DNA of 64,000 bases. Origin: Halorientalis sp. IM1011. Lineage in GTDB: Archaea > Halobacteriota > Halobacteria > Halobacteriales > Haloarculaceae. The notes under the pieces were generated by a model. The model worked only from the letters and a program-made list of their open reading frames with translations. It had not been told where the DNA came from and searched no databases. Positions 1 through 64,000 of the stretch are shown one piece after another. The number at the start of each line of letters is the position of its first letter. The first letter of the stretch is position 1. A program made the position numbers and the translations under genes. The stretch is from contig NZ_CP019067.1 of NCBI RefSeq assembly GCF_001989615.1, positions 558,001-622,000 of the forward strand, in the 5' to 3' direction.

Positions 1-224
1 ACGCCCTGCGATTCCTGATGTCGGTCGAGTTGATGCTCAACGCGGCCGCCGTCAACTTCGTGGCGTTCTCCCTCCAGTGGGGGAACCTCACGGGCCAGGT
101 GTTCTCCCTGTTCCTGATGGCGCTCGCCGCCGCCGAAGTCGCGATCGGGATCGGTATCATCCTGGTGCTGTACCGTAACTTCGGAGACATCGACGTGACC
201 AAACCGACGACAATGAGGTGGTAA
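1..224 (+). CDS. nuoK: NADH-quinone oxidoreductase subunit K, 3' part
   Basis: This is the C-terminal 73 residues of a small membrane subunit of complex I; the start lies before the window. The visible part holds two hydrophobic helices. The conserved acidic residue sits in a segment reading AAAEVAIGIGIILVLYR, typical of NuoK TM3. It ends one base before nuoL, so it belongs to the same operon. NuoK links the quinone module to the antiporter-like subunits. Seen: helices and Glu motif. Known: NuoK family. The call rests partly on the following nuoLMN order. Confidence 0.9.
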   Translation, partial: ALRFLMSVELMLNAAAVNFVAFSLQWGNLTGQVFSLFLMALAAAEVAIGIGIILVLYRNFGDIDVTKPTTMRW

Positions 225-225
225 G

Positions 226-2259
226 ATGGTGAGTGCATTCGAGTTCGTTCCGGCGATCGCGGTGTTGCCACTCGTATCGTTCGTGGTCGCGCTGACCTTC
301 GGGAAGTGGATGCCCAAGAAAGGGGCCCTGGCCGGCATCTTCGCGACGGCCGGCTCCCTGCTCATCTCGATCTGGACCGCGCTGACGGTCGCGGGCATCC
401 TCGGCTCGGAGACGGCCTATCACGAGGAGATATGGCAGTTCGCGACGGGGATCGGCACGTTCGATCTCCACCTCGGGGTCTACATCGACCCCCTCTCGGC
501 GCTGATGCTGTTGATCGTCTCGCTGATCTCGCTTCTCGTGTTCGTCTTCTCGCTTGGCTACATGAACGACGAGGACGAGACCGGGCTCCCCCGGTACTAC
601 GCTTCGCTCTCGCTCTTTAGCTTCAGCATGCTCGCCTTCGTCTTCGCGGACAACATCCTGATGGCGTTCATGTTCTTCGAGCTGGTGGGCCTCTGTTCGT
701 TCCTGCTCATCGGCTTCTGGTTCCGCGAGGACGCACCGCCCAGCGCCGCGAAGAAGGCCTTCCTGGTCACCCGCTTCGGTGACTTCTTCTTCCTGATCGG
801 CGTCGTCGGCATCTTCGCCACCTTCGGGACGGGCCTGTTCGTCACCGAGAGCGGCTTCCCGGCCATGGCCGCGCAGGCGCTCGAAGCCGGCGAGAGCTTC
901 TTCGGCTTCGGCGCACAGACCTGGTTCACCATCCTCGGACTGCTCGTGCTGGGCGGGGTCGTCGGCAAGTCGGCGCAGTTCCCGCTGCACACGTGGCTGC
1001 CCGACGCGATGGAGGGTCCGACTCCCGTCTCGGCGCTGATCCACGCAGCGACGATGGTCGCGGCAGGTGTCTACCTCGTCGCGCGCATGTACGGGTTCTA
1101 CCTGCTGACGCCGACGACGATGGGAATCATCGCCCTGATCGGCGGCTTCACCGCCCTGTTCGCGGCGACGATGGGCGTCGTCAAACAGGAACTCAAGCAG
1201 GTGCTCGCGTACTCCACCATCTCCCAGTACGGGTACATGATGCTCGCGCTGGGCTCCGGTGGGTACGTCGCCGCGGTCTTCCACCTGACCACCCACGCCG
1301 TGTTCAAGGCGCTCCTGTTCCTCGGCGCGGGGTCGGTCATCATCGCCATGCACCACAACGAGAACATGTGGGACATGGGCGGCCTGAAGGAGAAGATGCC
1401 CGTGACCTACTGGACCTTCCTCTCGGGCTCGCTCGCGCTTGCTGGGATCTTCCCGTTCGCGGGCTTCTGGTCCAAGGACGAAGTGCTGTACGAGGCGCTG
1501 ATCCACGGCCTCGGCAGTCCCGTCATCCTGATCGCGTGGGCGATGGGCCTGCTCGCCGTGTTCCTGACCGGCTTCTACACCTTCCGGATGGTCTTCCTGA
1601 CCTTCCACGGTGAGCCACGGACGGACACGGCCGAAGACCCCCACGGTGTGCGCTGGAACGTGAAACTCCCGCTGGCCGTGCTGGGAATCCTCGCCGCGAC
1701 CATCGGCTTCATCAACATGGTGCCGGTCGCGAAGCTGTCCGGGCTGGAGATCGACTTCCTCCACAAGTGGCTGGTCGGCTCCGAGATCGTCAACGCAGAG
1801 TTCCTGACGGGCCTGCACGTGTACGAGGACTTGCTGCCCTACGAGTCGGTCTACATCGCGGGCGGTGAGATTCCGACACTACTGATTTCGGCGGCGCTGT
1901 CGCTGGGACTGGCGCTCGCCGGTTCCGGGCTGGCCTACAAGCTGTACGCGGTCGACGAACCGGTCGAACACACGAAGAAACTCGGCGGACTCCGGACGTT
2001 GCTCATGCACAACTACTACCAGGACGAGTATCAGGTGTGGCTGGCGACGGGTGTGACCCTTCCGCTCGCCCGCGTGGCCGACACGTTCGATCAGGGAATC
2101 ATCGACGGCGTGGTCAACGGAGTCTCCAGTGTGAGTCTGTTCTCCGGCGACCGCGTCCGCCGGATCCAGACCGGGGCTGTCAGCAACTACGCGACCCTGC
2201 TGACCGTCGGGCTCGTGCTCTTGCTGGTCGCCTTCGGCATCCTCGGGGGGTGGTTCTGA
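226..2259 (+). CDS. nuoL: NADH-quinone oxidoreductase subunit L
   Basis: A 677-residue polytopic membrane protein, the distal antiporter-like proton-pumping subunit of complex I. Key residues can be read: the TM5 glutamate in FFELVGLCSF (about E152) and the TM7 lysine in GKSAQFPLHTWLPDAMEG (about K248), followed by PTPVSALIHAATMVAAG. The C-terminal third has further helices, consistent with the lateral helix region. The ATG starts one base after the nuoK stop, and the stop is followed immediately by the nuoM ATG, so translation is probably coupled. The electron-input module genes nuoEFG are not visible here; archaeal complexes of this type usually lack them and take electrons from another donor. 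Confidence 0.97.
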   Translation: MVSAFEFVPAIAVLPLVSFVVALTFGKWMPKKGALAGIFATAGSLLISIWTALTVAGILGSETAYHEEIWQFATGIGTFDLHLGVYIDPLSALMLLIVSLISLLVFVFSLGYMNDEDETGLPRYYASLSLFSFSMLAFVFADNILMAFMFFELVGLCSFLLIGFWFREDAPPSAAKKAFLVTRFGDFFFLIGVVGIFATFGTGLFVTESGFPAMAAQALEAGESFFGFGAQTWFTILGLLVLGGVVGKSAQFPLHTWLPDAMEGPTPVSALIHAATMVAAGVYLVARMYGFYLLTPTTMGIIALIGGFTALFAATMGVVKQELKQVLAYSTISQYGYMMLALGSGGYVAAVFHLTTHAVFKALLFLGAGSVIIAMHHNENMWDMGGLKEKMPVTYWTFLSGSLALAGIFPFAGFWSKDEVLYEALIHGLGSPVILIAWAMGLLAVFLTGFYTFRMVFLTFHGEPRTDTAEDPHGVRWNVKLPLAVLGILAATIGFINMVPVAKLSGLEIDFLHKWLVGSEIVNAEFLTGLHVYEDLLPYESVYIAGGEIPTLLISAALSLGLALAGSGLAYKLYAVDEPVEHTKKLGGLRTLLMHNYYQDEYQVWLATGVTLPLARVADTFDQGIIDGVVNGVSSVSLFSGDRVRRIQTGAVSNYATLLTVGLVLLLVAFGILGGWF

Positions 2260-3798
2260 ATGCTGGTCGAACTGCTCATCGTCTTCACGCTGATGGCGGC
2301 GGGCCTCGTCTTCCTCACTCCCGACGAGTACGCCGGCAAGCTGGCGGCCGTCATGAGCCTCGTGCCCGTCGGCGTGAGCCTGTGGATGTACAGCGTCTTC
2401 GAGGGGACGGGCAACGCCCTGCTCGCAGGGAGTCAGCCCGCCTTCGAGACGATGGCGAGCTGGATCACGCTCGGGCCGTACGCGATCAACTGGCACGTCG
2501 GCCTCGACGGCGTGAGCATGCCGCTGATCGTGCTGACGACGATCCTGACCACACTGGCGATCGTCAGCGCGTGGACGCCGATCGACGAACGGCAGTCCCA
2601 GTTCTACGGCCTCGTGCTCTTCATGCAGGCCGCGCTGATCGGCGTCTTCTCCGCGCTGGACTTCCTGCTGTGGTTCGTCTTCTGGGAGGCCGTCCTCGTG
2701 CCGATGTACCTGCTCATCGGCGTCTGGGGCGGCCCGCGCCGGAAGTACGCCGCGATCAAGTTCTTCGTCTACACCAACGTGGCGAGCCTCGTGATGTTCG
2801 CGGGCTTTTTCACGCTGGTGTTCGGCCTGGGCGACTCGCTGACCTCGCTCGGCCTGCCCGCCGTCGCGCAGGCGCTCGCCGCCGGCCAGCTCGGTGAAGT
2901 CGCCGGCTTCGCGCCGGGCACGATCAAGCTGGCCGCGTTCACCGCGCTGTTCTTCGGCTTCGCGGTGAAGGTGCCGGTCGTCCCCTTCCACACGTGGCTG
3001 CCGGACGCACACGTCGAGGCACCGACGCCGGTGTCGGTGCTACTGGCTGGCGTCCTGCTAAAGATGGGGACCTACGCGCTGCTGCGGTTCAACTTCACGA
3101 TGCTCGCCGACGTGGCCGAGGCCAACGCCGCGCTCATCGCCATCTTCGCAGTCGTCTCGGTGATCTACGGGGCGCTGCTGGCGCTGGCCCAGCAGGACCT
3201 CAAGCGGATCGTCGCCTACTCCTCCATCTCCTCGATGGGCTACGTCATCCTGGGGCTGATCGCGTTCACGCCCCACGGACTCGGCGGGGCGACGTTCCAG
3301 ATGGTCAGCCACGGGCTGATCTCCGGGCTGATGTTCATGGCGGTCGGCGTCATCTACAACGAGACCCACACCCGGATGATCGGCGACATGTCCGGGATGG
3401 CCGACCGGATGCCCGTCACCGCGGGCGTGTTCGTCGCGGCCGCCTTCGGCTACATGGGCCTGCCGCTGATGTCCGGATTCGCGGCAGAGGTGCTCGTGTT
3501 CATGGGCGCGTTCGAATCCCCGATCATTCCGGCCGCGCCGCTGTTCACCGCGATCGCGATGTTCGGCATCGTGATCGTCGCGGGCTACCTGCTGCGTGCG
3601 ATGCAGAAGACGCTGTTCGGGCCCTTCCGGCTCGAAACGGACTACGACATCGGGCGCGCCCCGCTGCAGGACGTCGCGCCGCTGTTCGTGCTGCTGGCGC
3701 TCGTCATCGCGCTGGGCGTCGCACCTAATCTGTTCTACACGATGATACAGGACGCAGTCGATCCGATGATCCAACTCGTACAGGGAGGTGGTGCCTGA
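2260..3798 (+). CDS. nuoM: NADH-quinone oxidoreductase subunit M
   Basis: A 512-residue membrane protein, the second antiporter-like subunit of complex I. It shows the proton-path residues of the family: Glu in FFWEAVLVPMYLLIG (about E143), TM7 Lys in AVKVPVVPFHTWLPDAH (about K237) and TM8 Lys in LLKMGTYALLRF (about K268). The start codon directly follows the nuoL stop. Its stop overlaps the nuoN start by one base (TGATG). All key charged residues are present, so the subunit should be functional. Confidence 0.97.
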   Translation: MLVELLIVFTLMAAGLVFLTPDEYAGKLAAVMSLVPVGVSLWMYSVFEGTGNALLAGSQPAFETMASWITLGPYAINWHVGLDGVSMPLIVLTTILTTLAIVSAWTPIDERQSQFYGLVLFMQAALIGVFSALDFLLWFVFWEAVLVPMYLLIGVWGGPRRKYAAIKFFVYTNVASLVMFAGFFTLVFGLGDSLTSLGLPAVAQALAAGQLGEVAGFAPGTIKLAAFTALFFGFAVKVPVVPFHTWLPDAHVEAPTPVSVLLAGVLLKMGTYALLRFNFTMLADVAEANAALIAIFAVVSVIYGALLALAQQDLKRIVAYSSISSMGYVILGLIAFTPHGLGGATFQMVSHGLISGLMFMAVGVIYNETHTRMIGDMSGMADRMPVTAGVFVAAAFGYMGLPLMSGFAAEVLVFMGAFESPIIPAAPLFTAIAMFGIVIVAGYLLRAMQKTLFGPFRLETDYDIGRAPLQDVAPLFVLLALVIALGVAPNLFYTMIQDAVDPMIQLVQGGGA

Positions 3799-5318
3799 TG
3801 ATCGCACTCCAGACCTCGGGCACGTTGCCCGACTGGACGGCGCTGGCCCCGGCGATCTTGCTCGGGCTGACCGCGCTGACCCTGTTCCTGATCGACAGCG
3901 TCGATCCGAACGACGAGTCACCGGGCCTGCTCGCGGGCGTCGCGACGCTGGGCTCGGTGCTGGCGATGGTCGTCACGGGCTGGTATCTGGTCTCCGGGAC
4001 GGGGATGCCCCGGACGGGCGGTCCGATCGAGCTGTTCAGCGGCCAGCTGGTCGTCGACGGGATGAGCCTGTTCTTCACGTTCATCTTCACGAGCGTGGCC
4101 GCGCTCGTCACCCTCGCCAGCTACGACTACCTGTCGGGCCGGCCGAACCAGGCCGAGTACTACGCGCTCGTGTTGCTCGCGGCTACCGGGATGTCCGTGA
4201 TGGCCTCGGCAAACAGCCTCGCGACGGCGTTCGTCGCGCTGGAACTGTCGAGCCTGCCGTCCTACGGTCTCGTGGCCTACCTCAAGGACAACCAGGGGAG
4301 CGTCGAGGCCGGGATGAAGTACTTCCTGATCGGCGCGGTCTCCTCGGCGGTGCTGGCCTACGGGATCAGCCTCGTCTACGCCTCGACCGGCGCGCTGCAG
4401 CTGGACGCCGTCGCGGAGGTCCTAGGAGCGGGCATCGAGAACTCCGGCGTCCTCGGCGTCGGCATCCTGATGGTGCTCGGCGGGTTCGCGTTCAAGACCG
4501 CCTCCGTGCCCTTCCACTTCTGGGCACCGGAGGCCTACGAAGGCGCGCCCGCGCCTATCTCCGGGTTCCTCTCGTCGGCCTCGAAGGCCGCCGGGTTCGT
4601 GCTCGCGTTCCGCGTGTTCGTCACCGCGTTCCCGATCGAGGTCGTCGCCGGCACGCTCGACTGGGCGATGGCCTTCACCGTGCTCGCCTTGGTGACGATG
4701 ACGCTCGGCAACTTCGCCGCGGCCACCCAGGAGAACGTCAAGCGGATGCTGGCGTACTCCTCGATCGGTCACGCCGGCTACGCGCTGATCGGCATCGCGC
4801 TGCTGACGGGGTCGGCCAACCAGAGCTACGCGCTGGGAGCCAGCATGCTCCACCTGTTCGTCTACGGGTTCATGAACACCGGAGCCTTCCTGTTCGTCGC
4901 CCTGGTCGAGTACTGGGGCGTCGGTCGCACCTTCGAGGACTACAACGGATTGGCGAAACAGGCTCCCATCGCCTGCGTCGCCATGACCATCTTCCTGTTC
5001 AGCCTCGCGGGCCTGCCGATCGGCGGCGGCGCGCTCTCGAAGTGGGCGCTGCTGTCGGCGACCGCGAGCGCGGCCACGCTGAGCGCGTGGCTGCTGGCGG
5101 CCGCACTCATCATCAACAGCGCGCTGTCGCTGTTCTACTACTCCCGGGTCGTCAAGGCGATGTGGATCGAAGAGCCCGCGGGTGACTTCGAGGTCGCCTC
5201 GTACCCGACCGGCCTCTACGCGGCCGTCGTCGGTGCCGCCATCGCGACCTTCCTCCTGCTGCCGGCCTTCGGCATGATCTCCGGCACGGCCTTCGACGCC
5301 GCGGCTGCGCTGTTCTGA
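3798..5318 (+). CDS. nuoN: NADH-quinone oxidoreductase subunit N
   Basis: A 506-residue membrane protein, the third antiporter-like subunit and the last gene of the visible nuo operon. Glu in FVALELSSLPSYGLVAY (about E149), Lys in FAFKTASVPFHFWAPEAYEG (about K233) and a second Lys in SSASKAAGFVLAF (about K263) fit NuoN. The ATG overlaps the nuoM stop. The next gene is about 117 bases downstream and unrelated, so the operon probably ends here. Confidence 0.97.
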   Translation: MIALQTSGTLPDWTALAPAILLGLTALTLFLIDSVDPNDESPGLLAGVATLGSVLAMVVTGWYLVSGTGMPRTGGPIELFSGQLVVDGMSLFFTFIFTSVAALVTLASYDYLSGRPNQAEYYALVLLAATGMSVMASANSLATAFVALELSSLPSYGLVAYLKDNQGSVEAGMKYFLIGAVSSAVLAYGISLVYASTGALQLDAVAEVLGAGIENSGVLGVGILMVLGGFAFKTASVPFHFWAPEAYEGAPAPISGFLSSASKAAGFVLAFRVFVTAFPIEVVAGTLDWAMAFTVLALVTMTLGNFAAATQENVKRMLAYSSIGHAGYALIGIALLTGSANQSYALGASMLHLFVYGFMNTGAFLFVALVEYWGVGRTFEDYNGLAKQAPIACVAMTIFLFSLAGLPIGGGALSKWALLSATASAATLSAWLLAAALIINSALSLFYYSRVVKAMWIEEPAGDFEVASYPTGLYAAVVGAAIATFLLLPAFGMISGTAFDAAAALF

Positions 5319-5435
5319 GGCCGCCGTTCCTCCCCTCACATCGCTCTTTCTCACCGCTTGCTCGTCTACCCACGTCCCGACGGTCACGTCGTCCGACCGA
5401 CAGGCTTTCCGTCCACCGGTTCCTCCGTCAGTGCG

Positions 5436-6305
5436 ATGAAGTGGCGGTGTGAGCACTGTGGAAAGCCACACGAACGCAACGATCCGCCGTGTGACAACTG
5501 TGGCCACAGCGAGTTCGAGAAGGCGGTCGTGCCGCTGGCTCCCGAGGCCGAGGACGAGGAGGCCACCAAGACCTACGCCTGGATCTGCACGGAGTGTGGC
5601 AACGACCACCCCAAGCACACGCCGCCCTGTGACCGGTGTGGGAACCCGACCCTGGAGCGCCGGGCGCTGAGCTACGACGAGGACGAGATCGTCGAGGAGA
5701 TGCTCGAGGACAGTTCGGGCCGGACCCCCAGCGCCGACGTGAGCTATCTGGAGGTCATCGACGCCAAACTCGCCCTGCTGTTTCTCGCGGTCGCCGCACT
5801 GGTCGCGTACCTGGCGCTCGGCTTCCTGGGCGTCGTCCAGATTCCCGGCATCTCACCCGCGCCGCCGGTTCCGGGGAACGCCACCGCCGCGGACGGGTTG
5901 GCGCTGGAAGACGTGGAATCGGCCTACGTCGAGGAGCTGAACGCCCAGCGTGAGAGCGAGGGCTACGCGAACCTGACGAGCGACGGCGATGTCGTGTCCG
6001 CGGCCACCTACGTCAACCAGCAGGTCGTGCGCGCGGAGTACGGCGACGAGAATCTGACGATCGAGCGGTCAGCGGTCGACGACCGGCTGGGTGACAGGTG
6101 TGCGGACGGGTACACCCCGGCGACGTTCTCGTTCGATCCGGAGCGGGCAGGCGACACACCCGACACCGAACGCGAACTCGCGCGACGGCTCGTCGCGACC
6201 CGGACGGGGACCAGTTCGTTCGAGGAAGAGTCCGAGGGCCTCGTCGGCGTCGACGTACACGCAGGCCCCGACGGCGTGCTCTACGTGACGCAGATCGTCT
6301 GTTAG
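5436..6305 (+). CDS. Double zinc-ribbon membrane protein with CAP/SCP-like C-terminus
   Basis: A 289-residue protein with three parts. The N-terminus carries two Cys4 zinc-ribbon units: CEHCGK with CDNCGH (C5, C8, C19, C22), then CTECGN with CDRCGN. A hydrophobic helix follows near residues 105-135. The C-terminal domain contains [19 protein letters not shown] and a helix ending in YVNQQVV, resembling the start of CAP/SCP extracellular domains. The ribbons would be cytoplasmic and the CAP-like domain outside. I chose the internal ATG because the upstream 26 codons are basic and not haloarchaeal in style. Its stop overlaps the convergent rpoL stop by four bases. The function is unknown; the CAP assignment is an inference. 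Confidence 0.75.
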
Positions 6306-6586
6306 GCCGCCGCCTCGAAGGCGGTCCGGAAGTCGTCGGCCTTCTCCATGACGCGGTCTGCGCCGGTCTCCAGTGCGTCGAGCGCGTCGACGTCGTCTTC
6401 GGTCTTGACCGTCAGGATCGGTTCGGTCTGGCCACCGGACTGTTCGGGATTCACGTCGTAAGTCGCGGCCTCGACGCCGTCGGCTTCCAGCAGTGCGCCC
6501 TTGAGGACGTTCATGAACGTGTGATCCTCGCCCGCGATCTCGATAGAGAGTTCCGTGTCGGTCTTCTCGATGACCCGCAGTTCCAT
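6302..6586 (-). CDS. rpoL: DNA-directed RNA polymerase subunit L
   Basis: A 94-residue protein matching archaeal Rpo11/RpoL (eukaryotic Rpb11), which pairs with RpoD in the assembly platform of RNA polymerase. The diagnostic stretch is [20 protein letters not shown] followed by [14 protein letters not shown], and the length fits the family. The start at MELRV was chosen over a longer frame extension whose N-terminus is Arg/Gly/Pro rich. It is convergent with the zinc-ribbon/CAP gene and shares a TTAG stop overlap with it. Confidence 0.96.
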
Positions 6587-6748
6587 GCTATCTCGTCCAC
6601 ACTTGGCGGCATTGAACCTTACGAACACGGGAGCGATCCGCTCGGCGACTCGGTGACCCCGCCCGTCCGGTCGAGGCCCTCGGTCCACCGGTGACTGACC
6701 GCGTTTTCCCCGCAAAGTATTAGGACCGCATGGAACTTGTTCCTATCA

Positions 6749-9235
6749 ATGACGACACGCGCGGTCGAGCAGGTCGACGACTGGGACTCCCGACCCTTCT
6801 CGGGCGGGTACCGCGGCCTGCACGACCTTGCTGACGACGACTTCTCCGGTATCGTCGCGGCGGGACCGACGCGGCTCTGCATGACCTCCGGCCGAGTGAT
6901 CGGCATCCTCGACGGTACCATCGAGGACTTCGAGGACGCGGAGGGGACCGCCTACGAGGCCCCCTCCCCGGCGCTGCCCTTGCTCTCGGTCATGCAGGAG
7001 CGCAGCGACGAGGTCCGCGCACAGTACTACACCGAGGAGACGAGCATCGAGGAAGTCGACCGGACACTCACACAGGGGAACTTCACGGGGTTCGTCGAGT
7101 TGTCCGAGAACGTCCTCAGCGGCGACTACTATCTGGTCTACCACCAGGGCCGCTCGATGAGCGTCGCCTGGGTCGGCGCGAGCGACAACCTGCTGATCGA
7201 CGACGAGGCCTTCGACCAGGCCAACGACGAAGTCGGGATCTACGAGGTCCGCCCCGTCGAGATCGAAGTGATCGAGATCCCGGAACCGGCCGAACCCGCG
7301 ACCGGATCGACGACGGAGGCCGGCGCGGCGGCCGCGGCGTCGACCGAGGCCGAATCAGAAGCCGACGCGGAGCCAGCCGACACGGGGTCAGCCGACGAAG
7401 AGCCAACCGAGGAGGAACCGGTGACGGCCGACGACGAAGCAGAGCCGAGCGAACCGGCGGCCGACGAGTCGGAGCGTGCCAGCGGTGAAGCGGAGGCATC
7501 GGCGAACGGTGAGACAGAGGCTGCAGACGGTGTTTCGTCCGAGTCCGCGTCGGAGTCGGCCGAGACCCGGGATCGAGGCGGCGACGATGCGACCACCACA
7601 GAGACGGACGCTCGTGCGGAGCGGACGCGGGACGACGATCCCGAGCAGACGCGTGAGGAGGGTCACGCGTCCAGCAGTTCGCGGCGGGAGAGCGAGCGGG
7701 CCGACTCCACGGGAACGGATCGACAGGGAGACCGAGCCGACCGGAGCGCGTCGTCGCGGAGCGGCGACACGCGGACCCGAGGACAGCGCTCCAGTACACA
7801 GGAGCCGACGACCCAGGACACACAGCGCGATACCGGGGCGCGGAACGGTGGCGGTACCGGCGGGGCTGCGGGCGCGAGCGGACCACGGTCGGGAACGGGA
7901 GACGTAGCCCGCGGCCGACAACAGCAGAACGCCACCGACGTCAGTGGACTGGAGACCAGATCGATCCCGTCGCTGGATCCCGACCGGACGAACGAGCGCG
8001 ACGACGGGAGCGCCAGCCAGGGGCCGACCCCCACCGGTCCGACGCCGGCCGCCGGGAGCGGTGCGCGTTCGGAGCCGGATCCGGGATCAGCCGGGAACGA
8101 ACCGGCCCGCGGCACGGGACCGTCGAGTCAGGGGACCGACGCCGCGCCGCGCCAGGGGACACCCAAGCGCGAACCCGACCAGGCCCAGTCGGACCGACCA
8201 CCGGCAGAGGGACAGCAGGGCGAACCGCGACGGGAGCCCGCCGACACCGGACCGGAGCCCGAACCCGAGGGCGGCGTCGATCCCTCCGAAATCCAGGAGC
8301 TCGAGGACGAACTCGAAGCGCGGGAGACGGAGATCGCGGACCTCGAAGACCGACTGGAGACGGCCGAGGAGGAGCGCGACGAACTGAAAGCGGAACGGGA
8401 CGCGCTGGAAGAGGAGCGTGACGAACTCCGCGAGCGGGTCGAACAGCTCGAACGCCGGATCGACGAACTCCGGACCGAGGAGGGCGGCGAGTCGGTCGCG
8501 GACCGCGAGCGGCTCAGTCCGGCCGAGGCCATCGAGAACACGAACCTCTTCGTCCGGTACCGGTCGAAAGGCGACGCGACGCTCGAAGCGGCCCACGCCG
8601 GGAACGCCGAGGCGGGTGCGGTCAACGATAACATGCAGATCCAGTATCACACCCAGTTCGAGGCCGAGGACGTAGCGGTCAACGGGGAGCCGTTCGCGGC
8701 CTACCTGACGGACACGATCCAGTACAACTTCGTCGAGTGGGTCGTTCGTGTCCTCCCATACGAGATCCGCGATACGGGACATCAGGAGGCGCTCGGACCA
8801 CTGTACGACGCGCTCCCGCAGATCGATCGGGCGGAACTGAACGGGGCGATCACCGTCAAGTATCAGGAAGACGGCGAGGAACACCGCAGTCAGGAGAGCT
8901 TCGACGTGGTGCTCCGGGATCGGATGGGCAACCCGCTGCTCGTCGCGAACATGAACGAGTCACGCCAGCCAGCCAGTCAGAGCATGATGGAGGGACTGAT
9001 CTCGGCGTCCCAGCGGGTCGGCGAGTCCAAGGAGTCGCTGGCCGGGTCCTTCCTCGTCACGTCCAGTTTCTTCGAACCGGAGGCGATGGAGGCGGCCTCG
9101 GATGCGACGGGCAGCGGGCTACTCAGCCGTGACAAACGCGAGAGCTTCGTGAAACTCTCCCGAAAAGACGGGTTCCACCTCTGTCTGGTCGAAGCGCGTG
9201 AGGAGAACTTCAACCTCTCCGTGCCCGAAATCTGA
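6749..9235 (+). CDS. Long haloarchaeal protein: N-terminal domain, disordered linker, coiled coil, nuclease-fold-like C-terminus
   Basis: An 828-residue protein. Residues 1-176 form a conserved-looking globular domain (motifs TRLCMTSGRVIGILDG and SGDYYLVYHQGRSMSVAWVG). Residues 177 to about 510 are a low-complexity run of Glu, Ser, Thr, Ala, Gly, Asp and Arg. About 511-588 is a heptad-rich coiled coil. About 589-828 is a second globular domain with FDVVLRDRMGNPLLVANMNE, where a PD-(D/E)XK fold would place its core. I recall similar haloarchaeal proteins under the name DUF7527, which I cannot check. The ATG at 6749 is preferred over an upstream TTG. It ends nine bases before a convergent small winged-helix gene. 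No function is established. Confidence 0.8.
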   Translation: MTTRAVEQVDDWDSRPFSGGYRGLHDLADDDFSGIVAAGPTRLCMTSGRVIGILDGTIEDFEDAEGTAYEAPSPALPLLSVMQERSDEVRAQYYTEETSIEEVDRTLTQGNFTGFVELSENVLSGDYYLVYHQGRSMSVAWVGASDNLLIDDEAFDQANDEVGIYEVRPVEIEVIEIPEPAEPATGSTTEAGAAAAASTEAESEADAEPADTGSADEEPTEEEPVTADDEAEPSEPAADESERASGEAEASANGETEAADGVSSESASESAETRDRGGDDATTTETDARAERTRDDDPEQTREEGHASSSSRRESERADSTGTDRQGDRADRSASSRSGDTRTRGQRSSTQEPTTQDTQRDTGARNGGGTGGAAGASGPRSGTGDVARGRQQQNATDVSGLETRSIPSLDPDRTNERDDGSASQGPTPTGPTPAAGSGARSEPDPGSAGNEPARGTGPSSQGTDAAPRQGTPKREPDQAQSDRPPAEGQQGEPRREPADTGPEPEPEGGVDPSEIQELEDELEARETEIADLEDRLETAEEERDELKAERDALEEERDELRERVEQLERRIDELRTEEGGESVADRERLSPAEAIENTNLFVRYRSKGDATLEAAHAGNAEAGAVNDNMQIQYHTQFEAEDVAVNGEPFAAYLTDTIQYNFVEWVVRVLPYEIRDTGHQEALGPLYDALPQIDRAELNGAITVKYQEDGEEHRSQESFDVVLRDRMGNPLLVANMNESRQPASQSMMEGLISASQRVGESKESLAGSFLVTSSFFEPEAMEAASDATGSGLLSRDKRESFVKLSRKDGFHLCLVEAREENFNLSVPEI

Positions 9236-9244
9236 TAGCGCCGT

Positions 9245-9550
9245 TCAGTTCTCGATTTCGGCGACGTCTTCGATCTTCATGTCGTCGAGTTTCTCGATGA
9301 TGTGGTCGATCTTCTCGTCGAGGTCGCCGACGAACTCGGAGGTCTGCTCGGTCGTGATGGCACCCTGACTCGAGGGCTCGATGAGGTTCTCCTCTTCGAG
9401 GACGCGCAGCGAGTAGCGGACCTTGTGATGCGGGTAGCCGGTCTCGTTCGACATCTTGACGATGCCGATCGGCTCGTTCTCGATTACCATCCGGAGGACC
9501 TGCAGATGGCGCTCGAGCATATCTACTTCCTTCTCAAGCCTGTCTATCAT
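9245..9550 (-). CDS. Small winged-helix transcriptional regulator with coiled-coil ends
   Basis: A 101-residue protein. A short N-terminal coiled coil (MIDRLEKEVDMLERHLQVLR) precedes a winged helix with IGIVKMSNETGYPHHKVRYS as the helix-turn-helix and LRVLEEENLIEPSSQGAI as the wing. A second coiled coil closes the protein (DLDEKIDHIIEKLDDMK), suggesting a dimer. On its strand a TATA-like TTTAAAA lies about 27-36 bases before the ATG, which fits a leaderless mRNA. The target genes are unknown. Confidence 0.85.
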   Translation of the reverse strand: MIDRLEKEVDMLERHLQVLRMVIENEPIGIVKMSNETGYPHHKVRYSLRVLEEENLIEPSSQGAITTEQTSEFVGDLDEKIDHIIEKLDDMKIEDVAEIEN

Positions 9551-9573
9551 GGCAATTGTTAACTTGTGTTCGC

Positions 9574-9650
9574 AGGTTTTAAAGGTTGCTGTCCGGCATA
9601 CTTAAAGAGCAGCCTCAAATTACGTGTTCGGCGGGTACGCGTTTAAATCT
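9574..9650. promoter_or_regulatory. Divergent promoter region, winged-helix gene and purA
   Basis: AT-rich interval inside the 211-base gap between the two divergent genes. On the minus strand the TTTAAAA at about 9577-9586 serves the winged-helix gene. On the plus strand there is a GTTTAAATC at about 9643, too far from purA for a leaderless start. A closer TTTATC at about 9734-9739 lies roughly 25 bases before the purA ATG and is the better purA box. Seen in sequence; use is inferred. Confidence 0.5.
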
Positions 9651-9761
9651 TTGTATGATACCACACGGCACGCGGTGTCGGACCGGGCGGCCGTCGCGTG
9701 TCCAGTGGCCGATTGCGAGGGGACCGTAACCTGTTTATCGGGACCGGCAGAAACCTCGGCC

Positions 9762-11138
9762 ATGACCGTAACTATCGTTGGGTCCCAGCTGGGCGACGAG
9801 GGCAAAGGCGGCATCGTCGACCTATACGGCGACGCCGCCGACGTCGTCGTCCGCTACCAGGGCGGCGACAACGCCGGCCACACCGTCGTCGAAGGGGACG
9901 AGGAGTACAAGCTGTCGCTCGTCCCGAGCGGGGCCGTCCGCGGGAAGGTGGGCGTCCTCGGCAACGGCTGTGTCGTCAACCCGCGAACGCTGTTCGACGA
10001 ACTCGACGCGCTCAGAGAGCGCGGACTCGACCCCGACGTGCGGGTCGCCCGACGCGCCCACGTCATTCTCCCCTACCACAGAGTGCTGGACGGAATCGAG
10101 GAGGAGGTAAAGAGCGAGACCGACGACGAGGTCGGTACCACCGGCCGCGGCATCGGCCCCACCTACGAGGACAAGGCCGGTCGCCGCGGCGTCCGCGTGG
10201 GCGACCTGCTCGACTCCGAGGTGCTCCGGGACCGTCTGGAGTACGTCGTCCCCCAGAAGAAAGCGCTGGTCGAGGACGTGTACGGGCTGGACCTGACGGA
10301 CCTGGACGACCCCGATGCCTTCGACGTCGAGGCGCTCTACGAGGAGTTCCGCGAGTTCGGTCGCCGACTGGAGACCGAAGACATGACCGTCAACGCCGGG
10401 AACTTCCTCGACAGTGCCATCGACGACGGGCAGAACGTCATCCTCGAAGGCGCCCAGGGGACGATCATCGACATCGACCACGGGAACTACCCGTTCGTCA
10501 CCTCCTCGAACCCGACCGCTGGCGGCGCGTGTACCGGGACCGGACTCGCACCTGGCGTCGTCGGCGACGGCGAGGTCGTCGGCATCGTCAAGGCCTACCT
10601 GACCCGCGTCGGGAGCGGTCCGATGCCGACCGAACTCGGCGGCGTCGAGGGTGACACGCCGGGCTACGAGGAACAGGGCGAAGGCGAAAACGAGGAACTG
10701 GCCACCTACATCCGCGAGGAGGGCGACGAGTACGGGACCGTCACCGGGCGGCCCCGCCGGGTCGGCTGGCTCGACATGCCGATGCTCCGCCACGCGACCC
10801 GTGCGTCCGGATTCACCGGCCTCGCCGTCAACCACGTCGACACCCTCGCCGGCCTCGACGAGTTGCAGGTCGGCCACACCTACGAACTGGACGGCGAGAC
10901 GCTGGAAACGATGCCGGCGACCACCGAGCAGTGGGCCGACTGCGAGGTGAACCTGCAGTCCTTCGAGGGCTGGCCCGAGCAGGACTGGGCCGCGGTCGCC
11001 AGCGAGGGGTACGACGCGCTCCACGAGAACGCACGCGCGTATCTGGACTACGTGAGCGACGAACTCGACACGCCGATCTACGCGGTCGGCGTCGGTCCGG
11101 GTCGCTCCCAGACGATCGTCCGAGAGCGCCCGTTCTAG
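9762..11138 (+). CDS. purA: Adenylosuccinate synthase
   Basis: A 458-residue enzyme that joins IMP and aspartate with GTP to make adenylosuccinate in AMP synthesis. The N-terminal GTP/IMP motif is GSQLGDEGKGGIVDLYGD with the catalytic Asp, then GGDNAGHTVV. GTTGRGIGPTYEDKAGRRGV and the C-terminal GRPRRVGWLD are also typical. The start at MTVTIVGSQ was chosen because family members begin about here; the 46 codons in front are Cys-rich and unlike haloarchaeal protein. A TTTATC box about 25 bases upstream agrees. Confidence 0.97.
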   Translation: MTVTIVGSQLGDEGKGGIVDLYGDAADVVVRYQGGDNAGHTVVEGDEEYKLSLVPSGAVRGKVGVLGNGCVVNPRTLFDELDALRERGLDPDVRVARRAHVILPYHRVLDGIEEEVKSETDDEVGTTGRGIGPTYEDKAGRRGVRVGDLLDSEVLRDRLEYVVPQKKALVEDVYGLDLTDLDDPDAFDVEALYEEFREFGRRLETEDMTVNAGNFLDSAIDDGQNVILEGAQGTIIDIDHGNYPFVTSSNPTAGGACTGTGLAPGVVGDGEVVGIVKAYLTRVGSGPMPTELGGVEGDTPGYEEQGEGENEELATYIREEGDEYGTVTGRPRRVGWLDMPMLRHATRASGFTGLAVNHVDTLAGLDELQVGHTYELDGETLETMPATTEQWADCEVNLQSFEGWPEQDWAAVASEGYDALHENARAYLDYVSDELDTPIYAVGVGPGRSQTIVRERPF

Positions 11139-11148
11139 AAGCGCAGTT

Positions 11149-11511
11149 TTACCGGCAGAGCACGTCGTCTTCGAGTCCCCGCACCGCTTCGATCACGTCG
11201 GCAGCGTCGGCCTCGTCGACCCCACAGGCGTCCAGACTCGCCCGGAGGTGGGTGACGACGGTCTCGAAGTCCTCGTGGGTGAGACCCAGATTCCGGTGGG
11301 CCGCGCGCATGTTCTCCCCGCTGTACTCCGCGGGGCCGCCGGCCACCTGACTGATGAAAAGCGCCTGGTGGCGTCGCTGGCGCTCCATGTCCACGTCCTC
11401 GAAGAAGGGTTGCATCCGTTCGTCGTCGAGCATCCGGTCGTAGAACTCGTCGACGACTGTCTCGATACCGTCCGATCCGCCCAACCGGTCGTAGAGAGTC
11501 TCGGCCTTCAC
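11149..11511 (-). CDS. Group 1 truncated hemoglobin
   Basis: A 120-residue haem protein of the 2-on-2 globin family, which usually handles O2 or NO. The sequence has ETLYDRLGGSDGIETVVDEF, a B10-type Tyr in EFYDRML, then HQALFISQVAGGPAEYSGE and the proximal His in MRAAHRNLGLTHEDF. I chose the GTG at 11511 (VKAETLYDRLGG) over a TTG at 11538, because the domain starts directly at this Val. The gene converges with purA, leaving a gap of about ten bases between the stop codons. Confidence 0.9.
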   Translation of the reverse strand: MKAETLYDRLGGSDGIETVVDEFYDRMLDDERMQPFFEDVDMERQRRHQALFISQVAGGPAEYSGENMRAAHRNLGLTHEDFETVVTHLRASLDACGVDEADAADVIEAVRGLEDDVLCR

Positions 11512-11669
11512 GTTCGAACCGAGCCGTGGGATAGCCAAAAGACTGCCGAAAACCGTCGGTAGAGAGCCTGTACTTCCCGAATACGTTCGGGACTAGATTT
11601 ATATGGGTGGTCCGGTGGGGCGTGCGTCGGTTCGGCACGTTTTTGCCCGGGCCGGCCGGAGGTGTGGGT

Positions 11670-11864
11670 ATGCGCGAGGATCTGATGGACATCATCTGCT
11701 GTCCACTCGACAAGCACGAACTCGACCTGGAGGTCATCCGACGGGACGACGACGAGATCATGGAGGGGCGACTGGTCTGTACAGAGTGCGGCGAAGAGTA
11801 CCCTATCGAGGACGGGATCCCGAACCTGCTGCCGCCGGACATGCGCGAGGAGTCCCCGGCCTAG
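11670..11864 (+). CDS. Trm112-like zinc-ribbon protein
   Basis: A 64-residue protein of the Trm112/UPF0434 type, small zinc-ribbon partners that stabilise methyltransferases acting on tRNA, rRNA or release factor. Four cysteines are visible in DIICCPLDKHELDLEV and LVCTECGEEYPIEDGIPNLL. The ATG at MREDLMDIICC was picked because family members begin here. The partner methyltransferase is not next door. Confidence 0.88.
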   Translation: MREDLMDIICCPLDKHELDLEVIRRDDDEIMEGRLVCTECGEEYPIEDGIPNLLPPDMREESPA

Positions 11865-11902
11865 ACTGAACCTTTTTCTCCCCGCCACGCGGAGATGTCC
11901 GT

Positions 11903-12484
11903 GTGCCCGACGAGTTATACGTCGACGTGAACCGCCGGGAGCGCAACTCGCTCTCGGTTCCGGCCGCCATCGAGACCGACGATTCGTTCGTCATCAGGGT
12001 ACGGAACCACGGGAACGCGGGCCGGGTCCACGTCCACCTCGACGAGAACCTCTCGGCCGTCGCCTCCCTCGACGAGACCAACCACTACGTCGAGGCAAAC
12101 AGCACGCAGGCGATTCCGGTGAGCGTCCACGAACACGAGCCGGTCCACGGGAAGATCAAACTCTCGGCGGGCTACGGGGCGACGACCCGGTGGGTCGACG
12201 TGGAGTTGACCGAACCCGACGACACCGGGACCGTCGAGGTCGACGAGAGCCTCGCGGAGCCCGGCGGTGGCGAGCGCGACGGCGACGCCGACGGTGACAC
12301 GGACGGCGCGTCGACGGAATCGATCCTCACCGACCGTCCCGAACTGCCGGTTCTGGCACTCGGTACGATGGCCGTCGCGGTCGCCGTCGGAGCCGCGACG
12401 GTCTTCGAGAGCGGGCTGGTCGCCGCGGGCGCGGTCGTCGTCTTCGTCGCGGTCCTGCTGGCCGGCTACCTGCTCGTTCGCTAG
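11903..12484 (+). CDS. Haloarchaeal membrane protein with beta-rich N-terminal domain
   Basis: A 193-residue protein starting at a GTG (VPDELYVDVNRRERNSLS). The first 110 residues look like a beta-sandwich (FVIRVRNHGNAGRVHVHLDE, then VPVSVHEHEPVHGKIKLSAG), suggesting a surface Ig-like or COG1470-type fold. An Asp/Gly-rich linker follows, then two hydrophobic helices at the C-terminus. There is no signal peptide, so either topology is possible. I recall a haloarchaeal DUF7524 of this shape but cannot verify it. Its TAG overlaps the convergent DR2241-like stop by four bases (CTAG). Confidence 0.75.
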   Translation: MPDELYVDVNRRERNSLSVPAAIETDDSFVIRVRNHGNAGRVHVHLDENLSAVASLDETNHYVEANSTQAIPVSVHEHEPVHGKIKLSAGYGATTRWVDVELTEPDDTGTVEVDESLAEPGGGERDGDADGDTDGASTESILTDRPELPVLALGTMAVAVAVGAATVFESGLVAAGAVVVFVAVLLAGYLLVR

Positions 12485-13566
12485 TCCTCCGTTTCGACGC
12501 CGCCGAGGTTCCCGTCGTCGTCGAACAGTTTCGCCCGGAGGTAGCGGGCGCGATAGCGGTTGGCGTCGTCGTACACGTCGGCCTCGCGGATCTCGTCGGC
12601 GCGGCCCTCGGCGACGGCGTCGACGATCGCTTCGATCTGTTCTTTCTCGCTGGGCGTCAACTCGAACTCGTAGGTCCGTGACTGCTCGCCTTCGAGTTTC
12701 GTCCACTGGCGCGCGGCGGAGACGACGAGCGAACACGGTTCCCGGCACGGAAATTCACCGTCGCCGCCGTCCACGTCGAGGTCGGTCTCGTCGTCGTACT
12801 CCCACTCGCGGCGCTTGAGACACTGGGAGTCGTCACAGCAGGCCTCGGCGACCCAGTTCACGTGATCGTGTCCCTCGCCCCGGTCCCAGGTCTCGATGAC
12901 GCCGTAGATGCCAGACTGGCGGCCCATCGTCTCCCGCCAGTGGTCCACGTCGAGGTCGCCCTCGCGCTCGCGATGCCAGTTGACGACCGTCGCCGGGTAG
13001 AAGAAATCGACCGTGCTGACCAGTTCCCGGGGGTCGAGGTCAGGGAACACCCAGCCCGACCGGAGCGTCGGCGCGGTCTTCAGCGGCCGGTACCGATCGC
13101 GCTCGTCGTGTTTCGCAACCGCCCGCGCGTCCAGTGGGTCGTCGTGGCGTTCCAGATCGTCGGCCGGGGCGTCGGCGTCGTCGACGTGTCGGACCTCGTA
13201 TCGGCGGCCGCCGTCGTCCTCGCGATCGACGGCGAGTCGTAACTGGCCCCACTCCGTGACGATCCCGTCGGCCAGTCGCTCGTAGCGCTCGGGCACCGAC
13301 CGGTCGTCGGCACCTTCGAGCCAGCGCAGGAACGCCCGGTCGGCGGGCGAGTCGGGCGCGACGGTGGTCCAGAAGTCCCAGTTTGTGACGTAGGCACGGT
13401 TGTCGGTGGCGACCGTTTCCAGTTCCGACTCGGAGAGACCCTCGCGGTCGAGGTCGGGTGTCCGGAAGCGATAGCCAGCCCCCGTCGCCGTCACCCGGAG
13501 GCCGTCACAGTCGACGCCGTCCTCGCTCGCGGCTTCCCGTAGCCGGCGTACCGCCGTCTCGCTCAT
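12481..13566 (-). CDS. DR2241-type iron-sulfur protein, CbiX-associated
   Basis: A 361-residue protein. The C-terminal half has the cysteine pattern ACCDDSQCLKRREWEYDD followed by FPCREPCSLVVSAARQW, five Cys that could hold a 4Fe-4S cluster. The preceding region has STVDFFYPATVVNWHRE and an ETMGRQSGIYGV segment, typical of the DR2241 family related to sirohydrochlorin chelatases. A role in cobalamin or sirohaem synthesis with CbiX is inferred; cbiX lies about 4.5 kb away on the same strand. A TTTATTC box lies about 25-32 bases before the ATG. Confidence 0.82.
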   Translation of the reverse strand: MSETAVRRLREAASEDGVDCDGLRVTATGAGYRFRTPDLDREGLSESELETVATDNRAYVTNWDFWTTVAPDSPADRAFLRWLEGADDRSVPERYERLADGIVTEWGQLRLAVDREDDGGRRYEVRHVDDADAPADDLERHDDPLDARAVAKHDERDRYRPLKTAPTLRSGWVFPDLDPRELVSTVDFFYPATVVNWHREREGDLDVDHWRETMGRQSGIYGVIETWDRGEGHDHVNWVAEACCDDSQCLKRREWEYDDETDLDVDGGDGEFPCREPCSLVVSAARQWTKLEGEQSRTYEFELTPSEKEQIEAIVDAVAEGRADEIREADVYDDANRYRARYLRAKLFDDDGNLGGVETED

Positions 13567-13957
13567 ACACGAAGCGAGGGCTGCCAGTCGAATAAACTCC
13601 GTCGTTCCGTCCCGATCGGGCGGAGAATTGTTTCTCGTATTTATATTTTTGGCCGAACTTCCGGGGCGGAAACGTCGATTCCCCCTTTTTTATGCAGGGG
13701 AATATAGAGAGAGGTGCATGGTCTCACGCTGACGGTGATGGTTGCCCCCTGTCAGCGGTTCCCGTGACCATGCTTCGGCCCTCCACGCTTCGGCCCTGCC
13801 CGTTCGATCCACCGGCGTTCCGCGTCGGCTTCCTCGCCCGCGGACGCCGCCGTTTCCTGACCCCGTGTCGACTCCGCCACGTCCGGCCGGACCCCTGCCG
13901 ACAGCTGTCGACGGACCGAAACTATTTGGCCCCCGTATCGTGTCGGTCTACTGTACG
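13567..13957. other. Intergenic region before LolA-like gene
   Basis: A 391-base stretch with no convincing gene. Its left end holds the minus-strand promoter of the DR2241-like gene. Around 13625-13705 is an AT-rich island with two TATA-like runs on the plus strand (TATTTATATTTTT, then CTTTTTTATG). An 11-base direct repeat GCTTCGGCCCT occurs at 13772-13782 and 13787-13797. An ACTATTTGG about 30 bases before the ATG at 13958 is the likely promoter of the LolA-like gene. The open frames here are Arg/Pro rich and were not accepted. Confidence 0.5.
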
Positions 13958-15934
13958 ATGTCGATCGAGAAGCCCTCCACCACGACGGTCGCCCTCGTCG
14001 TCGGCGTCCTCGCGGTCGCCGCAGGCGTCGGTGCCGTCGGACTGTTGACGACCGACGGAGAGGCGTCGCCGCCCGTCGGACACAATGCGTCGGACCGCTA
14101 CGCCGACCTCGACGGGATGACGGCGACGGTCGAAACGACGGTCGAACGCGGCGACGAACGGAATCGGACGGTCCGAGCGATGGCCATGCGCCCCGGGACG
14201 GGACAGGTCAGGCTGGGACCGGCCGGGAACACGACGGCGAACGACACCGTCGTCGTCGCGAACGGCTCGACGAAGTGGTCTTACGACCCCGAAACGCGAC
14301 TGGTGAGCCGAACCGACGCCAGCGCATTGGGCGAGCGACTGCGAACCCGCGGGGAGCGCATCGAAGCCCTGTTCGACCGGGCGACCGAGTCCGGCGGGAC
14401 CGAAACCGCAGCCGACGAGCGGACGCCGGGTGTCTCGCCGCTGCCGGCCGTGCCCCACGCTCCCGACACGCCCGACGCGCCCGCGACCAACCGTAGCGAC
14501 GGACAGTTCGCGGTGACCTACGACGGCACCGCGACGGTGTCCGGTCGCGAGGTGCACGTCCTCCACGTGCGTCCGCGAGAGGGGGCGAAGACCAACGTCT
14601 CACAGACGCTGTGGGTCGACGCCGAGTGGTTCGCCCCGCTGAAGTACCGGACCGAGTGGATCGACGACGGCGAGCCGGTCACCACGACCGTCGAGTACCG
14701 GAACGTGACCTTCGAGCCCGGACTCGAAGACGACACCTTCGCGTACGAACCGCCCGAGAACGCGGCACTGGTCACACCGAACCTCGGCGAGAACGCCGCC
14801 GAACGGGTCCTGTCCCTCGACGGCGTCCGGGCGACGGTGACGATGAACGTCACCAACCTGTTCGACGACGGTAACGGGTCGAACGTGACCGACGGCGACG
14901 GGCGAGTCCGGTTCGCCCAGCGGATGCGGACGATACCGGGCACCGGAAAGGCCCGCTACGAGTCGGCGAACGGCACGTTCACGGACCAGGGTAACGACCT
15001 GACGGTCTCGAACGGGTCCGTGACGTGGAGCTACGACCGCGACGCAAACAACGTGACCCGGACAGAGGGAGTCGGCGCCGTCGACACCCGTGGACAGTAC
15101 GAGGGGATCGAACAGCTGTTCGCCCGGCTGAACCGGACGCGAACGACGCCCGACGACGATGGAACCGGCCCGTCGCCCGGACTCACACCGGTTCCCGGAG
15201 CGAGCGTCGCCGGAAGCGTCGGACCGCCGGGCGCCCCCTCGGGCGAGTTCGGGGTGTCGCTCGACCGAGCCGAACGCGTCGCGGGCCGGACGGCCTACGT
15301 CCTCGAGATCAGGCCGAAACCGGACGACGACGCGTCGGCGTCGGGGTTCACGAACTACACGCGGACGCTGTGGATCGACGCCGAGACGTTCTTCGTGGTC
15401 CAACAGCGTACCGAGTTCGGGCCGCCGGACGACCGGACGGTCTCGGTCGTCACGTACCGCAACCTGACGTACACCGACGGCTTCGAGCCCGGGACGTTCA
15501 CCTTCGACCCGCCGGAGAACGCCACGGTCACCGAACCCACGGTGGGGAGCAGTGACCGGTACGAGACCCGCGAGGCGACGGCCGCGAACGCCCCGGTCGA
15601 CGTGCCGAACCCCACGGTACCCCCGGACTTCACGTTCGCGAGCGGACGGGTCACGGACGTGAGCGAGTACCAGGGTGTTACGCTGGTCTATCGCAACGAG
15701 ACGTCACGGCTCCGGGTCACGTTCCAGCCGAACTTCGAGGCGACTGCCAACTGGACCAACGGGACCGACGTCGGTCGGGAGATACGGATCGGGAACCGGA
15801 CGGGGCGGTACCTCCGGAGCGGGTCGACCCGGACCGTCACGTGGAGCTGTTCGGGACACCGCTACAGCGTCGCCGGGCGGTTCGTCTCGAAGCCGCTACT
15901 GGTCACGGTCGCCGAATCGATCCGGTGTGAGTGA
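13958..15934 (+). CDS. Exported LolA-like protein with duplicated domain
   Basis: A 658-residue protein. One N-terminal hydrophobic helix (TTVALVVGVLAVAAGVGAVG) serves as signal or anchor. Two LolA/RseB-like repeats follow, about 40-270 and 285-540; each ends with a TLWVDAEWFAPLKYRTEW or TLWIDAETFFVVQQRTEF signature and a YRN[VL]T segment. The last 100 residues form a third domain with two Cys (WSCSGH and the final RCE). Many Asn-X-Ser/Thr sequons fit an extracellular protein. Domains of this fold bind lipids or sense envelope state in bacteria; the archaeal role is unknown. The next gene is a single-repeat paralog, probably in the same unit. Confidence 0.8.
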   Translation: MSIEKPSTTTVALVVGVLAVAAGVGAVGLLTTDGEASPPVGHNASDRYADLDGMTATVETTVERGDERNRTVRAMAMRPGTGQVRLGPAGNTTANDTVVVANGSTKWSYDPETRLVSRTDASALGERLRTRGERIEALFDRATESGGTETAADERTPGVSPLPAVPHAPDTPDAPATNRSDGQFAVTYDGTATVSGREVHVLHVRPREGAKTNVSQTLWVDAEWFAPLKYRTEWIDDGEPVTTTVEYRNVTFEPGLEDDTFAYEPPENAALVTPNLGENAAERVLSLDGVRATVTMNVTNLFDDGNGSNVTDGDGRVRFAQRMRTIPGTGKARYESANGTFTDQGNDLTVSNGSVTWSYDRDANNVTRTEGVGAVDTRGQYEGIEQLFARLNRTRTTPDDDGTGPSPGLTPVPGASVAGSVGPPGAPSGEFGVSLDRAERVAGRTAYVLEIRPKPDDDASASGFTNYTRTLWIDAETFFVVQQRTEFGPPDDRTVSVVTYRNLTYTDGFEPGTFTFDPPENATVTEPTVGSSDRYETREATAANAPVDVPNPTVPPDFTFASGRVTDVSEYQGVTLVYRNETSRLRVTFQPNFEATANWTNGTDVGREIRIGNRTGRYLRSGSTRTVTWSCSGHRYSVAGRFVSKPLLVTVAESIRCE

Positions 15935-15991
15935 GCGCCGCGCGTCTCGAAACGACTATCACTTGGTCTTCACGTCTAGTCACACACGCAG

Positions 15992-17212
15992 ATGTCCCGC
16001 GGTACCGCTACCACCAGACAGGTCCTCGTCGGAGCCTGTCTGGTAGTGCTCGTCGTCGGCGTGCTCCTCGTCGGGGTCTGGTCGTCGGTCAGCCCCGCCG
16101 AAAACGCGACACAGCAGATCGGTGCGAACGCATCGGAGCGGTACGCGACGATCGAGGGGCTCAACGCGACCCGGACCACGATCAACAGGGAAGGCGACGA
16201 GGTCAGGCGGTCGGTGCTACGCGTCTCCATGCGACCAGGCACAGATCGGTTCCGCCGGGAACTGCTCTCCGGACAGCACCGCCGACACGACCTGACCGTG
16301 TCCAACGGCTCCATGATGTGGTGGCGAAACCGGTCCTCCGGGGCCGTCGAGCGGCTTCGCCTGAGTAACCCGACCGAGTCGGCCGACAGCCAGGGAGAAC
16401 GCATCGAACGACTGTTCTCCCGGCTGAACGTGACCGGAGAGACGGACCGGACCGCCGCGACGCCGACGCCCGGGATCGATCCGCTGCCGGCCGTCCCGCA
16501 GAATGGCGGCGCACCGGACGGGCAGGCCACCGGCGACCTCGACGAGATCGGGGCGGCGGCCTTCGCCGTCAGTTACAACGGGACCGACACCCTCGACGGC
16601 CGGACGGTCTACGTCCTGGAGATCACCGCACGGAACGACTCCCGGGTCGGTGGCTACCGGCAGACCCTCTGGGTCGACGCCGAGCGGTTCTTCCCGCTGA
16701 AGCGCCACACGGAGTGGCGGGCCGACGGGGAGCGCCACGCCCTGACGGTGCGCTACGAGAACGTCACCTTCGACCCGGGACTCGACGAGTCGACCTTCCG
16801 GTTCGACCCGGACGCGAACGTCTCGGTCGAGCGGGAGGACACGCCACGACGGGATTTCTACGCGTCGACGCCGGCACTCCGACGGACGACCAATATCTCG
16901 GTTCCGGAACCGGACCTCCCGCCGACCTTCCGCCTCGCGTACGCTTCGAGGACCGAGAGCCAGCGACTCACGGGCATCGGGCTGAAGTACGTCAACGCGA
17001 GCATGGAGATCTCCGTCTCGAAGAACCGGGGGTATTTCTACCCGCCGACGCCCGACTGGTCGACGCAGGTGGCCGGCCACCAGGTGAACGTGAGTACCGG
17101 CTACACGAACTACGCCTCGTGGGAGTGTGGCGAGTACGACTATCAGGTGTCCGGTCACGCCGTCCCCCCGGTGCTACTGGTCGAGATCGCCGGCTCGGTC
17201 GGCTGTGAGTGA
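15992..17212 (+). CDS. Exported LolA-like protein, single-domain paralog
   Basis: A 406-residue protein with an N-terminal anchor helix (VLVGACLVVLVVGVLLVGVW) and one LolA-like domain. It matches the upstream gene at GANASERYATIEGLNATRTT, DPLPAVPQ, TLWVDAERFFPLKRHTEW and YENVTFDPGL. The C-terminal domain carries two Cys (ASWECGEYDY and the final GCE) at the same relative places as its neighbour, perhaps a disulfide. Sequons are frequent. It starts 57 bases after the neighbour's stop. It probably arose by tandem duplication. The function is unknown. Confidence 0.8.
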   Translation: MSRGTATTRQVLVGACLVVLVVGVLLVGVWSSVSPAENATQQIGANASERYATIEGLNATRTTINREGDEVRRSVLRVSMRPGTDRFRRELLSGQHRRHDLTVSNGSMMWWRNRSSGAVERLRLSNPTESADSQGERIERLFSRLNVTGETDRTAATPTPGIDPLPAVPQNGGAPDGQATGDLDEIGAAAFAVSYNGTDTLDGRTVYVLEITARNDSRVGGYRQTLWVDAERFFPLKRHTEWRADGERHALTVRYENVTFDPGLDESTFRFDPDANVSVEREDTPRRDFYASTPALRRTTNISVPEPDLPPTFRLAYASRTESQRLTGIGLKYVNASMEISVSKNRGYFYPPTPDWSTQVAGHQVNVSTGYTNYASWECGEYDYQVSGHAVPPVLLVEIAGSVGCE

Positions 17213-17262
17213 GTGTCGTCCCGGCGTGTCCACACCGGGTCCGCTAGTCGAGTGTCCGCCGG

Positions 17263-17568
17263 CTACCGCTTGTGCAACGAGTACGCGATGAAGAAGACGC
17301 CGAGGAACTGGAGCAGTCGCGTCAAAAGCGTTAGCGGCTGCTGGAACGTCCGGGGCGGGAGGATCTGCATCTGGAGGAGCAGGGAGCCGACGAAGGAGAG
17401 CCCGAACGCGACGGTAGTCAGCAGGAACAGGCCGATCGACAGGTACTGCATCGGGCGGCTGTCGTGGCGGCGGAACCCGCGGTAGGCCTGGTAGCCGATG
17501 TAGCTCCCGACCAGAACCGACCCGGCCGAGAGGGCGAATATCGTCCAGTACGCGAGTTGGTCGATCAT
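17263..17568 (-). CDS. Three-helix membrane protein paired with winged-helix regulator
   Basis: A 101-residue protein with about three transmembrane helices (YWTIFALSAGSVLVGSYIGY, IGLFLLTTVAFGLSFVG, LLQFLGVFFIAYSLH). Its ATG overlaps the last base of the upstream regulator's TAA stop, so the two are translationally coupled. Such pairs of an ArsR-like regulator and a small membrane protein recur in haloarchaea; I recall the name DUF7521. The membrane partner may sense a signal for the regulator, which is an inference. Confidence 0.8.
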   Translation of the reverse strand: MIDQLAYWTIFALSAGSVLVGSYIGYQAYRGFRRHDSRPMQYLSIGLFLLTTVAFGLSFVGSLLLQMQILPPRTFQQPLTLLTRLLQFLGVFFIAYSLHKR

Positions 17569-17939
17569 TATAGGTTCTCCCACATTTTGGTGAACCGGTC
17601 GGCGGTGTCCTCGGCGTCCTCGCCGGGGAATTCGGCCCGCGAGGTCCGTTCGATGGTGGCCTCGTAGCCGCCGTCCTCTAAGTCCATCGAGAACTCGTCG
17701 AGAGTCGCCGAGTACACCTTGTGGTGGTTGCCGCTCAGTTCGACTTTCGTGCGTTCCTCGATCAGCTCGTACTCCTGGAGCCACTCGATCCGTCGGTAGA
17801 CCGTCGGGAGGGACGCGTTGCACTGTTCGGAGAGCTGTTTGGCGGACATGGGTTCGACACTCGTTGCCGCGAGGATTGAGCGGGCGTACTCGTCGCTGAG
17901 CAGGTCGAGGACCTCGGCCAGCTCCCAATCCTCACTCAC
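17568..17939 (-). CDS. Winged-helix transcriptional regulator, ArsR-like
   Basis: A 123-residue regulator. The helix-turn-helix is read in YARSILAATSVEPMSAKQLS then EQCNASLPTVYRRIEWLQEY, with a wing in HHKVYSATLDEF. It starts at a GTG with a TATA-like TTTTAACC about 24-33 bases upstream, so the mRNA is probably leaderless. It is the first gene of a two-gene operon with the membrane protein that overlaps its stop. No metal-binding Cys pair is visible, so metal sensing is unlikely. Confidence 0.88.
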   Translation of the reverse strand: MSEDWELAEVLDLLSDEYARSILAATSVEPMSAKQLSEQCNASLPTVYRRIEWLQEYELIEERTKVELSGNHHKVYSATLDEFSMDLEDGGYEATIERTSRAEFPGEDAEDTADRFTKMWENL

Positions 17940-17962
17940 GAATCGAGCATCGTACCAGCAGG

Positions 17963-17972
17963 GGTTAAAAGC
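17963..17972 (-). promoter_or_regulatory. TATA-like box of winged-helix/membrane-protein operon
   Basis: The minus strand reads TTTTAACC here, about 24-33 bases before the GTG start at 17939. That spacing is what a leaderless haloarchaeal gene needs and supports the GTG as the true start. Confidence 0.55.
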
Positions 17973-18032
17973 CCACAGTCACTTTCCAACCCTGAAAACG
18001 GTCCGGTCCACCGGGTGACCCTCCAGAACGCC

Positions 18033-18911
18033 TCAATCGTCCGCGGTAACCCGCCCGCCCCCGGTCTCCTCGCGGACCCGCTCGATGGCCTCGCGCACGT
18101 CCGCCCCGGCGTCGGCCGCGCGTTCGAGAACCACGTCGGCCAGCAGCGGTTCGGTGCCGACCGCCCCGGAGTACCAGATCCGGTGGCCGTCGACCTCCGC
18201 GGGCGTGTCCCACCCTTTGCGGTAGTCGTCGGTCAGGCCCATGTCCTCGGGGATGTCCTCCTGCGTGTGGTAGCCGTCGGCGATGAAGAGGGGGACGACC
18301 ACCACGTCCGTAGCGGAGAAGAAGTCCGTCACGTCGTCGACTTCGGGATCTTCGTCCATGTAGAGCGCTTTGACCTCGTCGAAGCGGTCCCGGGACCGGA
18401 TGTTGTCGGCGTGGTACTCGATGGCCTTCGCCGAGTTCTCGTTGCGCTCGGTGCCGTGGCCGACGACGGCGAGGCCAAAGCCGTCGCCGACCTCGGGGTC
18501 GCCGGTGACCGACTCGGCGCGCTGGACGATCACGTCGCTCATCGCGTCGTGGGTGCCGACCGGGCCGCAGTAGTGGACGGTCTGGCCCGTGTCCGTCGCC
18601 GTCAGCGTGGTGTGGGTCGCGCCGGTACCGTCCGAGTCCCACTGCTCGACGTCCCACTCGTCCAGTCGGAACTCCCGCGGGATCACCTGCTCGGTGAAGT
18701 ACCCCTCGCTGACGAACAGCGGCACCAGATACACCTCGTCGGATTCGAGCGTCCGGAGGGCTTCCCGGAAGTGGGGTTCCTCCTTCCAGAAGCTCTCGCG
18801 GACCTCGTCGAACGCGCCCGACCGCCGGATCGTGTCGGCGTGGTCGAACGTCGGCGTGCTCGACTCGGCGTTGAGGTGTGAGCCGTGGGCCGCGATGACC
18901 AGCGCTTGCAT
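18033..18911 (-). CDS. cbiX: Sirohydrochlorin cobaltochelatase, CbiX long type
   Basis: A 292-residue chelatase that inserts Co2+ (or Fe2+) into sirohydrochlorin. It has two homologous halves. The N-terminal half starts ALVIAAHGSHLNAES and has VYLVPLFVSEGYFTEQVIP. The C-terminal half has GLAVVGHGTERNENSAKAIE and VVVVPLFIADGYHTQEDIP. The histidines in both AHGSH and GHGTE, and in GYHT, match metal-binding positions. The fused double-length form is typical of euryarchaeal and bacterial CbiX. No other cob/cbi genes are in the window apart from the DR2241-like protein. Confidence 0.93.
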   Translation of the reverse strand: MQALVIAAHGSHLNAESSTPTFDHADTIRRSGAFDEVRESFWKEEPHFREALRTLESDEVYLVPLFVSEGYFTEQVIPREFRLDEWDVEQWDSDGTGATHTTLTATDTGQTVHYCGPVGTHDAMSDVIVQRAESVTGDPEVGDGFGLAVVGHGTERNENSAKAIEYHADNIRSRDRFDEVKALYMDEDPEVDDVTDFFSATDVVVVPLFIADGYHTQEDIPEDMGLTDDYRKGWDTPAEVDGHRIWYSGAVGTEPLLADVVLERAADAGADVREAIERVREETGGGRVTADD

Positions 18912-19001
18912 ATCTGGGGCTAGGGCCAGACGAGTCTTAGAGGTTCGGATGTCCCGCTCGCGGTCGCTTCGTCGGTCCGATACGTCGAAACCGTCGGGCG
19001 G

Positions 19002-19199
19002 TCACTCCGGTCCGAACGGACACCCCTGCCCAGGATTGTCGAGGAACTCCTGGACCAGCGACTGTTCGAGATCGTGATCGCAGGCCCCGCTGACCGATTG
19101 CTTGAACGGACAGTGCTCCGCGCAGTTCGGAATCGTGGTTTCCGGCATGGTGAGTGCGAGTCGGGTACCTCCCGACACGTCCGTGATATTTGTTCCCAT
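19002..19199 (-). CDS. Small cysteine-rich protein
   Basis: A 65-residue protein, or 48 if it starts at the internal ATG at 19148. The C-terminal part has four Cys in NCAEHCPFKQSVSGACDHD and GQGCPFGPE, giving C-x3-C-x8-C-x19-C, suitable for zinc or an iron-sulfur cluster. A minus-strand ATTAAAAC lies about 35-43 bases before the ATG at 19199. I do not recognise the family. It sits between cbiX and the gene before cysS. Confidence 0.6.
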   Translation of the reverse strand: MGTNITDVSGGTRLALTMPETTIPNCAEHCPFKQSVSGACDHDLEQSLVQEFLDNPGQGCPFGPE

Positions 19200-19288
19200 G
19201 TGAATAGCTGAACTGCCGCAAAGATATGGGCGTTTTAATACCCCGTCGAGCCGGGGCGTTTTTACTCGCCGCGAGCGCCAGCAGCGGT

Positions 19289-19783
19289 ATGTCGCTGGCA
19301 TCCCGCACGCGCGAGGCCGTCCGCAGCCATCCGTTCCTCTACGACGGGCTGCGAGCGGGCGTCGTCAATTACACCGCCGCCGCACGATTTCTCGATCTCG
19401 GGACTGACGACCACGAGGCGGTCGTCGCCGCCCTCCGTCGCTACGCCGAGGATTTGCCCGAGTACGCGCAGGGCGGAACCGACGCGCGGGTCAGCATGGA
19501 GAGCGGGCTGGGCGAGGGCGACCCCGCAGAAGCCCTCCTGACGATCGGTGACACTGCGCTCGTGCCCGGTGAGGGGGACCTGACGGGCATCCTGGCCTCC
19601 GGTGAGGTGGACGCAACGGCGCTCGCCCACGTCCTGGACCACCTCCGGGCCGAGGAGGTGGCGCTGACAGCCGCTGGCGTCGCCGGTGATGCGCTGTTGG
19701 TCGTGGTCGAGCGGCGGGCCGGGGCCGACGCCGTCAGGGCGGTCGAGAGAGCGCTCGGCACGACGCCAGCGACGGCCGACTGA
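19289..19783 (+). CDS. Conserved haloarchaeal protein upstream of cysS
   Basis: A 164-residue protein of unknown function. The N-terminal 60 residues look helix-turn-helix-like (VRSHPFLYDGLRAGVVNYTA, AARFLDLGTDDHEAVVAALR). The C-terminal half resembles an ACT-like regulatory domain (LLTIGDTALVPGEGDLTGIL, then VALTAAGVAGDALLVVVERR). The ATG at 19289 was preferred over an upstream start whose extra residues are hydrophobic and basic. It lies 56 bases before cysS on the same strand. I recall the name DUF7523 but cannot confirm it. Confidence 0.72.
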   Translation: MSLASRTREAVRSHPFLYDGLRAGVVNYTAAARFLDLGTDDHEAVVAALRRYAEDLPEYAQGGTDARVSMESGLGEGDPAEALLTIGDTALVPGEGDLTGILASGEVDATALAHVLDHLRAEEVALTAAGVAGDALLVVVERRAGADAVRAVERALGTTPATAD

Positions 19784-19839
19784 GGGCAGGCAGTGGTTTT
19801 CCGACGCATTGAAACCGTCCCCCGCGCTCCATTCCGGTA

Positions 19840-21324
19840 ATGACCCTTCGCGTGACGAACACGCTCACCGGCGAGCGCGAGGCGTTCGAGCCACGGGACC
19901 CCGATTCGGTGCTGCTCTACTACTGTGGCCTGACGACCTCCGACCCGGCCCACCTGGGACACGCCCGGGGCTGGGTCCACGTCGACGTGATGCACCGGTG
20001 GCTCGAACACCTCGGCTACGACGTGCGCCACGTCGAGAACTTCACCGACGTGAACGAGAAGATCGTCGCGCGCGTCGGCGAGGACGGGGCGAGCGAGGCC
20101 GAGGTGGCCCGCACCTACGTCCAGCAGGTGATCCGGGACATGCGCTCTTTGAACCTCCTGCGCGCGGAGGTCTACCCGCGGGTCTCCGAACACGTCCCTC
20201 AGATCATCGACCTCGTGGAGACCCTGCTGGACCGGGGCTACGCGTACGAGGTCGACGGCTCGGTCTACTTCGACGTGACCGCCTTCGAGGACTACGGGAA
20301 ACTCTCGAATCAGGACGTCGAGGAACTCGATTCGCAGGGCGACCCCGACGAGCGCTCGGAGAAGCGCAACCCCGCGGACTTCGCCCTCTGGAAGGCCGGC
20401 GGCGTCGACCCCGCGGACATCGCCGACCACCAGCACGAGGGGGCCGCCCCAGCGGAGGAGGCCTGTGAGACCGCACAGACGTGGGACTCGCCGTGGGGCG
20501 AGGGACGACCCGGCTGGCACATCGAGTGCTCGGCGATGAGTACGACCCACCTCGACGAAACCATCGACATCCACGTCGGCGGGCAGGATCTGGTCTTCCC
20601 CCACCACGAGAACGAAGTCGCCCAGAGCGAGGCCGCGACCGGCCAGCAGTTCGCCCGCTACTGGCTCCACGTCGGCCTCCTCGAAACGAAAGACGAGAAG
20701 ATGTCCTCCTCGCTGGGGAACTTCTCGACGGTCGCGGAGTTCGTCGGCGAGCACGGCCCGAACGTCGCCCGGACCTTCCTGCTCTCGACGGCCTACCACA
20801 GCAAGGCGACCTACAGCGCCGATACCGTGGCCGAAGCAGAGGAACGCTGGGAGCGCCTGGAGACCGGCCACCGACGGGCCGTCGAAGCTGCCGACAGCGT
20901 CGACGCCCACACCACGGTGGAGGACGACGCGCTCCGGGAGACGGTCGCCGAGGTCCGCGAGGCGTTCACCGAAGCGATGAACGACGACTTCAACACCCGC
21001 GAGGCGACGACGGCGCTGCTGGATCTGGCCGGCGCGGTCAACCGCCACGTCGACGGTCACGAGGAGTACGACTACGTCGGCCTGCGCCGGGCCATCGAGG
21101 CCTTCGAGGACCTGGGCGAGGGCGTCCTCGGCCTGGACTTCGGTGGTGAAAGCGGCGGCGACGTTCGCGTCGCACAGGAACTCGCGGACCTGATCCTCTC
21201 GGTCCGGGAGGAAGAGCGCGAGGCGGGCAACTACGAGCGCGCCGACGAGTTGCGCGACGAACTCGAAGCGCTGGGTGCCACAGTGGAAGATACCGACGAC
21301 GGGCCGGTCGCGCGGTTCGACTGA
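19840..21324 (+). CDS. cysS: Cysteinyl-tRNA synthetase
   Basis: A 494-residue class I aminoacyl-tRNA synthetase that charges tRNA-Cys. The HIGH-type motif is read as HLGHARGWVHVD, the zinc-site Cys are in YYCGLTT and HIECSAMST, and KMSSSLGNF is the KMSKS motif. The HHENEVAQSE segment is also diagnostic. The C-terminal DALR and anticodon domain is complete, ending in GPVARFD. The length is usual. Confidence 0.97.
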   Translation: MTLRVTNTLTGEREAFEPRDPDSVLLYYCGLTTSDPAHLGHARGWVHVDVMHRWLEHLGYDVRHVENFTDVNEKIVARVGEDGASEAEVARTYVQQVIRDMRSLNLLRAEVYPRVSEHVPQIIDLVETLLDRGYAYEVDGSVYFDVTAFEDYGKLSNQDVEELDSQGDPDERSEKRNPADFALWKAGGVDPADIADHQHEGAAPAEEACETAQTWDSPWGEGRPGWHIECSAMSTTHLDETIDIHVGGQDLVFPHHENEVAQSEAATGQQFARYWLHVGLLETKDEKMSSSLGNFSTVAEFVGEHGPNVARTFLLSTAYHSKATYSADTVAEAEERWERLETGHRRAVEAADSVDAHTTVEDDALRETVAEVREAFTEAMNDDFNTREATTALLDLAGAVNRHVDGHEEYDYVGLRRAIEAFEDLGEGVLGLDFGGESGGDVRVAQELADLILSVREEEREAGNYERADELRDELEALGATVEDTDDGPVARFD

Positions 21325-21352
21325 CGGTACAACAATTGAGAATCGGGAGCGG

Positions 21353-21362
21353 ATTTTTATAA
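21353..21362 (+). promoter_or_regulatory. TATA-like box of the parA-cheW operon
   Basis: The run TTTTTATAAG lies about 30-39 bases before the ATG at 21392, after the end of cysS. It is the clearest AT-rich box in the gap and shows that parA-cheW has its own promoter, with a leader of only a few bases. Confidence 0.6.
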
Positions 21363-21391
21363 GGAGCGGTGACCGAACACCGGTAGTAGCG

Positions 21392-22291
21392 ATGCACGGG
21401 AACGACCGTCCCGCGACGCTCTGTGTGACGAACGCCAAGGGCGGGACGGGAAAGACGACGGTAGCCATCAACGTCGCGGGCGCGCTCAACGAGCGGGGGC
21501 GGGACGTGCTGTTCGTCGACCTCGACCCGCAGGGCAACGCCACGGAGGGGCTCGGGCTGGTCGAGGCCTACGACGCGACACCGCCCACGCTGTTCGACGT
21601 CCTGACGGACCCGGACCAGCGGTCGGCGGTTCACGACCTGATCCGCCCCCACGACGAGATGGACGTGTTGCCGAGCAACATCGACATGTTGCAGGCCGAA
21701 CACGAGCTAACGATGGCCAGCGTGATGGCGAAACTCGACGCCGATCCGGCGCTCGACGTCGATCCCGCGGTGCTGGAACCGCTGACGATCAACGTCGGGC
21801 CGGAGACGATCACCGGGGAGACGGCGCTGGACGGGCTGGAGAAGGTGCTCGACCGGCTCTCGGGGTACGACTACGTCGTCGTCGACTCGCCGCCCTTCTA
21901 CGGGCAGTTGACCGACACCGCGATCTACGCGACGGGCAACGTCCTGATCCCGGCGCTGACCGAGGCGACCTCCGAACGGGCCATCGAACTCCTGTTCGAC
22001 CAGATCGCGGCGCTGGAAGATCGGACGGGAAAGAGCGTCCGGGAGGTCGGCGTCGTCGCCAACCGGGTCGAATCGACCAACGAGGACGCCGAGATGCTCG
22101 ACTGGCTGGAGGCCGTGTTCGAGGACGTGCCGGTCTGGTCCGTCCGCAAGCGGGTCGCGCTCCAGCGGGCCTTCTCAAGCGGGCAGTCGCTGTTCGCCTA
22201 CGACTCGACGGTGGACATGGCCGACCGCTTCCTTGAGATCGCCGCCGACCTCGACAGACAGTTCGGCTTCACAGAGGAGATACCACAATGA
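21392..22291 (+). CDS. ParA/MinD-family ATPase
   Basis: A 299-residue deviant Walker ATPase. The Walker A motif with signature lysine is TNAKGGTGKTTVAINVAGAL, the A' motif is VLFVDLDPQGNATEGLG, and the Walker B motif is YVVVDSPPFYGQL. These ATPases dimerise on ATP and bind DNA or membrane to position cargo. The stop overlaps the start of a CheW-domain gene (ATGA), so the likely cargo is a chemotaxis component. No MinD-type C-terminal amphipathic helix is obvious, so DNA rather than membrane may be the track. The ATG was chosen by the promoter and by the start of the Walker domain. Confidence 0.93.
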   Translation: MHGNDRPATLCVTNAKGGTGKTTVAINVAGALNERGRDVLFVDLDPQGNATEGLGLVEAYDATPPTLFDVLTDPDQRSAVHDLIRPHDEMDVLPSNIDMLQAEHELTMASVMAKLDADPALDVDPAVLEPLTINVGPETITGETALDGLEKVLDRLSGYDYVVVDSPPFYGQLTDTAIYATGNVLIPALTEATSERAIELLFDQIAALEDRTGKSVREVGVVANRVESTNEDAEMLDWLEAVFEDVPVWSVRKRVALQRAFSSGQSLFAYDSTVDMADRFLEIAADLDRQFGFTEEIPQ

Positions 22292-23337
22292 CCGACGAGG
22301 ATACCAACGACCGAATGGAACGGGCGAACCGCATTCGAGAGATGCGCGAAGGACGACGCCGCACACCTGCGAAAGACGACGAGGAGGATGGGGCCGACGC
22401 GACCGCCGACGGTGGCGAGGCCGAAACCGAGGAAGACGACGCCGTGGCCGACGAAACGCAGGCGGCGGACGACTCGACGCCGACGATCGACGAGACTGTC
22501 GAAACGGCCCCAGCCGACGACGAGTCCGACACAGACCGGAACCCCGGAGCGGACGACGGCGACGAATTCGATGGCACTGCGGACGAGGAAAGCGGCGTCG
22601 AGACGAGCGGATTCGAGTTCGAAGAACCCACCGGGGACGACGGCGAGGACCGCGACAACGGCGAGACGGCTGAAGCGGACACCGCGGCAAACGAGGGGGT
22701 CGAGCGAGCGACGACGGAGTCGGGCGTCGCGGAGTCGGTGTCCTCGTCGGACGCCGCCGAGGCCGTCGACGCACTGTCGGGGAGCGGCGGTTTCGCCATC
22801 CCGGACCAGGCGACGACGGTCACCGAGGACGACGACCAGTCGATGCTGAACGCGGAAGGGACCGTCGCCGCGGCGCGAGCAGCGGCCGCGGGCAGGCGCG
22901 CGACCCACGCCGGCGACCGCACGCGCGTCCTGGAGTTCGAACTCGGCGAGGAGCGGTTCTGCCTCGACATCGAGTACATCGAGGAGATCGTCGAACTGGA
23001 GAACATGACCCGGGTCCCCAACTCGCCGTCCTACGTCGAGGGCGTGGTCGACCTGCGCGGGCAGGTGACCGCCATCATCAACCCGAAGGACGCACTCGCC
23101 GTCGACGACGAGGGGCGGGGCGACCTCATCGTCGTCTTCGACTCGGAGGAGATGGACGAGCAGGGCCACCTCGGCTGGGTCGTCGACGAAGTACGGCAGG
23201 TCACGCCCGTCACTGACGAGGAGGTCAACGAGTCACCCGACGAGGACGACGAGCACATCAACGGCATCATCAACCGCGAGGACGAGGACGACTTCATCGT
23301 CTGGACGACGCCCGACCTCGCACTGAACTCCTCTTAA
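22288..23337 (+). CDS. CheW-domain protein with long acidic disordered N-terminus
   Basis: A 349-residue protein. Residues 1-32 are unusually basic for this proteome (DRMERANRIREMREGRRR). About 33-180 is a disordered run rich in Asp, Glu, Ala and Thr. A complete CheW domain begins around 210 (RVLEFELGEERFCLDIEYIE, VEGVVDLRGQVTAIINPKDA, LGWVVDEVRQVTPV). CheW couples chemoreceptors to the kinase CheA in arrays. The start overlaps the parA stop by four bases. The layout recalls bacterial ParP, where a CheW-like domain is tethered to a ParA-type ATPase. The basic N-terminal patch could be the ATPase contact, which is an inference. Confidence 0.88.
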   Translation: MTDEDTNDRMERANRIREMREGRRRTPAKDDEEDGADATADGGEAETEEDDAVADETQAADDSTPTIDETVETAPADDESDTDRNPGADDGDEFDGTADEESGVETSGFEFEEPTGDDGEDRDNGETAEADTAANEGVERATTESGVAESVSSSDAAEAVDALSGSGGFAIPDQATTVTEDDDQSMLNAEGTVAAARAAAAGRRATHAGDRTRVLEFELGEERFCLDIEYIEEIVELENMTRVPNSPSYVEGVVDLRGQVTAIINPKDALAVDDEGRGDLIVVFDSEEMDEQGHLGWVVDEVRQVTPVTDEEVNESPDEDDEHINGIINREDEDDFIVWTTPDLALNSS

Positions 23338-24518
23338 TTCTCGGCGTCGCCGTCGTCACTCTCCGGATCGCTGTCCAGAGCCAGTTCCTCCCCCACGAGT
23401 CCGACCGCTTCGCGGACGGCCCCGACCGACGTCAGGTAGCCGACGCCGACGGTCGTCTTGAGCGCGAGCGCGGCCGCGCCGGTCAGGACGGTCCCACCGA
23501 CCTGTGCGACCGCGCCGTCGCCGACGCTGACCAGCCAGCCCGGCGAGTCGAACCGGAAGTCCTCGAGTCGCGGTTCGAACCTCCCATCACCGGCCCCGAG
23601 GCGGTGGTCGATCAGCCGCTCGACGTTGTCCGCGGCGACGCGAGCCTCGCGGATGGCCGCCTGCGCGCTGGCGGGGACGGCCTCGCCGTCCGAGTCGACG
23701 ACGCGCGCGGCGTCGCCGAGGACGAACGTATCGCCTGACAACTGGAGTCGACTTCGTACCAGCGGGCGCTCACCAGCCAGCGCGTCCGGACCGCGGATGC
23801 CCCCGGTCCAGACGAACTCGTCGTAGGGAAGTTCCGTCCCGTCTTCGAGCGTGATCGTCCCCGCGTCGGCCGCTTCGACGGCCGCGTCGGTCCGCACCGT
23901 GATCCCGCGGTCGCGGAGCTGTTCGTCGACGGCCCGCTGGAACCGCTCGGGGAAGTTCGGCGCGACGGCCTCCTCCTGTTCGAGCAACGTAATCTCGACG
24001 CTGTGCGTAGCGTCCTGCTCACGAGCCAGCGCGGCGAGTTCGCCGGCGACCTGGACGCCAGAGAGTCCGGCACCGCCGACGACGATCCGTGCGTCGCCGG
24101 CGTCGAAGGCATCGAGTACGTCCGCCCGGATCCGCTCGGCGTCACCGAGGCGTTTCAGCGGCGTCGCGTGGTCCTCGACGCCCGGCAGGTCGTAGAAGGC
24201 CGTCTCCGCCCCGAGACAGACCGCCCCCACGTCGTAATCGAGTTCTTCGTCGCCGTCCAGCGTCGCGACGCCCGCCTCAGCGTCGACGTCGGTGACCCTC
24301 GCCTGTCTGATCTCGGCGCGCTCCAAGCACTCGTCGAGGGGAACCGTGATGTCGTCGGCGATGGACGGCCGACGGATCGCGCGGTGGAGTTCGTGCTGTA
24401 CCAGGTGGTCCGCGCGCTCGTCGACGACGACCAGGTTCGCCTCGGGCGGCAGTCGCTTCTCCAGCCGTCGAGCGAGCGTCAACCCTGCGTAGCCGGCCCC
24501 CAGAACTGCGACCTTCAT
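23334..24518 (-). CDS. Type II NADH dehydrogenase-like FAD oxidoreductase
   Basis: A 394-residue flavoprotein. It shows the FAD Rossmann motif KVAVLGAGYAGLTLARRLEK, a second NAD-binding glycine motif ARIVVGGAGLSGVQVAGELA, and a C-terminal FAD contact in DTFVLGDAARV. The C-terminus has a hydrophobic stretch (VGGTVLTGAAALALKTTVGV) that could dock on the membrane. NDH-2 enzymes pass electrons from NADH to quinone without pumping. The ATG at 24518 is used; a GTG directly before it is the only alternative. Its stop overlaps the cheW stop by four bases (TTAA). Confidence 0.88.
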   Translation of the reverse strand: MKVAVLGAGYAGLTLARRLEKRLPPEANLVVVDERADHLVQHELHRAIRRPSIADDITVPLDECLERAEIRQARVTDVDAEAGVATLDGDEELDYDVGAVCLGAETAFYDLPGVEDHATPLKRLGDAERIRADVLDAFDAGDARIVVGGAGLSGVQVAGELAALAREQDATHSVEITLLEQEEAVAPNFPERFQRAVDEQLRDRGITVRTDAAVEAADAGTITLEDGTELPYDEFVWTGGIRGPDALAGERPLVRSRLQLSGDTFVLGDAARVVDSDGEAVPASAQAAIREARVAADNVERLIDHRLGAGDGRFEPRLEDFRFDSPGWLVSVGDGAVAQVGGTVLTGAAALALKTTVGVGYLTSVGAVREAVGLVGEELALDSDPESDDGDAEN

Positions 24519-24582
24519 CACCGGTCAGTTGGGCCGCCCGACGGGTAAAGCCCGCCCCCGGAAAGAGTGCGACCGCAGCGAC

Positions 24583-25554
24583 TCAGAACAGCGCTTCGCT
24601 CTCGTCGAGTAGCTGTGCGGGGCCGCCGACCTCCCAGACGCGCGTGTTCACGCCGCAGTCCGCGATGGCACCCTCCACGCGATCCACGTGGTCGGCGGTC
24701 GTGTTGACGTAGACGCTCGCGCCGGTGTCGACCGAGAAGTAGACCGGGACGTCCTCCTCGCGGAGTTCCCGAACGGTGTTGAACACCTCGATGGTTCGGG
24801 GCTGCCAGTAGACCCACCCGGACGGACCGGTCATCGTCGTCGCGGCCAGCGACAGGGAGTCGTGTTCGGCGAGTTCGAAGGTGCGGTCGAAATCGCCCGC
24901 CAGCAGCGCGTCGCGCATCTCCGCGATCTGGCCGTGGATGTGGGCCATCCGGGCCTCGAACATGTGGCTCTCGGCGGCCTCACGGTGCGCTTCCTCGGTC
25001 TCCTTGTAGGCCGGGACTTCCGCACCGATGATCCGGAGGTCGTCCTCCAGTGAGGTCTCGATCCGCTCGGAGCGACAATCGACGTCGTTCTTGCCGGTCC
25101 GGAGATGTGAGAACGCCCCCGTCACCGCCCGCGCGGCCGACGCCGACCCACGGCGCGCGACCGTCGAGATGTCCGGCAGCGTCATGTCGAGATCGGTCGC
25201 GCCCACCAGCGCCCGCGCGGCGGCGGCGAAGCCCGACGACGACGACCCGAAGCCGATGTTCGTCGGGAAGTCGTTCGCCGACTCGAACCGCACGGCGTGG
25301 TCGACGTCCGCCAGTTCGCGGACGTGATCGACGACGTTCTCTATCCGCTCGCGGCCCCGGCCCTCGACTTCCTCGCCGTCGATCAGGAACACGTCCTCGT
25401 GGCTGTCGGGTTCGAACTCGACGGTCGTCTTCGTGTGACTCGGTGCCGTACAGACGCTGATCGAGTCGTGGTACGGCTGGCGCAACTCCTCGTCGCGCAT
25501 CCCGTGGTACTTCACCAACCCCTCGATCGGATGTGCCTTCGCGGTCGCTTTCAT
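24583..25554 (-). CDS. Phosphomevalonate decarboxylase
   Basis: A 323-residue GHMP-type enzyme of the archaeal mevalonate route, making isopentenyl phosphate from 5-phosphomevalonate. It shows KATAKAHPIEGLVKYHGM at the N-terminus, the GHMP glycine/serine loop NIGFGSSSSGFAAAARAL and RGSASAARAVTGAFSHL, where mevalonate decarboxylases have SGSA. Haloarchaea are known to use the phosphomevalonate-specific decarboxylase, so that activity is given rather than the diphosphate one. The start at MKATAKAH fits the family. Confidence 0.9.
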   Translation of the reverse strand: MKATAKAHPIEGLVKYHGMRDEELRQPYHDSISVCTAPSHTKTTVEFEPDSHEDVFLIDGEEVEGRGRERIENVVDHVRELADVDHAVRFESANDFPTNIGFGSSSSGFAAAARALVGATDLDMTLPDISTVARRGSASAARAVTGAFSHLRTGKNDVDCRSERIETSLEDDLRIIGAEVPAYKETEEAHREAAESHMFEARMAHIHGQIAEMRDALLAGDFDRTFELAEHDSLSLAATTMTGPSGWVYWQPRTIEVFNTVRELREEDVPVYFSVDTGASVYVNTTADHVDRVEGAIADCGVNTRVWEVGGPAQLLDESEALF

Positions 25555-25638
25555 ACGCCCTGATTCGGGCACCGGAACTTTGCCTTTTCCAAGTCGCGGA
25601 GCATCGTGAGTCAGACCGGAACCCGTTCACCGGCCAGA

Positions 25639-25926
25639 TCAATCGTCGCCCGGTTCGTACGCGCCCGAACGATGCTCTATCGAGAAAATTAGCAACGTTT
25701 CCGTTTCACGGTCAGTCCGTGCCCCGAGCCGGTGGTCTCCCACGCGTATCTTCCCGTGCGGAGCGCCCGTTAACGGCTCTACGTACTCGTCCGGTGTCCG
25801 CCACTCGTCGGACACGATCTCGTCTAATTTCGAGACGATACGACGTTGCGTGTCAGTCTCTAAACCCTCGAAAGCGTCCTTGGCCCGCTCTCGGAATTCC
25901 CACGTCCAGTCGTCACTCGTCGTCAT
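25639..25926 (-). CDS. RelE/ParE-family toxin
   Basis: A 95-residue protein with the RelE-type core: DTQRRIVSKLDEIVSDEW, then PLTGAPHGKIRVGDHRLGAR and FSIEHRSGAYEPGDD. The KIRVGDHRL and HRSGAY signatures match archaeal RelE, which cleaves mRNA at the ribosome. It overlaps the end of the upstream ribbon-helix-helix gene by 14 bases, the usual antitoxin-then-toxin order. Catalytic activity is inferred. Confidence 0.88.
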   Translation of the reverse strand: MTTSDDWTWEFRERAKDAFEGLETDTQRRIVSKLDEIVSDEWRTPDEYVEPLTGAPHGKIRVGDHRLGARTDRETETLLIFSIEHRSGAYEPGDD

Positions 25927-26197
25927 CGATCATCGCCACGACCTCGTCCCGGCCGTACGTCTCACCCTCACCCTTCCGCATCGCGTACTCCGAAGCCGCG
26001 ATGTCGGCCAACATCGCCCGCGACGCACCCGGGTGTTCGACCGCATCACGAATCGCGTGCCGGAGAAACTCGCTTCGGGAGGTGTAGCCCTCCTCTTTCC
26101 ACGCTGCATCGACGTCTTTCAGGAATTGCTCCGTCACACGGAGAGTCAGCGTCGTCGTCTCCGGGTCGTCGTTCCCACCCGAATCAGTTTCTGACAT
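25913..26197 (-). CDS. Ribbon-helix-helix antitoxin
   Basis: A 94-residue protein. A ribbon-helix-helix DNA-binding domain is read in TTLTLRVTEQFLKDVDAAWK followed by GYTSRSEFLRHAIRDAV. The C-terminal third (LADIAASEYAMRKGEGETYG) is the likely toxin-binding part. It precedes and overlaps the relE gene. An imperfect dyad between its TATA-like box and its ATG is a probable autoregulatory site. Confidence 0.87.
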   Translation of the reverse strand: MSETDSGGNDDPETTTLTLRVTEQFLKDVDAAWKEEGYTSRSEFLRHAIRDAVEHPGASRAMLADIAASEYAMRKGEGETYGRDEVVAMIDDDE

Positions 26198-26202
26198 ACG
26201 TC

Positions 26203-26224
26203 TGTGTTACGCATGCAGTACACA
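26203..26224. promoter_or_regulatory. Dyad operator candidate of toxin-antitoxin pair
   Basis: An imperfect dyad centred on GCATGC: TGTGT at 26203-26207 pairs with ACACA at 26220-26224. It lies between the antitoxin ATG at 26197 and an AT-rich box (minus-strand AGTAAATTGTG) at about 26221-26232. Placement over the likely transcription start fits autorepression by a ribbon-helix-helix protein. The role is inferred. Confidence 0.45.
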
Positions 26225-26241
26225 ATTTACTGTCGGTCCCC

Positions 26242-26367
26242 TTTTCCCGCTCGGGTGCGCTTTGCGCACCACTCGCGGCAAAAACTTGGGGAAAAAGCCG
26301 CTCGCGCTTCGCGCTCGCGGTACGACGCCTCTTATAACCGCACCGGCACACCGCGCTCGTCCAGATA
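26242..26367. repeat. Direct repeat copy 1, with duplicated hisF tail
   Basis: This 126-base segment is repeated exactly at 26381-26506, offset 139 bases, with 13 bases between. It contains a nested-hairpin element (outer arms TTTTCCC and GGGAAAA, inner GGTGCGC-TTT-GCGCACC). It also contains a dead copy of the last 11 codons and stop of hisF (26332-26367), lacking the rest of the gene. Confidence 0.92.
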
Positions 26368-26380
26368 CCCCGTTTCCACT

Positions 26381-26506
26381 TTTTCCCGCTCGGGTGCGCT
26401 TTGCGCACCACTCGCGGCAAAAACTTGGGGAAAAAGCCGCTCGCGCTTCGCGCTCGCGGTACGACGCCTCTTATAACCGCACCGGCACACCGCGCTCGTC
26501 CAGATA
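26381..26506. repeat. Direct repeat copy 2, overlapping the real hisF end
   Basis: Identical to copy 1. Its right end is the true 3' end of hisF (26471-26506). The structured part at 26380-26435 has outer arms TTTTTCCC / GGGAAAAA and an inner 7-base stem with a three-base loop (26393-26409). The presence of real coding sequence in both copies shows an in-place duplication rather than independent insertions. Confidence 0.92.
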
Positions 26507-27286
26507 TTCCTTGGTCTCCTGAATCGAATACTCTCCGAAGTGGAAGATCGAGGCCGCCAGCCCGGCGTCCGCGCCGGCGTCGGTGAACACCTCGTACATG
26601 TCCTCGGGGCCGCCACAGCCCGAGGAGGCGATTACCGGCGTCGAGACGGTGTCACAGACGGCCTTGGTGAGTGGGATATCGTACCCGTCCTTGGTCCCGT
26701 CGGCGTCGATAGAGTTGACGAACAGTTCGCCCGCGCCGCGCTCCTCGGCCTCCTCGGCCCACGAGATCACGTCGATATCGGTCCCCTCGCGACCGCCTTT
26801 CACCGTGCACTCGAACCAGCAGGATTCGCCGTCGACCTCGACGTAGTGGTCACCCTGCTCGTCGAAGCGGCGGCGGGCGTCGACGCTAATGACGATGCAC
26901 TGGCTGCCGAAGGCCGCCGCGCCCTCCTCGATGAGTTCCGGCCGCTGTAGCGCACCGGTGTTGATCGACACCTTGTCCGCCCCCGCTCGCAGAGTCTCCT
27001 TGACGTCCTCGCGGGTGCGGATGCCGCCGCCGACGGTGAGGGGGATGAACACCTCGTCGGCGATGGACTCGACCACGTCCAGCATGGTCTCTCGGCCCTC
27101 GGCGGAGGCGGTGATGTCGAGGAAGACGAACTCGTCCGCTCCGGCCTCGTTGTACTTCTTGGCCATCTCGACCGGGTCGCCGGTGTACTCCAGATCCTCG
27201 AAGTTGACGCCCGTATACACCGCGGCGTTGCCCTCCTCGTCCAGGTCCACGTCGATACACGGAATGATCCGTTTGGTGAGGGTCAT
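26471..27286 (-). CDS. hisF: Imidazole glycerol phosphate synthase, cyclase subunit
   Basis: A 271-residue TIM-barrel enzyme of histidine synthesis that, with HisH, makes imidazole glycerol phosphate and AICAR. The catalytic aspartates are seen in [14 protein letters not shown] and [14 protein letters not shown]. Phosphate-binding loops are [12 protein letters not shown] and [14 protein letters not shown]. The start at [12 protein letters not shown] is the family start. Its last 11 codons and stop are duplicated downstream, which leaves the gene intact. Other his genes are not in the window, as expected for scattered haloarchaeal his genes. Confidence 0.96.
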
Positions 27287-27406
27287 CTGATTGCGCGAGG
27301 CTACGGCACCGCCCGACAAAAGGCGTCTGATTCCCACAGGTCCGAGTCTAGATCGGTCGACCGCGGATCCGACACACCGAAGTAATCCGACTGTCAACGT
27401 CCTCGT

Positions 27407-27592
27407 ATGAGCGACGATCACGACGAGGACCGGCCGGAGTACGACCCCGAGAGCCCGGATATTCCCGACGGGGAACCGCCACTGCGAAGCACCGCACCGC
27501 AGAGCGACTTCACGACGAGTCAGGTCGGCTTCGGAATCGTCGTCCTCGTAATCGGCCTCGCGATCACGTTCGGCATCCCGTTCCTGTTGTAG
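27407..27592 (+). CDS. Small single-helix membrane protein
   Basis: A 61-residue protein: an acidic, proline-rich N-terminal half ([20 protein letters not shown]) and one C-terminal transmembrane helix ([20 protein letters not shown]). It is divergent from hisF and lies 38 bases before the cupin gene. Small proteins of this shape recur in haloarchaea; I recall DUF7550 but cannot confirm it. The function is unknown. Confidence 0.75.
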
Positions 27593-27630
27593 CGCCAATC
27601 TTTTTTCAGGCAGCCGAGTAGCCCGACCGA

Positions 27631-28122
27631 ATGCGGAAGATCAACGAATCCGACCTCGACTGGACGGAGTACGACCACGAGGAGGCGACGTTCCACCGAA
27701 AGCACCTCGGCGAGGCCGTCGACGCCGAGGATCTGGGCTGTAGCCTCTACCAACTCCCGCAGGGCGAACGCGCCTGGCCCTACCACTACCACACCGCCAA
27801 CGAGGAGGCGCTCTACGTGCTCTCGGGCGAGGGGCTGCTTCGTGCCGAGGACGGCGAACACGACCTCCGGGCCGGCGACTTCGTCACGCTCCCGGCCGAC
27901 GAGTCCGGCGGGCACCGGGTCGTCAACGACGGCGACGATACCCTCCGTTATCTGGCGGTCTCGACGATGAACGAACCGGACGTGACGATCTACCCCGAGA
28001 TGGAGAAGTTCGGCGTCTACGTCGGGTCCCCGCCCGGCGGGCGCGACGAGCGCACTTTCGAGGGGTACTATCCAACTGACGCGGAAGTGGAGTACTGGCC
28101 CGACGAGGAAGACGAGAACTGA
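27631..28122 (+). CDS. Cupin-domain protein
   Basis: A 163-residue single cupin. Metal-binding motif 1 reads [19 protein letters not shown] (two His and a Glu), and motif 2 is [19 protein letters not shown] with the last His. Residues 110-163 form an extension ending in an acidic tail. The fold suits sugar isomerases, oxygenases or plain ligand binding; the substrate cannot be told. Its TGA abuts the convergent purL stop with no gap. Confidence 0.88.
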
Positions 28123-30282
28123 TTACGCCAGTTCGCGCTCGATGATCGACCGCAGGTCGCCGATCACGTCGGCCCCGTAGTGGAGCGTCTCGTCGTTCGC
28201 CGTCAGCGACAGCGCGCCCGAATCGTCGGCGGAGCCGACGCGCTCGACGGGCGCGATTCCCTCGAAGGCCGCTTCGACGGCGTCGGCGTCCTCTGTCTCG
28301 ATCACGACCCGACCCGGCTGTTCGTGGAACAGGAGTTCGGCGGCGTCGGCGTCGCCCTCGAGCGCCACGTCCGCGCCCGCGTCGTCGGTCACCATCTCGG
28401 CGAGCGTCACCGCGAGGCCGCCGTGGCTGGCGTCGTGGACCGCGCGGGTCGCCTCGTGATCCGCCACGTCGGCGAGGGTCTCGACGAACGCGGCGCGGTC
28501 GTCGGGGAGTTCGGGGAACCGGTCACTCCCGCCGTGCTGGGCGAGGTACTCCGACCCGCCCAGTCGGGGTTCGGCCTCGCCCGACAGCGCCCGGTCGTTG
28601 ACGACGAGAATCTCGCCATCACCGGCGAGCGCGGCAGGTGGTGCCTCGTAGCCGTCCTTGGTCCCGACGAGCGCGAGCGTCGGCGTCGGCGGGATCGGTC
28701 CCGTGTTCGAGTCGTTATAGAGTGAGACGTTGCCGCCGACCACTGGCACGTCGAGTTCCGCGCACATGTCGGCCACTCCGTCGACGATGCCTTCGAATCC
28801 GCCGTACACGTCGGGTTTCTCGGGGTTGCCGCCGTTGAGGCAGTCGACGGCGGCGAGGGGGATCGCACCCTTCGCGGCGACGTTGGTGGCGTTCTCCAGC
28901 GCGACCGCCCGCGCGCCGTCGTAGGGCGCGGCGTCCGTCCAGTTGGGGTCGGCTCCGGCGGAGTAGGCCAGTCCCGTCTCGGCGCTCCGGATCGCCAGGA
29001 TCGCCGCGTCGTCGCCCGGCGGCGTCGCGGTTCGGACCTGCACCTCGTGGTCGTACTGCCGATAGACCCACCGCTTGGAGGCCGTGTTCGGGCTCCCGAC
29101 GACGGCCTCGAAGGCGTCGTCGAGGGCCGGTTCCGGGAGGTCCCGCTCGGGCTGGGAGGGCTCGACCGAATCGAGATCGTTGAACGGCGCGCCCTCGCCG
29201 AGGAACTCGGCCGACGCGTCGACCACGGTTTCGCCCTCGAACTCGCAGACGTAGTTGCCGTCGGTCACCTCGCCGATGACGGAGCACCCGAGATCGTAGC
29301 GTTCTGCGATCTCGGCGACTCGATCCACGTTCTCGGGTTTCACCTCGTAGGCCATCCGTTCCTGGGACTCGGCGAGCAGGATCTCCAGGGCGTTCATGTT
29401 GGGCTCGCGCTGGTGGACCCGTTCGAGTTCGATGTGGGCCCCGAGACCACCCTTGGCGACGAGTTCGCTCGTCGCGCCGCCCAGCCCCGCCGCGCCGAGG
29501 TCGCGGGCCGACTCGATCAGCCCCTCGTCGATCAGCGCCTCGTTGGCCTCGATCAGGAGTTTCTCCGTGTAGGGGTCACCGACCTGCACCGCCGGGCGGT
29601 CCTCGGTCTCGGCGTCCTCCGCGAGGTCCTCGCTGGCGAAGGAAGCACCGCCGAGGCCGTCCCGCCCGGTCGCGTTGCCGACGAGGACGATCTTGTTGCC
29701 CGGCTCCTGCGCTTCGGCGGTGACCAGCCGGTCGGGGTCGTCGATCAGCCCGATACAGGAGACGTTCACCAGCGGATTGCCCTCGTAGTCGTCGTGGAAG
29801 GCGACGCTTCCCGCGACCGTGGGGACGCCGATGCAGTTGCCGTAGTGGGAGATGCCTTCGACGACGCCCTCGAAGAGATAGCGGGAGTGTTCGCGGTCGA
29901 AGCCGCCGAAGTACAGCGAATCAGCCAGCGCGATTGGGTAGGCACCCATCGAGAGGGTGTCCCGGACGATGCCCCCGACGCCGGTCGCCGCGCCGTCGAA
30001 CGGGTCGACGTAGGAGGGGTGGTTGTGGCTCTCGATGCCCAGCGTGATGTAGGTCTCGCTGGTTCCGCCGTCGCCATCGGGAAGAGCGACGACGGCCGCG
30101 TCGTCCCCGGGGCCGACGACGACGTCTTCGCTCTCGGACTCGAAGGCAGAGAGCAGCGGTCGGGAGGAGCGGTACGCGCAGTGTTCGCTCCAGAGGTTCT
30201 CGAAGAGCGCGGCCTCGGCCGGCGTCGGCTCGCGGCCGAGTTCCGCGGTGACGAGATCGTGGTCCTGATCGGACAGACTCAT
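28123..30282 (-). CDS. purL: Phosphoribosylformylglycinamidine synthase subunit PurL
   Basis: A 719-residue ATP-dependent enzyme of purine synthesis that makes FGAM from FGAR, with ammonia from PurQ. Signatures: [19 protein letters not shown] near the N-terminus, [39 protein letters not shown], and in the second half [15 protein letters not shown] and [14 protein letters not shown]. The length is right for the short PurL used with separate PurQ and PurS, which are not in the window. Confidence 0.96.
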
Positions 30283-30369
30283 TGGGCACGGGTAGCCACA
30301 GGCCGGCTAAATCGCTTTCCATGTCGCGCGTGCGAACGGCGACAGCGGGCGGAAAAAACGAGTGCGTCG

Positions 30370-32229
30370 TCAGTCGTCGGTCCGTTCGGCGGTCGCGTCG
30401 TCGGCGTCGTCGACTGGTTCGCCACCGTCCGTGGCAACGTCTTCGTCACCCTCGCCACCGTCGGAGGTGCCCTCCGACGAGGCCCCACTCGCTTCGTTCG
30501 CGGGACCACCGTCGGTCGCGATCCTGGTTTCGAGGCGGTTCTCGTGCCAGGTGAACTCGCGGCCGAACAGTTCCGGAACTTCCTCCTTGAGGTTCCAGGG
30601 GTCCGGGCCGACCTTCGGGCCTTCGAGCCAGGACTGGACGAGGTTCCAGACGAAGATGATCTGGCCGACCAGCAGGATGAACGCGCCCACGGAGGCCAGC
30701 TGGTGGAAGGTCGTGGTCGTCGCCAGCGGCGCGATGGCCGAGTCGAACTCGTAGGTCGCGTACCGCCGGGGCATGCCCAGATAACCAAGCGCCAGCATGG
30801 CGAAGAAGGTGATGTTGGTGCCGATCATCGACAGCCAGAAATGCCACTTCGCCAGCGTCCGCTGGTACATCCGACCCGTGAAGATCGGGAACCAGTAGTA
30901 GACGCCCGCGAAGACGGCGAAGCCGATGGCACCCATCACGATGTAGTGGAAGTGGCCCACCACGTAGTAGGTGTCGTGCAGGACCTTGTCGACGGGAATC
31001 GACGCGAGGAACACGCCGGTGACGCCGCCCAGGATGAAGTTCGAGATGAACCCGATACAGAACAGCATCGGGGCCGCCAGGCGGAGCTTCCCGTTCCACA
31101 TCGTCGTGATCCAGTTGAAGGTCTTCACCGCGCTCGGTATCGCGATCGCGAGCGAGACGGCCATGAAGCTGGCCCGCAGCCGCGGGTCCATCCCGGTCGT
31201 GAACATGTGGTGAGCCCACACGCCGAAGGAGAGGACTCCGATGGCCAGCGTGGAGTAGACGACGAACTTGAACCCGAACAGCTTCCGGCCCGCGAAGCGG
31301 GGGAGGATGTAACTCACGAGTCCCATCGGCGGGAGCACGAGGATGTACACTTCGGGGTGGCCGAAGAACCAGAACAGGTGTTGCCACAGCATCGTCCCAC
31401 CGCCATCGACGGCGAAGAAGGTCGTGGCGAAGTTCCGGTCCAGAAGCAGCATGATGATCGCACTGCCAAGCAGCGGGAAGGCGAACAGGATCAGCGCCGA
31501 CTGGGTGAGGATGGTCCACGAGAAGATGTCGAGGTTCGCCCAGTTGACGTCCTCACTGCGTTCGGTGAAGATGGTCGCGATGAAGTTGATCGCACCCATC
31601 GTCGCCGAGACACCCGTCAGGTGCAGGCCGAGCATCATCAGGTCGGCACCGACCTGGGCCTGTTCGACCGACAGCGGCGGGTACATCGTCCAGGAGGTCT
31701 GTGCGGTCCCGACACCGGGGATGAGGAACCCGCCCCAGACGAGCAACGCACCGGGTGGGAGCAGCCAGAACGCGATGGCGTTGATCCGCGGGAACGCCAT
31801 GTCGTCGGCCCCGATCAGAAGCGGGATGAAGTAGTTCGAGAACGCCGCGATGATCGGCGTCCCGAACAGGAACAGCATCGTGATCCCGTGACTGGTCAGG
31901 ATGGCGTTGTAGAACCCGTTCTCGATGGCGGCCCCGGCCGGAGTGATGAGCTGCATCCGGATGAGGAAGGCCATGATGCCACCGACCGCGAACGCGAGCA
32001 CCCCGTAGGTACCGTACAGCAGTCCGATGTCCTTGTGGTCGACGGAGGTGAGCCACCGCACGATTCCGCCGGGCTTTTCGTCGTGCCCGTAGCTAGCCTC
32101 CTCGCCGATCGCGCCGCCGCCGGCGAGTGGCGTATACGAGCGCCAGTCCTCGATGCGCGTCAGAAGCGCGATTACGGCGACGAGGAACACGCCCATCAGC
32201 ACCGTTAGTGCGAGCTGTTCTGCAGCCAT
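30370..32229 (-). CDS. coxA: Haem-copper oxidase subunit I
   Basis: A 619-residue terminal oxidase subunit. The low-spin haem His is in LTSHGITMLFLFGTP, the CuB His-Tyr pair in FGHPEVYILVLPPMG, the two CuB His in VWAHHMFTTGMD and the haem ligands in YVVGHFHYIVMG. An extra helix sits before the usual first one. The last 60 residues are an acidic Gly/Asp/Glu tail. The HPEVY glutamate marks an A-type (aa3) enzyme that pumps protons. No subunit II or III gene is adjacent; two small membrane proteins and a halocyanin are. The start at MAAEQLAL was chosen because the upstream 18 residues are not hydrophobic. Confidence 0.95.
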   Translation of the reverse strand: MAAEQLALTVLMGVFLVAVIALLTRIEDWRSYTPLAGGGAIGEEASYGHDEKPGGIVRWLTSVDHKDIGLLYGTYGVLAFAVGGIMAFLIRMQLITPAGAAIENGFYNAILTSHGITMLFLFGTPIIAAFSNYFIPLLIGADDMAFPRINAIAFWLLPPGALLVWGGFLIPGVGTAQTSWTMYPPLSVEQAQVGADLMMLGLHLTGVSATMGAINFIATIFTERSEDVNWANLDIFSWTILTQSALILFAFPLLGSAIIMLLLDRNFATTFFAVDGGGTMLWQHLFWFFGHPEVYILVLPPMGLVSYILPRFAGRKLFGFKFVVYSTLAIGVLSFGVWAHHMFTTGMDPRLRASFMAVSLAIAIPSAVKTFNWITTMWNGKLRLAAPMLFCIGFISNFILGGVTGVFLASIPVDKVLHDTYYVVGHFHYIVMGAIGFAVFAGVYYWFPIFTGRMYQRTLAKWHFWLSMIGTNITFFAMLALGYLGMPRRYATYEFDSAIAPLATTTTFHQLASVGAFILLVGQIIFVWNLVQSWLEGPKVGPDPWNLKEEVPELFGREFTWHENRLETRIATDGGPANEASGASSEGTSDGGEGDEDVATDGGEPVDDADDATAERTDD

Positions 32230-32397
32230 TGATACTCGACGTTCGGAACTGGGGGCTAAAGAAAGATTCCCTTTGAATCCCACAGGAACGTGTTCGTCCG
32301 GGGACGACGCGGCGGTCCACGCTATTTCGATGGCAACGGCTACCGATGGTACCGACTGACAAAGAGAGACCGGCGACGGACGGCCGGGAGAGTCGTC

Positions 32398-32652
32398 TCA
32401 GGCGGTGTGGTCCTCGTCGCCTTCCATCTCGGCCTCGGCCTCGGAGACGGCTTTGCCGGCGTAGTAGGTCAGGATGGTCAGCAGGACGAACGCGGCGATC
32501 AGGATGCCGAACTGGAGCGACGAGATGACGTTGTTCCAGCCGAAGGGGTTGAACAGCCCGAAGGCCACGATGAAAAACATCAGGATGCCAAGCGGGATCA
32601 TGTTGACCGTGAGGTCGAGGATGGTTTCACGGTCGAACGTGCTCGGGAGCAT
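32398..32652 (-). CDS. Small two-helix membrane protein near oxidase
   Basis: An 84-residue protein with two transmembrane helices (LTVNMIPLGILMFFIVAFGL and FGILIAAFVLLTILTYYAG) and an acidic C-terminus. A CTATTTATC box on the minus strand lies about 20-30 bases before the ATG. It is encoded just upstream of coxA on the same strand. It may be an accessory subunit of the oxidase; I recall the family as DUF6684, unverified. Confidence 0.78.
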   Translation of the reverse strand: MLPSTFDRETILDLTVNMIPLGILMFFIVAFGLFNPFGWNNVISSLQFGILIAAFVLLTILTYYAGKAVSEAEAEMEGDEDHTA

Positions 32653-32727
32653 ACCAGCCAGTTTTGCGACGACGATAAATAGGTTGTCGGAATCGCCGCG
32701 CCGTCGTGACGGTCGGGATCAGATCGA

Positions 32728-33144
32728 CTATCGAGGCTCGACGTTCCGTTCGAGCGCCTGGACGGTCCCCCCGGCAGCCAGCAGGATGAGCCCGGCGACT
32801 GCCACCGCGAGTGCGCGCGGGACGAGTTGCCCGTAGTCTCCGGGTGCGACGATCACGTCGACCAGAACGCCGGGGTCGACGCCGACGCGCCAGCCGACGA
32901 GGCCGACGCCGATCACTGCCAGGACACCGCCGAAGGCCAGCAACGAGCCCCAGAGCGTGTCGACGTATTCGGACTCTTTGAGGATGCCGGCGACGCTCCC
33001 GCCGAACAGCAACAGGCCGCCGACGGCGATGGCGAAGATGCCGACGATGATGCCGACCTCAGAGAGCACGAACCCGAGTGCGACGAACATCGGCCAGGGA
33101 CTGGCTTTCCGGTACTGGTCGCTCAGGCCGGGTTCCTCTTCCAT
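32728..33144 (-). CDS. Four-helix membrane protein near oxidase
   Basis: A 138-residue protein with an N-terminal SDQYRKASPWPMFVALGFVL segment and about four transmembrane helices. It precedes the two-helix gene and coxA on the same strand and is divergent from the halocyanin. A minus-strand CATTTTACG box lies about 25-30 bases before the ATG. Its place suggests an accessory or assembly role for the oxidase; I recall DUF7541 for such proteins but cannot verify it. Confidence 0.75.
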   Translation of the reverse strand: MEEEPGLSDQYRKASPWPMFVALGFVLSEVGIIVGIFAIAVGGLLLFGGSVAGILKESEYVDTLWGSLLAFGGVLAVIGVGLVGWRVGVDPGVLVDVIVAPGDYGQLVPRALAVAVAGLILLAAGGTVQALERNVEPR

Positions 33145-33243
33145 ACCCCACCATGGGACTCGCGCGTAAAATGCGCATCGAAACCCCGGCCCGGGGAATC
33201 CGGAACCAACATATTCACTACCACCCCCACCTAACGCCCGACC

Positions 33244-33981
33244 ATGAGCGACCGTTCGGAGGACGTGTCACGACGGGGTTTCCTCATGGCGACGGCGGGC
33301 GGCGCGGCGGCCGCCGGCGTCACGGGCACAGCTGCTGCCCAGGAGACCACGCAGGCAGGCGGCACCGGAACGGCAAACGGGACAGCGACTAACGGGACCG
33401 AGACCAACGGGACCGGGACCCCGGAGGGGACCGGGACCGAGGGTGGTGGCGGCGGTGGCGGCGGTGGCGGCACCCCCGACCTCGGCGGGTATCTGGACGA
33501 CGCAAACACCTACGGCGGGAGTGTCACCGACGCGACCGGGCAGAGTACCGTGACCGTCGAGGTCGGTGCCGGTGACGGGTTCGCGTTCAGCCCCGCAGGT
33601 GTTCACGTCGACAACGGCGCGACCGTCCAGTGGGAGTGGACCGGCGAAGGCGGCGGACACAACGTCGTCTCCGACGAGGGGCCGCTCGACTCCGGCTCCG
33701 CTGTGAGTGGTACGGGCGTCAAGTATGAACACACGTTCGAGGAAGACGGCATTTACAAGTACTACTGTGTCCCCCACGAGGGGCAGGGGATGCTCGGCGC
33801 GGTCGTCGTCGGGAGCGACTACCCGACGGTCGAGCCGGAGACAGGCGGCGGCGGTGGCGGTCCCGCACTGCCCGGCGAGGCCAAGACCATCGGCGTCGCG
33901 ACGGCGCTGGTGATGAGCGCGTCCCTCGGCCTCTCCTACGTCTTCATGAAGTACGGCGGCGACTACGAGATCGACGAGTAG
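33244..33981 (+). CDS. Tat-exported, membrane-anchored halocyanin
   Basis: A 245-residue blue copper protein. A twin-arginine signal is visible (SRRGFLMATAGGAAAAGVTG). A Gly/Thr linker with a polyglycine run follows. The type 1 copper site has His in GEGGGHNVVSDEG and Cys, His and Met in YYCVPHEGQGMLG. A C-terminal helix (VATALVMSASLGLSYVFM) anchors it with the copper domain outside. Halocyanins carry electrons to terminal oxidases, and coxA lies 1 kb away divergently. Confidence 0.92.
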   Translation: MSDRSEDVSRRGFLMATAGGAAAAGVTGTAAAQETTQAGGTGTANGTATNGTETNGTGTPEGTGTEGGGGGGGGGGTPDLGGYLDDANTYGGSVTDATGQSTVTVEVGAGDGFAFSPAGVHVDNGATVQWEWTGEGGGHNVVSDEGPLDSGSAVSGTGVKYEHTFEEDGIYKYYCVPHEGQGMLGAVVVGSDYPTVEPETGGGGGGPALPGEAKTIGVATALVMSASLGLSYVFMKYGGDYEIDE

Positions 33982-33986
33982 ACCGC

Positions 33987-34517
33987 CTACACCGAGGTAT
34001 CGACCGTTTCTATTTCGAGGTCGACTTCGCGCTGGCGGCCCTCGAGGTCGGCGACGATCCGTTCGACGACGCGTTCGGCCTCGGCCTGAATCTTCGGCTT
34101 TGCCTTCTCGATCACCCAGCCCATCGAGACGAATCGCGGGAGGTCGATGGCCCCCGAATCCGCCGAATCCGGGTGGAACTCGACGATCAGGCGCACGCGA
34201 CAGGCGTGTTCCTGACTGTCCGGTCGCTCCTCCGGGATCGGTTCGACGGCCCAGCGGCCCCCTGCATCGATGTCTTTCGTAATCTCCCAGTCGATCCGGG
34301 TGGGCGGATCGACGTCGGTCACTTTCGAGTGGGCGGTGTAGCTGAGTTTCCACCAGGCGAAGGTGAGGAAGTACCGTGTCCCGGGACCGCCGTCGCCGTC
34401 GCTGCGGACCTCTTCGAGGTACTTCGAGTAGTCGGCGTAGCCGGGGAAGTCCTCGAGGAACTCGTAGATCTCCGCGGGCGGCAGGTAGACGACGGTGCTG
34501 ACCTCGACTCTGTCCAC
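33987..34517 (-). CDS. SRPBCC-family protein
   Basis: A 176-residue protein of the START/polyketide-cyclase fold. It shows [20 protein letters not shown], then [18 protein letters not shown], with a long C-terminal helix ([19 protein letters not shown]). I chose the GTG at 34517 because a TATA-like ATATTTAC lies 25-32 bases upstream. The longer form from the ATG at 34589 would place that box inside the gene. Such proteins bind lipids or quinones; a coenzyme Q-binding COQ10-like role is possible but unproven. Confidence 0.83.
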
Positions 34518-34541
34518 ACTCGCACTGGGGCCGAGCGGCCC

Positions 34542-34549
34542 GTAAATAT
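34542..34549 (-). promoter_or_regulatory. TATA-like box that sets the SRPBCC start
   Basis: The minus strand reads ATATTTAC, 25-32 bases before the GTG at 34517. It argues for a leaderless transcript starting at that GTG and against the upstream ATG. Confidence 0.5.
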
Positions 34550-34618
34550 TCCGCAGGTAGCCGTCGCTCCGTATCAAACAGTCAGACATATGTGCGTTCC
34601 CGGGCCACTGAGACCGAC

Positions 34619-35791
34619 ATGAGCGAACACGACGAGGCAGACGAGGAGTTCGGTGGCTTCGGGGGCCGGCACGTCCCCGAACCGATGCAGGAACCGCTCG
34701 CACAGCTCGCGGCGGCGTTCGAGGACATCGTCGAGACAGAGGAGTTCCGCGAGGAGTTCCGCGCGATCCTGGAATCCTACGCCGGGCGACCGACGCCGCT
34801 GTACCACGCCGAGCGACTCTCCGAGGAGTACGGCGCCGAGATCTACCTGAAACGCGAGGACCTGCTCCACGGCGGGGCCCACAAGATCAACAACGCCGTC
34901 GGGCAGGCGCTCTTGGCGAAGAAGGCCGGCAAGGAGCGGCTGATCGCCGAGACCGGGGCCGGCCAGCACGGCACCGCGACCGCGATGGTCGGCGCCCTGT
35001 TCGATCTGGACACGGAGATCTACATGGGGGAGAAAGACGTGGAGCGCCAGCGGATGAACGTCTTCCGGATGCGGTTGATGGGCGCACAGGTCAACCCCGT
35101 CACGCAGGGCGGCGCGGGGCTGGCCGACGCCGTCGACGTAGCGCTGGAGGACTTCGTCGAGAACATCGACGACACCCACTACCTCGTCGGATCGGTCGTC
35201 GGCCCCGACCCGTTCCCGCGGATGGTCAGGGAGTTCCAGTCGGTCATCGGTGAGGAGGCCCGCGAGCAGGCCATCGAGCAGATCGGCGGCCTGCCAGACG
35301 CGTGCGTGGCCTGCGTCGGCGGCGGCTCCAACGCCATGGGGCTGTTCCACGCGTTCCGGGACGACGACGTGGCCTTCTACGGCGGCGAGGGCGGCGGCGA
35401 GGGTGCGGGCTCGGGCCGTCACGCTGCGCCGCTCGACGACGGCAAAGAGGACGTGCTCCACGGGATGCGTACGAGGGTAATCGACGACGACGTGGAGGTC
35501 CACTCCGTCTCCGCGGGGCTCGATTATCCGGGCGTCGGCCCCGAACACGCCCTGTTCCGCGAGATCGGGCGCGCCGAGTACCGCGCCATCACCGACGAGG
35601 AGGCCCTGGAGGCGTTCCGGACCCTCTCGATGACCGAGGGGATCATTCCGGCGCTGGAGACGGCCCACGGGCTGGCGATGGCCAGGCAGGTCGCCGAGGA
35701 GACCGACCACGAGACCATCGTCGTCAACCTCTCGGGCCGGGGCGACAAGGACATGGAGACCGCCGCCGAGCAGTTCGATCTGGGCGAGTAA
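34619..35791 (+). CDS. trpB: Tryptophan synthase beta chain
   Basis: A 390-residue PLP enzyme that joins indole and serine to make tryptophan. The PLP lysine is in [18 protein letters not shown], then [19 protein letters not shown], the phosphate loop [15 protein letters not shown] and [14 protein letters not shown]. The motif set is that of TrpB1. No trpA or trpC is nearby, so this copy stands alone. It may be a second TrpB or a displaced one. The start at MSEHDEAD gives the acidic N-terminus expected. Confidence 0.93.
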
Positions 35792-35833
35792 ATCGAACCC
35801 TTCTATTCGGGGGCCGGCCAACTCCCCGCTGTC

Positions 35834-36571
35834 ATGACCGAAACCACGGACGTCTGTATCGTCGGTGGCGGCGTGGCCGGCCTCAGCGCCGGCACCTTCA
35901 CCGCCCGACACGGACTGGAGACCATCGTCGTGAACGACGGGGAGTCGCTGCTCCGTCGCAACGGCCACCTGGAGAACGTCCCCGGCTTCCCCGCCGGCGT
36001 GAACTCGCGACGCTTTCTCGACATGCTCGAAGACCAGGCCGAGAACGCCGGCTGTACCTTCCACGAGGGGGAGGTGACGAGCGTCACCGTCGACGACGAG
36101 GGCTTCGCCGTCGAGACCGCCGCCGGCGACCAGTTCTGGGCCGATTACGTGATCGCGGCAACGAAGAACACGGTCGAGTACCTCCGGGAGATAGAGGGCG
36201 TCGGGTTCGTCGACCGCGGGAAGACGTACGTCGACACGGACGAACGCGGACGCACCGGCGTCGACGGCCTCTACGCCGCGGGGCGGCTGGCGGAGAAGCC
36301 ACACCAGACTGCGATCTGTGCCGGCCACGGGGCCGAGGTCGCCGTCACCCTGCTGGAGGAGGACGACCGGCCGTTCTACCACGACTGGGTCGCGCCCGAG
36401 GGCTACTTCTCGGGCCGGGGGCGGGACGTGCCGCCGGGCTGTGAGGAGATCGACGAGACCGAGCGCGAGGTCCGGGAACGCGAGTCCATGGACGCCATGA
36501 CCGAGGCGTTCGCCGAGCGCCACCCAGACGAGCCGACCCAGCACCCGAGCGTCGCGGAAGACAGTGACTGA
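35834..36571 (+). CDS. Thioredoxin reductase-like FAD oxidoreductase, short
   Basis: A 245-residue flavoprotein with one Rossmann motif (DVCIVGGGVAGLSAGTFTAR) and a distal FAD contact (VDGLYAAGRLAEKPHQTAIC). The redox CxxC of true thioredoxin reductases is absent where expected, and the NADPH domain appears to be missing. It probably represents a halved family member. It follows trpB by 42 bases on the same strand. The substrate is unknown. Confidence 0.82.
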   Translation: MTETTDVCIVGGGVAGLSAGTFTARHGLETIVVNDGESLLRRNGHLENVPGFPAGVNSRRFLDMLEDQAENAGCTFHEGEVTSVTVDDEGFAVETAAGDQFWADYVIAATKNTVEYLREIEGVGFVDRGKTYVDTDERGRTGVDGLYAAGRLAEKPHQTAICAGHGAEVAVTLLEEDDRPFYHDWVAPEGYFSGRGRDVPPGCEEIDETEREVRERESMDAMTEAFAERHPDEPTQHPSVAEDSD

Positions 36572-36625
36572 TTCCACGCCGTAGTTTCTTTTGCCGCCCG
36601 GTCGTACCGCCGGTGGAGGGATACC

Positions 36626-37081
36626 GTGAGTGATCTACGACTGGAGAGTCCGGCCTTCGAGGACGGGGCGCGGATTCCCGAGAAATACGGCTACACCGAG
36701 GCGGACGTGAACCCGCCCTTGCGTATCGAGAACGTGCCGGACACGGCTGAATCGCTGGTGTTGATCGTCGACGATCCGGACGCGATGGAACCGGCGGGGA
36801 AGATCTGGGACCACTGGCTCGTGTGGGACATCGACCCCGACGTCGGAGAGATACCCGAAGACTGGGACGCCGAGGACGCCACGGAGGGGCAAAACGACTA
36901 CGGCGAACACGGCTACGGCGGGCCGAACCCGCCGGACCGGGAACACACCTACCGGTTCCGGGTGTACGCGCTCGATACGACGCTCGACCTCTCGCCGTCG
37001 GCCGACACGAACGACCTGGAAGACGAGATGATGGGGCAGGTGCTGGCGAACGCACGGCTCGAGGGGACGTACGCGCCCTGA
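36626..37081 (+). CDS. PEBP family, YbhB/YbcL-like protein
   Basis: A 151-residue phosphatidylethanolamine-binding-protein fold. It shows ESPAFEDGARIPEKYGYTEA, the anion-pocket segment VLIVDDPDAMEPAGKIWDHW and HGYGGPNPPDREHTYRFRVY, all hallmarks of the YbhB group. It starts at a GTG. The function in archaea is not known; bacterial members bind small anions or inhibit kinases and proteases. Confidence 0.92.
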   Translation: MSDLRLESPAFEDGARIPEKYGYTEADVNPPLRIENVPDTAESLVLIVDDPDAMEPAGKIWDHWLVWDIDPDVGEIPEDWDAEDATEGQNDYGEHGYGGPNPPDREHTYRFRVYALDTTLDLSPSADTNDLEDEMMGQVLANARLEGTYAP

Positions 37082-37149
37082 GAAGTGAAACACGCGCCCC
37101 ACCCCCACGGGTGCCAGGCGCGGTTCGATCGATTCCGCGGGTCGCTACC

Positions 37150-37665
37150 TCAGTACTCTTCGTGTGCGAACACAGTGTCGACCTCTGTCGCACACTCGGT
37201 CAGCAGCGTCGCGGCGTCGGAGTACTGGAGGATCTTCTGCATGTCACCGTCTAGCTCGAACTTCCCGGACATCATGCCGTCGACGGCACCGATGTTGCCC
37301 TTCGTCAGCTCGACCCAGTTCTCGTAGGTCCCGGTGAGCTTGAAGCCGTTGTCGACCTCGTCCTCGGACTCGATCAGGTAGGCGTCGGTACACTCGCCGT
37401 CTTCGAGACCGACGAACGTCTGGCCGGTGTGGCCCGACGCGCCCTCGGAGACGTACTGGTCGAGCTCGTCCTGAAGGTGCTCGGGCATGGCGTCGACGTC
37501 GATCTCGTCGAGCGGCATGTCAGTCATCTTGAAAATGAAGTCGCCGTTGAAGTCGACACCCCAGCCGGCCGACTTCTCGGCGTACTCCTCGCTGTTGTTC
37601 ACCTTTTCTTGGTAGTTATCGAACCATTCCGAACTCGGGAATATGAGTCCATCTGCCATAGGCAT
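37150..37665 (-). CDS. SCP-2 sterol-carrier-fold protein
   Basis: A 171-residue protein. The C-terminal half has the SCP2-like strand-helix pattern (ELTKGNIGAVDGMMSGKFEL, DGDMQKILQYSDAATLLTEC). The N-terminal half begins MADGLIFPSSEWFDNYQEKV. A minus-strand CTTTACTAG lies 21-29 bases before the ATG at 37665, so MPMADG is taken as the start. Such proteins bind acyl lipids; the ligand here is unknown. It is divergent from coaBC. Confidence 0.83.
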   Translation of the reverse strand: MPMADGLIFPSSEWFDNYQEKVNNSEEYAEKSAGWGVDFNGDFIFKMTDMPLDEIDVDAMPEHLQDELDQYVSEGASGHTGQTFVGLEDGECTDAYLIESEDEVDNGFKLTGTYENWVELTKGNIGAVDGMMSGKFELDGDMQKILQYSDAATLLTECATEVDTVFAHEEY

Positions 37666-37795
37666 GCCAACTTGTGACCCCAACCCTAGTAAAGCTTCAC
37701 GGGGAAATCTACGGCTTCTTTTTAAGCACCCGGAAATCGGGGGGTCCTCAAAGAACCCCCTACGGATTTACCGCGCGGGGGCAAACGGGGAGATA

Positions 37796-38950
37796 ATGCT
37801 ATCCGGAGTGAACGTTGCGCTCGGGGTCACCGGGTCCATCGCGGCGGTCAAGACCGTGGAGTTGGCCCACGAGTTACGCCGACAGGGGGCGTCGGTCAGA
37901 GCAGTGATGACCGACAGCGCCACGGGAATAATCCACCCGTGGGCCGTCGACTTCGCGACCGACGAACCCGTCGTCACGGAGATTACCGGACAGGTCGAAC
38001 ACGTCGAGCTGTGTGGCCGCGAGGGCTGGGCCGACGTCCTGCTGATCGCGCCGGCGACGGCCAACACCGTCGGCAAACTGGCGGCAGCCATCGACGACAC
38101 GCCGGTGACGACGACGGCGACGACGGCGCTGGGCGCTGACGTCCCCGTCGTCGTCGCGCCCGCGATGCACGAACCGATGTACGACCACCCCGGCGTCCTC
38201 GAAACCATCGCTCAGGTCGAGTCCTGGGGCGTCGAGTTCGTCGACCCGCGGATCGAGGAAGGGAAAGCCAAGATCGCCACGGAGGAAGCCATCGTCACCG
38301 GCGTCGCCCGTGCGACGACGCCCGATCCGCTCGCAGGGAACCACGTGATCGTCACGAGCGGCGCGACGACGGAGTCCGTCGACCCCGTGCGGACGCTCTC
38401 GAACCGCGCGTCGGGCCGGACCGGACGGGCAGTCGCACGGGCCTGCCACGTCCGCGGGGCCGACGTGACGCTCGTGCACGACGGCGGTGACGTTCACTAC
38501 GCCGACGTGGAGCGAGTCGAGAGCGCCGCGGAGATGCTCGAAGCGGTGCAGGCTCACGCCGACGATGCAGACGCGCTGGTCTCGGCGGCCGCCATCTCCG
38601 ACTACACCGTCGGGGCGGCCGACGAGAAGATCAAGTCCGGCAAGGACCGGCTCACCCTCGAACTGACCCCGACGCCGAAACTGATCGACAGCGTGCGGGA
38701 GGCCCACCCCGATCTGGCCATCGTCGGATTCAAAGTCGAGACGGAGGGCGACGAGGCGACGCTGATCGAGCGCGCACGCGAGACGATGGATCGGGCTGGA
38801 CTGGCCTTCGTCGTCGGCAACCGCGCCGACGTGATGGGCGAGGCGGAGACGCGAGCGCTGGTGATCCGAGAGGACGGAAGCGACGAGTACGCGGGCAGCA
38901 AAGCCGGCCTCGGGGCGCGCGTGGCCGAGGAACTCGCGGTGGAACTGTAA
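37796..38950 (+). CDS. coaBC: Bifunctional phosphopantothenoylcysteine decarboxylase/synthase
   Basis: A 384-residue fusion that makes 4'-phosphopantetheine for coenzyme A. The N-terminal flavoprotein half has NVALGVTGSIAAVKTVELAH, LIAPATANTVGKLA and the PAMHEPMYDHP active-site segment. The C-terminal synthase half has IVTSGATTESVDPVRTLSNR and ALVSAAAISDYTV with IKSGKDRLTLELTPTPKL. The start at MLSGVNVALGV was chosen by the domain start and by a GGATTTACC about 25-32 bases upstream. A short GGGGGT/ACCCCC hairpin lies before that box. Confidence 0.95.
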   Translation: MLSGVNVALGVTGSIAAVKTVELAHELRRQGASVRAVMTDSATGIIHPWAVDFATDEPVVTEITGQVEHVELCGREGWADVLLIAPATANTVGKLAAAIDDTPVTTTATTALGADVPVVVAPAMHEPMYDHPGVLETIAQVESWGVEFVDPRIEEGKAKIATEEAIVTGVARATTPDPLAGNHVIVTSGATTESVDPVRTLSNRASGRTGRAVARACHVRGADVTLVHDGGDVHYADVERVESAAEMLEAVQAHADDADALVSAAAISDYTVGAADEKIKSGKDRLTLELTPTPKLIDSVREAHPDLAIVGFKVETEGDEATLIERARETMDRAGLAFVVGNRADVMGEAETRALVIREDGSDEYAGSKAGLGARVAEELAVEL

Positions 38951-38992
38951 TACGTTCCCACCGATCGAGAACGGACGGACGCTCTTTTCCGG

Positions 38993-39490
38993 GTGCAGAC
39001 ACGACACCGAACCGACGTGACTCCCGAGCGAGAATCGACCGCGGCGTACGTCGAGATCGAGGGCGACCGACAGCTACTGCTCCCGACGGCGCTGGAAGCC
39101 TGCGAGGGGTTCGAACCGGTCGAGATAGCCCCGGAGATGGCCTGTGCTGACAGCGGCCCCATCGAAGGGCCCTGGACCGGGCTGGAACTGGGCGACCTCC
39201 TCGCGACCGCCGAGAGCCCGCCGGACGCGACGCACGTCCTCGTGACCTGCCGGGACGGTTACCGGGTCTGTCTCGACGTGACCGACGCGCTGACGGCCGT
39301 GCTGGCCTACCGCCGGGACGGCGACCCGCTTTCCCCCGAGGAGATCCGGATCGTGGGGCCGGACGTGGAGAGCGGCCGGAGCGCGAAGGGCGTCCGCAGG
39401 ATCGAGCCCGTATCGCTCGCGCCGGAGGAGGAGCCGACCGATCTGGAGGCGCTGTCCCCAGTGGAGAGCGACGCCGCTGTCGGGAACTGA
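38993..39490 (+). CDS. Molybdopterin-oxidoreductase-like domain protein
   Basis: A 165-residue protein, or 157 from the GTG at 39017. The core PIEGPWTGLELGDLLATAES, DATHVLVTCRDGYRVCLDVT and the following helix resemble the sulfite-oxidase-type molybdopterin fold, but only a fragment of its usual length. The conserved cofactor Cys of that family is not clearly placed, so it may not bind the cofactor. The function is unknown. It lies 42 bases after coaBC on the same strand. Confidence 0.6.
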   Translation: MQTRHRTDVTPERESTAAYVEIEGDRQLLLPTALEACEGFEPVEIAPEMACADSGPIEGPWTGLELGDLLATAESPPDATHVLVTCRDGYRVCLDVTDALTAVLAYRRDGDPLSPEEIRIVGPDVESGRSAKGVRRIEPVSLAPEEEPTDLEALSPVESDAAVGN

Positions 39491-39532
39491 GCCCGCCGGA
39501 ACGCCTTTGAGGGAGAGTCCCGAGGCTGGTCT

Positions 39533-40306
39533 ATGCTCGAGGATATCACTGCCTTCGTCACCGGTGCGAGTCAGGGAATCGGCCGCGAGATCGCGATCAC
39601 GCTCGCCGACCACGGCGCGAACGTCGCGCTCGCGGCGCGGGGCGACGGCATCCACGACACCGCCGCCGCCATCGACGACCCGGACCGGACGCTCGCCGTC
39701 GAGACGGACGTGACCGACGAGGACTCGGTCGAGAACGCCATCGCGGAGACGGTCGACACCTTCGGCGGTCTCGACTGTCTGGTCAACAACGCGGGCATCG
39801 CCGGCCCGGTCCAGCCCTACGACCGGATCGAGGAGGCCGACTTCGAGTACGTGCTGGACGTGAACCTGATCGGCGCGTGGCGCTGCGTGAAACACGCCGG
39901 CGAACACCTCCGGAAGAGCGAGCAGGGCAGCGTCGTCAACCTCGGCTCCATCGGCGGGAAGCGACCCTACGCCAACCGGACGCCCTACAGCGCCTCGAAG
40001 ATGGGACTCGTGGGCCTGAGCCGGACGCTGGCCGCCGAACTCGGGCGGGACGACGTGACGGTCAACGTGATCCAGCCCGGGCCGGTCGAGGGCGACCGGA
40101 TCGACGACGCGATCGGCGCGCAGGCGAAACTTGCGGACGTGGAGAACGCCGAACCGGCGAGTCTGGGACCCGACGATTTTACCCTGCCGGAGTACTTTAT
40201 CAGCCCGGAAGACGTGGCCGAGCAGGTGGCCTACCTCGCCGGCCCGCACGCCCGGAAGATTACGGGCCAGGAGATCGCGATCGACGCCGGGGGGACCTGC
40301 TTCTGA
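39533..40306 (+). CDS. Short-chain dehydrogenase/reductase
   Basis: A 257-residue SDR. It shows the cofactor loop FVTGASQGIGREIAITLADH, the NNAG motif in CLVNNAGIAGPVQPY, and the catalytic Ser-Tyr-Lys set in NLGSIGGKRPYANRTPYSAS, with the Lys following. The C-terminal GQEIAIDAGGTCF closes the fold. An Ala-Arg pair after the second strand (ALAARGDG) suggests NADP preference. The substrate cannot be told. Confidence 0.93.
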   Translation: MLEDITAFVTGASQGIGREIAITLADHGANVALAARGDGIHDTAAAIDDPDRTLAVETDVTDEDSVENAIAETVDTFGGLDCLVNNAGIAGPVQPYDRIEEADFEYVLDVNLIGAWRCVKHAGEHLRKSEQGSVVNLGSIGGKRPYANRTPYSASKMGLVGLSRTLAAELGRDDVTVNVIQPGPVEGDRIDDAIGAQAKLADVENAEPASLGPDDFTLPEYFISPEDVAEQVAYLAGPHARKITGQEIAIDAGGTCF

Positions 40307-40332
40307 GAAGTCCGACCGTCCTCCGGCGGACG

Positions 40333-40348
40333 GCATGGTCGACCATGC
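40333..40348. promoter_or_regulatory. 16-base perfect palindrome
   Basis: GCATGGTCGACCATGC is a perfect inverted repeat with no loop, 36-51 bases before the small zinc-ribbon gene's ATG. That is where upstream promoter elements would lie. A regulator-binding site is inferred. Confidence 0.5.
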
Positions 40349-40367
40349 ACTGAATGCATGCCGCTGG

Positions 40368-40384
40368 TACGTGTGTTCCACGTA
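40368..40384. promoter_or_regulatory. Interrupted palindrome over the start codon
   Basis: TACGTG and CACGTA are separated by five bases. The last base is the A of the ATG at 40384. Together with the palindrome at 40333-40348 it makes a two-site arrangement around one start. Confidence 0.45.
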
Positions 40385-40602
40385 TGGGAAACGTGCTGGA
40401 ACGGATCAAGACGATTTTCGACGACGAAGGGCCAACGGAACGGCCCGATACTGAACGCACGACATCGGCGACGCTGTACCGGTGTCGAGGGTGTGAGACG
40501 ACGTACGTCGGGACCGACAAGGAGGCCTGTTCGAGTTGTGGTGAGTCCGTCGAGGAGATTCCCTCCGAATCTGATCTCGGCTACGGGCCGGCAGGAGTCT
40601 AG
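40384..40602 (+). CDS. Small zinc-ribbon protein
   Basis: A 72-residue protein with one zinc ribbon: YRCRGCETTYVGTDKEACSS followed by CGES, giving paired CxxC motifs. The N-terminal 30 residues are charged (VLERIKTIFDDEG). The C-terminus ends LGYGPAGV. The start at MGNVLERI was chosen because the extra ten residues upstream would run through the palindrome. Small zinc-finger proteins are common in haloarchaea and some regulate genes. Confidence 0.78.
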   Translation: MGNVLERIKTIFDDEGPTERPDTERTTSATLYRCRGCETTYVGTDKEACSSCGESVEEIPSESDLGYGPAGV

Positions 40603-40687
40603 GGCCACGGATCCGGCGGTGGGCGCCCGGTCGAGTACGGCCGGCGGGGCCGTCCACGGAATCCCCGTCCAGAACGCGGCAGACCCC

Positions 40688-42439
40688 TCAGAGTGCGACG
40701 ACAGTGACCAGCAGTGCGACCACCACGAGCAGGACGCCGAAACCGATGGTGTCCTGCCGGGTGAGCCGATCGACCGTCGCGTCGTCGAGGACTGTCCGGG
40801 GATCCCTGACGAGTCGGATCGTCGCCCGGGTCAGCCCGACGACAACGCGGTCGACCGCGGCGTAGAGTTCCGTGACGCCGACGACGAGCGCGCGGGTCCC
40901 GTACAGGCCCCCGGGATTGTAGAGGCTGTCCACGTCGGGCACCTTCGCGACCCGGGAGAGGGGCGTCTTCAGGATCACGAAGCCGATCACGCCGGCGGCC
41001 GCAAGCGCCACGCCTTCGAGGAGATGGGAGGGACTGAAGGGGTGGAACTCGGTCCCGCCGAGGACCGCGTCGAGTCCGTGGACCTCGGTGACACCGGGAA
41101 GGATCTCGTACAGCGCGGGGGGGTAGAGGCCGAACAGGACACACAGCGCCGCGACTGCGACCATCGGGACGGCCTGACCGAGGCTGGCGTCTTTCACGGT
41201 ACCCTCGTACTCGCCGTGGAGGAAGGCGTAGTAGCCCAGTTTGATGAAGGAGAGGAAGGTACCCACGCCGCCGGCGAGCAGGAGGTACCACAGGACGTCG
41301 TAGTGTTTGTAGTGGGCAGCGACGATCACCATGCCCTTCGAGACGAAGCCGTTGAACCCGGGGAAGCCGGCGATCGACAGGGCCGCGACGAAGAAGACGA
41401 TCGCGGTGATCGGCATCTGCCGGCCGAGGCCACCGAGTTTCTTCAGGCTCTCCTCGCCCGTGCGGTAGACGACGACGCCGACGGTCATGAACAGCAGACT
41501 CTTGTAGAGGATGTGGTTGAAGACGTGGCCGAAGGCACCGGCGGTCGCGAGAGAGCCGGCGAGACCCACGCCGGCGACCATGTAGCCGACCTGGGACTGG
41601 ATGTGATAGGAGAGCAGGCGGCGCATGTCGTTTTGCAGCAGGGCCATGCAGGCCCCGAAGAGGGCCATCGCACCGCCGACGTAGGCGATGGCGAGTTCGC
41701 CCTCGGGGAACGCCCGGAACAGGCCGTAGACGCCGGTCTTGGTGGTGAAGACACAGAGGAAGACGCTGGCGGCGACGTGGGGCCGCGGGTAGGTGTCGGG
41801 CAGCCAGGCGTGCAGGCCGACGAAGCCGACGTTGACGCCCATGCCGATCGCCGCGAGGGTCTGTGCGACCGGGCCGACCATACCGCCGGGCGCGGCGCTG
41901 AACAGGAAGGAGCCGACCTCGGCGAAGTGCCAGACCACCGCGCCCAGCAACAGGGTGCCGCCGATCCCGTGCAGCAGGGCGTAGCGGAAGGCCGCGCGGA
42001 CGGCCTTCCCGCCGTAGTGCCAGACGAGCAGGGTCGAGGTGACGGCCATCAGCTCCCAGAAGAAGATCAGGGTGAGCCAGTCGCCGCCGAACACCGCCCC
42101 CAAACTCGTCCCGACGTAGGACAGCGCGAAGGCGGTCTGGACGGCGTCGGCGTCGGTGGCCCAGGAGTAGGCCACCGCGACCGCGCCGATGAACCCGAAG
42201 ATCAGGCCCATCAGCCGCGAGAACACGTCGACGTTGAACAGGACCGTCTCGAAGCCGAACAGGTCGACGCCCGCGACGAACGCCCCTTCGGGCACCAGCC
42301 AGACGTAGGGGACGACGACCGCCGTGGCGAGGATCCCGACGGCGTGGGCCGGCCCGCGGCCGAGATACTTGCCGACCACCGGCAACAGCAGCGCCGCCAG
42401 CAGGACGGGGACGAACGGCGGGACGAGGGGGTCGACCAT
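40688..42439 (-). CDS. Mrp antiporter MrpD/NuoL-like subunit, third copy
   Basis: A 583-residue polytopic protein of the proton-conducting transporter family and the last gene of the Mrp operon. The TM5 Glu is in FFWELMAVTSTLLVWHYGG. The HAWLPDTYPRPHVAASVF segment replaces the usual HTWLPDA..PTPVS, while the TM8 Lys is kept in FTTKTGVYGLF. The C-terminal 150 residues add a hydrophilic part and further helices. The ATG overlaps the previous stop by one base. Confidence 0.88.
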   Translation of the reverse strand: MVDPLVPPFVPVLLAALLLPVVGKYLGRGPAHAVGILATAVVVPYVWLVPEGAFVAGVDLFGFETVLFNVDVFSRLMGLIFGFIGAVAVAYSWATDADAVQTAFALSYVGTSLGAVFGGDWLTLIFFWELMAVTSTLLVWHYGGKAVRAAFRYALLHGIGGTLLLGAVVWHFAEVGSFLFSAAPGGMVGPVAQTLAAIGMGVNVGFVGLHAWLPDTYPRPHVAASVFLCVFTTKTGVYGLFRAFPEGELAIAYVGGAMALFGACMALLQNDMRRLLSYHIQSQVGYMVAGVGLAGSLATAGAFGHVFNHILYKSLLFMTVGVVVYRTGEESLKKLGGLGRQMPITAIVFFVAALSIAGFPGFNGFVSKGMVIVAAHYKHYDVLWYLLLAGGVGTFLSFIKLGYYAFLHGEYEGTVKDASLGQAVPMVAVAALCVLFGLYPPALYEILPGVTEVHGLDAVLGGTEFHPFSPSHLLEGVALAAAGVIGFVILKTPLSRVAKVPDVDSLYNPGGLYGTRALVVGVTELYAAVDRVVVGLTRATIRLVRDPRTVLDDATVDRLTRQDTIGFGVLLVVVALLVTVVAL

Positions 42440-44247
42440 CAGACGACCACCCCCGTCACGTTCTCGACGATCAGGCGGACGATCTCGAGGAACACGGCGG
42501 CGTCGGGGACGATCCCGAGGGCGACCGAGCCGGCCGCCGCGAAGCAGATCGGCCCGAGCATCAGCCACGTGGACTCCTCGCCGGTCCAGCGGCTGTGTTC
42601 CCAGTCGATCCGCTCGTCGGGGCCGTGTTCGTGGTGGAGCTGTTCGGCCGCGTCGATCTCGTCTCGGATCCCCTGACCTTCGTGGTTCCGGGCGAAGCCG
42701 TGGTCGTCGGGATCACCCTCGTCGCCGCCGTCGGGTAGCGGGCCGCGGGCGTCGTCGCGCCGAGAGCCGCCGTCGGTCGCGGTCGCGTGTGCGCTTCCGG
42801 GATCGGTCCCGGCGAACCGGCCGCCGAGCGGTCCCTCGACCAGCGGTTTGGGGTCGCCCTCGGTCGGTTTCTCGAAGAAGGCGGTGTAGACCACCGGCCA
42901 GAAGTACGCGATGTTGAGGACGCCCGAGATCAGCAGGGCGGCGGTGAAGACGAGGCCGCCGGCCGAGACCGTCCCGATCAGCAGGAAGTACTTGCTGACG
43001 AAGCCCGCCACGAGCGGGATGCCGGCCATCCCGGCCGCGGCGACGGCGAACGCCCCCATGGTGAGGGGCATGCGGTGGCCGATGCCGGCCATGTTGGAGA
43101 TGTCGTCGGTGTGGGTCTCGACGTGGAGCGCGCCGGCACAGAAGAAGAGGGTGAGCTTCATGAACGCGTGGGCGGGGATGTGCAGGAGGCCGCCGACCAG
43201 CGCGTAGGCGGCGGCGTCGGTCGACCCGGAGCCCGCGGCCGCTGCACCGACCGCCAGCCCGAGAACGATGTAGGAGAGCTGGCTCACCGTCGAAAAGGCG
43301 AGCCGGCGCTTGAGGTTGTCCTGCCGGAGCGCGATGATACTCGCCACGACGAGGGTAAAGGCGGCGACGGCGGCGAGGATCGTCCCCATTCCGATCTCGC
43401 CGACGAGTCCGGGGCCGAACACGTCCAGCACGACGCGAGCGATGCCGAACACGCCGGACTTGACGACCGCGACCGCATGGAGCAGGCCGGAGACGGGCGT
43501 CGGCGCGACCATCGCGTCCGGGAGCCAGGAGTGCAGCGGCATCAGCGCGGCCTTGACGCCGAACCCGCCCGCGAGCAGGGCGAAGGCGACGCGGGCGACC
43601 ATCGGGTCGGCGTTGGCGAGGCTCGCGATGCCGCCGGGGGTGAACGCGGTCGTGGCAGCGCCCGTGCCCATGCCCGTGAGCCAGAAGACCAGCACCGCGC
43701 CGGCGAAGACGGCGACGCCGCCGCCGAAGGTGTAGGTCAGGTACTTCCGGCCGGCGGCGCGGGCCTCGTCGGTCTCGTCGTGGGCGACCAGCGGGTAGGT
43801 CGCCACCGTCAGCAGTTCGTAGAACACGAAGATGACGAACAGGTTGCCGGCGAACGCGACCCCCACTGCGGAGGCGACGCTGGCGGCGAACGCCGCGAAG
43901 TAGCGCGTCTGGTCGTGTTCGTCCAGCCCGCGCATGTACCCCATCGAGTAGAAACTCGTGATGACCCACAGCAGGCTGGCCAGCAGGCCGAAGAGGATGC
44001 CGAGCGCGTCGGCCTGAAGCGCGAACTCGACGCCGGGGAGGAAGGTCCCCAGTTCGGTCCGGTAGACGGTCCCGGAGAGAACCCCCGGAACCATGCTGGC
44101 GACGATGCCGAACGCGCCCAGCGCGGCCAGCACCGTCCAAGACTCCCGGAGGTTGGGCCGTCGGCCCGACAGCAGGATCGGAACGATGGCGATTGCGGGC
44201 ACCAGTACCGCCGCGAGCGGTCGGAGTGAAGGTGTGAATTCGTTCAT
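42439..44247 (-). CDS. Mrp antiporter MrpD/NuoL-like subunit, second copy
   Basis: A 602-residue polytopic subunit. It shows Glu in FYELLTVATYPLVAH, Lys in GFGVKAALMPLHSWLPDAMV and Lys in AVAVVKSGVFGIARV, the full set of antiporter residues. Unusually, a hydrophilic segment of roughly 90 residues, rich in Asp, Gly, His and Arg (around residues 470-565), lies before the last helix. The ATG overlaps the stop of the previous gene. It may stand in for the N-terminal part of MrpA, which is otherwise missing. Confidence 0.88.
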   Translation of the reverse strand: MNEFTPSLRPLAAVLVPAIAIVPILLSGRRPNLRESWTVLAALGAFGIVASMVPGVLSGTVYRTELGTFLPGVEFALQADALGILFGLLASLLWVITSFYSMGYMRGLDEHDQTRYFAAFAASVASAVGVAFAGNLFVIFVFYELLTVATYPLVAHDETDEARAAGRKYLTYTFGGGVAVFAGAVLVFWLTGMGTGAATTAFTPGGIASLANADPMVARVAFALLAGGFGVKAALMPLHSWLPDAMVAPTPVSGLLHAVAVVKSGVFGIARVVLDVFGPGLVGEIGMGTILAAVAAFTLVVASIIALRQDNLKRRLAFSTVSQLSYIVLGLAVGAAAAGSGSTDAAAYALVGGLLHIPAHAFMKLTLFFCAGALHVETHTDDISNMAGIGHRMPLTMGAFAVAAAGMAGIPLVAGFVSKYFLLIGTVSAGGLVFTAALLISGVLNIAYFWPVVYTAFFEKPTEGDPKPLVEGPLGGRFAGTDPGSAHATATDGGSRRDDARGPLPDGGDEGDPDDHGFARNHEGQGIRDEIDAAEQLHHEHGPDERIDWEHSRWTGEESTWLMLGPICFAAAGSVALGIVPDAAVFLEIVRLIVENVTGVVV

Positions 44248-45761
44248 GGCAGGAGTAGATCGAGCGTCGGTTCGAGCAGTTCGGCGAACGGAACGACGGC
44301 AGCGCCGAGCGTCACCGCGAGGACGGCGGCCACGACGACCACCACGTACATCCCGACGGAGGTTCGCCCGCCGTCGGCGACCACCGCGTCCGGCCGAGCG
44401 TCGGCGGCCGTCTCACCCTCGGCGTGGTCGTCGGGCGCGGCCGGTTCGCGGAAGTACATCCGCTCGACGAGCCGGGCGAAATAGGCCAGCGTCAACAGCG
44501 TCGAGAGGAGGATGACCGCGGCCAGCGGCCACAGCTGGGCCTCGACGGCCCCGACGGCGATGTACCACTTCCCGACGAACCCGACCGCGGGCGGAACGCC
44601 GACCATCGCGAAGGCCAGCACCGCGAACGCGCCGGCGGCGTAGGGCATCCGCTCGCTCAGCCCCTCGTACTCGTGGACTTCGCGCGCGCCGGTGGCAGTC
44701 GCGATGAGCCCCGCCGCGAGGAACAGGCCGCCCTTCATGATCGCGTGGCCGACGAGGTGGACGATCGCGCCGATCAGCGCGGTTCCGTTCAGGGCCGCGA
44801 GCCCCGCGAGCACGAGGCCGAACTGCGAGACCGACGAGTACGCGAGCATCCGCTTGATCTCGGATTGGGAGACCGCGAGCGCGCTGCCGGCGACGATGCT
44901 GACGATGGCACCGACGATCAGCAGCGTCCGGGCGGGGTCGACTGCGGCGAAGAAGTCGGGCGTGAACACGGTCAGCGAGATGCGGATCAAGGCGTACGCG
45001 AAGGTCGTCGAGACCAGCGCGGAGATGAACCCGCTGACGCTGTCGGGCGAGCCGGCGTAGGCCTCGGGCTGCCAGGTGTGCAGCGGGAAGACGGCGGTCT
45101 TGATGAAGAGTCCGATAGCGATGAAGGCGAAGGCGGTCGTCGCCAACACGGAGTCGTGGCCGACGATCGCCGGATCCGCCAGCTTCGTCGACAGGTCGGC
45201 CATGTTGAGCGTCCCCGTCCCGATGTAGGCGTAGCCGACGCCGAGCAGGTACAGCGACGCGCCGACGGTGCCGACGATGAGGTACTTCAGCGCGGCGACC
45301 GCCGACCGGCCCGAGTCACCGCTGGCGACCAGCGCGTAGGCGGTGAGTCCGGAGATCTCGATGAAGACGTACATGTTGAACACGTCGGCGGTGACGACGA
45401 CACCGGTCAGGCCGCCGACGAGCAAGAGGTAGGTCGCGTAGAACGGGTTCCCGCGCGGGCCAGCGGTGCGGGCGTAGACGAGGACGCCGAGTGAGACGGC
45501 CGCGATCAGCACGATCACCGCCGCGGAGAGGCCGTCGATCACGAGTTCGATCCCGTAGGGGGCCCGGAACCCGCCCACGACGTAGCTGATGCGGCCGGCC
45601 GTGAGCGCGCGGTAGCCGAGGTAGCCGGCGAGGCCGAACTGGCCGAGGCCGGCCAAGGCGGCGATGGGCCACCCGGTCTCGGAGCGAACGAGGCCCACGA
45701 AGAGGACGACGACCGACGCCACCAGCGGGAGGGCGACGAGGAAGGGGAGGAGATCAGTCAT
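44244..45761 (-). CDS. mnhD: Mrp antiporter MrpD-like subunit, first copy
   Basis: A 505-residue polytopic subunit. The TM5 Glu is in YVFIEISGLTAYALVA and the TM7 Lys in IGLFIKTAVFPLHTWQPEAY. In TM8 the usual Lys is replaced (SALVSTTFAYALIRI). It sits right after mnhC, where mnhD lies in bacterial operons. Starts and stops overlap those of its neighbours, so translation is coupled. Confidence 0.9.
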   Translation of the reverse strand: MTDLLPFLVALPLVASVVVLFVGLVRSETGWPIAALAGLGQFGLAGYLGYRALTAGRISYVVGGFRAPYGIELVIDGLSAAVIVLIAAVSLGVLVYARTAGPRGNPFYATYLLLVGGLTGVVVTADVFNMYVFIEISGLTAYALVASGDSGRSAVAALKYLIVGTVGASLYLLGVGYAYIGTGTLNMADLSTKLADPAIVGHDSVLATTAFAFIAIGLFIKTAVFPLHTWQPEAYAGSPDSVSGFISALVSTTFAYALIRISLTVFTPDFFAAVDPARTLLIVGAIVSIVAGSALAVSQSEIKRMLAYSSVSQFGLVLAGLAALNGTALIGAIVHLVGHAIMKGGLFLAAGLIATATGAREVHEYEGLSERMPYAAGAFAVLAFAMVGVPPAVGFVGKWYIAVGAVEAQLWPLAAVILLSTLLTLAYFARLVERMYFREPAAPDDHAEGETAADARPDAVVADGGRTSVGMYVVVVVAAVLAVTLGAAVVPFAELLEPTLDLLLP

Positions 45762-46137
45762 CGGTACGCACCTCCTGGAGCACGTCGGCTTCGAGCGTCC
45801 CGTACTCGTTGTAGATGCGGACGATGAGTCCCAGCGCGACGGCCGTGAGGCTCACCCCGACGACGATGGCGGTGAGGATCAGGACGTGTGGCAGCGGGCT
45901 GACGTAGGGCCCGGCGTGTTCGAGAACGGGATTCTGTGCGCCGTCGACGTAGGCCGAGGCGATGAAGAACAGGAAGATACCGGTCTGGAAGATGTTCATG
46001 CCGATCACTTTCTTGACGAGGTTCGGACTGGCGATCATCACGTACGCGCCGATCCCCAGCAGGAGGAAGGTCCCGACGTAGTACGACCGGGCGGCGATGG
46101 ACTCGATTACGCCGGTCGCGAGGAGGGCGTCGATCAC
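45754..46137 (-). CDS. mnhC: Mrp antiporter subunit C
   Basis: A 127-residue protein with three helices, homologous to NuoK. Signatures are YVMIASPNLVKKVIGMNIFQ and the acidic/polar start of helix 3 in HVLILTAIVVGVSLTAVALG. Part of the Mrp complex that exchanges Na+ for H+. It overlaps mnhB and mnhD at both ends. Confidence 0.93.
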   Translation of the reverse strand: MIDALLATGVIESIAARSYYVGTFLLLGIGAYVMIASPNLVKKVIGMNIFQTGIFLFFIASAYVDGAQNPVLEHAGPYVSPLPHVLILTAIVVGVSLTAVALGLIVRIYNEYGTLEADVLQEVRTDD

Positions 46138-46643
46138 AGCAATCCCCCCCGTTCGTCTGAATCGCTGTCGGCAGGGACCTCACCGGTCGCACCGACAGCC
46201 AGGCCGAAGAACAGCCCTGCGACGATGCCCGAGACGATGACACCGATCGCGAGTTCGACCAGTTCGATCCCGTACTTGCTGGCGTGATAGATCGGGACGG
46301 CCGAGTAATCGAGGAACCCGCCGCCGGCGACGACGGTCCCGATCCCGATCGACAGGAAGACCGAGACGCCGATCCCGACGATGGCGACGAGGCGTTCGGG
46401 CCTGATCCAGTCCCGGGTGGCCTCGACGCCGAAGGCGATGGCCAGCATCAGGATGACGGTGCTGACGATGACGCCGCCCTGGAAGCCACCGCCCGCGGAG
46501 TCGGCCCCGTGGAACATGATGAACAGGCCGAAGGTGAACACGAACGGCGCGACGACGCGGACCGTGGCCATGATGATCGGGCTCTCGACGTACAGCGAGC
46601 GGGTCACCCCGGTCGCCTCGGTTTCGGTGTCGTCGCCGCTCAT
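46134..46643 (-). CDS. mnhB: Mrp antiporter subunit B
   Basis: A 169-residue protein with four helices and the MnhB signature ESPIIMATVRVVAPFVFTFG followed by MFHGADSAGGGFQGGVI. The start at MSGDDTETEATG overlaps the end of the preceding gene by four bases. The acidic N-terminus precedes the first helix. Confidence 0.94.
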   Translation of the reverse strand: MSGDDTETEATGVTRSLYVESPIIMATVRVVAPFVFTFGLFIMFHGADSAGGGFQGGVIVSTVILMLAIAFGVEATRDWIRPERLVAIVGIGVSVFLSIGIGTVVAGGGFLDYSAVPIYHASKYGIELVELAIGVIVSGIVAGLFFGLAVGATGEVPADSDSDERGGLL

Positions 46644-47176
46644 GCGAACACCTCCCGGCCGAGGACGACGAGCAGGCCGACGCCGGCCGCGAAGACCACC
46701 ACGGCTTCGCCCATCGTGTCGAACCCACGGTAGGCCGCGAGCACCGCGGTCACGGCGTTTTTGACCTCCGTCTCCTCGTAGGCGTTGTCGAGGTAGTAGT
46801 CGGTCACGTCCGACTGGGCGACCGGCGCGTCCGCCGCCCCGACCGGCGGGAGCGCGCCCAGCGTCGACGCGAGCACGCCCACGATCAGGACCGCGACGAC
46901 CAGCCCCTTCGGGTCGACCGACTCGAAGATCGCCTCGCCCGGCGGCCGGACGGTCTTGGCGATGGTTACCAGGAAGAGGATGGTCGTCACGCCCGCACCG
47001 ACCGCGGCCTCGGTCAGGCCGACGTCGGGCGCCTGCAGCAGCACCCAGATCATCGCGACACCGAGGCTGTAGGCGGCGAACGCGATGATCGCCGCCAGCA
47101 CGTCGCGCAGGACGGCGGTCGCCAGCGCGCAGGCCAGCACCAGTGCCAGCAGGCCAAGCGAGATCGCGTCGATCAT
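46640..47176 (-). CDS. Mrp subunit with DUF4040 (MbhD/MbhE-like)
   Basis: A 178-residue protein. The first half is DUF4040/MbhD-like (LRDVLAAIIAFAAYSLGVAM, VLLQAPDVGLTEAAVGAGV with the conserved Glu). The second half resembles MbhE (TDYYLDNAYEETEVKNAVTA, then AAYRGFDTMGEAVVVFAAG). In bacterial Mrp these parts form the C-terminus of MrpA, so here MrpA is split. It overlaps mnhG and mnhB by four bases each. Confidence 0.92.
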   Translation of the reverse strand: MIDAISLGLLALVLACALATAVLRDVLAAIIAFAAYSLGVAMIWVLLQAPDVGLTEAAVGAGVTTILFLVTIAKTVRPPGEAIFESVDPKGLVVAVLIVGVLASTLGALPPVGAADAPVAQSDVTDYYLDNAYEETEVKNAVTAVLAAYRGFDTMGEAVVVFAAGVGLLVVLGREVFA

Positions 47177-47496
47177 CCGTCCTCACCCCCGTCGTCGGTC
47201 GTCCAGGGTTCGATCCCCTGATCCGCGGCCGCGCGGGAGATTGCGTGGGCCGCGGTCGGATTGGTGATGAACAGGAAGAGGAGCAAGAGCACGGTCTTGA
47301 CCGTCGGCAGCCCGGAGCCGAAGACGAGGGCAGCACCGGCGAGCGACAGGCCGGAGCCGAGTGTGTCTGCCTTCGACGCCGCGTGGGCTCGCGTGTAGAG
47401 GTCCGGCATGCGGAGCAGTCCGACGGCGGCGACGACGCCGAAGAAGACGCCGCCGGCCAGAAGCGCCAGCACCGCTCCCTCGTAGAGCGTCACCAT
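47173..47496 (-). CDS. mnhG: Mrp antiporter subunit G
   Basis: A 107-residue protein with three helices and the MnhG core AAVGLLRMPDLYTRAHAASK ADTLG. The C-terminal tail is hydrophilic and acidic. It lies directly after mnhF and overlaps the DUF4040 gene. Confidence 0.93.
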   Translation of the reverse strand: MVTLYEGAVLALLAGGVFFGVVAAVGLLRMPDLYTRAHAASKADTLGSGLSLAGAALVFGSGLPTVKTVLLLLFLFITNPTAAHAISRAAADQGIEPWTTDDGGEDG

Positions 47497-47772
47497 CTAC
47501 AGGACACCTCCGCGTTCGACGGTGAACTTCGAGATGGCGATGCTCATCAGGAAGTTGAGCAGGGCGTACACCAAGGCGATGTCGAGGACGCCGGGGGAGT
47601 CGAGCGCCGCGGCGAACAGCGCGATGATGACGACCGTGTTCGTCCCGACGACGTTCACCGCGATCACGCGATCCTGCATCGTCGGCCCCTGCACGATCCG
47701 GTAGACGATGACGACCGAGAGGAGGATGAACGCCCCCGCGGCCGCCAGCAGGGCGTCGGTGATCAGCGTCAC
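47497..47772 (-). CDS. mnhF: Mrp antiporter subunit F
   Basis: A 91-residue protein with three helices. The MnhF signature VYRIVQGPTMQDRVIAVNVV with the conserved Asp is clear. It overlaps mnhE by four bases at its start and abuts mnhG at its end. Confidence 0.93.
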   Translation of the reverse strand: MTLITDALLAAAGAFILLSVVIVYRIVQGPTMQDRVIAVNVVGTNTVVIIALFAAALDSPGVLDIALVYALLNFLMSIAISKFTVERGGVL

Positions 47773-48791
47773 GACTCCTCACCTCCGTCGTCGCCGCGCT
47801 CGCGCGGGCCCGGCCCGCGGGCGGCCGCCCGACCGTAGAAGACGAACCGGACTGCGCGTTCGAGACCGCCGTCGAGGAGATCATCGCGCGCGCCGCCGGT
47901 CAGGGTGTGGACGGTGAAGTGCTGGCGGGTCACGTCGACGGTCAGCGTCCCCGGCGTGAGCGTGATGCTGTTTGCCAGCGTCGTCACCGACAGCTCCGAC
48001 CAGACGGCGGCGTCGAACTCCACCACTTCGGGATCGATCGGGAGCGACGGGTGGAGCACGACGTAGGCGATGGCGAGGTTCGCCACGACGATCTCGTAGA
48101 GGAGATACGGCGTGTAGACGAGCATGCGGGCGAAACGTGCCAGTAGTTTCCCGGGCTGGACCGGGCCAGCGAGCGAGATCCGCCAGAGGACCGTGGCGAC
48201 GATGGCGGCGCTGATCGCGCCGGTCACGAGATCGAAGACGGCAAGCGAGCCGCCGATGAGGAGGTAGAAACCGAACGAGAGGCCGGCGAGCAGGACGAAC
48301 TGACCGATGCTGGCGCGCCGGACGAGGCGTGCGCGCTGCGTTCCGCGCTCGACGGGGGCCGTCTCGACGGCGAACCCGGAACGCTGGAGTTCGGCCTCGA
48401 TCGGTGGGAGCAGGGGCGTGTTCTCGCCGGGATTGAAATCGGGATCGAGGAGGATCGACTCGATGCCGTGCTCGTCGGCGTAGCCGGTCAGCAGATCGAC
48501 GTAGTCGCCGGGGCTGAACAGGTAGACGTCGAGGCCGATCACGGCGGTCTCGACGGTGAGGGCGGGGTCGTCGTCGCCGAGGTCCTCGTCGGCCCAGACC
48601 TCGATCCGTTCGAGCAGCTCGTGGGCGTCCTCGAGGTACTCGTCGCCCGTGACGCGGCGGGAGTCGGGATAGACGAAGTGGACCGCGTCGTAGCGGTTCT
48701 CGCCCTCGACGGCGTTCCGGACCGCGTACGCCACCGTGTTCCGGAGCGTCGAGGACTCGCTGACGGGCACGAGCAACCGCTCGCCCGTCAC
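47769..48791 (-). CDS. mnhE: Universal-stress-like domain fused to Mrp subunit E
   Basis: A 340-residue first gene of the Mrp operon. Residues 1 to about 150 resemble a universal stress protein domain (ERLLVPVSESSTLRNTVAYA, then ESILLDPDFNPGENTPLLPP). About 170-340 is the MnhE domain (GFYLLIGGSLAVFDLVTGAI, YTPYLLYEIVVANLAIAYVV, TLANSITLTPGTLTVDVTRQ). Bacterial MrpE lacks the first domain, so this may be a nucleotide- or stress-sensing addition. I chose the GTG at 48791 since the domain starts there; an ATG at 48908 would add a basic 39-residue tail. Confidence 0.9.
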   Translation of the reverse strand: MTGERLLVPVSESSTLRNTVAYAVRNAVEGENRYDAVHFVYPDSRRVTGDEYLEDAHELLERIEVWADEDLGDDDPALTVETAVIGLDVYLFSPGDYVDLLTGYADEHGIESILLDPDFNPGENTPLLPPIEAELQRSGFAVETAPVERGTQRARLVRRASIGQFVLLAGLSFGFYLLIGGSLAVFDLVTGAISAAIVATVLWRISLAGPVQPGKLLARFARMLVYTPYLLYEIVVANLAIAYVVLHPSLPIDPEVVEFDAAVWSELSVTTLANSITLTPGTLTVDVTRQHFTVHTLTGGARDDLLDGGLERAVRFVFYGRAAARGPGPRERGDDGGEES

Positions 48792-49262
48792 GGGAATCCC
48801 TCCGCAGTCGCGGGCCACCGGTCCGCCGACCGGCCCGGCTCGGCCGCTGGATAATTGACGGCGTTCACTGTTGTCGTGATGCCCATGGAAGGTCCGAATC
48901 AAAGCCATTGTGTTTTCAGGTCACCGACGCCCGCCGACCCGCCCCAGCCACCGCGCGATCGCCCGTCGACCGCCCAGCGAACCACCGCGATTACAGAGTA
49001 GTGACACGTTAACCCGTGTTACGGGTCACCATGTGCCGACTGGCGAGGCGGGCGGGAAATCGAGGGACGGGGTGGGAGTGTTTCGGCAGGTAGAGGGCCC
49101 CGAGGGGCGTAAATGTCCGTTAAAACAGTACGAGCATTTATGTAACGCCATCGCCTTGTCAGACAGTAAGCACGCTCGCTCTCCACGGGACGACGTCCGG
49201 CCGGGCGGCGACGCTCGATGCGGACGACCCGAACGGCGCGCGTGCCCCCATACACCCCACCC
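48792..49262. other. Intergenic region between mnhE and first pilin
   Basis: A divergent gap of 471 bases with no convincing gene. It holds a hairpin ACCCGT-GTT-ACGGGT at 49012-49026, flanked by GTGAC and GTCAC. A TATA-like GCATTTATG lies near 49134-49142, about 120 bases before the first pilin ATG, which would give that pilin a long leader. A minus-strand AT-rich box near 48850-48860 may serve mnhE. Confidence 0.5.
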
Positions 49263-49790
49263 ATGCAACTGAAACAGTTACTCTCAGACGACGACGCAGT
49301 CAGCCCGGTCATCGGGGTCATCCTGATGGTCGCCATCACGGTCATCCTGGCCGCAGTTATCGCGACGTTCGTGCTCGGCCTCGGTGAACAGGTTAGCTCG
49401 ACTTCCCCGCAGGCGAGTTTTAGCTTCCAGTTCGAGGAGACAGTCACCGATGACGCCGGAATCCTGACGATGAATCACGACGGCGGAGACTCGATAAAGG
49501 CGAATCAATTGTACCTGCGTGGCAACAACGGGTCAGCCACGAGTCACAATTACGACTCCACCTGGAATGAGGTAATAGACGGTTCGAGTAATAATCAAGA
49601 AAGTACGTCAGGTGGAGCGAACGACATCGAAGGGACCGCAAGCGGTTCGATCGGTAGTACGAGTGCAGTCACCGGCGGGGACTATCTCACGTTCCCGATC
49701 GGCACCGACGGACAGATCCGCCTGATCTACGAGTCACAGCAAGGCGACTCCTCGGCAACGATCAGCACCTGGGAAGGCCCCGACGCGTAA
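49263..49790 (+). CDS. Type IV pilin 1
   Basis: A 175-residue pilin. After a short charged leader (MQLKQLLSDDDA) comes the nearly invariant haloarchaeal pilin H-domain [20 protein letters not shown], which is cleaved by the prepilin peptidase PibD and forms the pilus core. The head domain has an NNGS sequon and the family C-terminus EGPDA. First of four tandem pilins; its leader differs from the other three and its promoter may lie far upstream. Confidence 0.93.
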   Translation: MQLKQLLSDDDAVSPVIGVILMVAITVILAAVIATFVLGLGEQVSSTSPQASFSFQFEETVTDDAGILTMNHDGGDSIKANQLYLRGNNGSATSHNYDSTWNEVIDGSSNNQESTSGGANDIEGTASGSIGSTSAVTGGDYLTFPIGTDGQIRLIYESQQGDSSATISTWEGPDA

Positions 49791-49900
49791 GCGACTCGTC
49801 GTTTTTCTACGAATCGACTTCGTTTTCCGCCCAGATGCGTTCAGTTTTCAAGCATTTCTCTCACCGCTAACCGAGATTAATAATCACTTATGTCGAGTCA

Positions 49901-49930
49901 AAATAGATAAGTAAGGGTTAGAATAACAAG
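49901..49930 (+). promoter_or_regulatory. Promoter of pilin 2
   Basis: An ATAAG core at 49907-49911, followed by AATAACA about 11-16 bases before the ATG at 49937. The same ATAAG and TAACA elements at the same spacing precede pilins 3 and 4. Confidence 0.5.
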
Positions 49931-49936
49931 GTTGTC

Positions 49937-50470
49937 ATGCAGGTTCGACAACTGCTAGAAGACGACGACGCAGTCAGCCCGGTCATCGGGGTCATCCTGA
50001 TGGTCGCCATCACGGTCATTCTGGCTGCCGTCATCGCATCGTTTGTCCTCGGTCTCGGGGGGAGCCAACAGCAGACGCCGCAGGCGTCTTTCAGCTGGGA
50101 CTACGAGAAGCACGACGTCTCACCGGATAACGATACGGATGTCGGTGTCGTGACAATCTCCCATGACAGCGGCGACTCAATCGTCGCGTCGGAACTCTAC
50201 ATCCGTGGCTCGAACTTCGCCAATCCCAGTCACATAGACAACTCCTCACCCGATGGTTTTAGCGGTCCAATCCCGATCGCCAGTAACACGAGTGAGAAAC
50301 AATGGCCTGACTCACAAGCCAGTGGAGCTAAAGGGGATAATTCGGCTGTCGTGGGCGGTGACACTCTCAATGTCGGTGTTCAAAGTTCGTTCGATCTGGA
50401 CCTCGTCTGGCAGCCAGCTGAAGGCGACACCTCCGCTACTCTCTCCGAAGAAAGCGGCCCCGACGCGTAA
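49937..50470 (+). CDS. Type IV pilin 2
   Basis: A 177-residue pilin with leader [12 protein letters not shown] and the invariant H-domain. The head has two sequons (DNSS, SNTS), the shared motif [19 protein letters not shown] and the C-terminus EESGPDA. The H-domain is almost identical to its neighbours while the middle is divergent, as expected for surface-exposed pilus heads. Confidence 0.93.
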
Positions 50471-50570
50471 ACTCACCCTGTTTTCCCCGCTTTAACGCAG
50501 CGTTAACGCCTTCCTTCAACTGATCATTTCTTCGCCCCGTAGAGGCCGATTCTGTCTTTGAGTTGACCCA

Positions 50571-50595
50571 AATGTATAAGACAAGCACCAAATAA
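50571..50595 (+). promoter_or_regulatory. Promoter of pilin 3
   Basis: GTATAAG at 50574-50580 and AATAACA about 10-16 bases before the ATG at 50606. It matches the layout in front of pilins 2 and 4, so each pilin can be expressed separately. Confidence 0.55.
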
Positions 50596-50605
50596 CAGGT
50601 GTGGT

Positions 50606-51103
50606 ATGCAGGTCCGCGAACTGCTACGAGACGACGACGCAGTCAGCCCGGTCATCGGAGTCATCCTGATGGTCGCCATCACGGTCATCCTGGCCGCAGT
50701 GATCGCATCGTTCGTGCTGGGGCTCGGTGGCAGCCAGCAAAAGACACCACAGGCGTCCTTTAGCTGGGATTACACGGAGTTAGATTCAGAATACAACGCA
50801 GGATACACAGCAGTCAGTCACGACAGCGGTGACACGATCCGACACAACGAACTGATCTTCCGTGGGAGTGGATTCAACGGGAGCGCCATCGTCGGTGACG
50901 TCGGGAATATCAGTGTGAGTTCTGGTGGCGTCGAGTGGCCGGCGAACGCGTCCAGCGGATCGAAGGGCGATACGAGCGCCGTCGCCAGCGGTGACGTCGT
51001 TCAGATCGGTGCTAACAGCGATTACGAGATGTCGCTGGTCTGGGAGCCCCAAGAAGGCGACACGTCGGCCACCCTCTCCGAGGAGACCGGCCCCGACGCG
51101 TAA
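50606..51103 (+). CDS. Type IV pilin 3
   Basis: A 165-residue pilin with leader [12 protein letters not shown] and the invariant H-domain. The head has sequons NGSA, NISV and NASS, the shared [19 protein letters not shown] and the C-terminus LSEETGPDA. It is closest to pilin 4, sharing the [12 protein letters not shown] block. Confidence 0.93.
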
Positions 51104-51220
51104 CGACGGCTTACTTCTTTCTTCGACCGTAACGGCCGATTAATCGCAGCTTTATCGCCCCCCCCTTATTTTCAGACATTATACGATGTAACACCTCAGT
51201 CGGCCACTGAGCCGACCCGA

Positions 51221-51246
51221 ACGTATAAGTCAACCACTAAGTAACA
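51221..51246 (+). promoter_or_regulatory. Promoter of pilin 4
   Basis: ACGTATAAG at 51221-51229 and AGTAACA about 10-16 bases before the ATG at 51255. It is the best match to the pilin 3 promoter, including the preceding GACCC. Confidence 0.55.
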
Positions 51247-51254
51247 CATTCTCC

Positions 51255-51764
51255 ATGCAGGTACGGCAACTGTTAGAGGAGGACGACGCAGTCAGTCCGG
51301 TCATCGGGGTCATCCTGATGGTCGCGATCACGGTCATCCTGGCCGCGGTCATCGCATCGTTCGTGCTAGGACTCGGTGGGAGCCAGCAACAGACGCCGCA
51401 GGCGTCCTTCAGCTGGGACTACAACAACGTCACGGACTCGGACAAGACAGAGGGCGTCGTAGAGGTCGGCCACAACAGCGGCGATTCGATCCGTCACAAC
51501 GAACTGATCTTCCGTGGCAGTGGGTTCACTAATCCGTTTACTACTGCCGGGACGAACGGCACTGAATACCCACAGATCTCGGGTTCGGGCTCGGAGTGGA
51601 ACGCTGCAAACGCCTCCGGCAGCAAGGGCGACACCACGGCAGTGGTCGGCGGTGACACGATCACCATCGGCGCGTCCAGCGACTTCGAGATGTCGCTCGT
51701 CTGGGAACCCCAGGAAGGCGACACGTCGGCCACCCTCTCCGAGGAGACCGGCCCCGACGCGTAA
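51255..51764 (+). CDS. Type IV pilin 4
   Basis: A 169-residue pilin with leader [12 protein letters not shown] and the invariant H-domain. Sequons are NVTD, NGTE and NASG. The [12 protein letters not shown] block and the terminal LSEETGPDA match pilin 3, so the two are probably a recent duplication. Confidence 0.93.
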   Translation: MQVRQLLEEDDAVSPVIGVILMVAITVILAAVIASFVLGLGGSQQQTPQASFSWDYNNVTDSDKTEGVVEVGHNSGDSIRHNELIFRGSGFTNPFTTAGTNGTEYPQISGSGSEWNAANASGSKGDTTAVVGGDTITIGASSDFEMSLVWEPQEGDTSATLSEETGPDA

Positions 51765-51866
51765 CTGACCACACACTTTTCGTTTTCTTCACACCGGCCA
51801 GCGACGGCCATCGACACATCACACGCTCGTGAGGTTTATGCCCCCATTACACCACCCACAGAGTAG

Positions 51867-52349
51867 ATGGATTTCGGCTCGTACGTGCCCTACGTCGCTG
51901 CCGCGGTGATTCTCGTCGGGACGCTGGCGTCCGGTCCGCTCGCACTGGCCGACCGACCCACCGACCGGACGCCCGAGATCGGGACGGGCTCGGTCGAGGT
52001 GGGCGAGGTGACGTTGCCCGCGACGGCGGCCCTCCGCCAGGGCCAGTTCGGCGAGGACAGTTACTACCTGCAGGTCCCGGACGCGACGGTCCGCTTCGAC
52101 GGGATCGAGGGCCGGCCGATCCTGACCTACAAGATCGAGATTCCGGCGCTGAGCTACAGCCGCGAGTCGGCCTTTTTCCTCGGCCCGGACACCGGCGACC
52201 GAATGGAACTCTCGCTCGAACGCGACCAGCTCGCGCCCGACAGAGTTCAGAACGACTCGTACGCGGGCGTGGTGCGCGTGGTCGACCGGACCGACGAGGA
52301 GTCACGGTTCGTCGCGGAGCGGAATATCACGGTCGAGGTGCGACGATGA
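51867..52349 (+). CDS. Exported protein, operon with membrane protein
   Basis: A 160-residue protein with an N-terminal hydrophobic segment (YVAAAVILVGTLASGPLALA) acting as signal or anchor. A beta-rich domain follows (VGEVTLPATAALRQGQFGED, then YLQVPDATVRFDGIEGRPIL). A GGTTTATG box lies about 25-32 bases upstream. Its stop overlaps the next gene by four bases (ATGA), so the two products probably act together. I do not recognise the family. Confidence 0.72.
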   Translation: MDFGSYVPYVAAAVILVGTLASGPLALADRPTDRTPEIGTGSVEVGEVTLPATAALRQGQFGEDSYYLQVPDATVRFDGIEGRPILTYKIEIPALSYSRESAFFLGPDTGDRMELSLERDQLAPDRVQNDSYAGVVRVVDRTDEESRFVAERNITVEVRR

Positions 52350-54217
52350 GCACGCTCGACTCGGGCGTCACGGCACGGCTCGCCGCGCGGACCGAGACCC
52401 TCCGGACGGGACTCGGGCGGTTGCTGTTCGGCGACCGGCGCGGGCTCGCGCTCTTTCTGTGTGGGCTCTGCTTTTTCGGCCTCTACTGGCGACTGGGGAT
52501 CTACATCACCGACGGGAGCGCCATCGCGAACACGCTGGTCAACGTCGCCGACGGACGGGTCGTCCTGACGGAGACCCCCTACGGGAGCGGGCTGGAGGCG
52601 CCGGGGACCTACGTCGGGGCCGACGGGCCGGTCGGGCGCAACTACGGCATCGTCGCGCTGGCGACCCCGGTCCTCTACGCGCTGGCGGGACTCGGCGCGG
52701 TGCTGGATCTGGGCGTCGTCCTGATCGGTCTCTGGTCGCTGGCACTCGTCGGAGCCGCGACGACCGTGGGCCGGATCGTCGACCGGGAGTGGGTGGTCGT
52801 CGGCGGGAGCGTGCTCGCGGTGGTCGCCTTCCTCGCGAACGCCGCGCTGGCGACGCCGGTCGCGCCGGCGCTGTATCCCGTCCTCGCGCTCCAGATCGTC
52901 GGCATGGTCGCCGCCGCGCTCGCGGGCGTGTTCTGCTACCGACTGGTCGCCGTCCTGCACGGCCAGCGGATCGGCGTCGCGGCGGGCGCGGCCGTTCTCG
53001 TCGCCACGCCGGTCGCCTTCTGGGCGGCGCTGCTGAAGCGCCACTCGTTCACGGTGCTCTGTATCGCGGCGGCGCTGTACACGCTGGCCCGGAGTCGCAC
53101 CGCGGTCGAGGCCGTCGAGGAGCGGCGATTCCGCGCGGTGACGTACGTTCCGGTGGCGCTGCTGGCGTGGGTCCACGCCGCCGAGGCGCTGCTGTTGTTC
53201 GTCCCGCTCGTCGTCGCCGACTTCGCGACGGCCACCAGCAACGACCGCCGGACACTCGCCGTGATCGCCGGCACCTTCGCGCTCGCGCTCGTCCCGTTTT
53301 TCCTCACGAACGTGCTGCTCTCGGGGAACCCCATCCAGCCCCCCCGGATGCTCCCGGCCTACGGCACGACGGAGGGGTTCGACCTGACCGGCGGAGGCGG
53401 CGGGGGCGGGGATGGACTCGTCTCATCACTCCCGCTCGTGGGTGAACTGCTCGGGATCGCGACCGGATTCCTCTCCTTGCTCGTCGACGGAGCCGTCGTC
53501 GCGCTCACCGAACCGGGACGGGGGTTCCGGACCTTCCTCCGCGGCGGGTACATCCCCGCGGTCGCGGCCGAGGACGGCTCGCAGGCCATCCGACTGACGG
53601 TCCTCGAATCGGCACCCCTTCTCGGGGGGCTCGCCGCCGCGCCCGTCGCGGCCGGTCTGTGGGTCCGCCGCCGGGGCCGAGCCGCGATCGGAGCGCACCT
53701 CCGCTCGCCGGCCGGCGTCGTCGACAGCGTCGCGCTCGTGACGGGGCTGCTCTTCGTGTGTCTCTATCTCCCCCGGCTGCCGCTCCACGCGCAGGTGACC
53801 GTCCGGTACCTGCACCCGCTCTTCCTGCTTGGCGTGTACGGCATCGCCAGACTACCGGCCGTCCGGTCGGCCGTGACGAACCACTGGCGGACGATCGGAC
53901 TGGCCTACGGCGGTACCGTCCTGATCGGCGGCCAGCTCGTCGTCATCGCTCTGGCCGCGATCGATCCGGGTCTCGGCGAGGCGATCCAGTTCCACGCGCT
54001 GCTCGCGCTCGCGACTGCGACTGCACTCGCGGTCTGGGCGGTCGCCCGGACGCTCTCGGATACCGTCCCCGAGCGTGCGGGCGCGGTCCTCCTCGCGGCC
54101 GCCGCCGGCGTCGGAACGATCTTCGTCCTGCTTTCGGGGATCGAGTACTTCGCGTACGCGGGGGAGTTCGCGCTCCCGGTCGTCAGGTGGCTCTCGGCGG
54201 CGCTGCCGCTCGCGTGA
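52346..54217 (+). CDS. Polytopic membrane protein, GT-C-like
   Basis: A 623-residue protein with a dozen or more helices. The first loop has YITDGSAIANTLVNVADGRV and a GPVGRNYGI segment, where GT-C glycosyltransferases carry acidic residues near the first helix. A run of seven glycines lies around residue 352 (after TEGFDLT). The topology suggests a lipid-linked sugar transferase, but there is no firm family match. It overlaps the preceding exported protein gene. Confidence 0.65.
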   Translation: MSTLDSGVTARLAARTETLRTGLGRLLFGDRRGLALFLCGLCFFGLYWRLGIYITDGSAIANTLVNVADGRVVLTETPYGSGLEAPGTYVGADGPVGRNYGIVALATPVLYALAGLGAVLDLGVVLIGLWSLALVGAATTVGRIVDREWVVVGGSVLAVVAFLANAALATPVAPALYPVLALQIVGMVAAALAGVFCYRLVAVLHGQRIGVAAGAAVLVATPVAFWAALLKRHSFTVLCIAAALYTLARSRTAVEAVEERRFRAVTYVPVALLAWVHAAEALLLFVPLVVADFATATSNDRRTLAVIAGTFALALVPFFLTNVLLSGNPIQPPRMLPAYGTTEGFDLTGGGGGGGDGLVSSLPLVGELLGIATGFLSLLVDGAVVALTEPGRGFRTFLRGGYIPAVAAEDGSQAIRLTVLESAPLLGGLAAAPVAAGLWVRRRGRAAIGAHLRSPAGVVDSVALVTGLLFVCLYLPRLPLHAQVTVRYLHPLFLLGVYGIARLPAVRSAVTNHWRTIGLAYGGTVLIGGQLVVIALAAIDPGLGEAIQFHALLALATATALAVWAVARTLSDTVPERAGAVLLAAAAGVGTIFVLLSGIEYFAYAGEFALPVVRWLSAALPLA

Positions 54218-54255
54218 CGGGCACCTTTTAGTCGTCGGGGGCAAACTCGCGCGAC

Positions 54256-54825
54256 ATGGATCGACTGCAGGAGTCGCTTCGGGAGGCCCCGATCATCGAG
54301 AAGGACGGCTATCACTACTTCGTCCACCCGATCAGCGACGGCGTCCCGATGCTCAAACCCGAGTTGCTCCGGGAGATCGTCATCAAGATCATCCGGAAAG
54401 CGGAGCTGGAGGACGTCGACAAGATCGTCACCCCGGCGGCCATGGGCATCCACATCTCCACCGCCGTCTCGCTGATGACCGACATCCCGCTGGTCGTCGT
54501 CCGCAAACGCCAGTACGGCCTCGACGGCGAGGTCTCGCTCTCGCAGGTCACCGGCTACTCCGAGAGCGAGATGTACGTCAACGACGTCTACGAGGGCGAC
54601 CGCGTGCTCCTGCTCGACGACGTGCTCTCGACCGGCGGCACCCTCAGCGCCCTCACCGGCGCGCTCGAGGACATCGGCGCGGACGTGGTCGACAGCGTCG
54701 CCGTCATCAAGAAGGTCGGCGGCGAGAACAAGATCGAGGATTCGGACTACCAGGTCAAGACGCTCATCAACGTCGACGTGGTCGACGGCGAAGTGGTCGT
54801 CGTCGACGAGTTCGGCGACGGCTGA
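54256..54825 (+). CDS. hpt: Hypoxanthine/guanine phosphoribosyltransferase-like
   Basis: A 189-residue purine salvage enzyme. The PRPP loop is [20 protein letters not shown], and [18 protein letters not shown] and [14 protein letters not shown] match archaeal HGPRTase-like proteins. It converts hypoxanthine or guanine to the nucleotide with PRPP; the exact base preference is not shown by sequence. Confidence 0.93.
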
Positions 54826-54829
54826 CGCG

Positions 54830-55258
54830 ATGCGACTGGTCCTCGGTTTCGCCACCCTGTTCGTCCTCGGTCTCGCCGGCACCGGCTACGTGATCGCGAC
54901 CGCGCCCGAGCAGGCCGCCGGCGATCAGACCCTCGAACTCACACCCACCGACCCGTCCGATAACGTCACCGTCCGGGACTACGAGAACCTCTCGGAGAGC
55001 GACCGCCGCCTGGTCAGCGAGGCCATCGAGTCGAACGGCACTACCCGGATCGAGCCCGATCAGCGACCGAACGCCGGGTACGTCCGGTACGAGGGATCGG
55101 TCTACCGACTCCGCGTGGTCGTCGGCGACCCGGAGGACGGGACCGCCATCGCCCACCTCGTCGCCGTCGGTGCGGGCGGCCTCTCGGCCGTCGTCGGCGC
55201 GCTCGGGCTGGTCGGTCTCCTGTTCCGGGCGTGGCAGCGCGACCGCCGACGCGCCTGA
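54830..55258 (+). CDS. Small membrane protein downstream of hpt
   Basis: A 142-residue protein with an N-terminal helix or signal (VLGFATLFVLGLAGTGYVIA) and a C-terminal helix (AVGAGGLSAVVGALGLVGLL). The middle 70 residues are extracellular in style (DYENLSESDRRLVSEAIESN, with NVT and NGT sequons). It starts four bases after the hpt stop. The function is unknown. Confidence 0.72.
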   Translation: MRLVLGFATLFVLGLAGTGYVIATAPEQAAGDQTLELTPTDPSDNVTVRDYENLSESDRRLVSEAIESNGTTRIEPDQRPNAGYVRYEGSVYRLRVVVGDPEDGTAIAHLVAVGAGGLSAVVGALGLVGLLFRAWQRDRRRA

Positions 55259-55342
55259 CAGCCCGCTCGAAACCCAGCGCGAGCGAGGTGTCGCTCCCCC
55301 GAGGGACGAGTCCGTTTTCCGTGCCAGTACCGGAGGGACGGC

Positions 55343-56476
55343 ATGGCAGATTCGACCGGCGCGGTCCAGACGCTCGAGCAGATCGTCGCCGACTTCGGGA
55401 ACAAGAACGTGACGTTCATGGCCGCCGGCATCGCCTACAACGCCTTCGTCTCGCTGGCTCCGCTGCTGTTGTTGCTCCTCTTCGTCACCTCGGTGATCGG
55501 GACCGAACTCGAACGCCGGATCGTCGAACTCGCCCAGGGCGCGCTCCCCGGTCCCATCGGCGACACGTTCGCGACAGTGTTCCAGGAAGGGTCGGGGTAC
55601 GCGAGCGCTTCCGTCGTGGGCATCGTCGTCCTGCTCTGGGGGACCCTGAAGATCTTTCGCGGGCTCGACACCGCCTTCTCCGAGATCTACGAGACCGAAC
55701 AGGAGAACTCCTTTCTCGACCAACTGATCGACGGGATGGTGGCGCTGATCGCGCTCGTCCTGGCCCTCGTCGCGACCATCGGTGCCACCGTCCTGTTCGC
55801 CCGGTTCTCGGGACTGGTCCCCTACGCCGGCCTGCTCTCGCCGCTGATCGTCGTGGCCGGTCTCGTCCTCGCCTTCACGCCCATGTTCTACCGGTTTCCG
55901 GACACTGACGTGGAGTGGCGACACGTCCTGCCCGGCGTCGTGTTCGCGGCGGTGGGCTGGGCCCTCCTCCAGTCGCTGTTCCAGGTGTACCTGACCTTCT
56001 CCAGTGGCACGGCCGGCGGCGTCTTCGGGGGCGTCCTCGTCGTCGTCACGTGGCTCTACTTCTCCGGTCTCGTCCTGCTCACCGGCGCGGTCATCAACGC
56101 CGTCCTCGGCGGCCACTCCTCCGGCAAGGCCGGCGGCGTCGGCCGCGCCGCGGCCGGCTACGAGACCACTCGCGAAGACGACCTCCCACCGGAACAGTTC
56201 GGGAACTACCTCCTCGGTCTCCGGTCCGACCTGACCGACCGTGCCGGCGCGAATCGACCGACCGTCGGCGACGACGGCGTCAGGCGATACCCCGCACCGG
56301 ACGGCGACGTTCACGTGATCGAGCAGACCAACAGGGACGGCGACACCCAGCAGTGGGCGGTCTCCGTCCGCTGGGAGGCCCCCCTCGACGAGACCGACGA
56401 CGCCGTCCCGACCGAGACGGCCGACCGACGCCGTCGACGCGGCGGCGCGGACGACTCCACGCACGCCGGCGACTGA
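55343..56476 (+). CDS. YihY/BrkB-family membrane protein
   Basis: A 377-residue protein. The YihY core is read in FMAAGIAYNAFVSLAPLLLL, then GTLKIFRGLDTAFSEIYETE and TWLYFSGLVLLTGAVINAVL, with about six helices. The family was once called ribonuclease BN but is not a nuclease. The last 90 residues are a hydrophilic haloarchaeal extension rich in Asp and Arg. The function is unknown. Confidence 0.9.
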   Translation: MADSTGAVQTLEQIVADFGNKNVTFMAAGIAYNAFVSLAPLLLLLLFVTSVIGTELERRIVELAQGALPGPIGDTFATVFQEGSGYASASVVGIVVLLWGTLKIFRGLDTAFSEIYETEQENSFLDQLIDGMVALIALVLALVATIGATVLFARFSGLVPYAGLLSPLIVVAGLVLAFTPMFYRFPDTDVEWRHVLPGVVFAAVGWALLQSLFQVYLTFSSGTAGGVFGGVLVVVTWLYFSGLVLLTGAVINAVLGGHSSGKAGGVGRAAAGYETTREDDLPPEQFGNYLLGLRSDLTDRAGANRPTVGDDGVRRYPAPDGDVHVIEQTNRDGDTQQWAVSVRWEAPLDETDDAVPTETADRRRRRGGADDSTHAGD

Positions 56477-56499
56477 CGACACCCCTCGAAAGATGGCCG

Positions 56500-57342
56500 T
56501 CAGTCGTCGGACAGCACCACGTCCGCGAGCACCGGCAGGTGATCCGAGGGGTAGAGCCCGCCGTCGTACGTGTCCGAGCAGATCCCGTGCTGGATGGCTC
56601 TCGCGTCCGGGTCGACCAGCACGTAGTCGATCTTCTTCTCCGGGACGAGATTGCTGAACGTGGTCATACTCGTCGACGGCCCGTGGCTCGACATTTCCGC
56701 GGTCGTCGCGGCGTCACACAGCCGCCGACTCTCCGCCGCTGACTCCTCCGTGAGCCGTCTGTACGGTTCCGATCCCGATTGGCAGTTGAGGTCCCCCGTC
56801 ACGACGACCGGCTCGTCGACCGCGATGTCGGCGCTGCGTCGCCGGAGGAGGGTCGCGCTCTCCTCCCTCGCGGTCGCCCCGCGGTGATCGAAGTGCGTGT
56901 TGAAGTGATAGAACGTCCCGTCCGTCACCGTGTCACGGAGCCGAACGTACCGCACCATCCGGGACAGCGCCGCGTCCCAGCCCCGACTCGGCGTCCCCGG
57001 CGTCTCCGAGAGCCAGAACGACCCCTCGTCTTCCAGCGTGAACCGCTCGCGCCGGAACCCCAGCGCCGGATGATCGCCGTAATCCTCGCTCCCCGCCCGT
57101 CCAGCCTCCAACCACTCGAACCCCGGAAGCGCCGACCGGATCTCAGCGACCTGAGAGTGAAACGCCTCCTGCAGGCCGACGACGTCCGGCCGGTGGAACC
57201 GGATCGTCGTCGTCACCGGTTCCCGGCGACGCTCCCAGGCGTGTGGTCCGCCAGGCGGCGACGGATACCGGACGTTGTACGTCATGAGACGGATACTCGC
57301 CGCACAGTCTCCTGGCTGGGGAGTCACGAGTGTAACTGGCAC
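56500..57342 (-). CDS. Endonuclease/exonuclease/phosphatase-family enzyme
   Basis: A 280-residue metal-dependent hydrolase. The fold's motifs are LMTYNVRYP, VGLQEAFHSQ, THFDHRG, VVVTGDLNCQSGSEPYRRL and the terminal SDHLPVLADV, which hold the catalytic Asn, Glu, Asp and His. It could be a nuclease or a phospholipase/phosphodiesterase. The GTG start at 57342 overlaps the end of the upstream gene by 19 bases; an ATG at 57285 would cut into the first strand. Confidence 0.88.
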   Translation of the reverse strand: MPVTLVTPQPGDCAASIRLMTYNVRYPSPPGGPHAWERRREPVTTTIRFHRPDVVGLQEAFHSQVAEIRSALPGFEWLEAGRAGSEDYGDHPALGFRRERFTLEDEGSFWLSETPGTPSRGWDAALSRMVRYVRLRDTVTDGTFYHFNTHFDHRGATAREESATLLRRRSADIAVDEPVVVTGDLNCQSGSEPYRRLTEESAAESRRLCDAATTAEMSSHGPSTSMTTFSNLVPEKKIDYVLVDPDARAIQHGICSDTYDGGLYPSDHLPVLADVVLSDD

Positions 57343-57608
57343 GCGATGGCCGATTCGTGTCGCTCGACGACCTCGTGGACGTGTTCGAGATCTCGAACTG
57401 AGAGGTTCGGGTTCCCCACCTCACCGGCCCGGACCATCGACAGGCGACTGGTCACGTACCCACAGACCCAGAGCCGGCCGCTGGTAGTGAGTCGGTCCCG
57501 ACTCTCGACCAGTTCCGCGTCCACACCCCCGTCACGCATACACTGTGCCATGCTCGTCGAGAGGTTCTCCAGTATCGCTTCGAGGTACTCCTCCTCGTAC
57601 GGTTCCAT
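57324..57608 (-). CDS. Small hypothetical protein
   Basis: A 94-residue acidic protein with two Cys (SMAQCMRDGG and LWVCGYVTSR) and a final ACQLHS. It overlaps the start of the endonuclease-like gene. No known motif is visible. A regulatory or partner role for that enzyme is only suggested by the overlap. Confidence 0.6.
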   Translation of the reverse strand: MEPYEEEYLEAILENLSTSMAQCMRDGGVDAELVESRDRLTTSGRLWVCGYVTSRLSMVRAGEVGNPNLSVRDLEHVHEVVERHESAIACQLHS

Positions 57609-57671
57609 AGTCTACCCATTAGCACACTTGGACTGATAGCGGTTGCGCCCTCCCAGACGTGTTATAGTATC

Positions 57672-57748
57672 TGGCAGGCGGTAGATTTGAACTACGCCCA
57701 CTTCGGTCGCGTCGCTCCCTCGTGGTCTACTTCAAATCTACTCTGCCA
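57672..57748. repeat. 77-base inverted repeat with tRNA T-arm-like sequence
   Basis: TGGCAG at 57672-57677 pairs with CTGCCA at 57743-57748. TAGATTTGAA at 57682-57691 pairs with TTCAAATCTA at 57731-57740. The left arm also repeats 16 bases of the nearby tRNA exactly (57680-57695 equals 57819-57834). It abuts the nested-hairpin element at 57749. Confidence 0.75.
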
Positions 57749-57809
57749 TTTTGACGCTCACGGTCACGAGTACCGCTACGCGGTACTCGCGGGTTTGTTC
57801 GCGTCAAAA
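57749..57809. repeat. 61-base nested-hairpin element beside the tRNA
   Basis: The outer arms TTTTGACGC (57749-57757) and GCGTCAAAA (57801-57809) are perfect. Inside, GAGTACCGC-TAC-GCGGTACTC (57768-57788) is a perfect 9-base stem with a three-base loop. It begins two bases after the 3' end of the tRNA on the minus strand. Its plan matches the element beside hisF. Confidence 0.8.
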
Positions 57810-57810
57810 G

Positions 57811-57885
57811 TAGCGGGAGGTAGATTTGAACTACCGATCTGCGGGTTATGAGCCCGCCGGAATCTCCTGGCTATCCCATCCCGCT
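57811..57885 (-). tRNA. Initiator tRNA-Met (CAU)
   Basis: A 75-base tRNA. The acceptor stem AGCGGGA pairs with TCCCGCT, with discriminator A. The anticodon loop reads CTCATAA on a five-pair stem with three consecutive G-C pairs next to the loop (GGG/CCC), a mark of initiators. The T-arm is GGTAG-TTCAAAT-CTACC. The A1-U72 end pair is also typical of archaeal initiators. CCA is not encoded. A TATA-like CCTTAATT lies 24-31 bases upstream. Confidence 0.95.
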
Positions 57886-57908
57886 ACATCTTCGTAAACC
57901 CGACCGCC

Positions 57909-57916
57909 AATTAAGG
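57909..57916 (-). promoter_or_regulatory. TATA-like box of initiator tRNA
   Basis: The minus strand reads CCTTAATT, 24-31 bases before the 5' end of the mature tRNA. Confidence 0.5.
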
Positions 57917-57954
57917 GTTGTGATTCCGAAGCCGTCCGTCAATTTCTCCCGTGA

Positions 57955-58413
57955 TCACTCCGCGTGAACACGCCACGTGAACAGACTCTCGAACGCGTAG
58001 TTGACGAACATCGCGATCCCCACCGCGATCCACTTCGAGAACAGATACCAGACGTCGTTCCCGAACAGCATCACCGAGACACCGGCGAAGGTCACGAGCC
58101 CGTAGAAGATGCCGTACTGCACCGACGATCCGACCGACCGAACGGCGTGGGACTTCACCAGCCTACGGAGGAGTTTCCCCGGTTCGCCGACGTCCGCGAA
58201 CGTCCAGTGTTCGTTCACCGTGAACATCACGAGGATCGCCGCCTCGATGCTCAACAGACCAGCAAGCCACGGTTCGAGGCCGAGCAGTTCCGTCAGCGCC
58301 ACGAGCGTGATCGTATCGGCGATCAGACCCACGACGCCGACGGAGACGAACTGGCCGAACCGGACGCCGGACAGCAGCGACTCCAGATAGCTGGGGAGTT
58401 CCCGGTCACTCAT
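57955..58413 (-). CDS. GtrA-family membrane protein
   Basis: A 152-residue protein with four helices. The GtrA signature is read in VRFGQFVSVGVVGLIADTIT and in the final FVNYAFESLFTWRV. GtrA proteins help move polyprenyl-linked sugars across the membrane. It overlaps the upstream glycosyltransferase gene by four bases. Confidence 0.92.
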   Translation of the reverse strand: MSDRELPSYLESLLSGVRFGQFVSVGVVGLIADTITLVALTELLGLEPWLAGLLSIEAAILVMFTVNEHWTFADVGEPGKLLRRLVKSHAVRSVGSSVQYGIFYGLVTFAGVSVMLFGNDVWYLFSKWIAVGIAMFVNYAFESLFTWRVHAE

Positions 58414-59174
58414 CGTTTGTCGATCAACGCCTCCTCGTCCTCGCGGCGGTCCGCGATTGCTGTGTGCAGTCGGCTGTTCCGAACCCGCTCGACGCGGTGG
58501 CGGGCGGTGAACAGTGCCGTCGCCATCCGGATCGAGGTCCGGATCGGTTCGACGGTCGAGCCGGGCTGGTCCTCCCAGGTTATCGGCACCTCCTCGATCC
58601 GCAGGTCGAACGCGGCGGCCATCGCCACGAGTTCGATGTCCCAGGCGAACCCCGCCTCGTAGAGGTGTTCGCGAATCCGCTCCCACCCCTCACGCGTTAT
58701 CGCCTTCGCGCCACACTGATAGTCGTGGAGTTTCGCGTCGAGCAACCGCCGGGCGAGCCAGACGAACCCCTCGCCGAGCCAGCGGCGGGCCGTCGTCTGG
58801 TGGTCAGAGACCGTGGCGTCGGGGTGGCGACGGGACCCCACGGCGAGGTCCGCCTCGCCCGCGAGGACGGGGTCGACGACGGCGGCCGCCGAGTCGGGCG
58901 TGGTGCTCCCGTCGGCGTCGAGGAAGGCGAGCACGTCGGTCGACAGTGCCTCGAAGCCGGCGGTGACGGCTGCCCCCTTCCCGCGACGGTACGGGACGAC
59001 GCCGATCGAGACCGGGAGATCACGGAGGCGCTCGACCACCTGATCGTCGGCGGCGTCGAGTTCGATCCGGATGGCCGCCGGGTCGAGTCGCCGATCGATG
59101 GCCTCGACGTAGGCCGACAGCCGTTCCACGTCCGGGCGGTAGGCGGGGACAACGACACCGAGGGACCGACTCAT
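58410..59174 (-). CDS. Polyprenyl-phosphate glycosyltransferase, family 2
   Basis: A 254-residue GT2 enzyme of the dolichyl-phosphate sugar synthase type. It starts LGVVVPAYRPDVERLSAYVE, the DxD metal site is VLAFLDADGSTTPDSAAAVV, and CGAKAITREGWERIREHLYE is the usual C-terminal part. No membrane domain; the GtrA neighbour probably supplies it. A TTTTTACTC lies 23-31 bases before the ATG, which supports this start. Confidence 0.93.
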   Translation of the reverse strand: MSRSLGVVVPAYRPDVERLSAYVEAIDRRLDPAAIRIELDAADDQVVERLRDLPVSIGVVPYRRGKGAAVTAGFEALSTDVLAFLDADGSTTPDSAAAVVDPVLAGEADLAVGSRRHPDATVSDHQTTARRWLGEGFVWLARRLLDAKLHDYQCGAKAITREGWERIREHLYEAGFAWDIELVAMAAAFDLRIEEVPITWEDQPGSTVEPIRTSIRMATALFTARHRVERVRNSRLHTAIADRREDEEALIDKR

Positions 59175-59196
59175 CGTCCGCCAAATTCCGCGGAGT

Positions 59197-59205
59197 GAGT
59201 AAAAA
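59197..59205 (-). promoter_or_regulatory. TATA-like box of glycosyltransferase-gtrA operon
   Basis: The minus strand reads TTTTTACTC, 23-31 bases before the ATG at 59174. The plus-strand gene on the other side starts about 65 bases away, so the gap is a compact divergent promoter. Confidence 0.5.
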
Positions 59206-59269
59206 CCGTTCGTCTCGTGCCGGTGGCGAACAAGAAAAGGTATAGGGACGGACGCGTCTCCCACAGGTG

Positions 59270-61738
59270 ATGGAGTTCCTGCTCGTCGCCCTGTGGTTAG
59301 GGGTCTTCCTGGCGCTGCTGCTGGCCGGACTCCCGCTTGCCGACGCGCTGTTCGGTCGCCTCGCCGACCGGGGTGTCGGGGTGGCGCTCGTCTGCTCGTT
59401 CACGATCCTCTGGTTCGTGACCTACTGGATCGGACGCGTCTCGTTCGGCCTCGCACCGTTCGTCGCCGTCGCCGTCCTCGCACTCCTCGCCGGTGGACTC
59501 CTCGCCCGGCGCGGCGTCGATCTGGATCGCCGCGTCCTCGCCGAGACCGTCGGCGTGTTCACCCTCGCCTTCCTCTTTCTCGTCGCGGTGCGGGCCGTCG
59601 ACCCCGCCGTCCACCCGGCGGGCGGCGAGAAGTTCCTCGATTTCGGCCTGCTCCAGTCGCTGCTGCGCGCCCCGACGCTCCCGCCCGAGGACATGTGGTT
59701 CGCTGGCGAACCGGTGAGCTACTACTACGGCGGACACCTGCTCGCCGCGCTGCTGGCGCGACTGACCGCGACCGAGGCCCGCTTCGCCTACAACCTCGCG
59801 CTCGCGGGCTTTTTCGCGACGTTCGTCACCGCCGCCTACGGCCTGGCCGGCTCCGTCGCGGCCAGCCGGTCGAGTCCGCGGTGGCTCGGCGGCGTCTTCG
59901 GTGCTTTCTTCGTCGCCGTCGCGAGCAACCTCACGACCCCGCTGCGCTTCGTCGTCGCGCTCGTCGACGGCTGGAACGCGTCCCTGAGCGAGATGACGGG
60001 GCTCGCCGGTGTCGTCGCGACACCCTTCGAGCTCGTGTTCGCGGCGCTCGACGGCCTGATCGGTTTCGTGATCGGGGTCGTCGGCGTCGAGGCGGACGGA
60101 CTCGCGGCTGGCCTCGACCAGTTCGACTACTGGGACGCCAGCCGCGTCATCGACGGGACGATCAACGAGTTCCCCCTGTTCGCCTGGCTCAACGGCGACC
60201 TGCACGCCCACATGATGGGGCCGCCCTTCCTCCTTTTGGCCGCGACGGTGTGTCTCACGTACTATCTGACGCCGGCCGAGGCAATCTGGCGGCGACGTGC
60301 GCTCGTCTTCGGCGCAGCCCCGCCGCTGGCCGGCCTGCTGGCTGTCGTCAACACCTGGTCGTTCCCGAGCGTCGCCGGGCTGACGGTCCTGACCGTGCTG
60401 TTCGCGCCCGCCGAGGCCCGGACGCTGTTGCCCGCGTCCGTCGCCGACCGGCTCGACACCGACGACTGGCGGCTCGCCGAGGGCGTCCGGTTGCTGGTCG
60501 CCGGCGGCGTGGGGGCAGTCGTCGTGCTCGGGGGACTGGTCCTCTCGGCCCCGTTCTGGATGGTCGCGGCCAGCGGGCGTGAACTCGCACTGTTCCCGGC
60601 CCGAAGCAGCCTCGGCGCGCTCGTGCTCGTTCACGGGACCTTCCTGCTGGTGTTCGTTCCCTATCTGCTCCGGCACGCGCTCCCCCGCGCCCGGAACGGT
60701 TGGCGGACTGTCACCTTGCTCGCCGTCGTCGCCGTGATCGCCCTGCTGAGCCGGGCCGCCGCAGTCCTGCTCTTTCTCCCGCTGCTCGGGGTCGGCTGGG
60801 CGCTGCTCCGGTGGCGCGACCTGCCCGGCGGTGTCAGGGGACGTATCGGGGACAGAGTTCGACCCGACCGTACGGCAGGGGCGGCCGCCGCGAGTGCGGA
60901 CGGTGGTGGCGCTGGCGACGCCGAGTCGCCACCGTCCGGAACCACACTCCCGCTCCCGGGCTTCGAGACGGTGTTGCTCGTCGCCGGCGCGGGGCTGGTG
61001 TTGCTCGTCGAGTTCGTCTACGTGAAAGAGCAGGCCGGTCCCGGGCGGATGAACACGGTGTTCAAGACCTACGCGCAGGTCTGGGCGCTGTGGGCGGTCG
61101 CGGCCGGCGCGGCCCTGTCCCATCTCGTCTGGCAACACCGACCCGAACTCGGCCTCAGCGGCGGTCGCTGGCGGCCCGCCCTGCGGGTGTTCGCCGCGGT
61201 CCTGATCGTCAGTACGTCGATCTACGGCGGTCTGGCGCTGACCAGCCACTTCACCAGTGACTCGGTGTACGCCCAGACCGACGACCCGACGCTCGACGCG
61301 ACCGAGTTCGTCGACCGCGTCCACCCCGAGGAGGCGGCCGCCATCCGCTGGGTCGGCCAGCTAGACGAACGACCGACGATCACCACCGCACCAGGGAGTT
61401 ACACCTGGGACGGAGAGCGCAACGGCGGGTCCAGCGCCCCGTCGAGCCTGACCGGTGTCCCGACGGTACTGGGCTGGCACCACGAGGTCGGCTATCGGGG
61501 ACAGGAGGCCTACGACCGCCGGGCGGCGGACCTCAGAACGATCTACACGGGCGATCCGGCGGAGAGCGCGGCCCTGCTCGAACAGTACGACGTTGAGTAC
61601 GTCTACGTCGGGCCGGCCGAGCGAGCGACCTACGGGTCGGCCTACCGGGGAATCACGGTCGGCGAGGTCCCGGGTGTGACGGTCGTGAGACAGTGGGAAG
61701 AAGTGACGATCTATCAGGTGAACCAGTCCGAACTCTAG
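59270..61738 (+). CDS. DUF2298 membrane protein, GT-C-like
   Basis: An 822-residue polytopic protein of the Chlor_Arch_YYY/DUF2298 family. Signatures: the acidic first loop AGGEKFLDFGLLQSLLRAPT, SYYYGGHLLAALLARLTATE, and NEFPLFAWLNGDLHAHMMGP with paired acidic and His residues, then VKEQAGPGRMNTVFKTYAQV. The C-terminal 150 residues form an outside domain (EAAAIRWVGQLDERPTITTA). The family looks like a glycosyltransferase using lipid-linked sugar. It is divergent from the GT2-gtrA pair. The ATG at 59270 follows an in-frame GTG. Confidence 0.92.
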   Translation: MEFLLVALWLGVFLALLLAGLPLADALFGRLADRGVGVALVCSFTILWFVTYWIGRVSFGLAPFVAVAVLALLAGGLLARRGVDLDRRVLAETVGVFTLAFLFLVAVRAVDPAVHPAGGEKFLDFGLLQSLLRAPTLPPEDMWFAGEPVSYYYGGHLLAALLARLTATEARFAYNLALAGFFATFVTAAYGLAGSVAASRSSPRWLGGVFGAFFVAVASNLTTPLRFVVALVDGWNASLSEMTGLAGVVATPFELVFAALDGLIGFVIGVVGVEADGLAAGLDQFDYWDASRVIDGTINEFPLFAWLNGDLHAHMMGPPFLLLAATVCLTYYLTPAEAIWRRRALVFGAAPPLAGLLAVVNTWSFPSVAGLTVLTVLFAPAEARTLLPASVADRLDTDDWRLAEGVRLLVAGGVGAVVVLGGLVLSAPFWMVAASGRELALFPARSSLGALVLVHGTFLLVFVPYLLRHALPRARNGWRTVTLLAVVAVIALLSRAAAVLLFLPLLGVGWALLRWRDLPGGVRGRIGDRVRPDRTAGAAAASADGGGAGDAESPPSGTTLPLPGFETVLLVAGAGLVLLVEFVYVKEQAGPGRMNTVFKTYAQVWALWAVAAGAALSHLVWQHRPELGLSGGRWRPALRVFAAVLIVSTSIYGGLALTSHFTSDSVYAQTDDPTLDATEFVDRVHPEEAAAIRWVGQLDERPTITTAPGSYTWDGERNGGSSAPSSLTGVPTVLGWHHEVGYRGQEAYDRRAADLRTIYTGDPAESAALLEQYDVEYVYVGPAERATYGSAYRGITVGEVPGVTVVRQWEEVTIYQVNQSEL

Positions 61739-61989
61739 GTCGCGGACTCGACGACGGTGATGGCGTCGGCGTCGGCCGACAACGTTTCGAGGTGGTTGGG
61801 GATGTACCGGCGGTACTGGTAGTCTTCGCGCTCGTCCTCGGAGCCGACGGTACACCACAGCTGGACGCGATCGGGGCCGTGCCAGTCGCCCTGGCGCGCG
61901 ACGCCGAAACAGACGTACTCCTCGCCGTCGTACTCGATGACGGCGTCTTTCCGGATCCCGGGGTCCCCGTTGATGATCAGCTGTTTCAT
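61735..61989 (-). CDS. HAH_0734-type small protein
   Basis: An 84-residue beta-rich protein (LIINGDPGIRKDAVIEYDGE, EYVCFGVARQGDWHGPDRVQ, RRYIPNHLETLSADADAITV). I recognise it as the HAH_0734 family of haloarchaea, function unknown. A CTTAACAG lies about 25-32 bases before the ATG. The stop overlaps the DUF2298 stop by four bases (CTAG). Confidence 0.82.
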   Translation of the reverse strand: MKQLIINGDPGIRKDAVIEYDGEEYVCFGVARQGDWHGPDRVQLWCTVGSEDEREDYQYRRYIPNHLETLSADADAITVVESAT

Positions 61990-62143
61990 GCCCGCCGGTT
62001 GACCCGAATCGCTGTTAAGCGCTTCGATGCCGAGAAATCGGGCGGTCCCCGTCCGGCCTCGGTCGACGGTCGGGGGCGAGCGGATACCGAAACCAAACGG
62101 GTTTTAACGGGCACTGTCTAACTCGGACACAAGGTAGATATCT

Positions 62144-62428
62144 ATGGAGATGCCACGCCGATTTAACACGTACTGCCCGCACTGCAACGAACACCACGAG
62201 GTGGAAGTCGAGAAGGTTCGCTCGGGGCGTTCCTCGGGCATGAAGAAGGTCAACGACCGCCAGCGCAAGCGGCGCGGCACCGGCATCGGGAACAAGGGTA
62301 AGTTCTCGAAGGTGCCCGGTGGGGACAAGCCCACCAAGAAGACCGACCTCAAGTACCGCTGCTCGGAGTGTGGCAAGGCTCACCTCCGTGAAGGATGGCG
62401 CGCCGGCCGACTCGAATTCCAAGAATAA
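62144..62428 (+). CDS. rpl44e: Ribosomal protein L44e
   Basis: A 94-residue zinc-binding protein of the large subunit near the E site. Four Cys are seen in [19 protein letters not shown] and [16 protein letters not shown]. The [12 protein letters not shown] stretch is diagnostic. First gene of a conserved archaeal translation operon. A GGTTTTAAC box at about 62098-62107 leaves a short leader with an AAGG that may bind the 16S 3' end. Confidence 0.97.
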
Positions 62429-62430
62429 CG

Positions 62431-62604
62431 ATGGCAGGAAACTTCTACAGCGTCGCGTGTCCGGACTGTGAGAACGAACAGATCGTCTTCGGCAAGGCCG
62501 CCACGGAAGTCGCGTGTGCGGTCTGTGGCCACCAGCTCGCCCGCCCGACCGGCGGCGAAGCGGTCATCGAAGGCGAGGTCACCGACACCGTCGAGGCGCG
62601 ATAG
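62431..62604 (+). CDS. rps27e: Ribosomal protein S27e
   Basis: A 57-residue zinc ribbon of the small subunit: YSVACPDCENEQIVFGKAAT and EVACAVCGHQLARPTGGEAV. It starts two bases after the L44e stop and is followed directly by the aIF2-alpha ATG. The length is normal for archaea. Confidence 0.97.
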   Translation: MAGNFYSVACPDCENEQIVFGKAATEVACAVCGHQLARPTGGEAVIEGEVTDTVEAR

Positions 62605-63405
62605 ATGAAATACAGTGGCTGGCCCGAGCCCGGCGAACTCGTCGTCGGCCGGATCGACGAGATCGAGGACTTCGGCGTGTTCGTCGACATGCTGGAGTAC
62701 GAGGACAAGCGCGGGCTCTGTCACATCTCCGAGGTCGCCTCCGGCTGGATCAAGAACGTCCGCGACCACGTGAGCGAAGGCCAGACAGTCGTCGCCAAGG
62801 TGCTGGAAGTCGACGAGGACTCCCAGCAGGTCGACCTCTCGATCAAGGACGTCAACGACCACCAGCGCAAGGACAAGATCCAGGAGTGGAAAAACGAGCA
62901 GAAGGCCGACAACTGGATGGAACTGGCCTTCGGCGAGGACCTCGCCGACGAGACCTACGCCGCCATCGCCAACGAGTTCCTCGCGGAGTTCGGCTCGATG
63001 TACGACGGCTTCGAGCAGGCGGCCATCCACGGGACGGAAGCCCTCGAAGACACCGACCTCGACGACGAGGAGATCGAGAAGATCGTCGAGACCGCCCGCG
63101 AGAACGTCTCGGTGCCCTACGTCAACGTCACCGGCTACGTGGACCTCTCGGTCCCGTCGGCCGACGGCGTCGACGTGATCAAGGAGGCCCTGCAGGCCGC
63201 AGAGGGCAACGGGGAAATACCCGACGAAGTGGAACTCGAAGTCACCTACGTGGGTTCGCCGGAGTACCGCATCCGGGTCCGCGCCCCCGACTACAAGACC
63301 GCCGAGTCTCACCTCGAAGAGAGCGCCGACCGCGCGAGTGCAGTCGTCGCCGACCACGGTGGCACCGGCCACTACCACCGCGAGCGCAACACCGACGAGG
63401 AGTGA
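62605..63405 (+). CDS. Translation initiation factor aIF2 subunit alpha
   Basis: A 266-residue subunit of the factor that brings initiator tRNA to the ribosome. The N-terminal S1 domain is clear ([40 protein letters not shown]). A helical middle domain and a C-terminal alpha-beta domain that binds the gamma subunit ([20 protein letters not shown]) follow. It directly follows the S27e stop. Confidence 0.97.
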
Positions 63406-63430
63406 CGGTCACTCCGTCGGAGCCCTTCTC

Positions 63431-63613
63431 ATGAAATCCGACATCCGCGTCTGTTCGGCCTGGGAGTCGGCCCACGAGCGGCCGGTCTACACGCTGGGCG
63501 AGAGCTGTCCGGAGTGTGGGGCCGACGCCGAGAACAGCGCGCCAGCGCCGTTCGATCCCACGGACCGATACGGGGAATATCGACGCGCTATTAAGCGCAG
63601 GAACCGCGAGTAG
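63431..63613 (+). CDS. nop10: Nop10, H/ACA ribonucleoprotein subunit
   Basis: A 60-residue protein of the H/ACA pseudouridylation complex (with Cbf5, Gar1, L7Ae). Its sequence reads YTLGESCPECGADAENSAPA, then PFDPTDRYGEYRRAIKRR, the usual Cbf5-binding strand. One Cys pair of the zinc site is seen (CPEC); another Cys is in IRVCSAWE. It follows aIF2-alpha in the conserved operon. Confidence 0.95.
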   Translation: MKSDIRVCSAWESAHERPVYTLGESCPECGADAENSAPAPFDPTDRYGEYRRAIKRRNRE

Positions 63614-63618
63614 CGGGT

Positions 63619-64000
63619 ATGGACGAGTTCGAAATCGAGACGCTCGCGGACCCGGAGCTATCGGATCCCGTGCTGATCGAGGGACTGCCGGGCGTGGGCC
63701 ACGTGGGGAAACTCGCCGCCGAACACCTCCTCGAGGAACTGGACAGCGAGGAGGTGCGCCGGATCTACTCACAGCACTTCCCGCCGCAGGTCAGCATCGA
63801 CGACGGCGAGTCGGAACTGGCAAGCGCCTCCTTCCACGCGGTCCACACCGAACAGGGCCAGGACCTGCTCGTGTTGACTGGCGACCATCAGGCACAGGAC
63901 AACCAGGGCCACTACCGCCTGACCGACCGGATCCTCGACGTAGCTGAGGAGTTCGGCGTCGAGCGCGTGTTCGCCCTGGGCGGCGTCCCGACCGGCGAAC
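63619..64000 (+). CDS. PAC2-family proteasome assembly chaperone-like, 5' part
   Basis: The first 127 residues of a PAC2-type protein, cut by the window end. Signatures are PVLIEGLPGVGHVGKLAAEH and LLVLTGDHQAQDNQGHYRLT, with GVERVFALGGVPTGE at the edge. Eukaryotic PAC2 helps assemble proteasomes; archaeal PbaB relatives act as chaperones or activators. It starts five bases after nop10, in the same operon. Confidence 0.92.
   Translation, partial: MDEFEIETLADPELSDPVLIEGLPGVGHVGKLAAEHLLEELDSEEVRRIYSQHFPPQVSIDDGESELASASFHAVHTEQGQDLLVLTGDHQAQDNQGHYRLTDRILDVAEEFGVERVFALGGVPTGE

Follow-up and report, generated by a model that had tools for sequence, protein, structure and literature searches.

Within the 64,000-nucleotide stretch of Halorientalis sp. 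IM1011 DNA that was analysed (the window), a gene encoding a ParA-type ATPase is immediately followed by a gene whose product, here called the adaptor, ends in a CheW domain. The stop codon of the first gene and the start codon of the second overlap in the four nucleotides ATGA, an arrangement that would couple the translation of the two products. A first-pass annotation had recognised this overlap and had divided the second protein into a basic patch, an acidic linker and a CheW domain; both descriptions agree with the open reading frames, the selective conservation of the tail and the Pfam assignment, as follows.

21392-22291, + strand: parA, ParA-type ATPase gene of a CheW-linked haloarchaeal clade, 299 aa (Pfam AAA_31/CbiA, orthologs, tree)
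21437-21460, + strand: deviant Walker A motif KGGTGKTT with signature lysine, ParA residues 16-23 (sequence, alignment with other ParAs)
22288-22291, + strand: ATGA, 4-nt overlap of the parA stop and cheW start codons (sequence, ortholog loci)
22288-23337, + strand: tail-linker-CheW adaptor gene, 349 aa (Pfam CheW, 42 orthologs aligned)
22312-22362, + strand: basic N-terminal tail, adaptor residues 9-25, RMERANRIREMREGRRR (invariant residues, profile match)
22363-22917, + strand: acidic linker, poorly conserved and probably disordered, about residues 26-210 (conservation, charge, AF2 coil)
22927-23289, + strand: CheW domain, adaptor residues 214-334 (Pfam, alignment to T. maritima CheW)

The ATPase matches the Pfam families AAA_31 (1.8e-32) and CbiA (7e-23), and its sequence and alignment reveal, besides the deviant Walker A motif, intact switch I and Walker B regions (DLDPQGNA and VVDSPPF, respectively). 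It is 56-67% identical to haloarchaeal plasmid-type ParAs. Since membrane targeting is not evident in the sequence of its C-terminus and the protein descends from plasmid ParAs, the nucleoid would be its likelier platform.

Among 195 genomes of the order, full-length relatives of this ParA, 57-84% identical, are present in the window's own genome, in 20 of the 26 other genomes of its family (f1) and, outside that family, in two genomes (G069 and G008); 393 genomes of the phylum yielded no more relatives this close beyond the order. A fuller sample of the family contains the gene in 83 of 146 genomes, distributed over 12 of 22 genera. The CheW adaptor comes next after ParA in all 42 loci, which cover all 12 genera, and the 4-nt overlap is kept in nearly all of these pairs, the exceptions being L012, L013 and L061. 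A gene for an FAD oxidoreductase lies downstream of the pair in many genera, which suggests vertical inheritance. In the window's own genome the pair stands apart from other che genes, as had been noticed from the sequence: no MCP gene was found in the window (C1:0.558-0.622 Mb), the only other CheW-domain genes, those for CheA and CheW1, are located at C1:2.047-2.050 Mb, and cheA, cheB, cheR and cheW1 sit 1.47 Mb from the pair.

Co-occurrence with chemotaxis genes had been named in the first-pass annotation as the check on a positioning role, and it was found. ParA and CheA occur together in 81 genomes of the family, ParA alone in 2, CheA alone in 17 and neither in 46 (Fisher test, 3e-21, a value that treats non-independent genomes as units; at genus level p = 0.029), and a second pair, described below, lies inside a che cluster. 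The two genomes with ParA alone are incomplete (58% and 71% complete); in high-quality genomes alone the four counts are 63, 0, 11 and 22. Both genes are absent from G162, which belongs to the window's own genus, and from G243 of genus g5, in each case with congeners that retain both. G162 also carries, at C1:387113-391585, two CheW-domain frames, one of them within a 1219-aa frame, and the canonical CheA dimerisation domain is absent there; these frames perhaps represent a different chemosensory system.

Conservation along the adaptor is uneven. Over the 42 loci the mean majority fraction is 0.77 in residues 8-25 and 0.72 in the CheW domain but falls to 0.29-0.34 in the linker, and the tail residues R12, A13, R15, R20 and G22 are invariant throughout. 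The median net charge of the 13-residue tail is +4. The linker varies in sequence and length from locus to locus, is strongly acidic (about -27 per 100 residues) and appears as coil in a low-confidence AF2 model of the adaptor made with six sequences. The CheW domain (Pfam match 4e-21) keeps the receptor-groove hydrophobics, L215, I228, I231 and I234, in an alignment to T. maritima CheW, whose receptor-binding groove positions are L14, V27, I30 and V33 (PMC5706961). Compared with the proteins of its own genome, the domain matches CheW1 at 1e-40 and CheA-P5 at 5e-4, and it has diverged to 45% identity with CheW1.

Short basic N-termini are a common activating element in the partners of ParA/MinD ATPases, reported for ParB-type proteins, ParG, MinE and PomX and suggested by sequence for TlpT and McdB (PMC7993993). 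The N-terminal region of the adaptor likewise includes a short basic-rich stretch, and this tail is the probable ParA-activating peptide. An interaction of the basic patch with ParA, proposed at first from the sequence, gains support from the similar tails of partition partners encoded on haloarchaeal plasmids. ParAs encoded on haloarchaeal plasmids are, among the matches listed, 36-60% identical to the window ParA, and most of those examined are followed, with the same 4-nt overlap, by a gene for a partner of 120-200 aa whose basic tail (RADRLRxRR) is joined by a variable linker to a conserved C-terminal domain (YMYLPE...EKNRHFYPLVV). A profile of 12 columns, built solely from the tails of these plasmid partners, gives the window tail 14.1 bits, a value reached by none of 920 shuffles and none of 113 control N-termini; this result and the invariance of the tail residues in the 42 loci rule out a basic patch arisen by chance. 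The adaptor and the plasmid partners have the tail in common and differ in the C-terminal domain, which is CheW in the adaptor. Because the same tail is joined to a different C-terminal domain in the plasmid partners, the adaptor looks like a partition adaptor whose cargo domain has been swapped. An intermediate is found at locus L015, where the ParA is 67% identical to that of the window and the partner combines an extended tail of the CheW type with a C-terminal domain of the plasmid type. The identification of the plasmid domain as a ribbon-helix-helix fold was unsupported by a PDB profile search, single-sequence AF2 and Foldseek.

Further ParA-type genes were recorded in the course of these comparisons. 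A scan of viral contigs with the plasmid-partner alignment gave no matches; the same scan with ParA yielded a single useful locus, on a predicted viral contig of IMG/VR (L155:2899-4267), encoding a 49% identical ParA and an overlapping partner that has a linker and, at its N-terminus, a basic stretch. The window's own genome carries a different ParA-type gene (324 aa) on the plasmid-like contig C3 (L151:875-2397), which overlaps the gene of an acidic 183-aa partner by 4 nt. On plasmid PHS1 of Halobacterium salinarum R1 (L089:2504-3268), a ParA-family gene that lacks an adjoining annotated partner lies directly 3' of gvpC-gvpN-gvpO.

A second pair is present in another haloarchaeal family (f7), in seven genomes belonging to five genera. 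Its ParA is 50% identical to that of the window, the gene overlaps a tail-linker-CheW gene by 4 nt, and the pair is flanked by cheB-cheA and by cheW, a gene for a HemAT-like (protoglobin) receptor and cheF. In the trees, the f7 ParA groups among plasmid ParAs and the f7 CheW domain with another CheW paralog. Forcing the window and f7 pairs into one clade, with the groups defined by gene architecture before the trees, was disfavoured by AU tests for ParA (p=0.014) and for CheW (p=0.005, from a tree with short alignments and long branches that calls for caution). A separate origin of the two pairs is thus favoured by the phylogenies, and on balance it seems that haloarchaea turned plasmid ParA operons into array-positioning systems at least twice independently, with two CheW paralogs swapped in.

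The pair is best read as a ParA-based cargo-positioning system in which the cargo would be chemoreceptor arrays, a reading to which we assign a probability of roughly three in four. Together, the frequency of basic activating N-termini among the partners of such ATPases and the retained CheW groove suggest the arrays as cargo, with ParA as the positioning engine and the tail setting off hydrolysis. The CheW domain of the adaptor would dock into the arrays by binding to receptor tips like any other CheW, and the flexible acidic linker would bring the basic tail within reach of the ParA dimer in its ATP-bound form, whose ATP hydrolysis the tail would stimulate. Repeated binding and release could next shift, space or segregate the arrays on the platform of ParA, for which the nucleoid is the most likely candidate; arrays would thereby be inherited by daughter cells and/or held at defined sites. 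The adaptor would have originated from a haloarchaeal plasmid-partition operon by exchange of the C-terminal domain of the partner, presumed to bind the centromere, for a CheW duplicate. Several findings count against this explanation: ParA is absent from 17 of the 98 CheA-bearing genomes of the family, from which it follows that it is dispensable for haloarchaeal chemotaxis, arrays can be placed without it in Haloferax volcanii, as described below, and the pair is unlinked to che genes in the window's family.

The cargo might also be something other than the main membrane arrays, such as clusters of soluble receptors like those of the Rhodobacter PpfA-TlpT system. Five of the ten receptor genes of the window's own genome lack a predicted TM segment, the f7 pair adjoins the protoglobin receptor gene, and the ParA is of plasmid type with no membrane-targeting C-terminus evident in its sequence; nothing links the adaptor to particular receptors, however, and we consider this choice of cargo a minority possibility, which is in any case a variant of array positioning and not in conflict with it. 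It has been reported for Hbt. salinarum that CheW2 binds receptors and not CheA, and it was proposed to tune receptor-CheA coupling (PMC3579733). With this precedent, and with the divergence of its CheW domain from CheW1, the adaptor could be mainly a signalling modulator that competes with CheW1 for receptors without CheA, its availability being governed by ParA. This is unlikely, as it leaves the partition-type ParA, the conserved partition-type tail and the long linker unexplained; that a CheW domain was apparently joined to one kind of ATPase twice, independently, also speaks for a spatial role. A now neutral locus, either a relic or a persisting plasmid-partition cassette that gained its CheW domain by chance, is very improbable even though plasmid ParAs are the closest to that of the window, since both reading frames are conserved in 12 genera with invariant tail residues and the pair is nearly absent from genomes that lack CheA.

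If array positioning by the pair is correct, it would be the first ParA-driven array-segregation system of this sort described in archaea, separate from ParC-ParP; the openly accessible literature on haloarchaea, ParA and CheW, as far as its text was available, describes no such pair. The placement and inheritance of large protein assemblies in archaea are largely open questions, for which the cases in the available part of the literature are the Haloferax MinD proteins, and the pair offers a defined two-gene system with a short, mutable tail. It would also be a case of modular evolution, in which the ParA-docking peptide was kept while the cargo domain, presumably DNA-binding at first, was exchanged, apparently twice, for a chemotaxis adaptor.

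Several known systems invite comparison. Haloarchaeal plasmid parA operons (e.g. that of Halobacterium salinarum PHS4, L080) share the 4-nt overlap, the basic tail and the variable linker, with a ParA up to 60% identical among the best plasmid matches, and differ in their plasmid location and in the C-terminal domain that the partner carries where the adaptor has CheW. In Haloferax volcanii, CheW foci depend on MinD2/MinD4 (PMC11588486), so that ATPases of the ParA/MinD family influence CheW foci in a haloarchaeon here as well. Arrays can therefore be placed without a ParA-CheW pair, and in genomes with the pair it would act as an added or alternative system; MinD2 and MinD4 are, however, of MinD type, and the consulted passages mention no basic-tailed CheW partner. 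In Rhodobacter sphaeroides, the ParA-type ATPase PpfA places a chemoreceptor cluster and its partner TlpT has a basic N-terminal extension (PMC7993993); TlpT is a receptor whereas the adaptor is a CheW protein, a comparison made from published descriptions.

The resemblance to bacterial ParC-ParP, a system that governs the polar placement of arrays and on which the first-pass annotation had built, holds for architecture and fails for most of the membership features tested. In ParP, a long linker connects the N-terminal region that interacts with ParC to a CheW-like AIF domain, which is nearer to CheA-P5 than to CheW (PMC5706961). Similarly to the systems of Vibrio and Pseudomonas, the haloarchaeal pairs combine a ParA-like ATPase with a partner whose N-terminal ATPase-interaction region is separated by a long linker from a C-terminal CheW/SH3-like domain; location within a che cluster is shared by the f7 pair only, the window pair being 1.47 Mb from its own. 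In contrast, the window ParA is 25% identical to Pseudomonas ParC (the one ParC compared), the tail profile gives the Pseudomonas ParP N-terminus -8.6 and the window tail +14.1, and the adaptor has at its N-terminus just a short basic tail in place of a ParP-type interaction/dimerisation domain. Moreover, the adaptor domain is CheW1-like and not AIF, with no match to the Pseudomonas AIF, and the repeated DDEFExLLDQL of Pseudomonas CheA, which we assign to its LID, is absent from the CheA proteins of the window's genome and of f7. Homology to ParC-ParP was rejected on these comparisons of ATPase, N-terminus, AIF and LID; with most features of membership lacking, the pair is an analogue built from archaeal partition parts.
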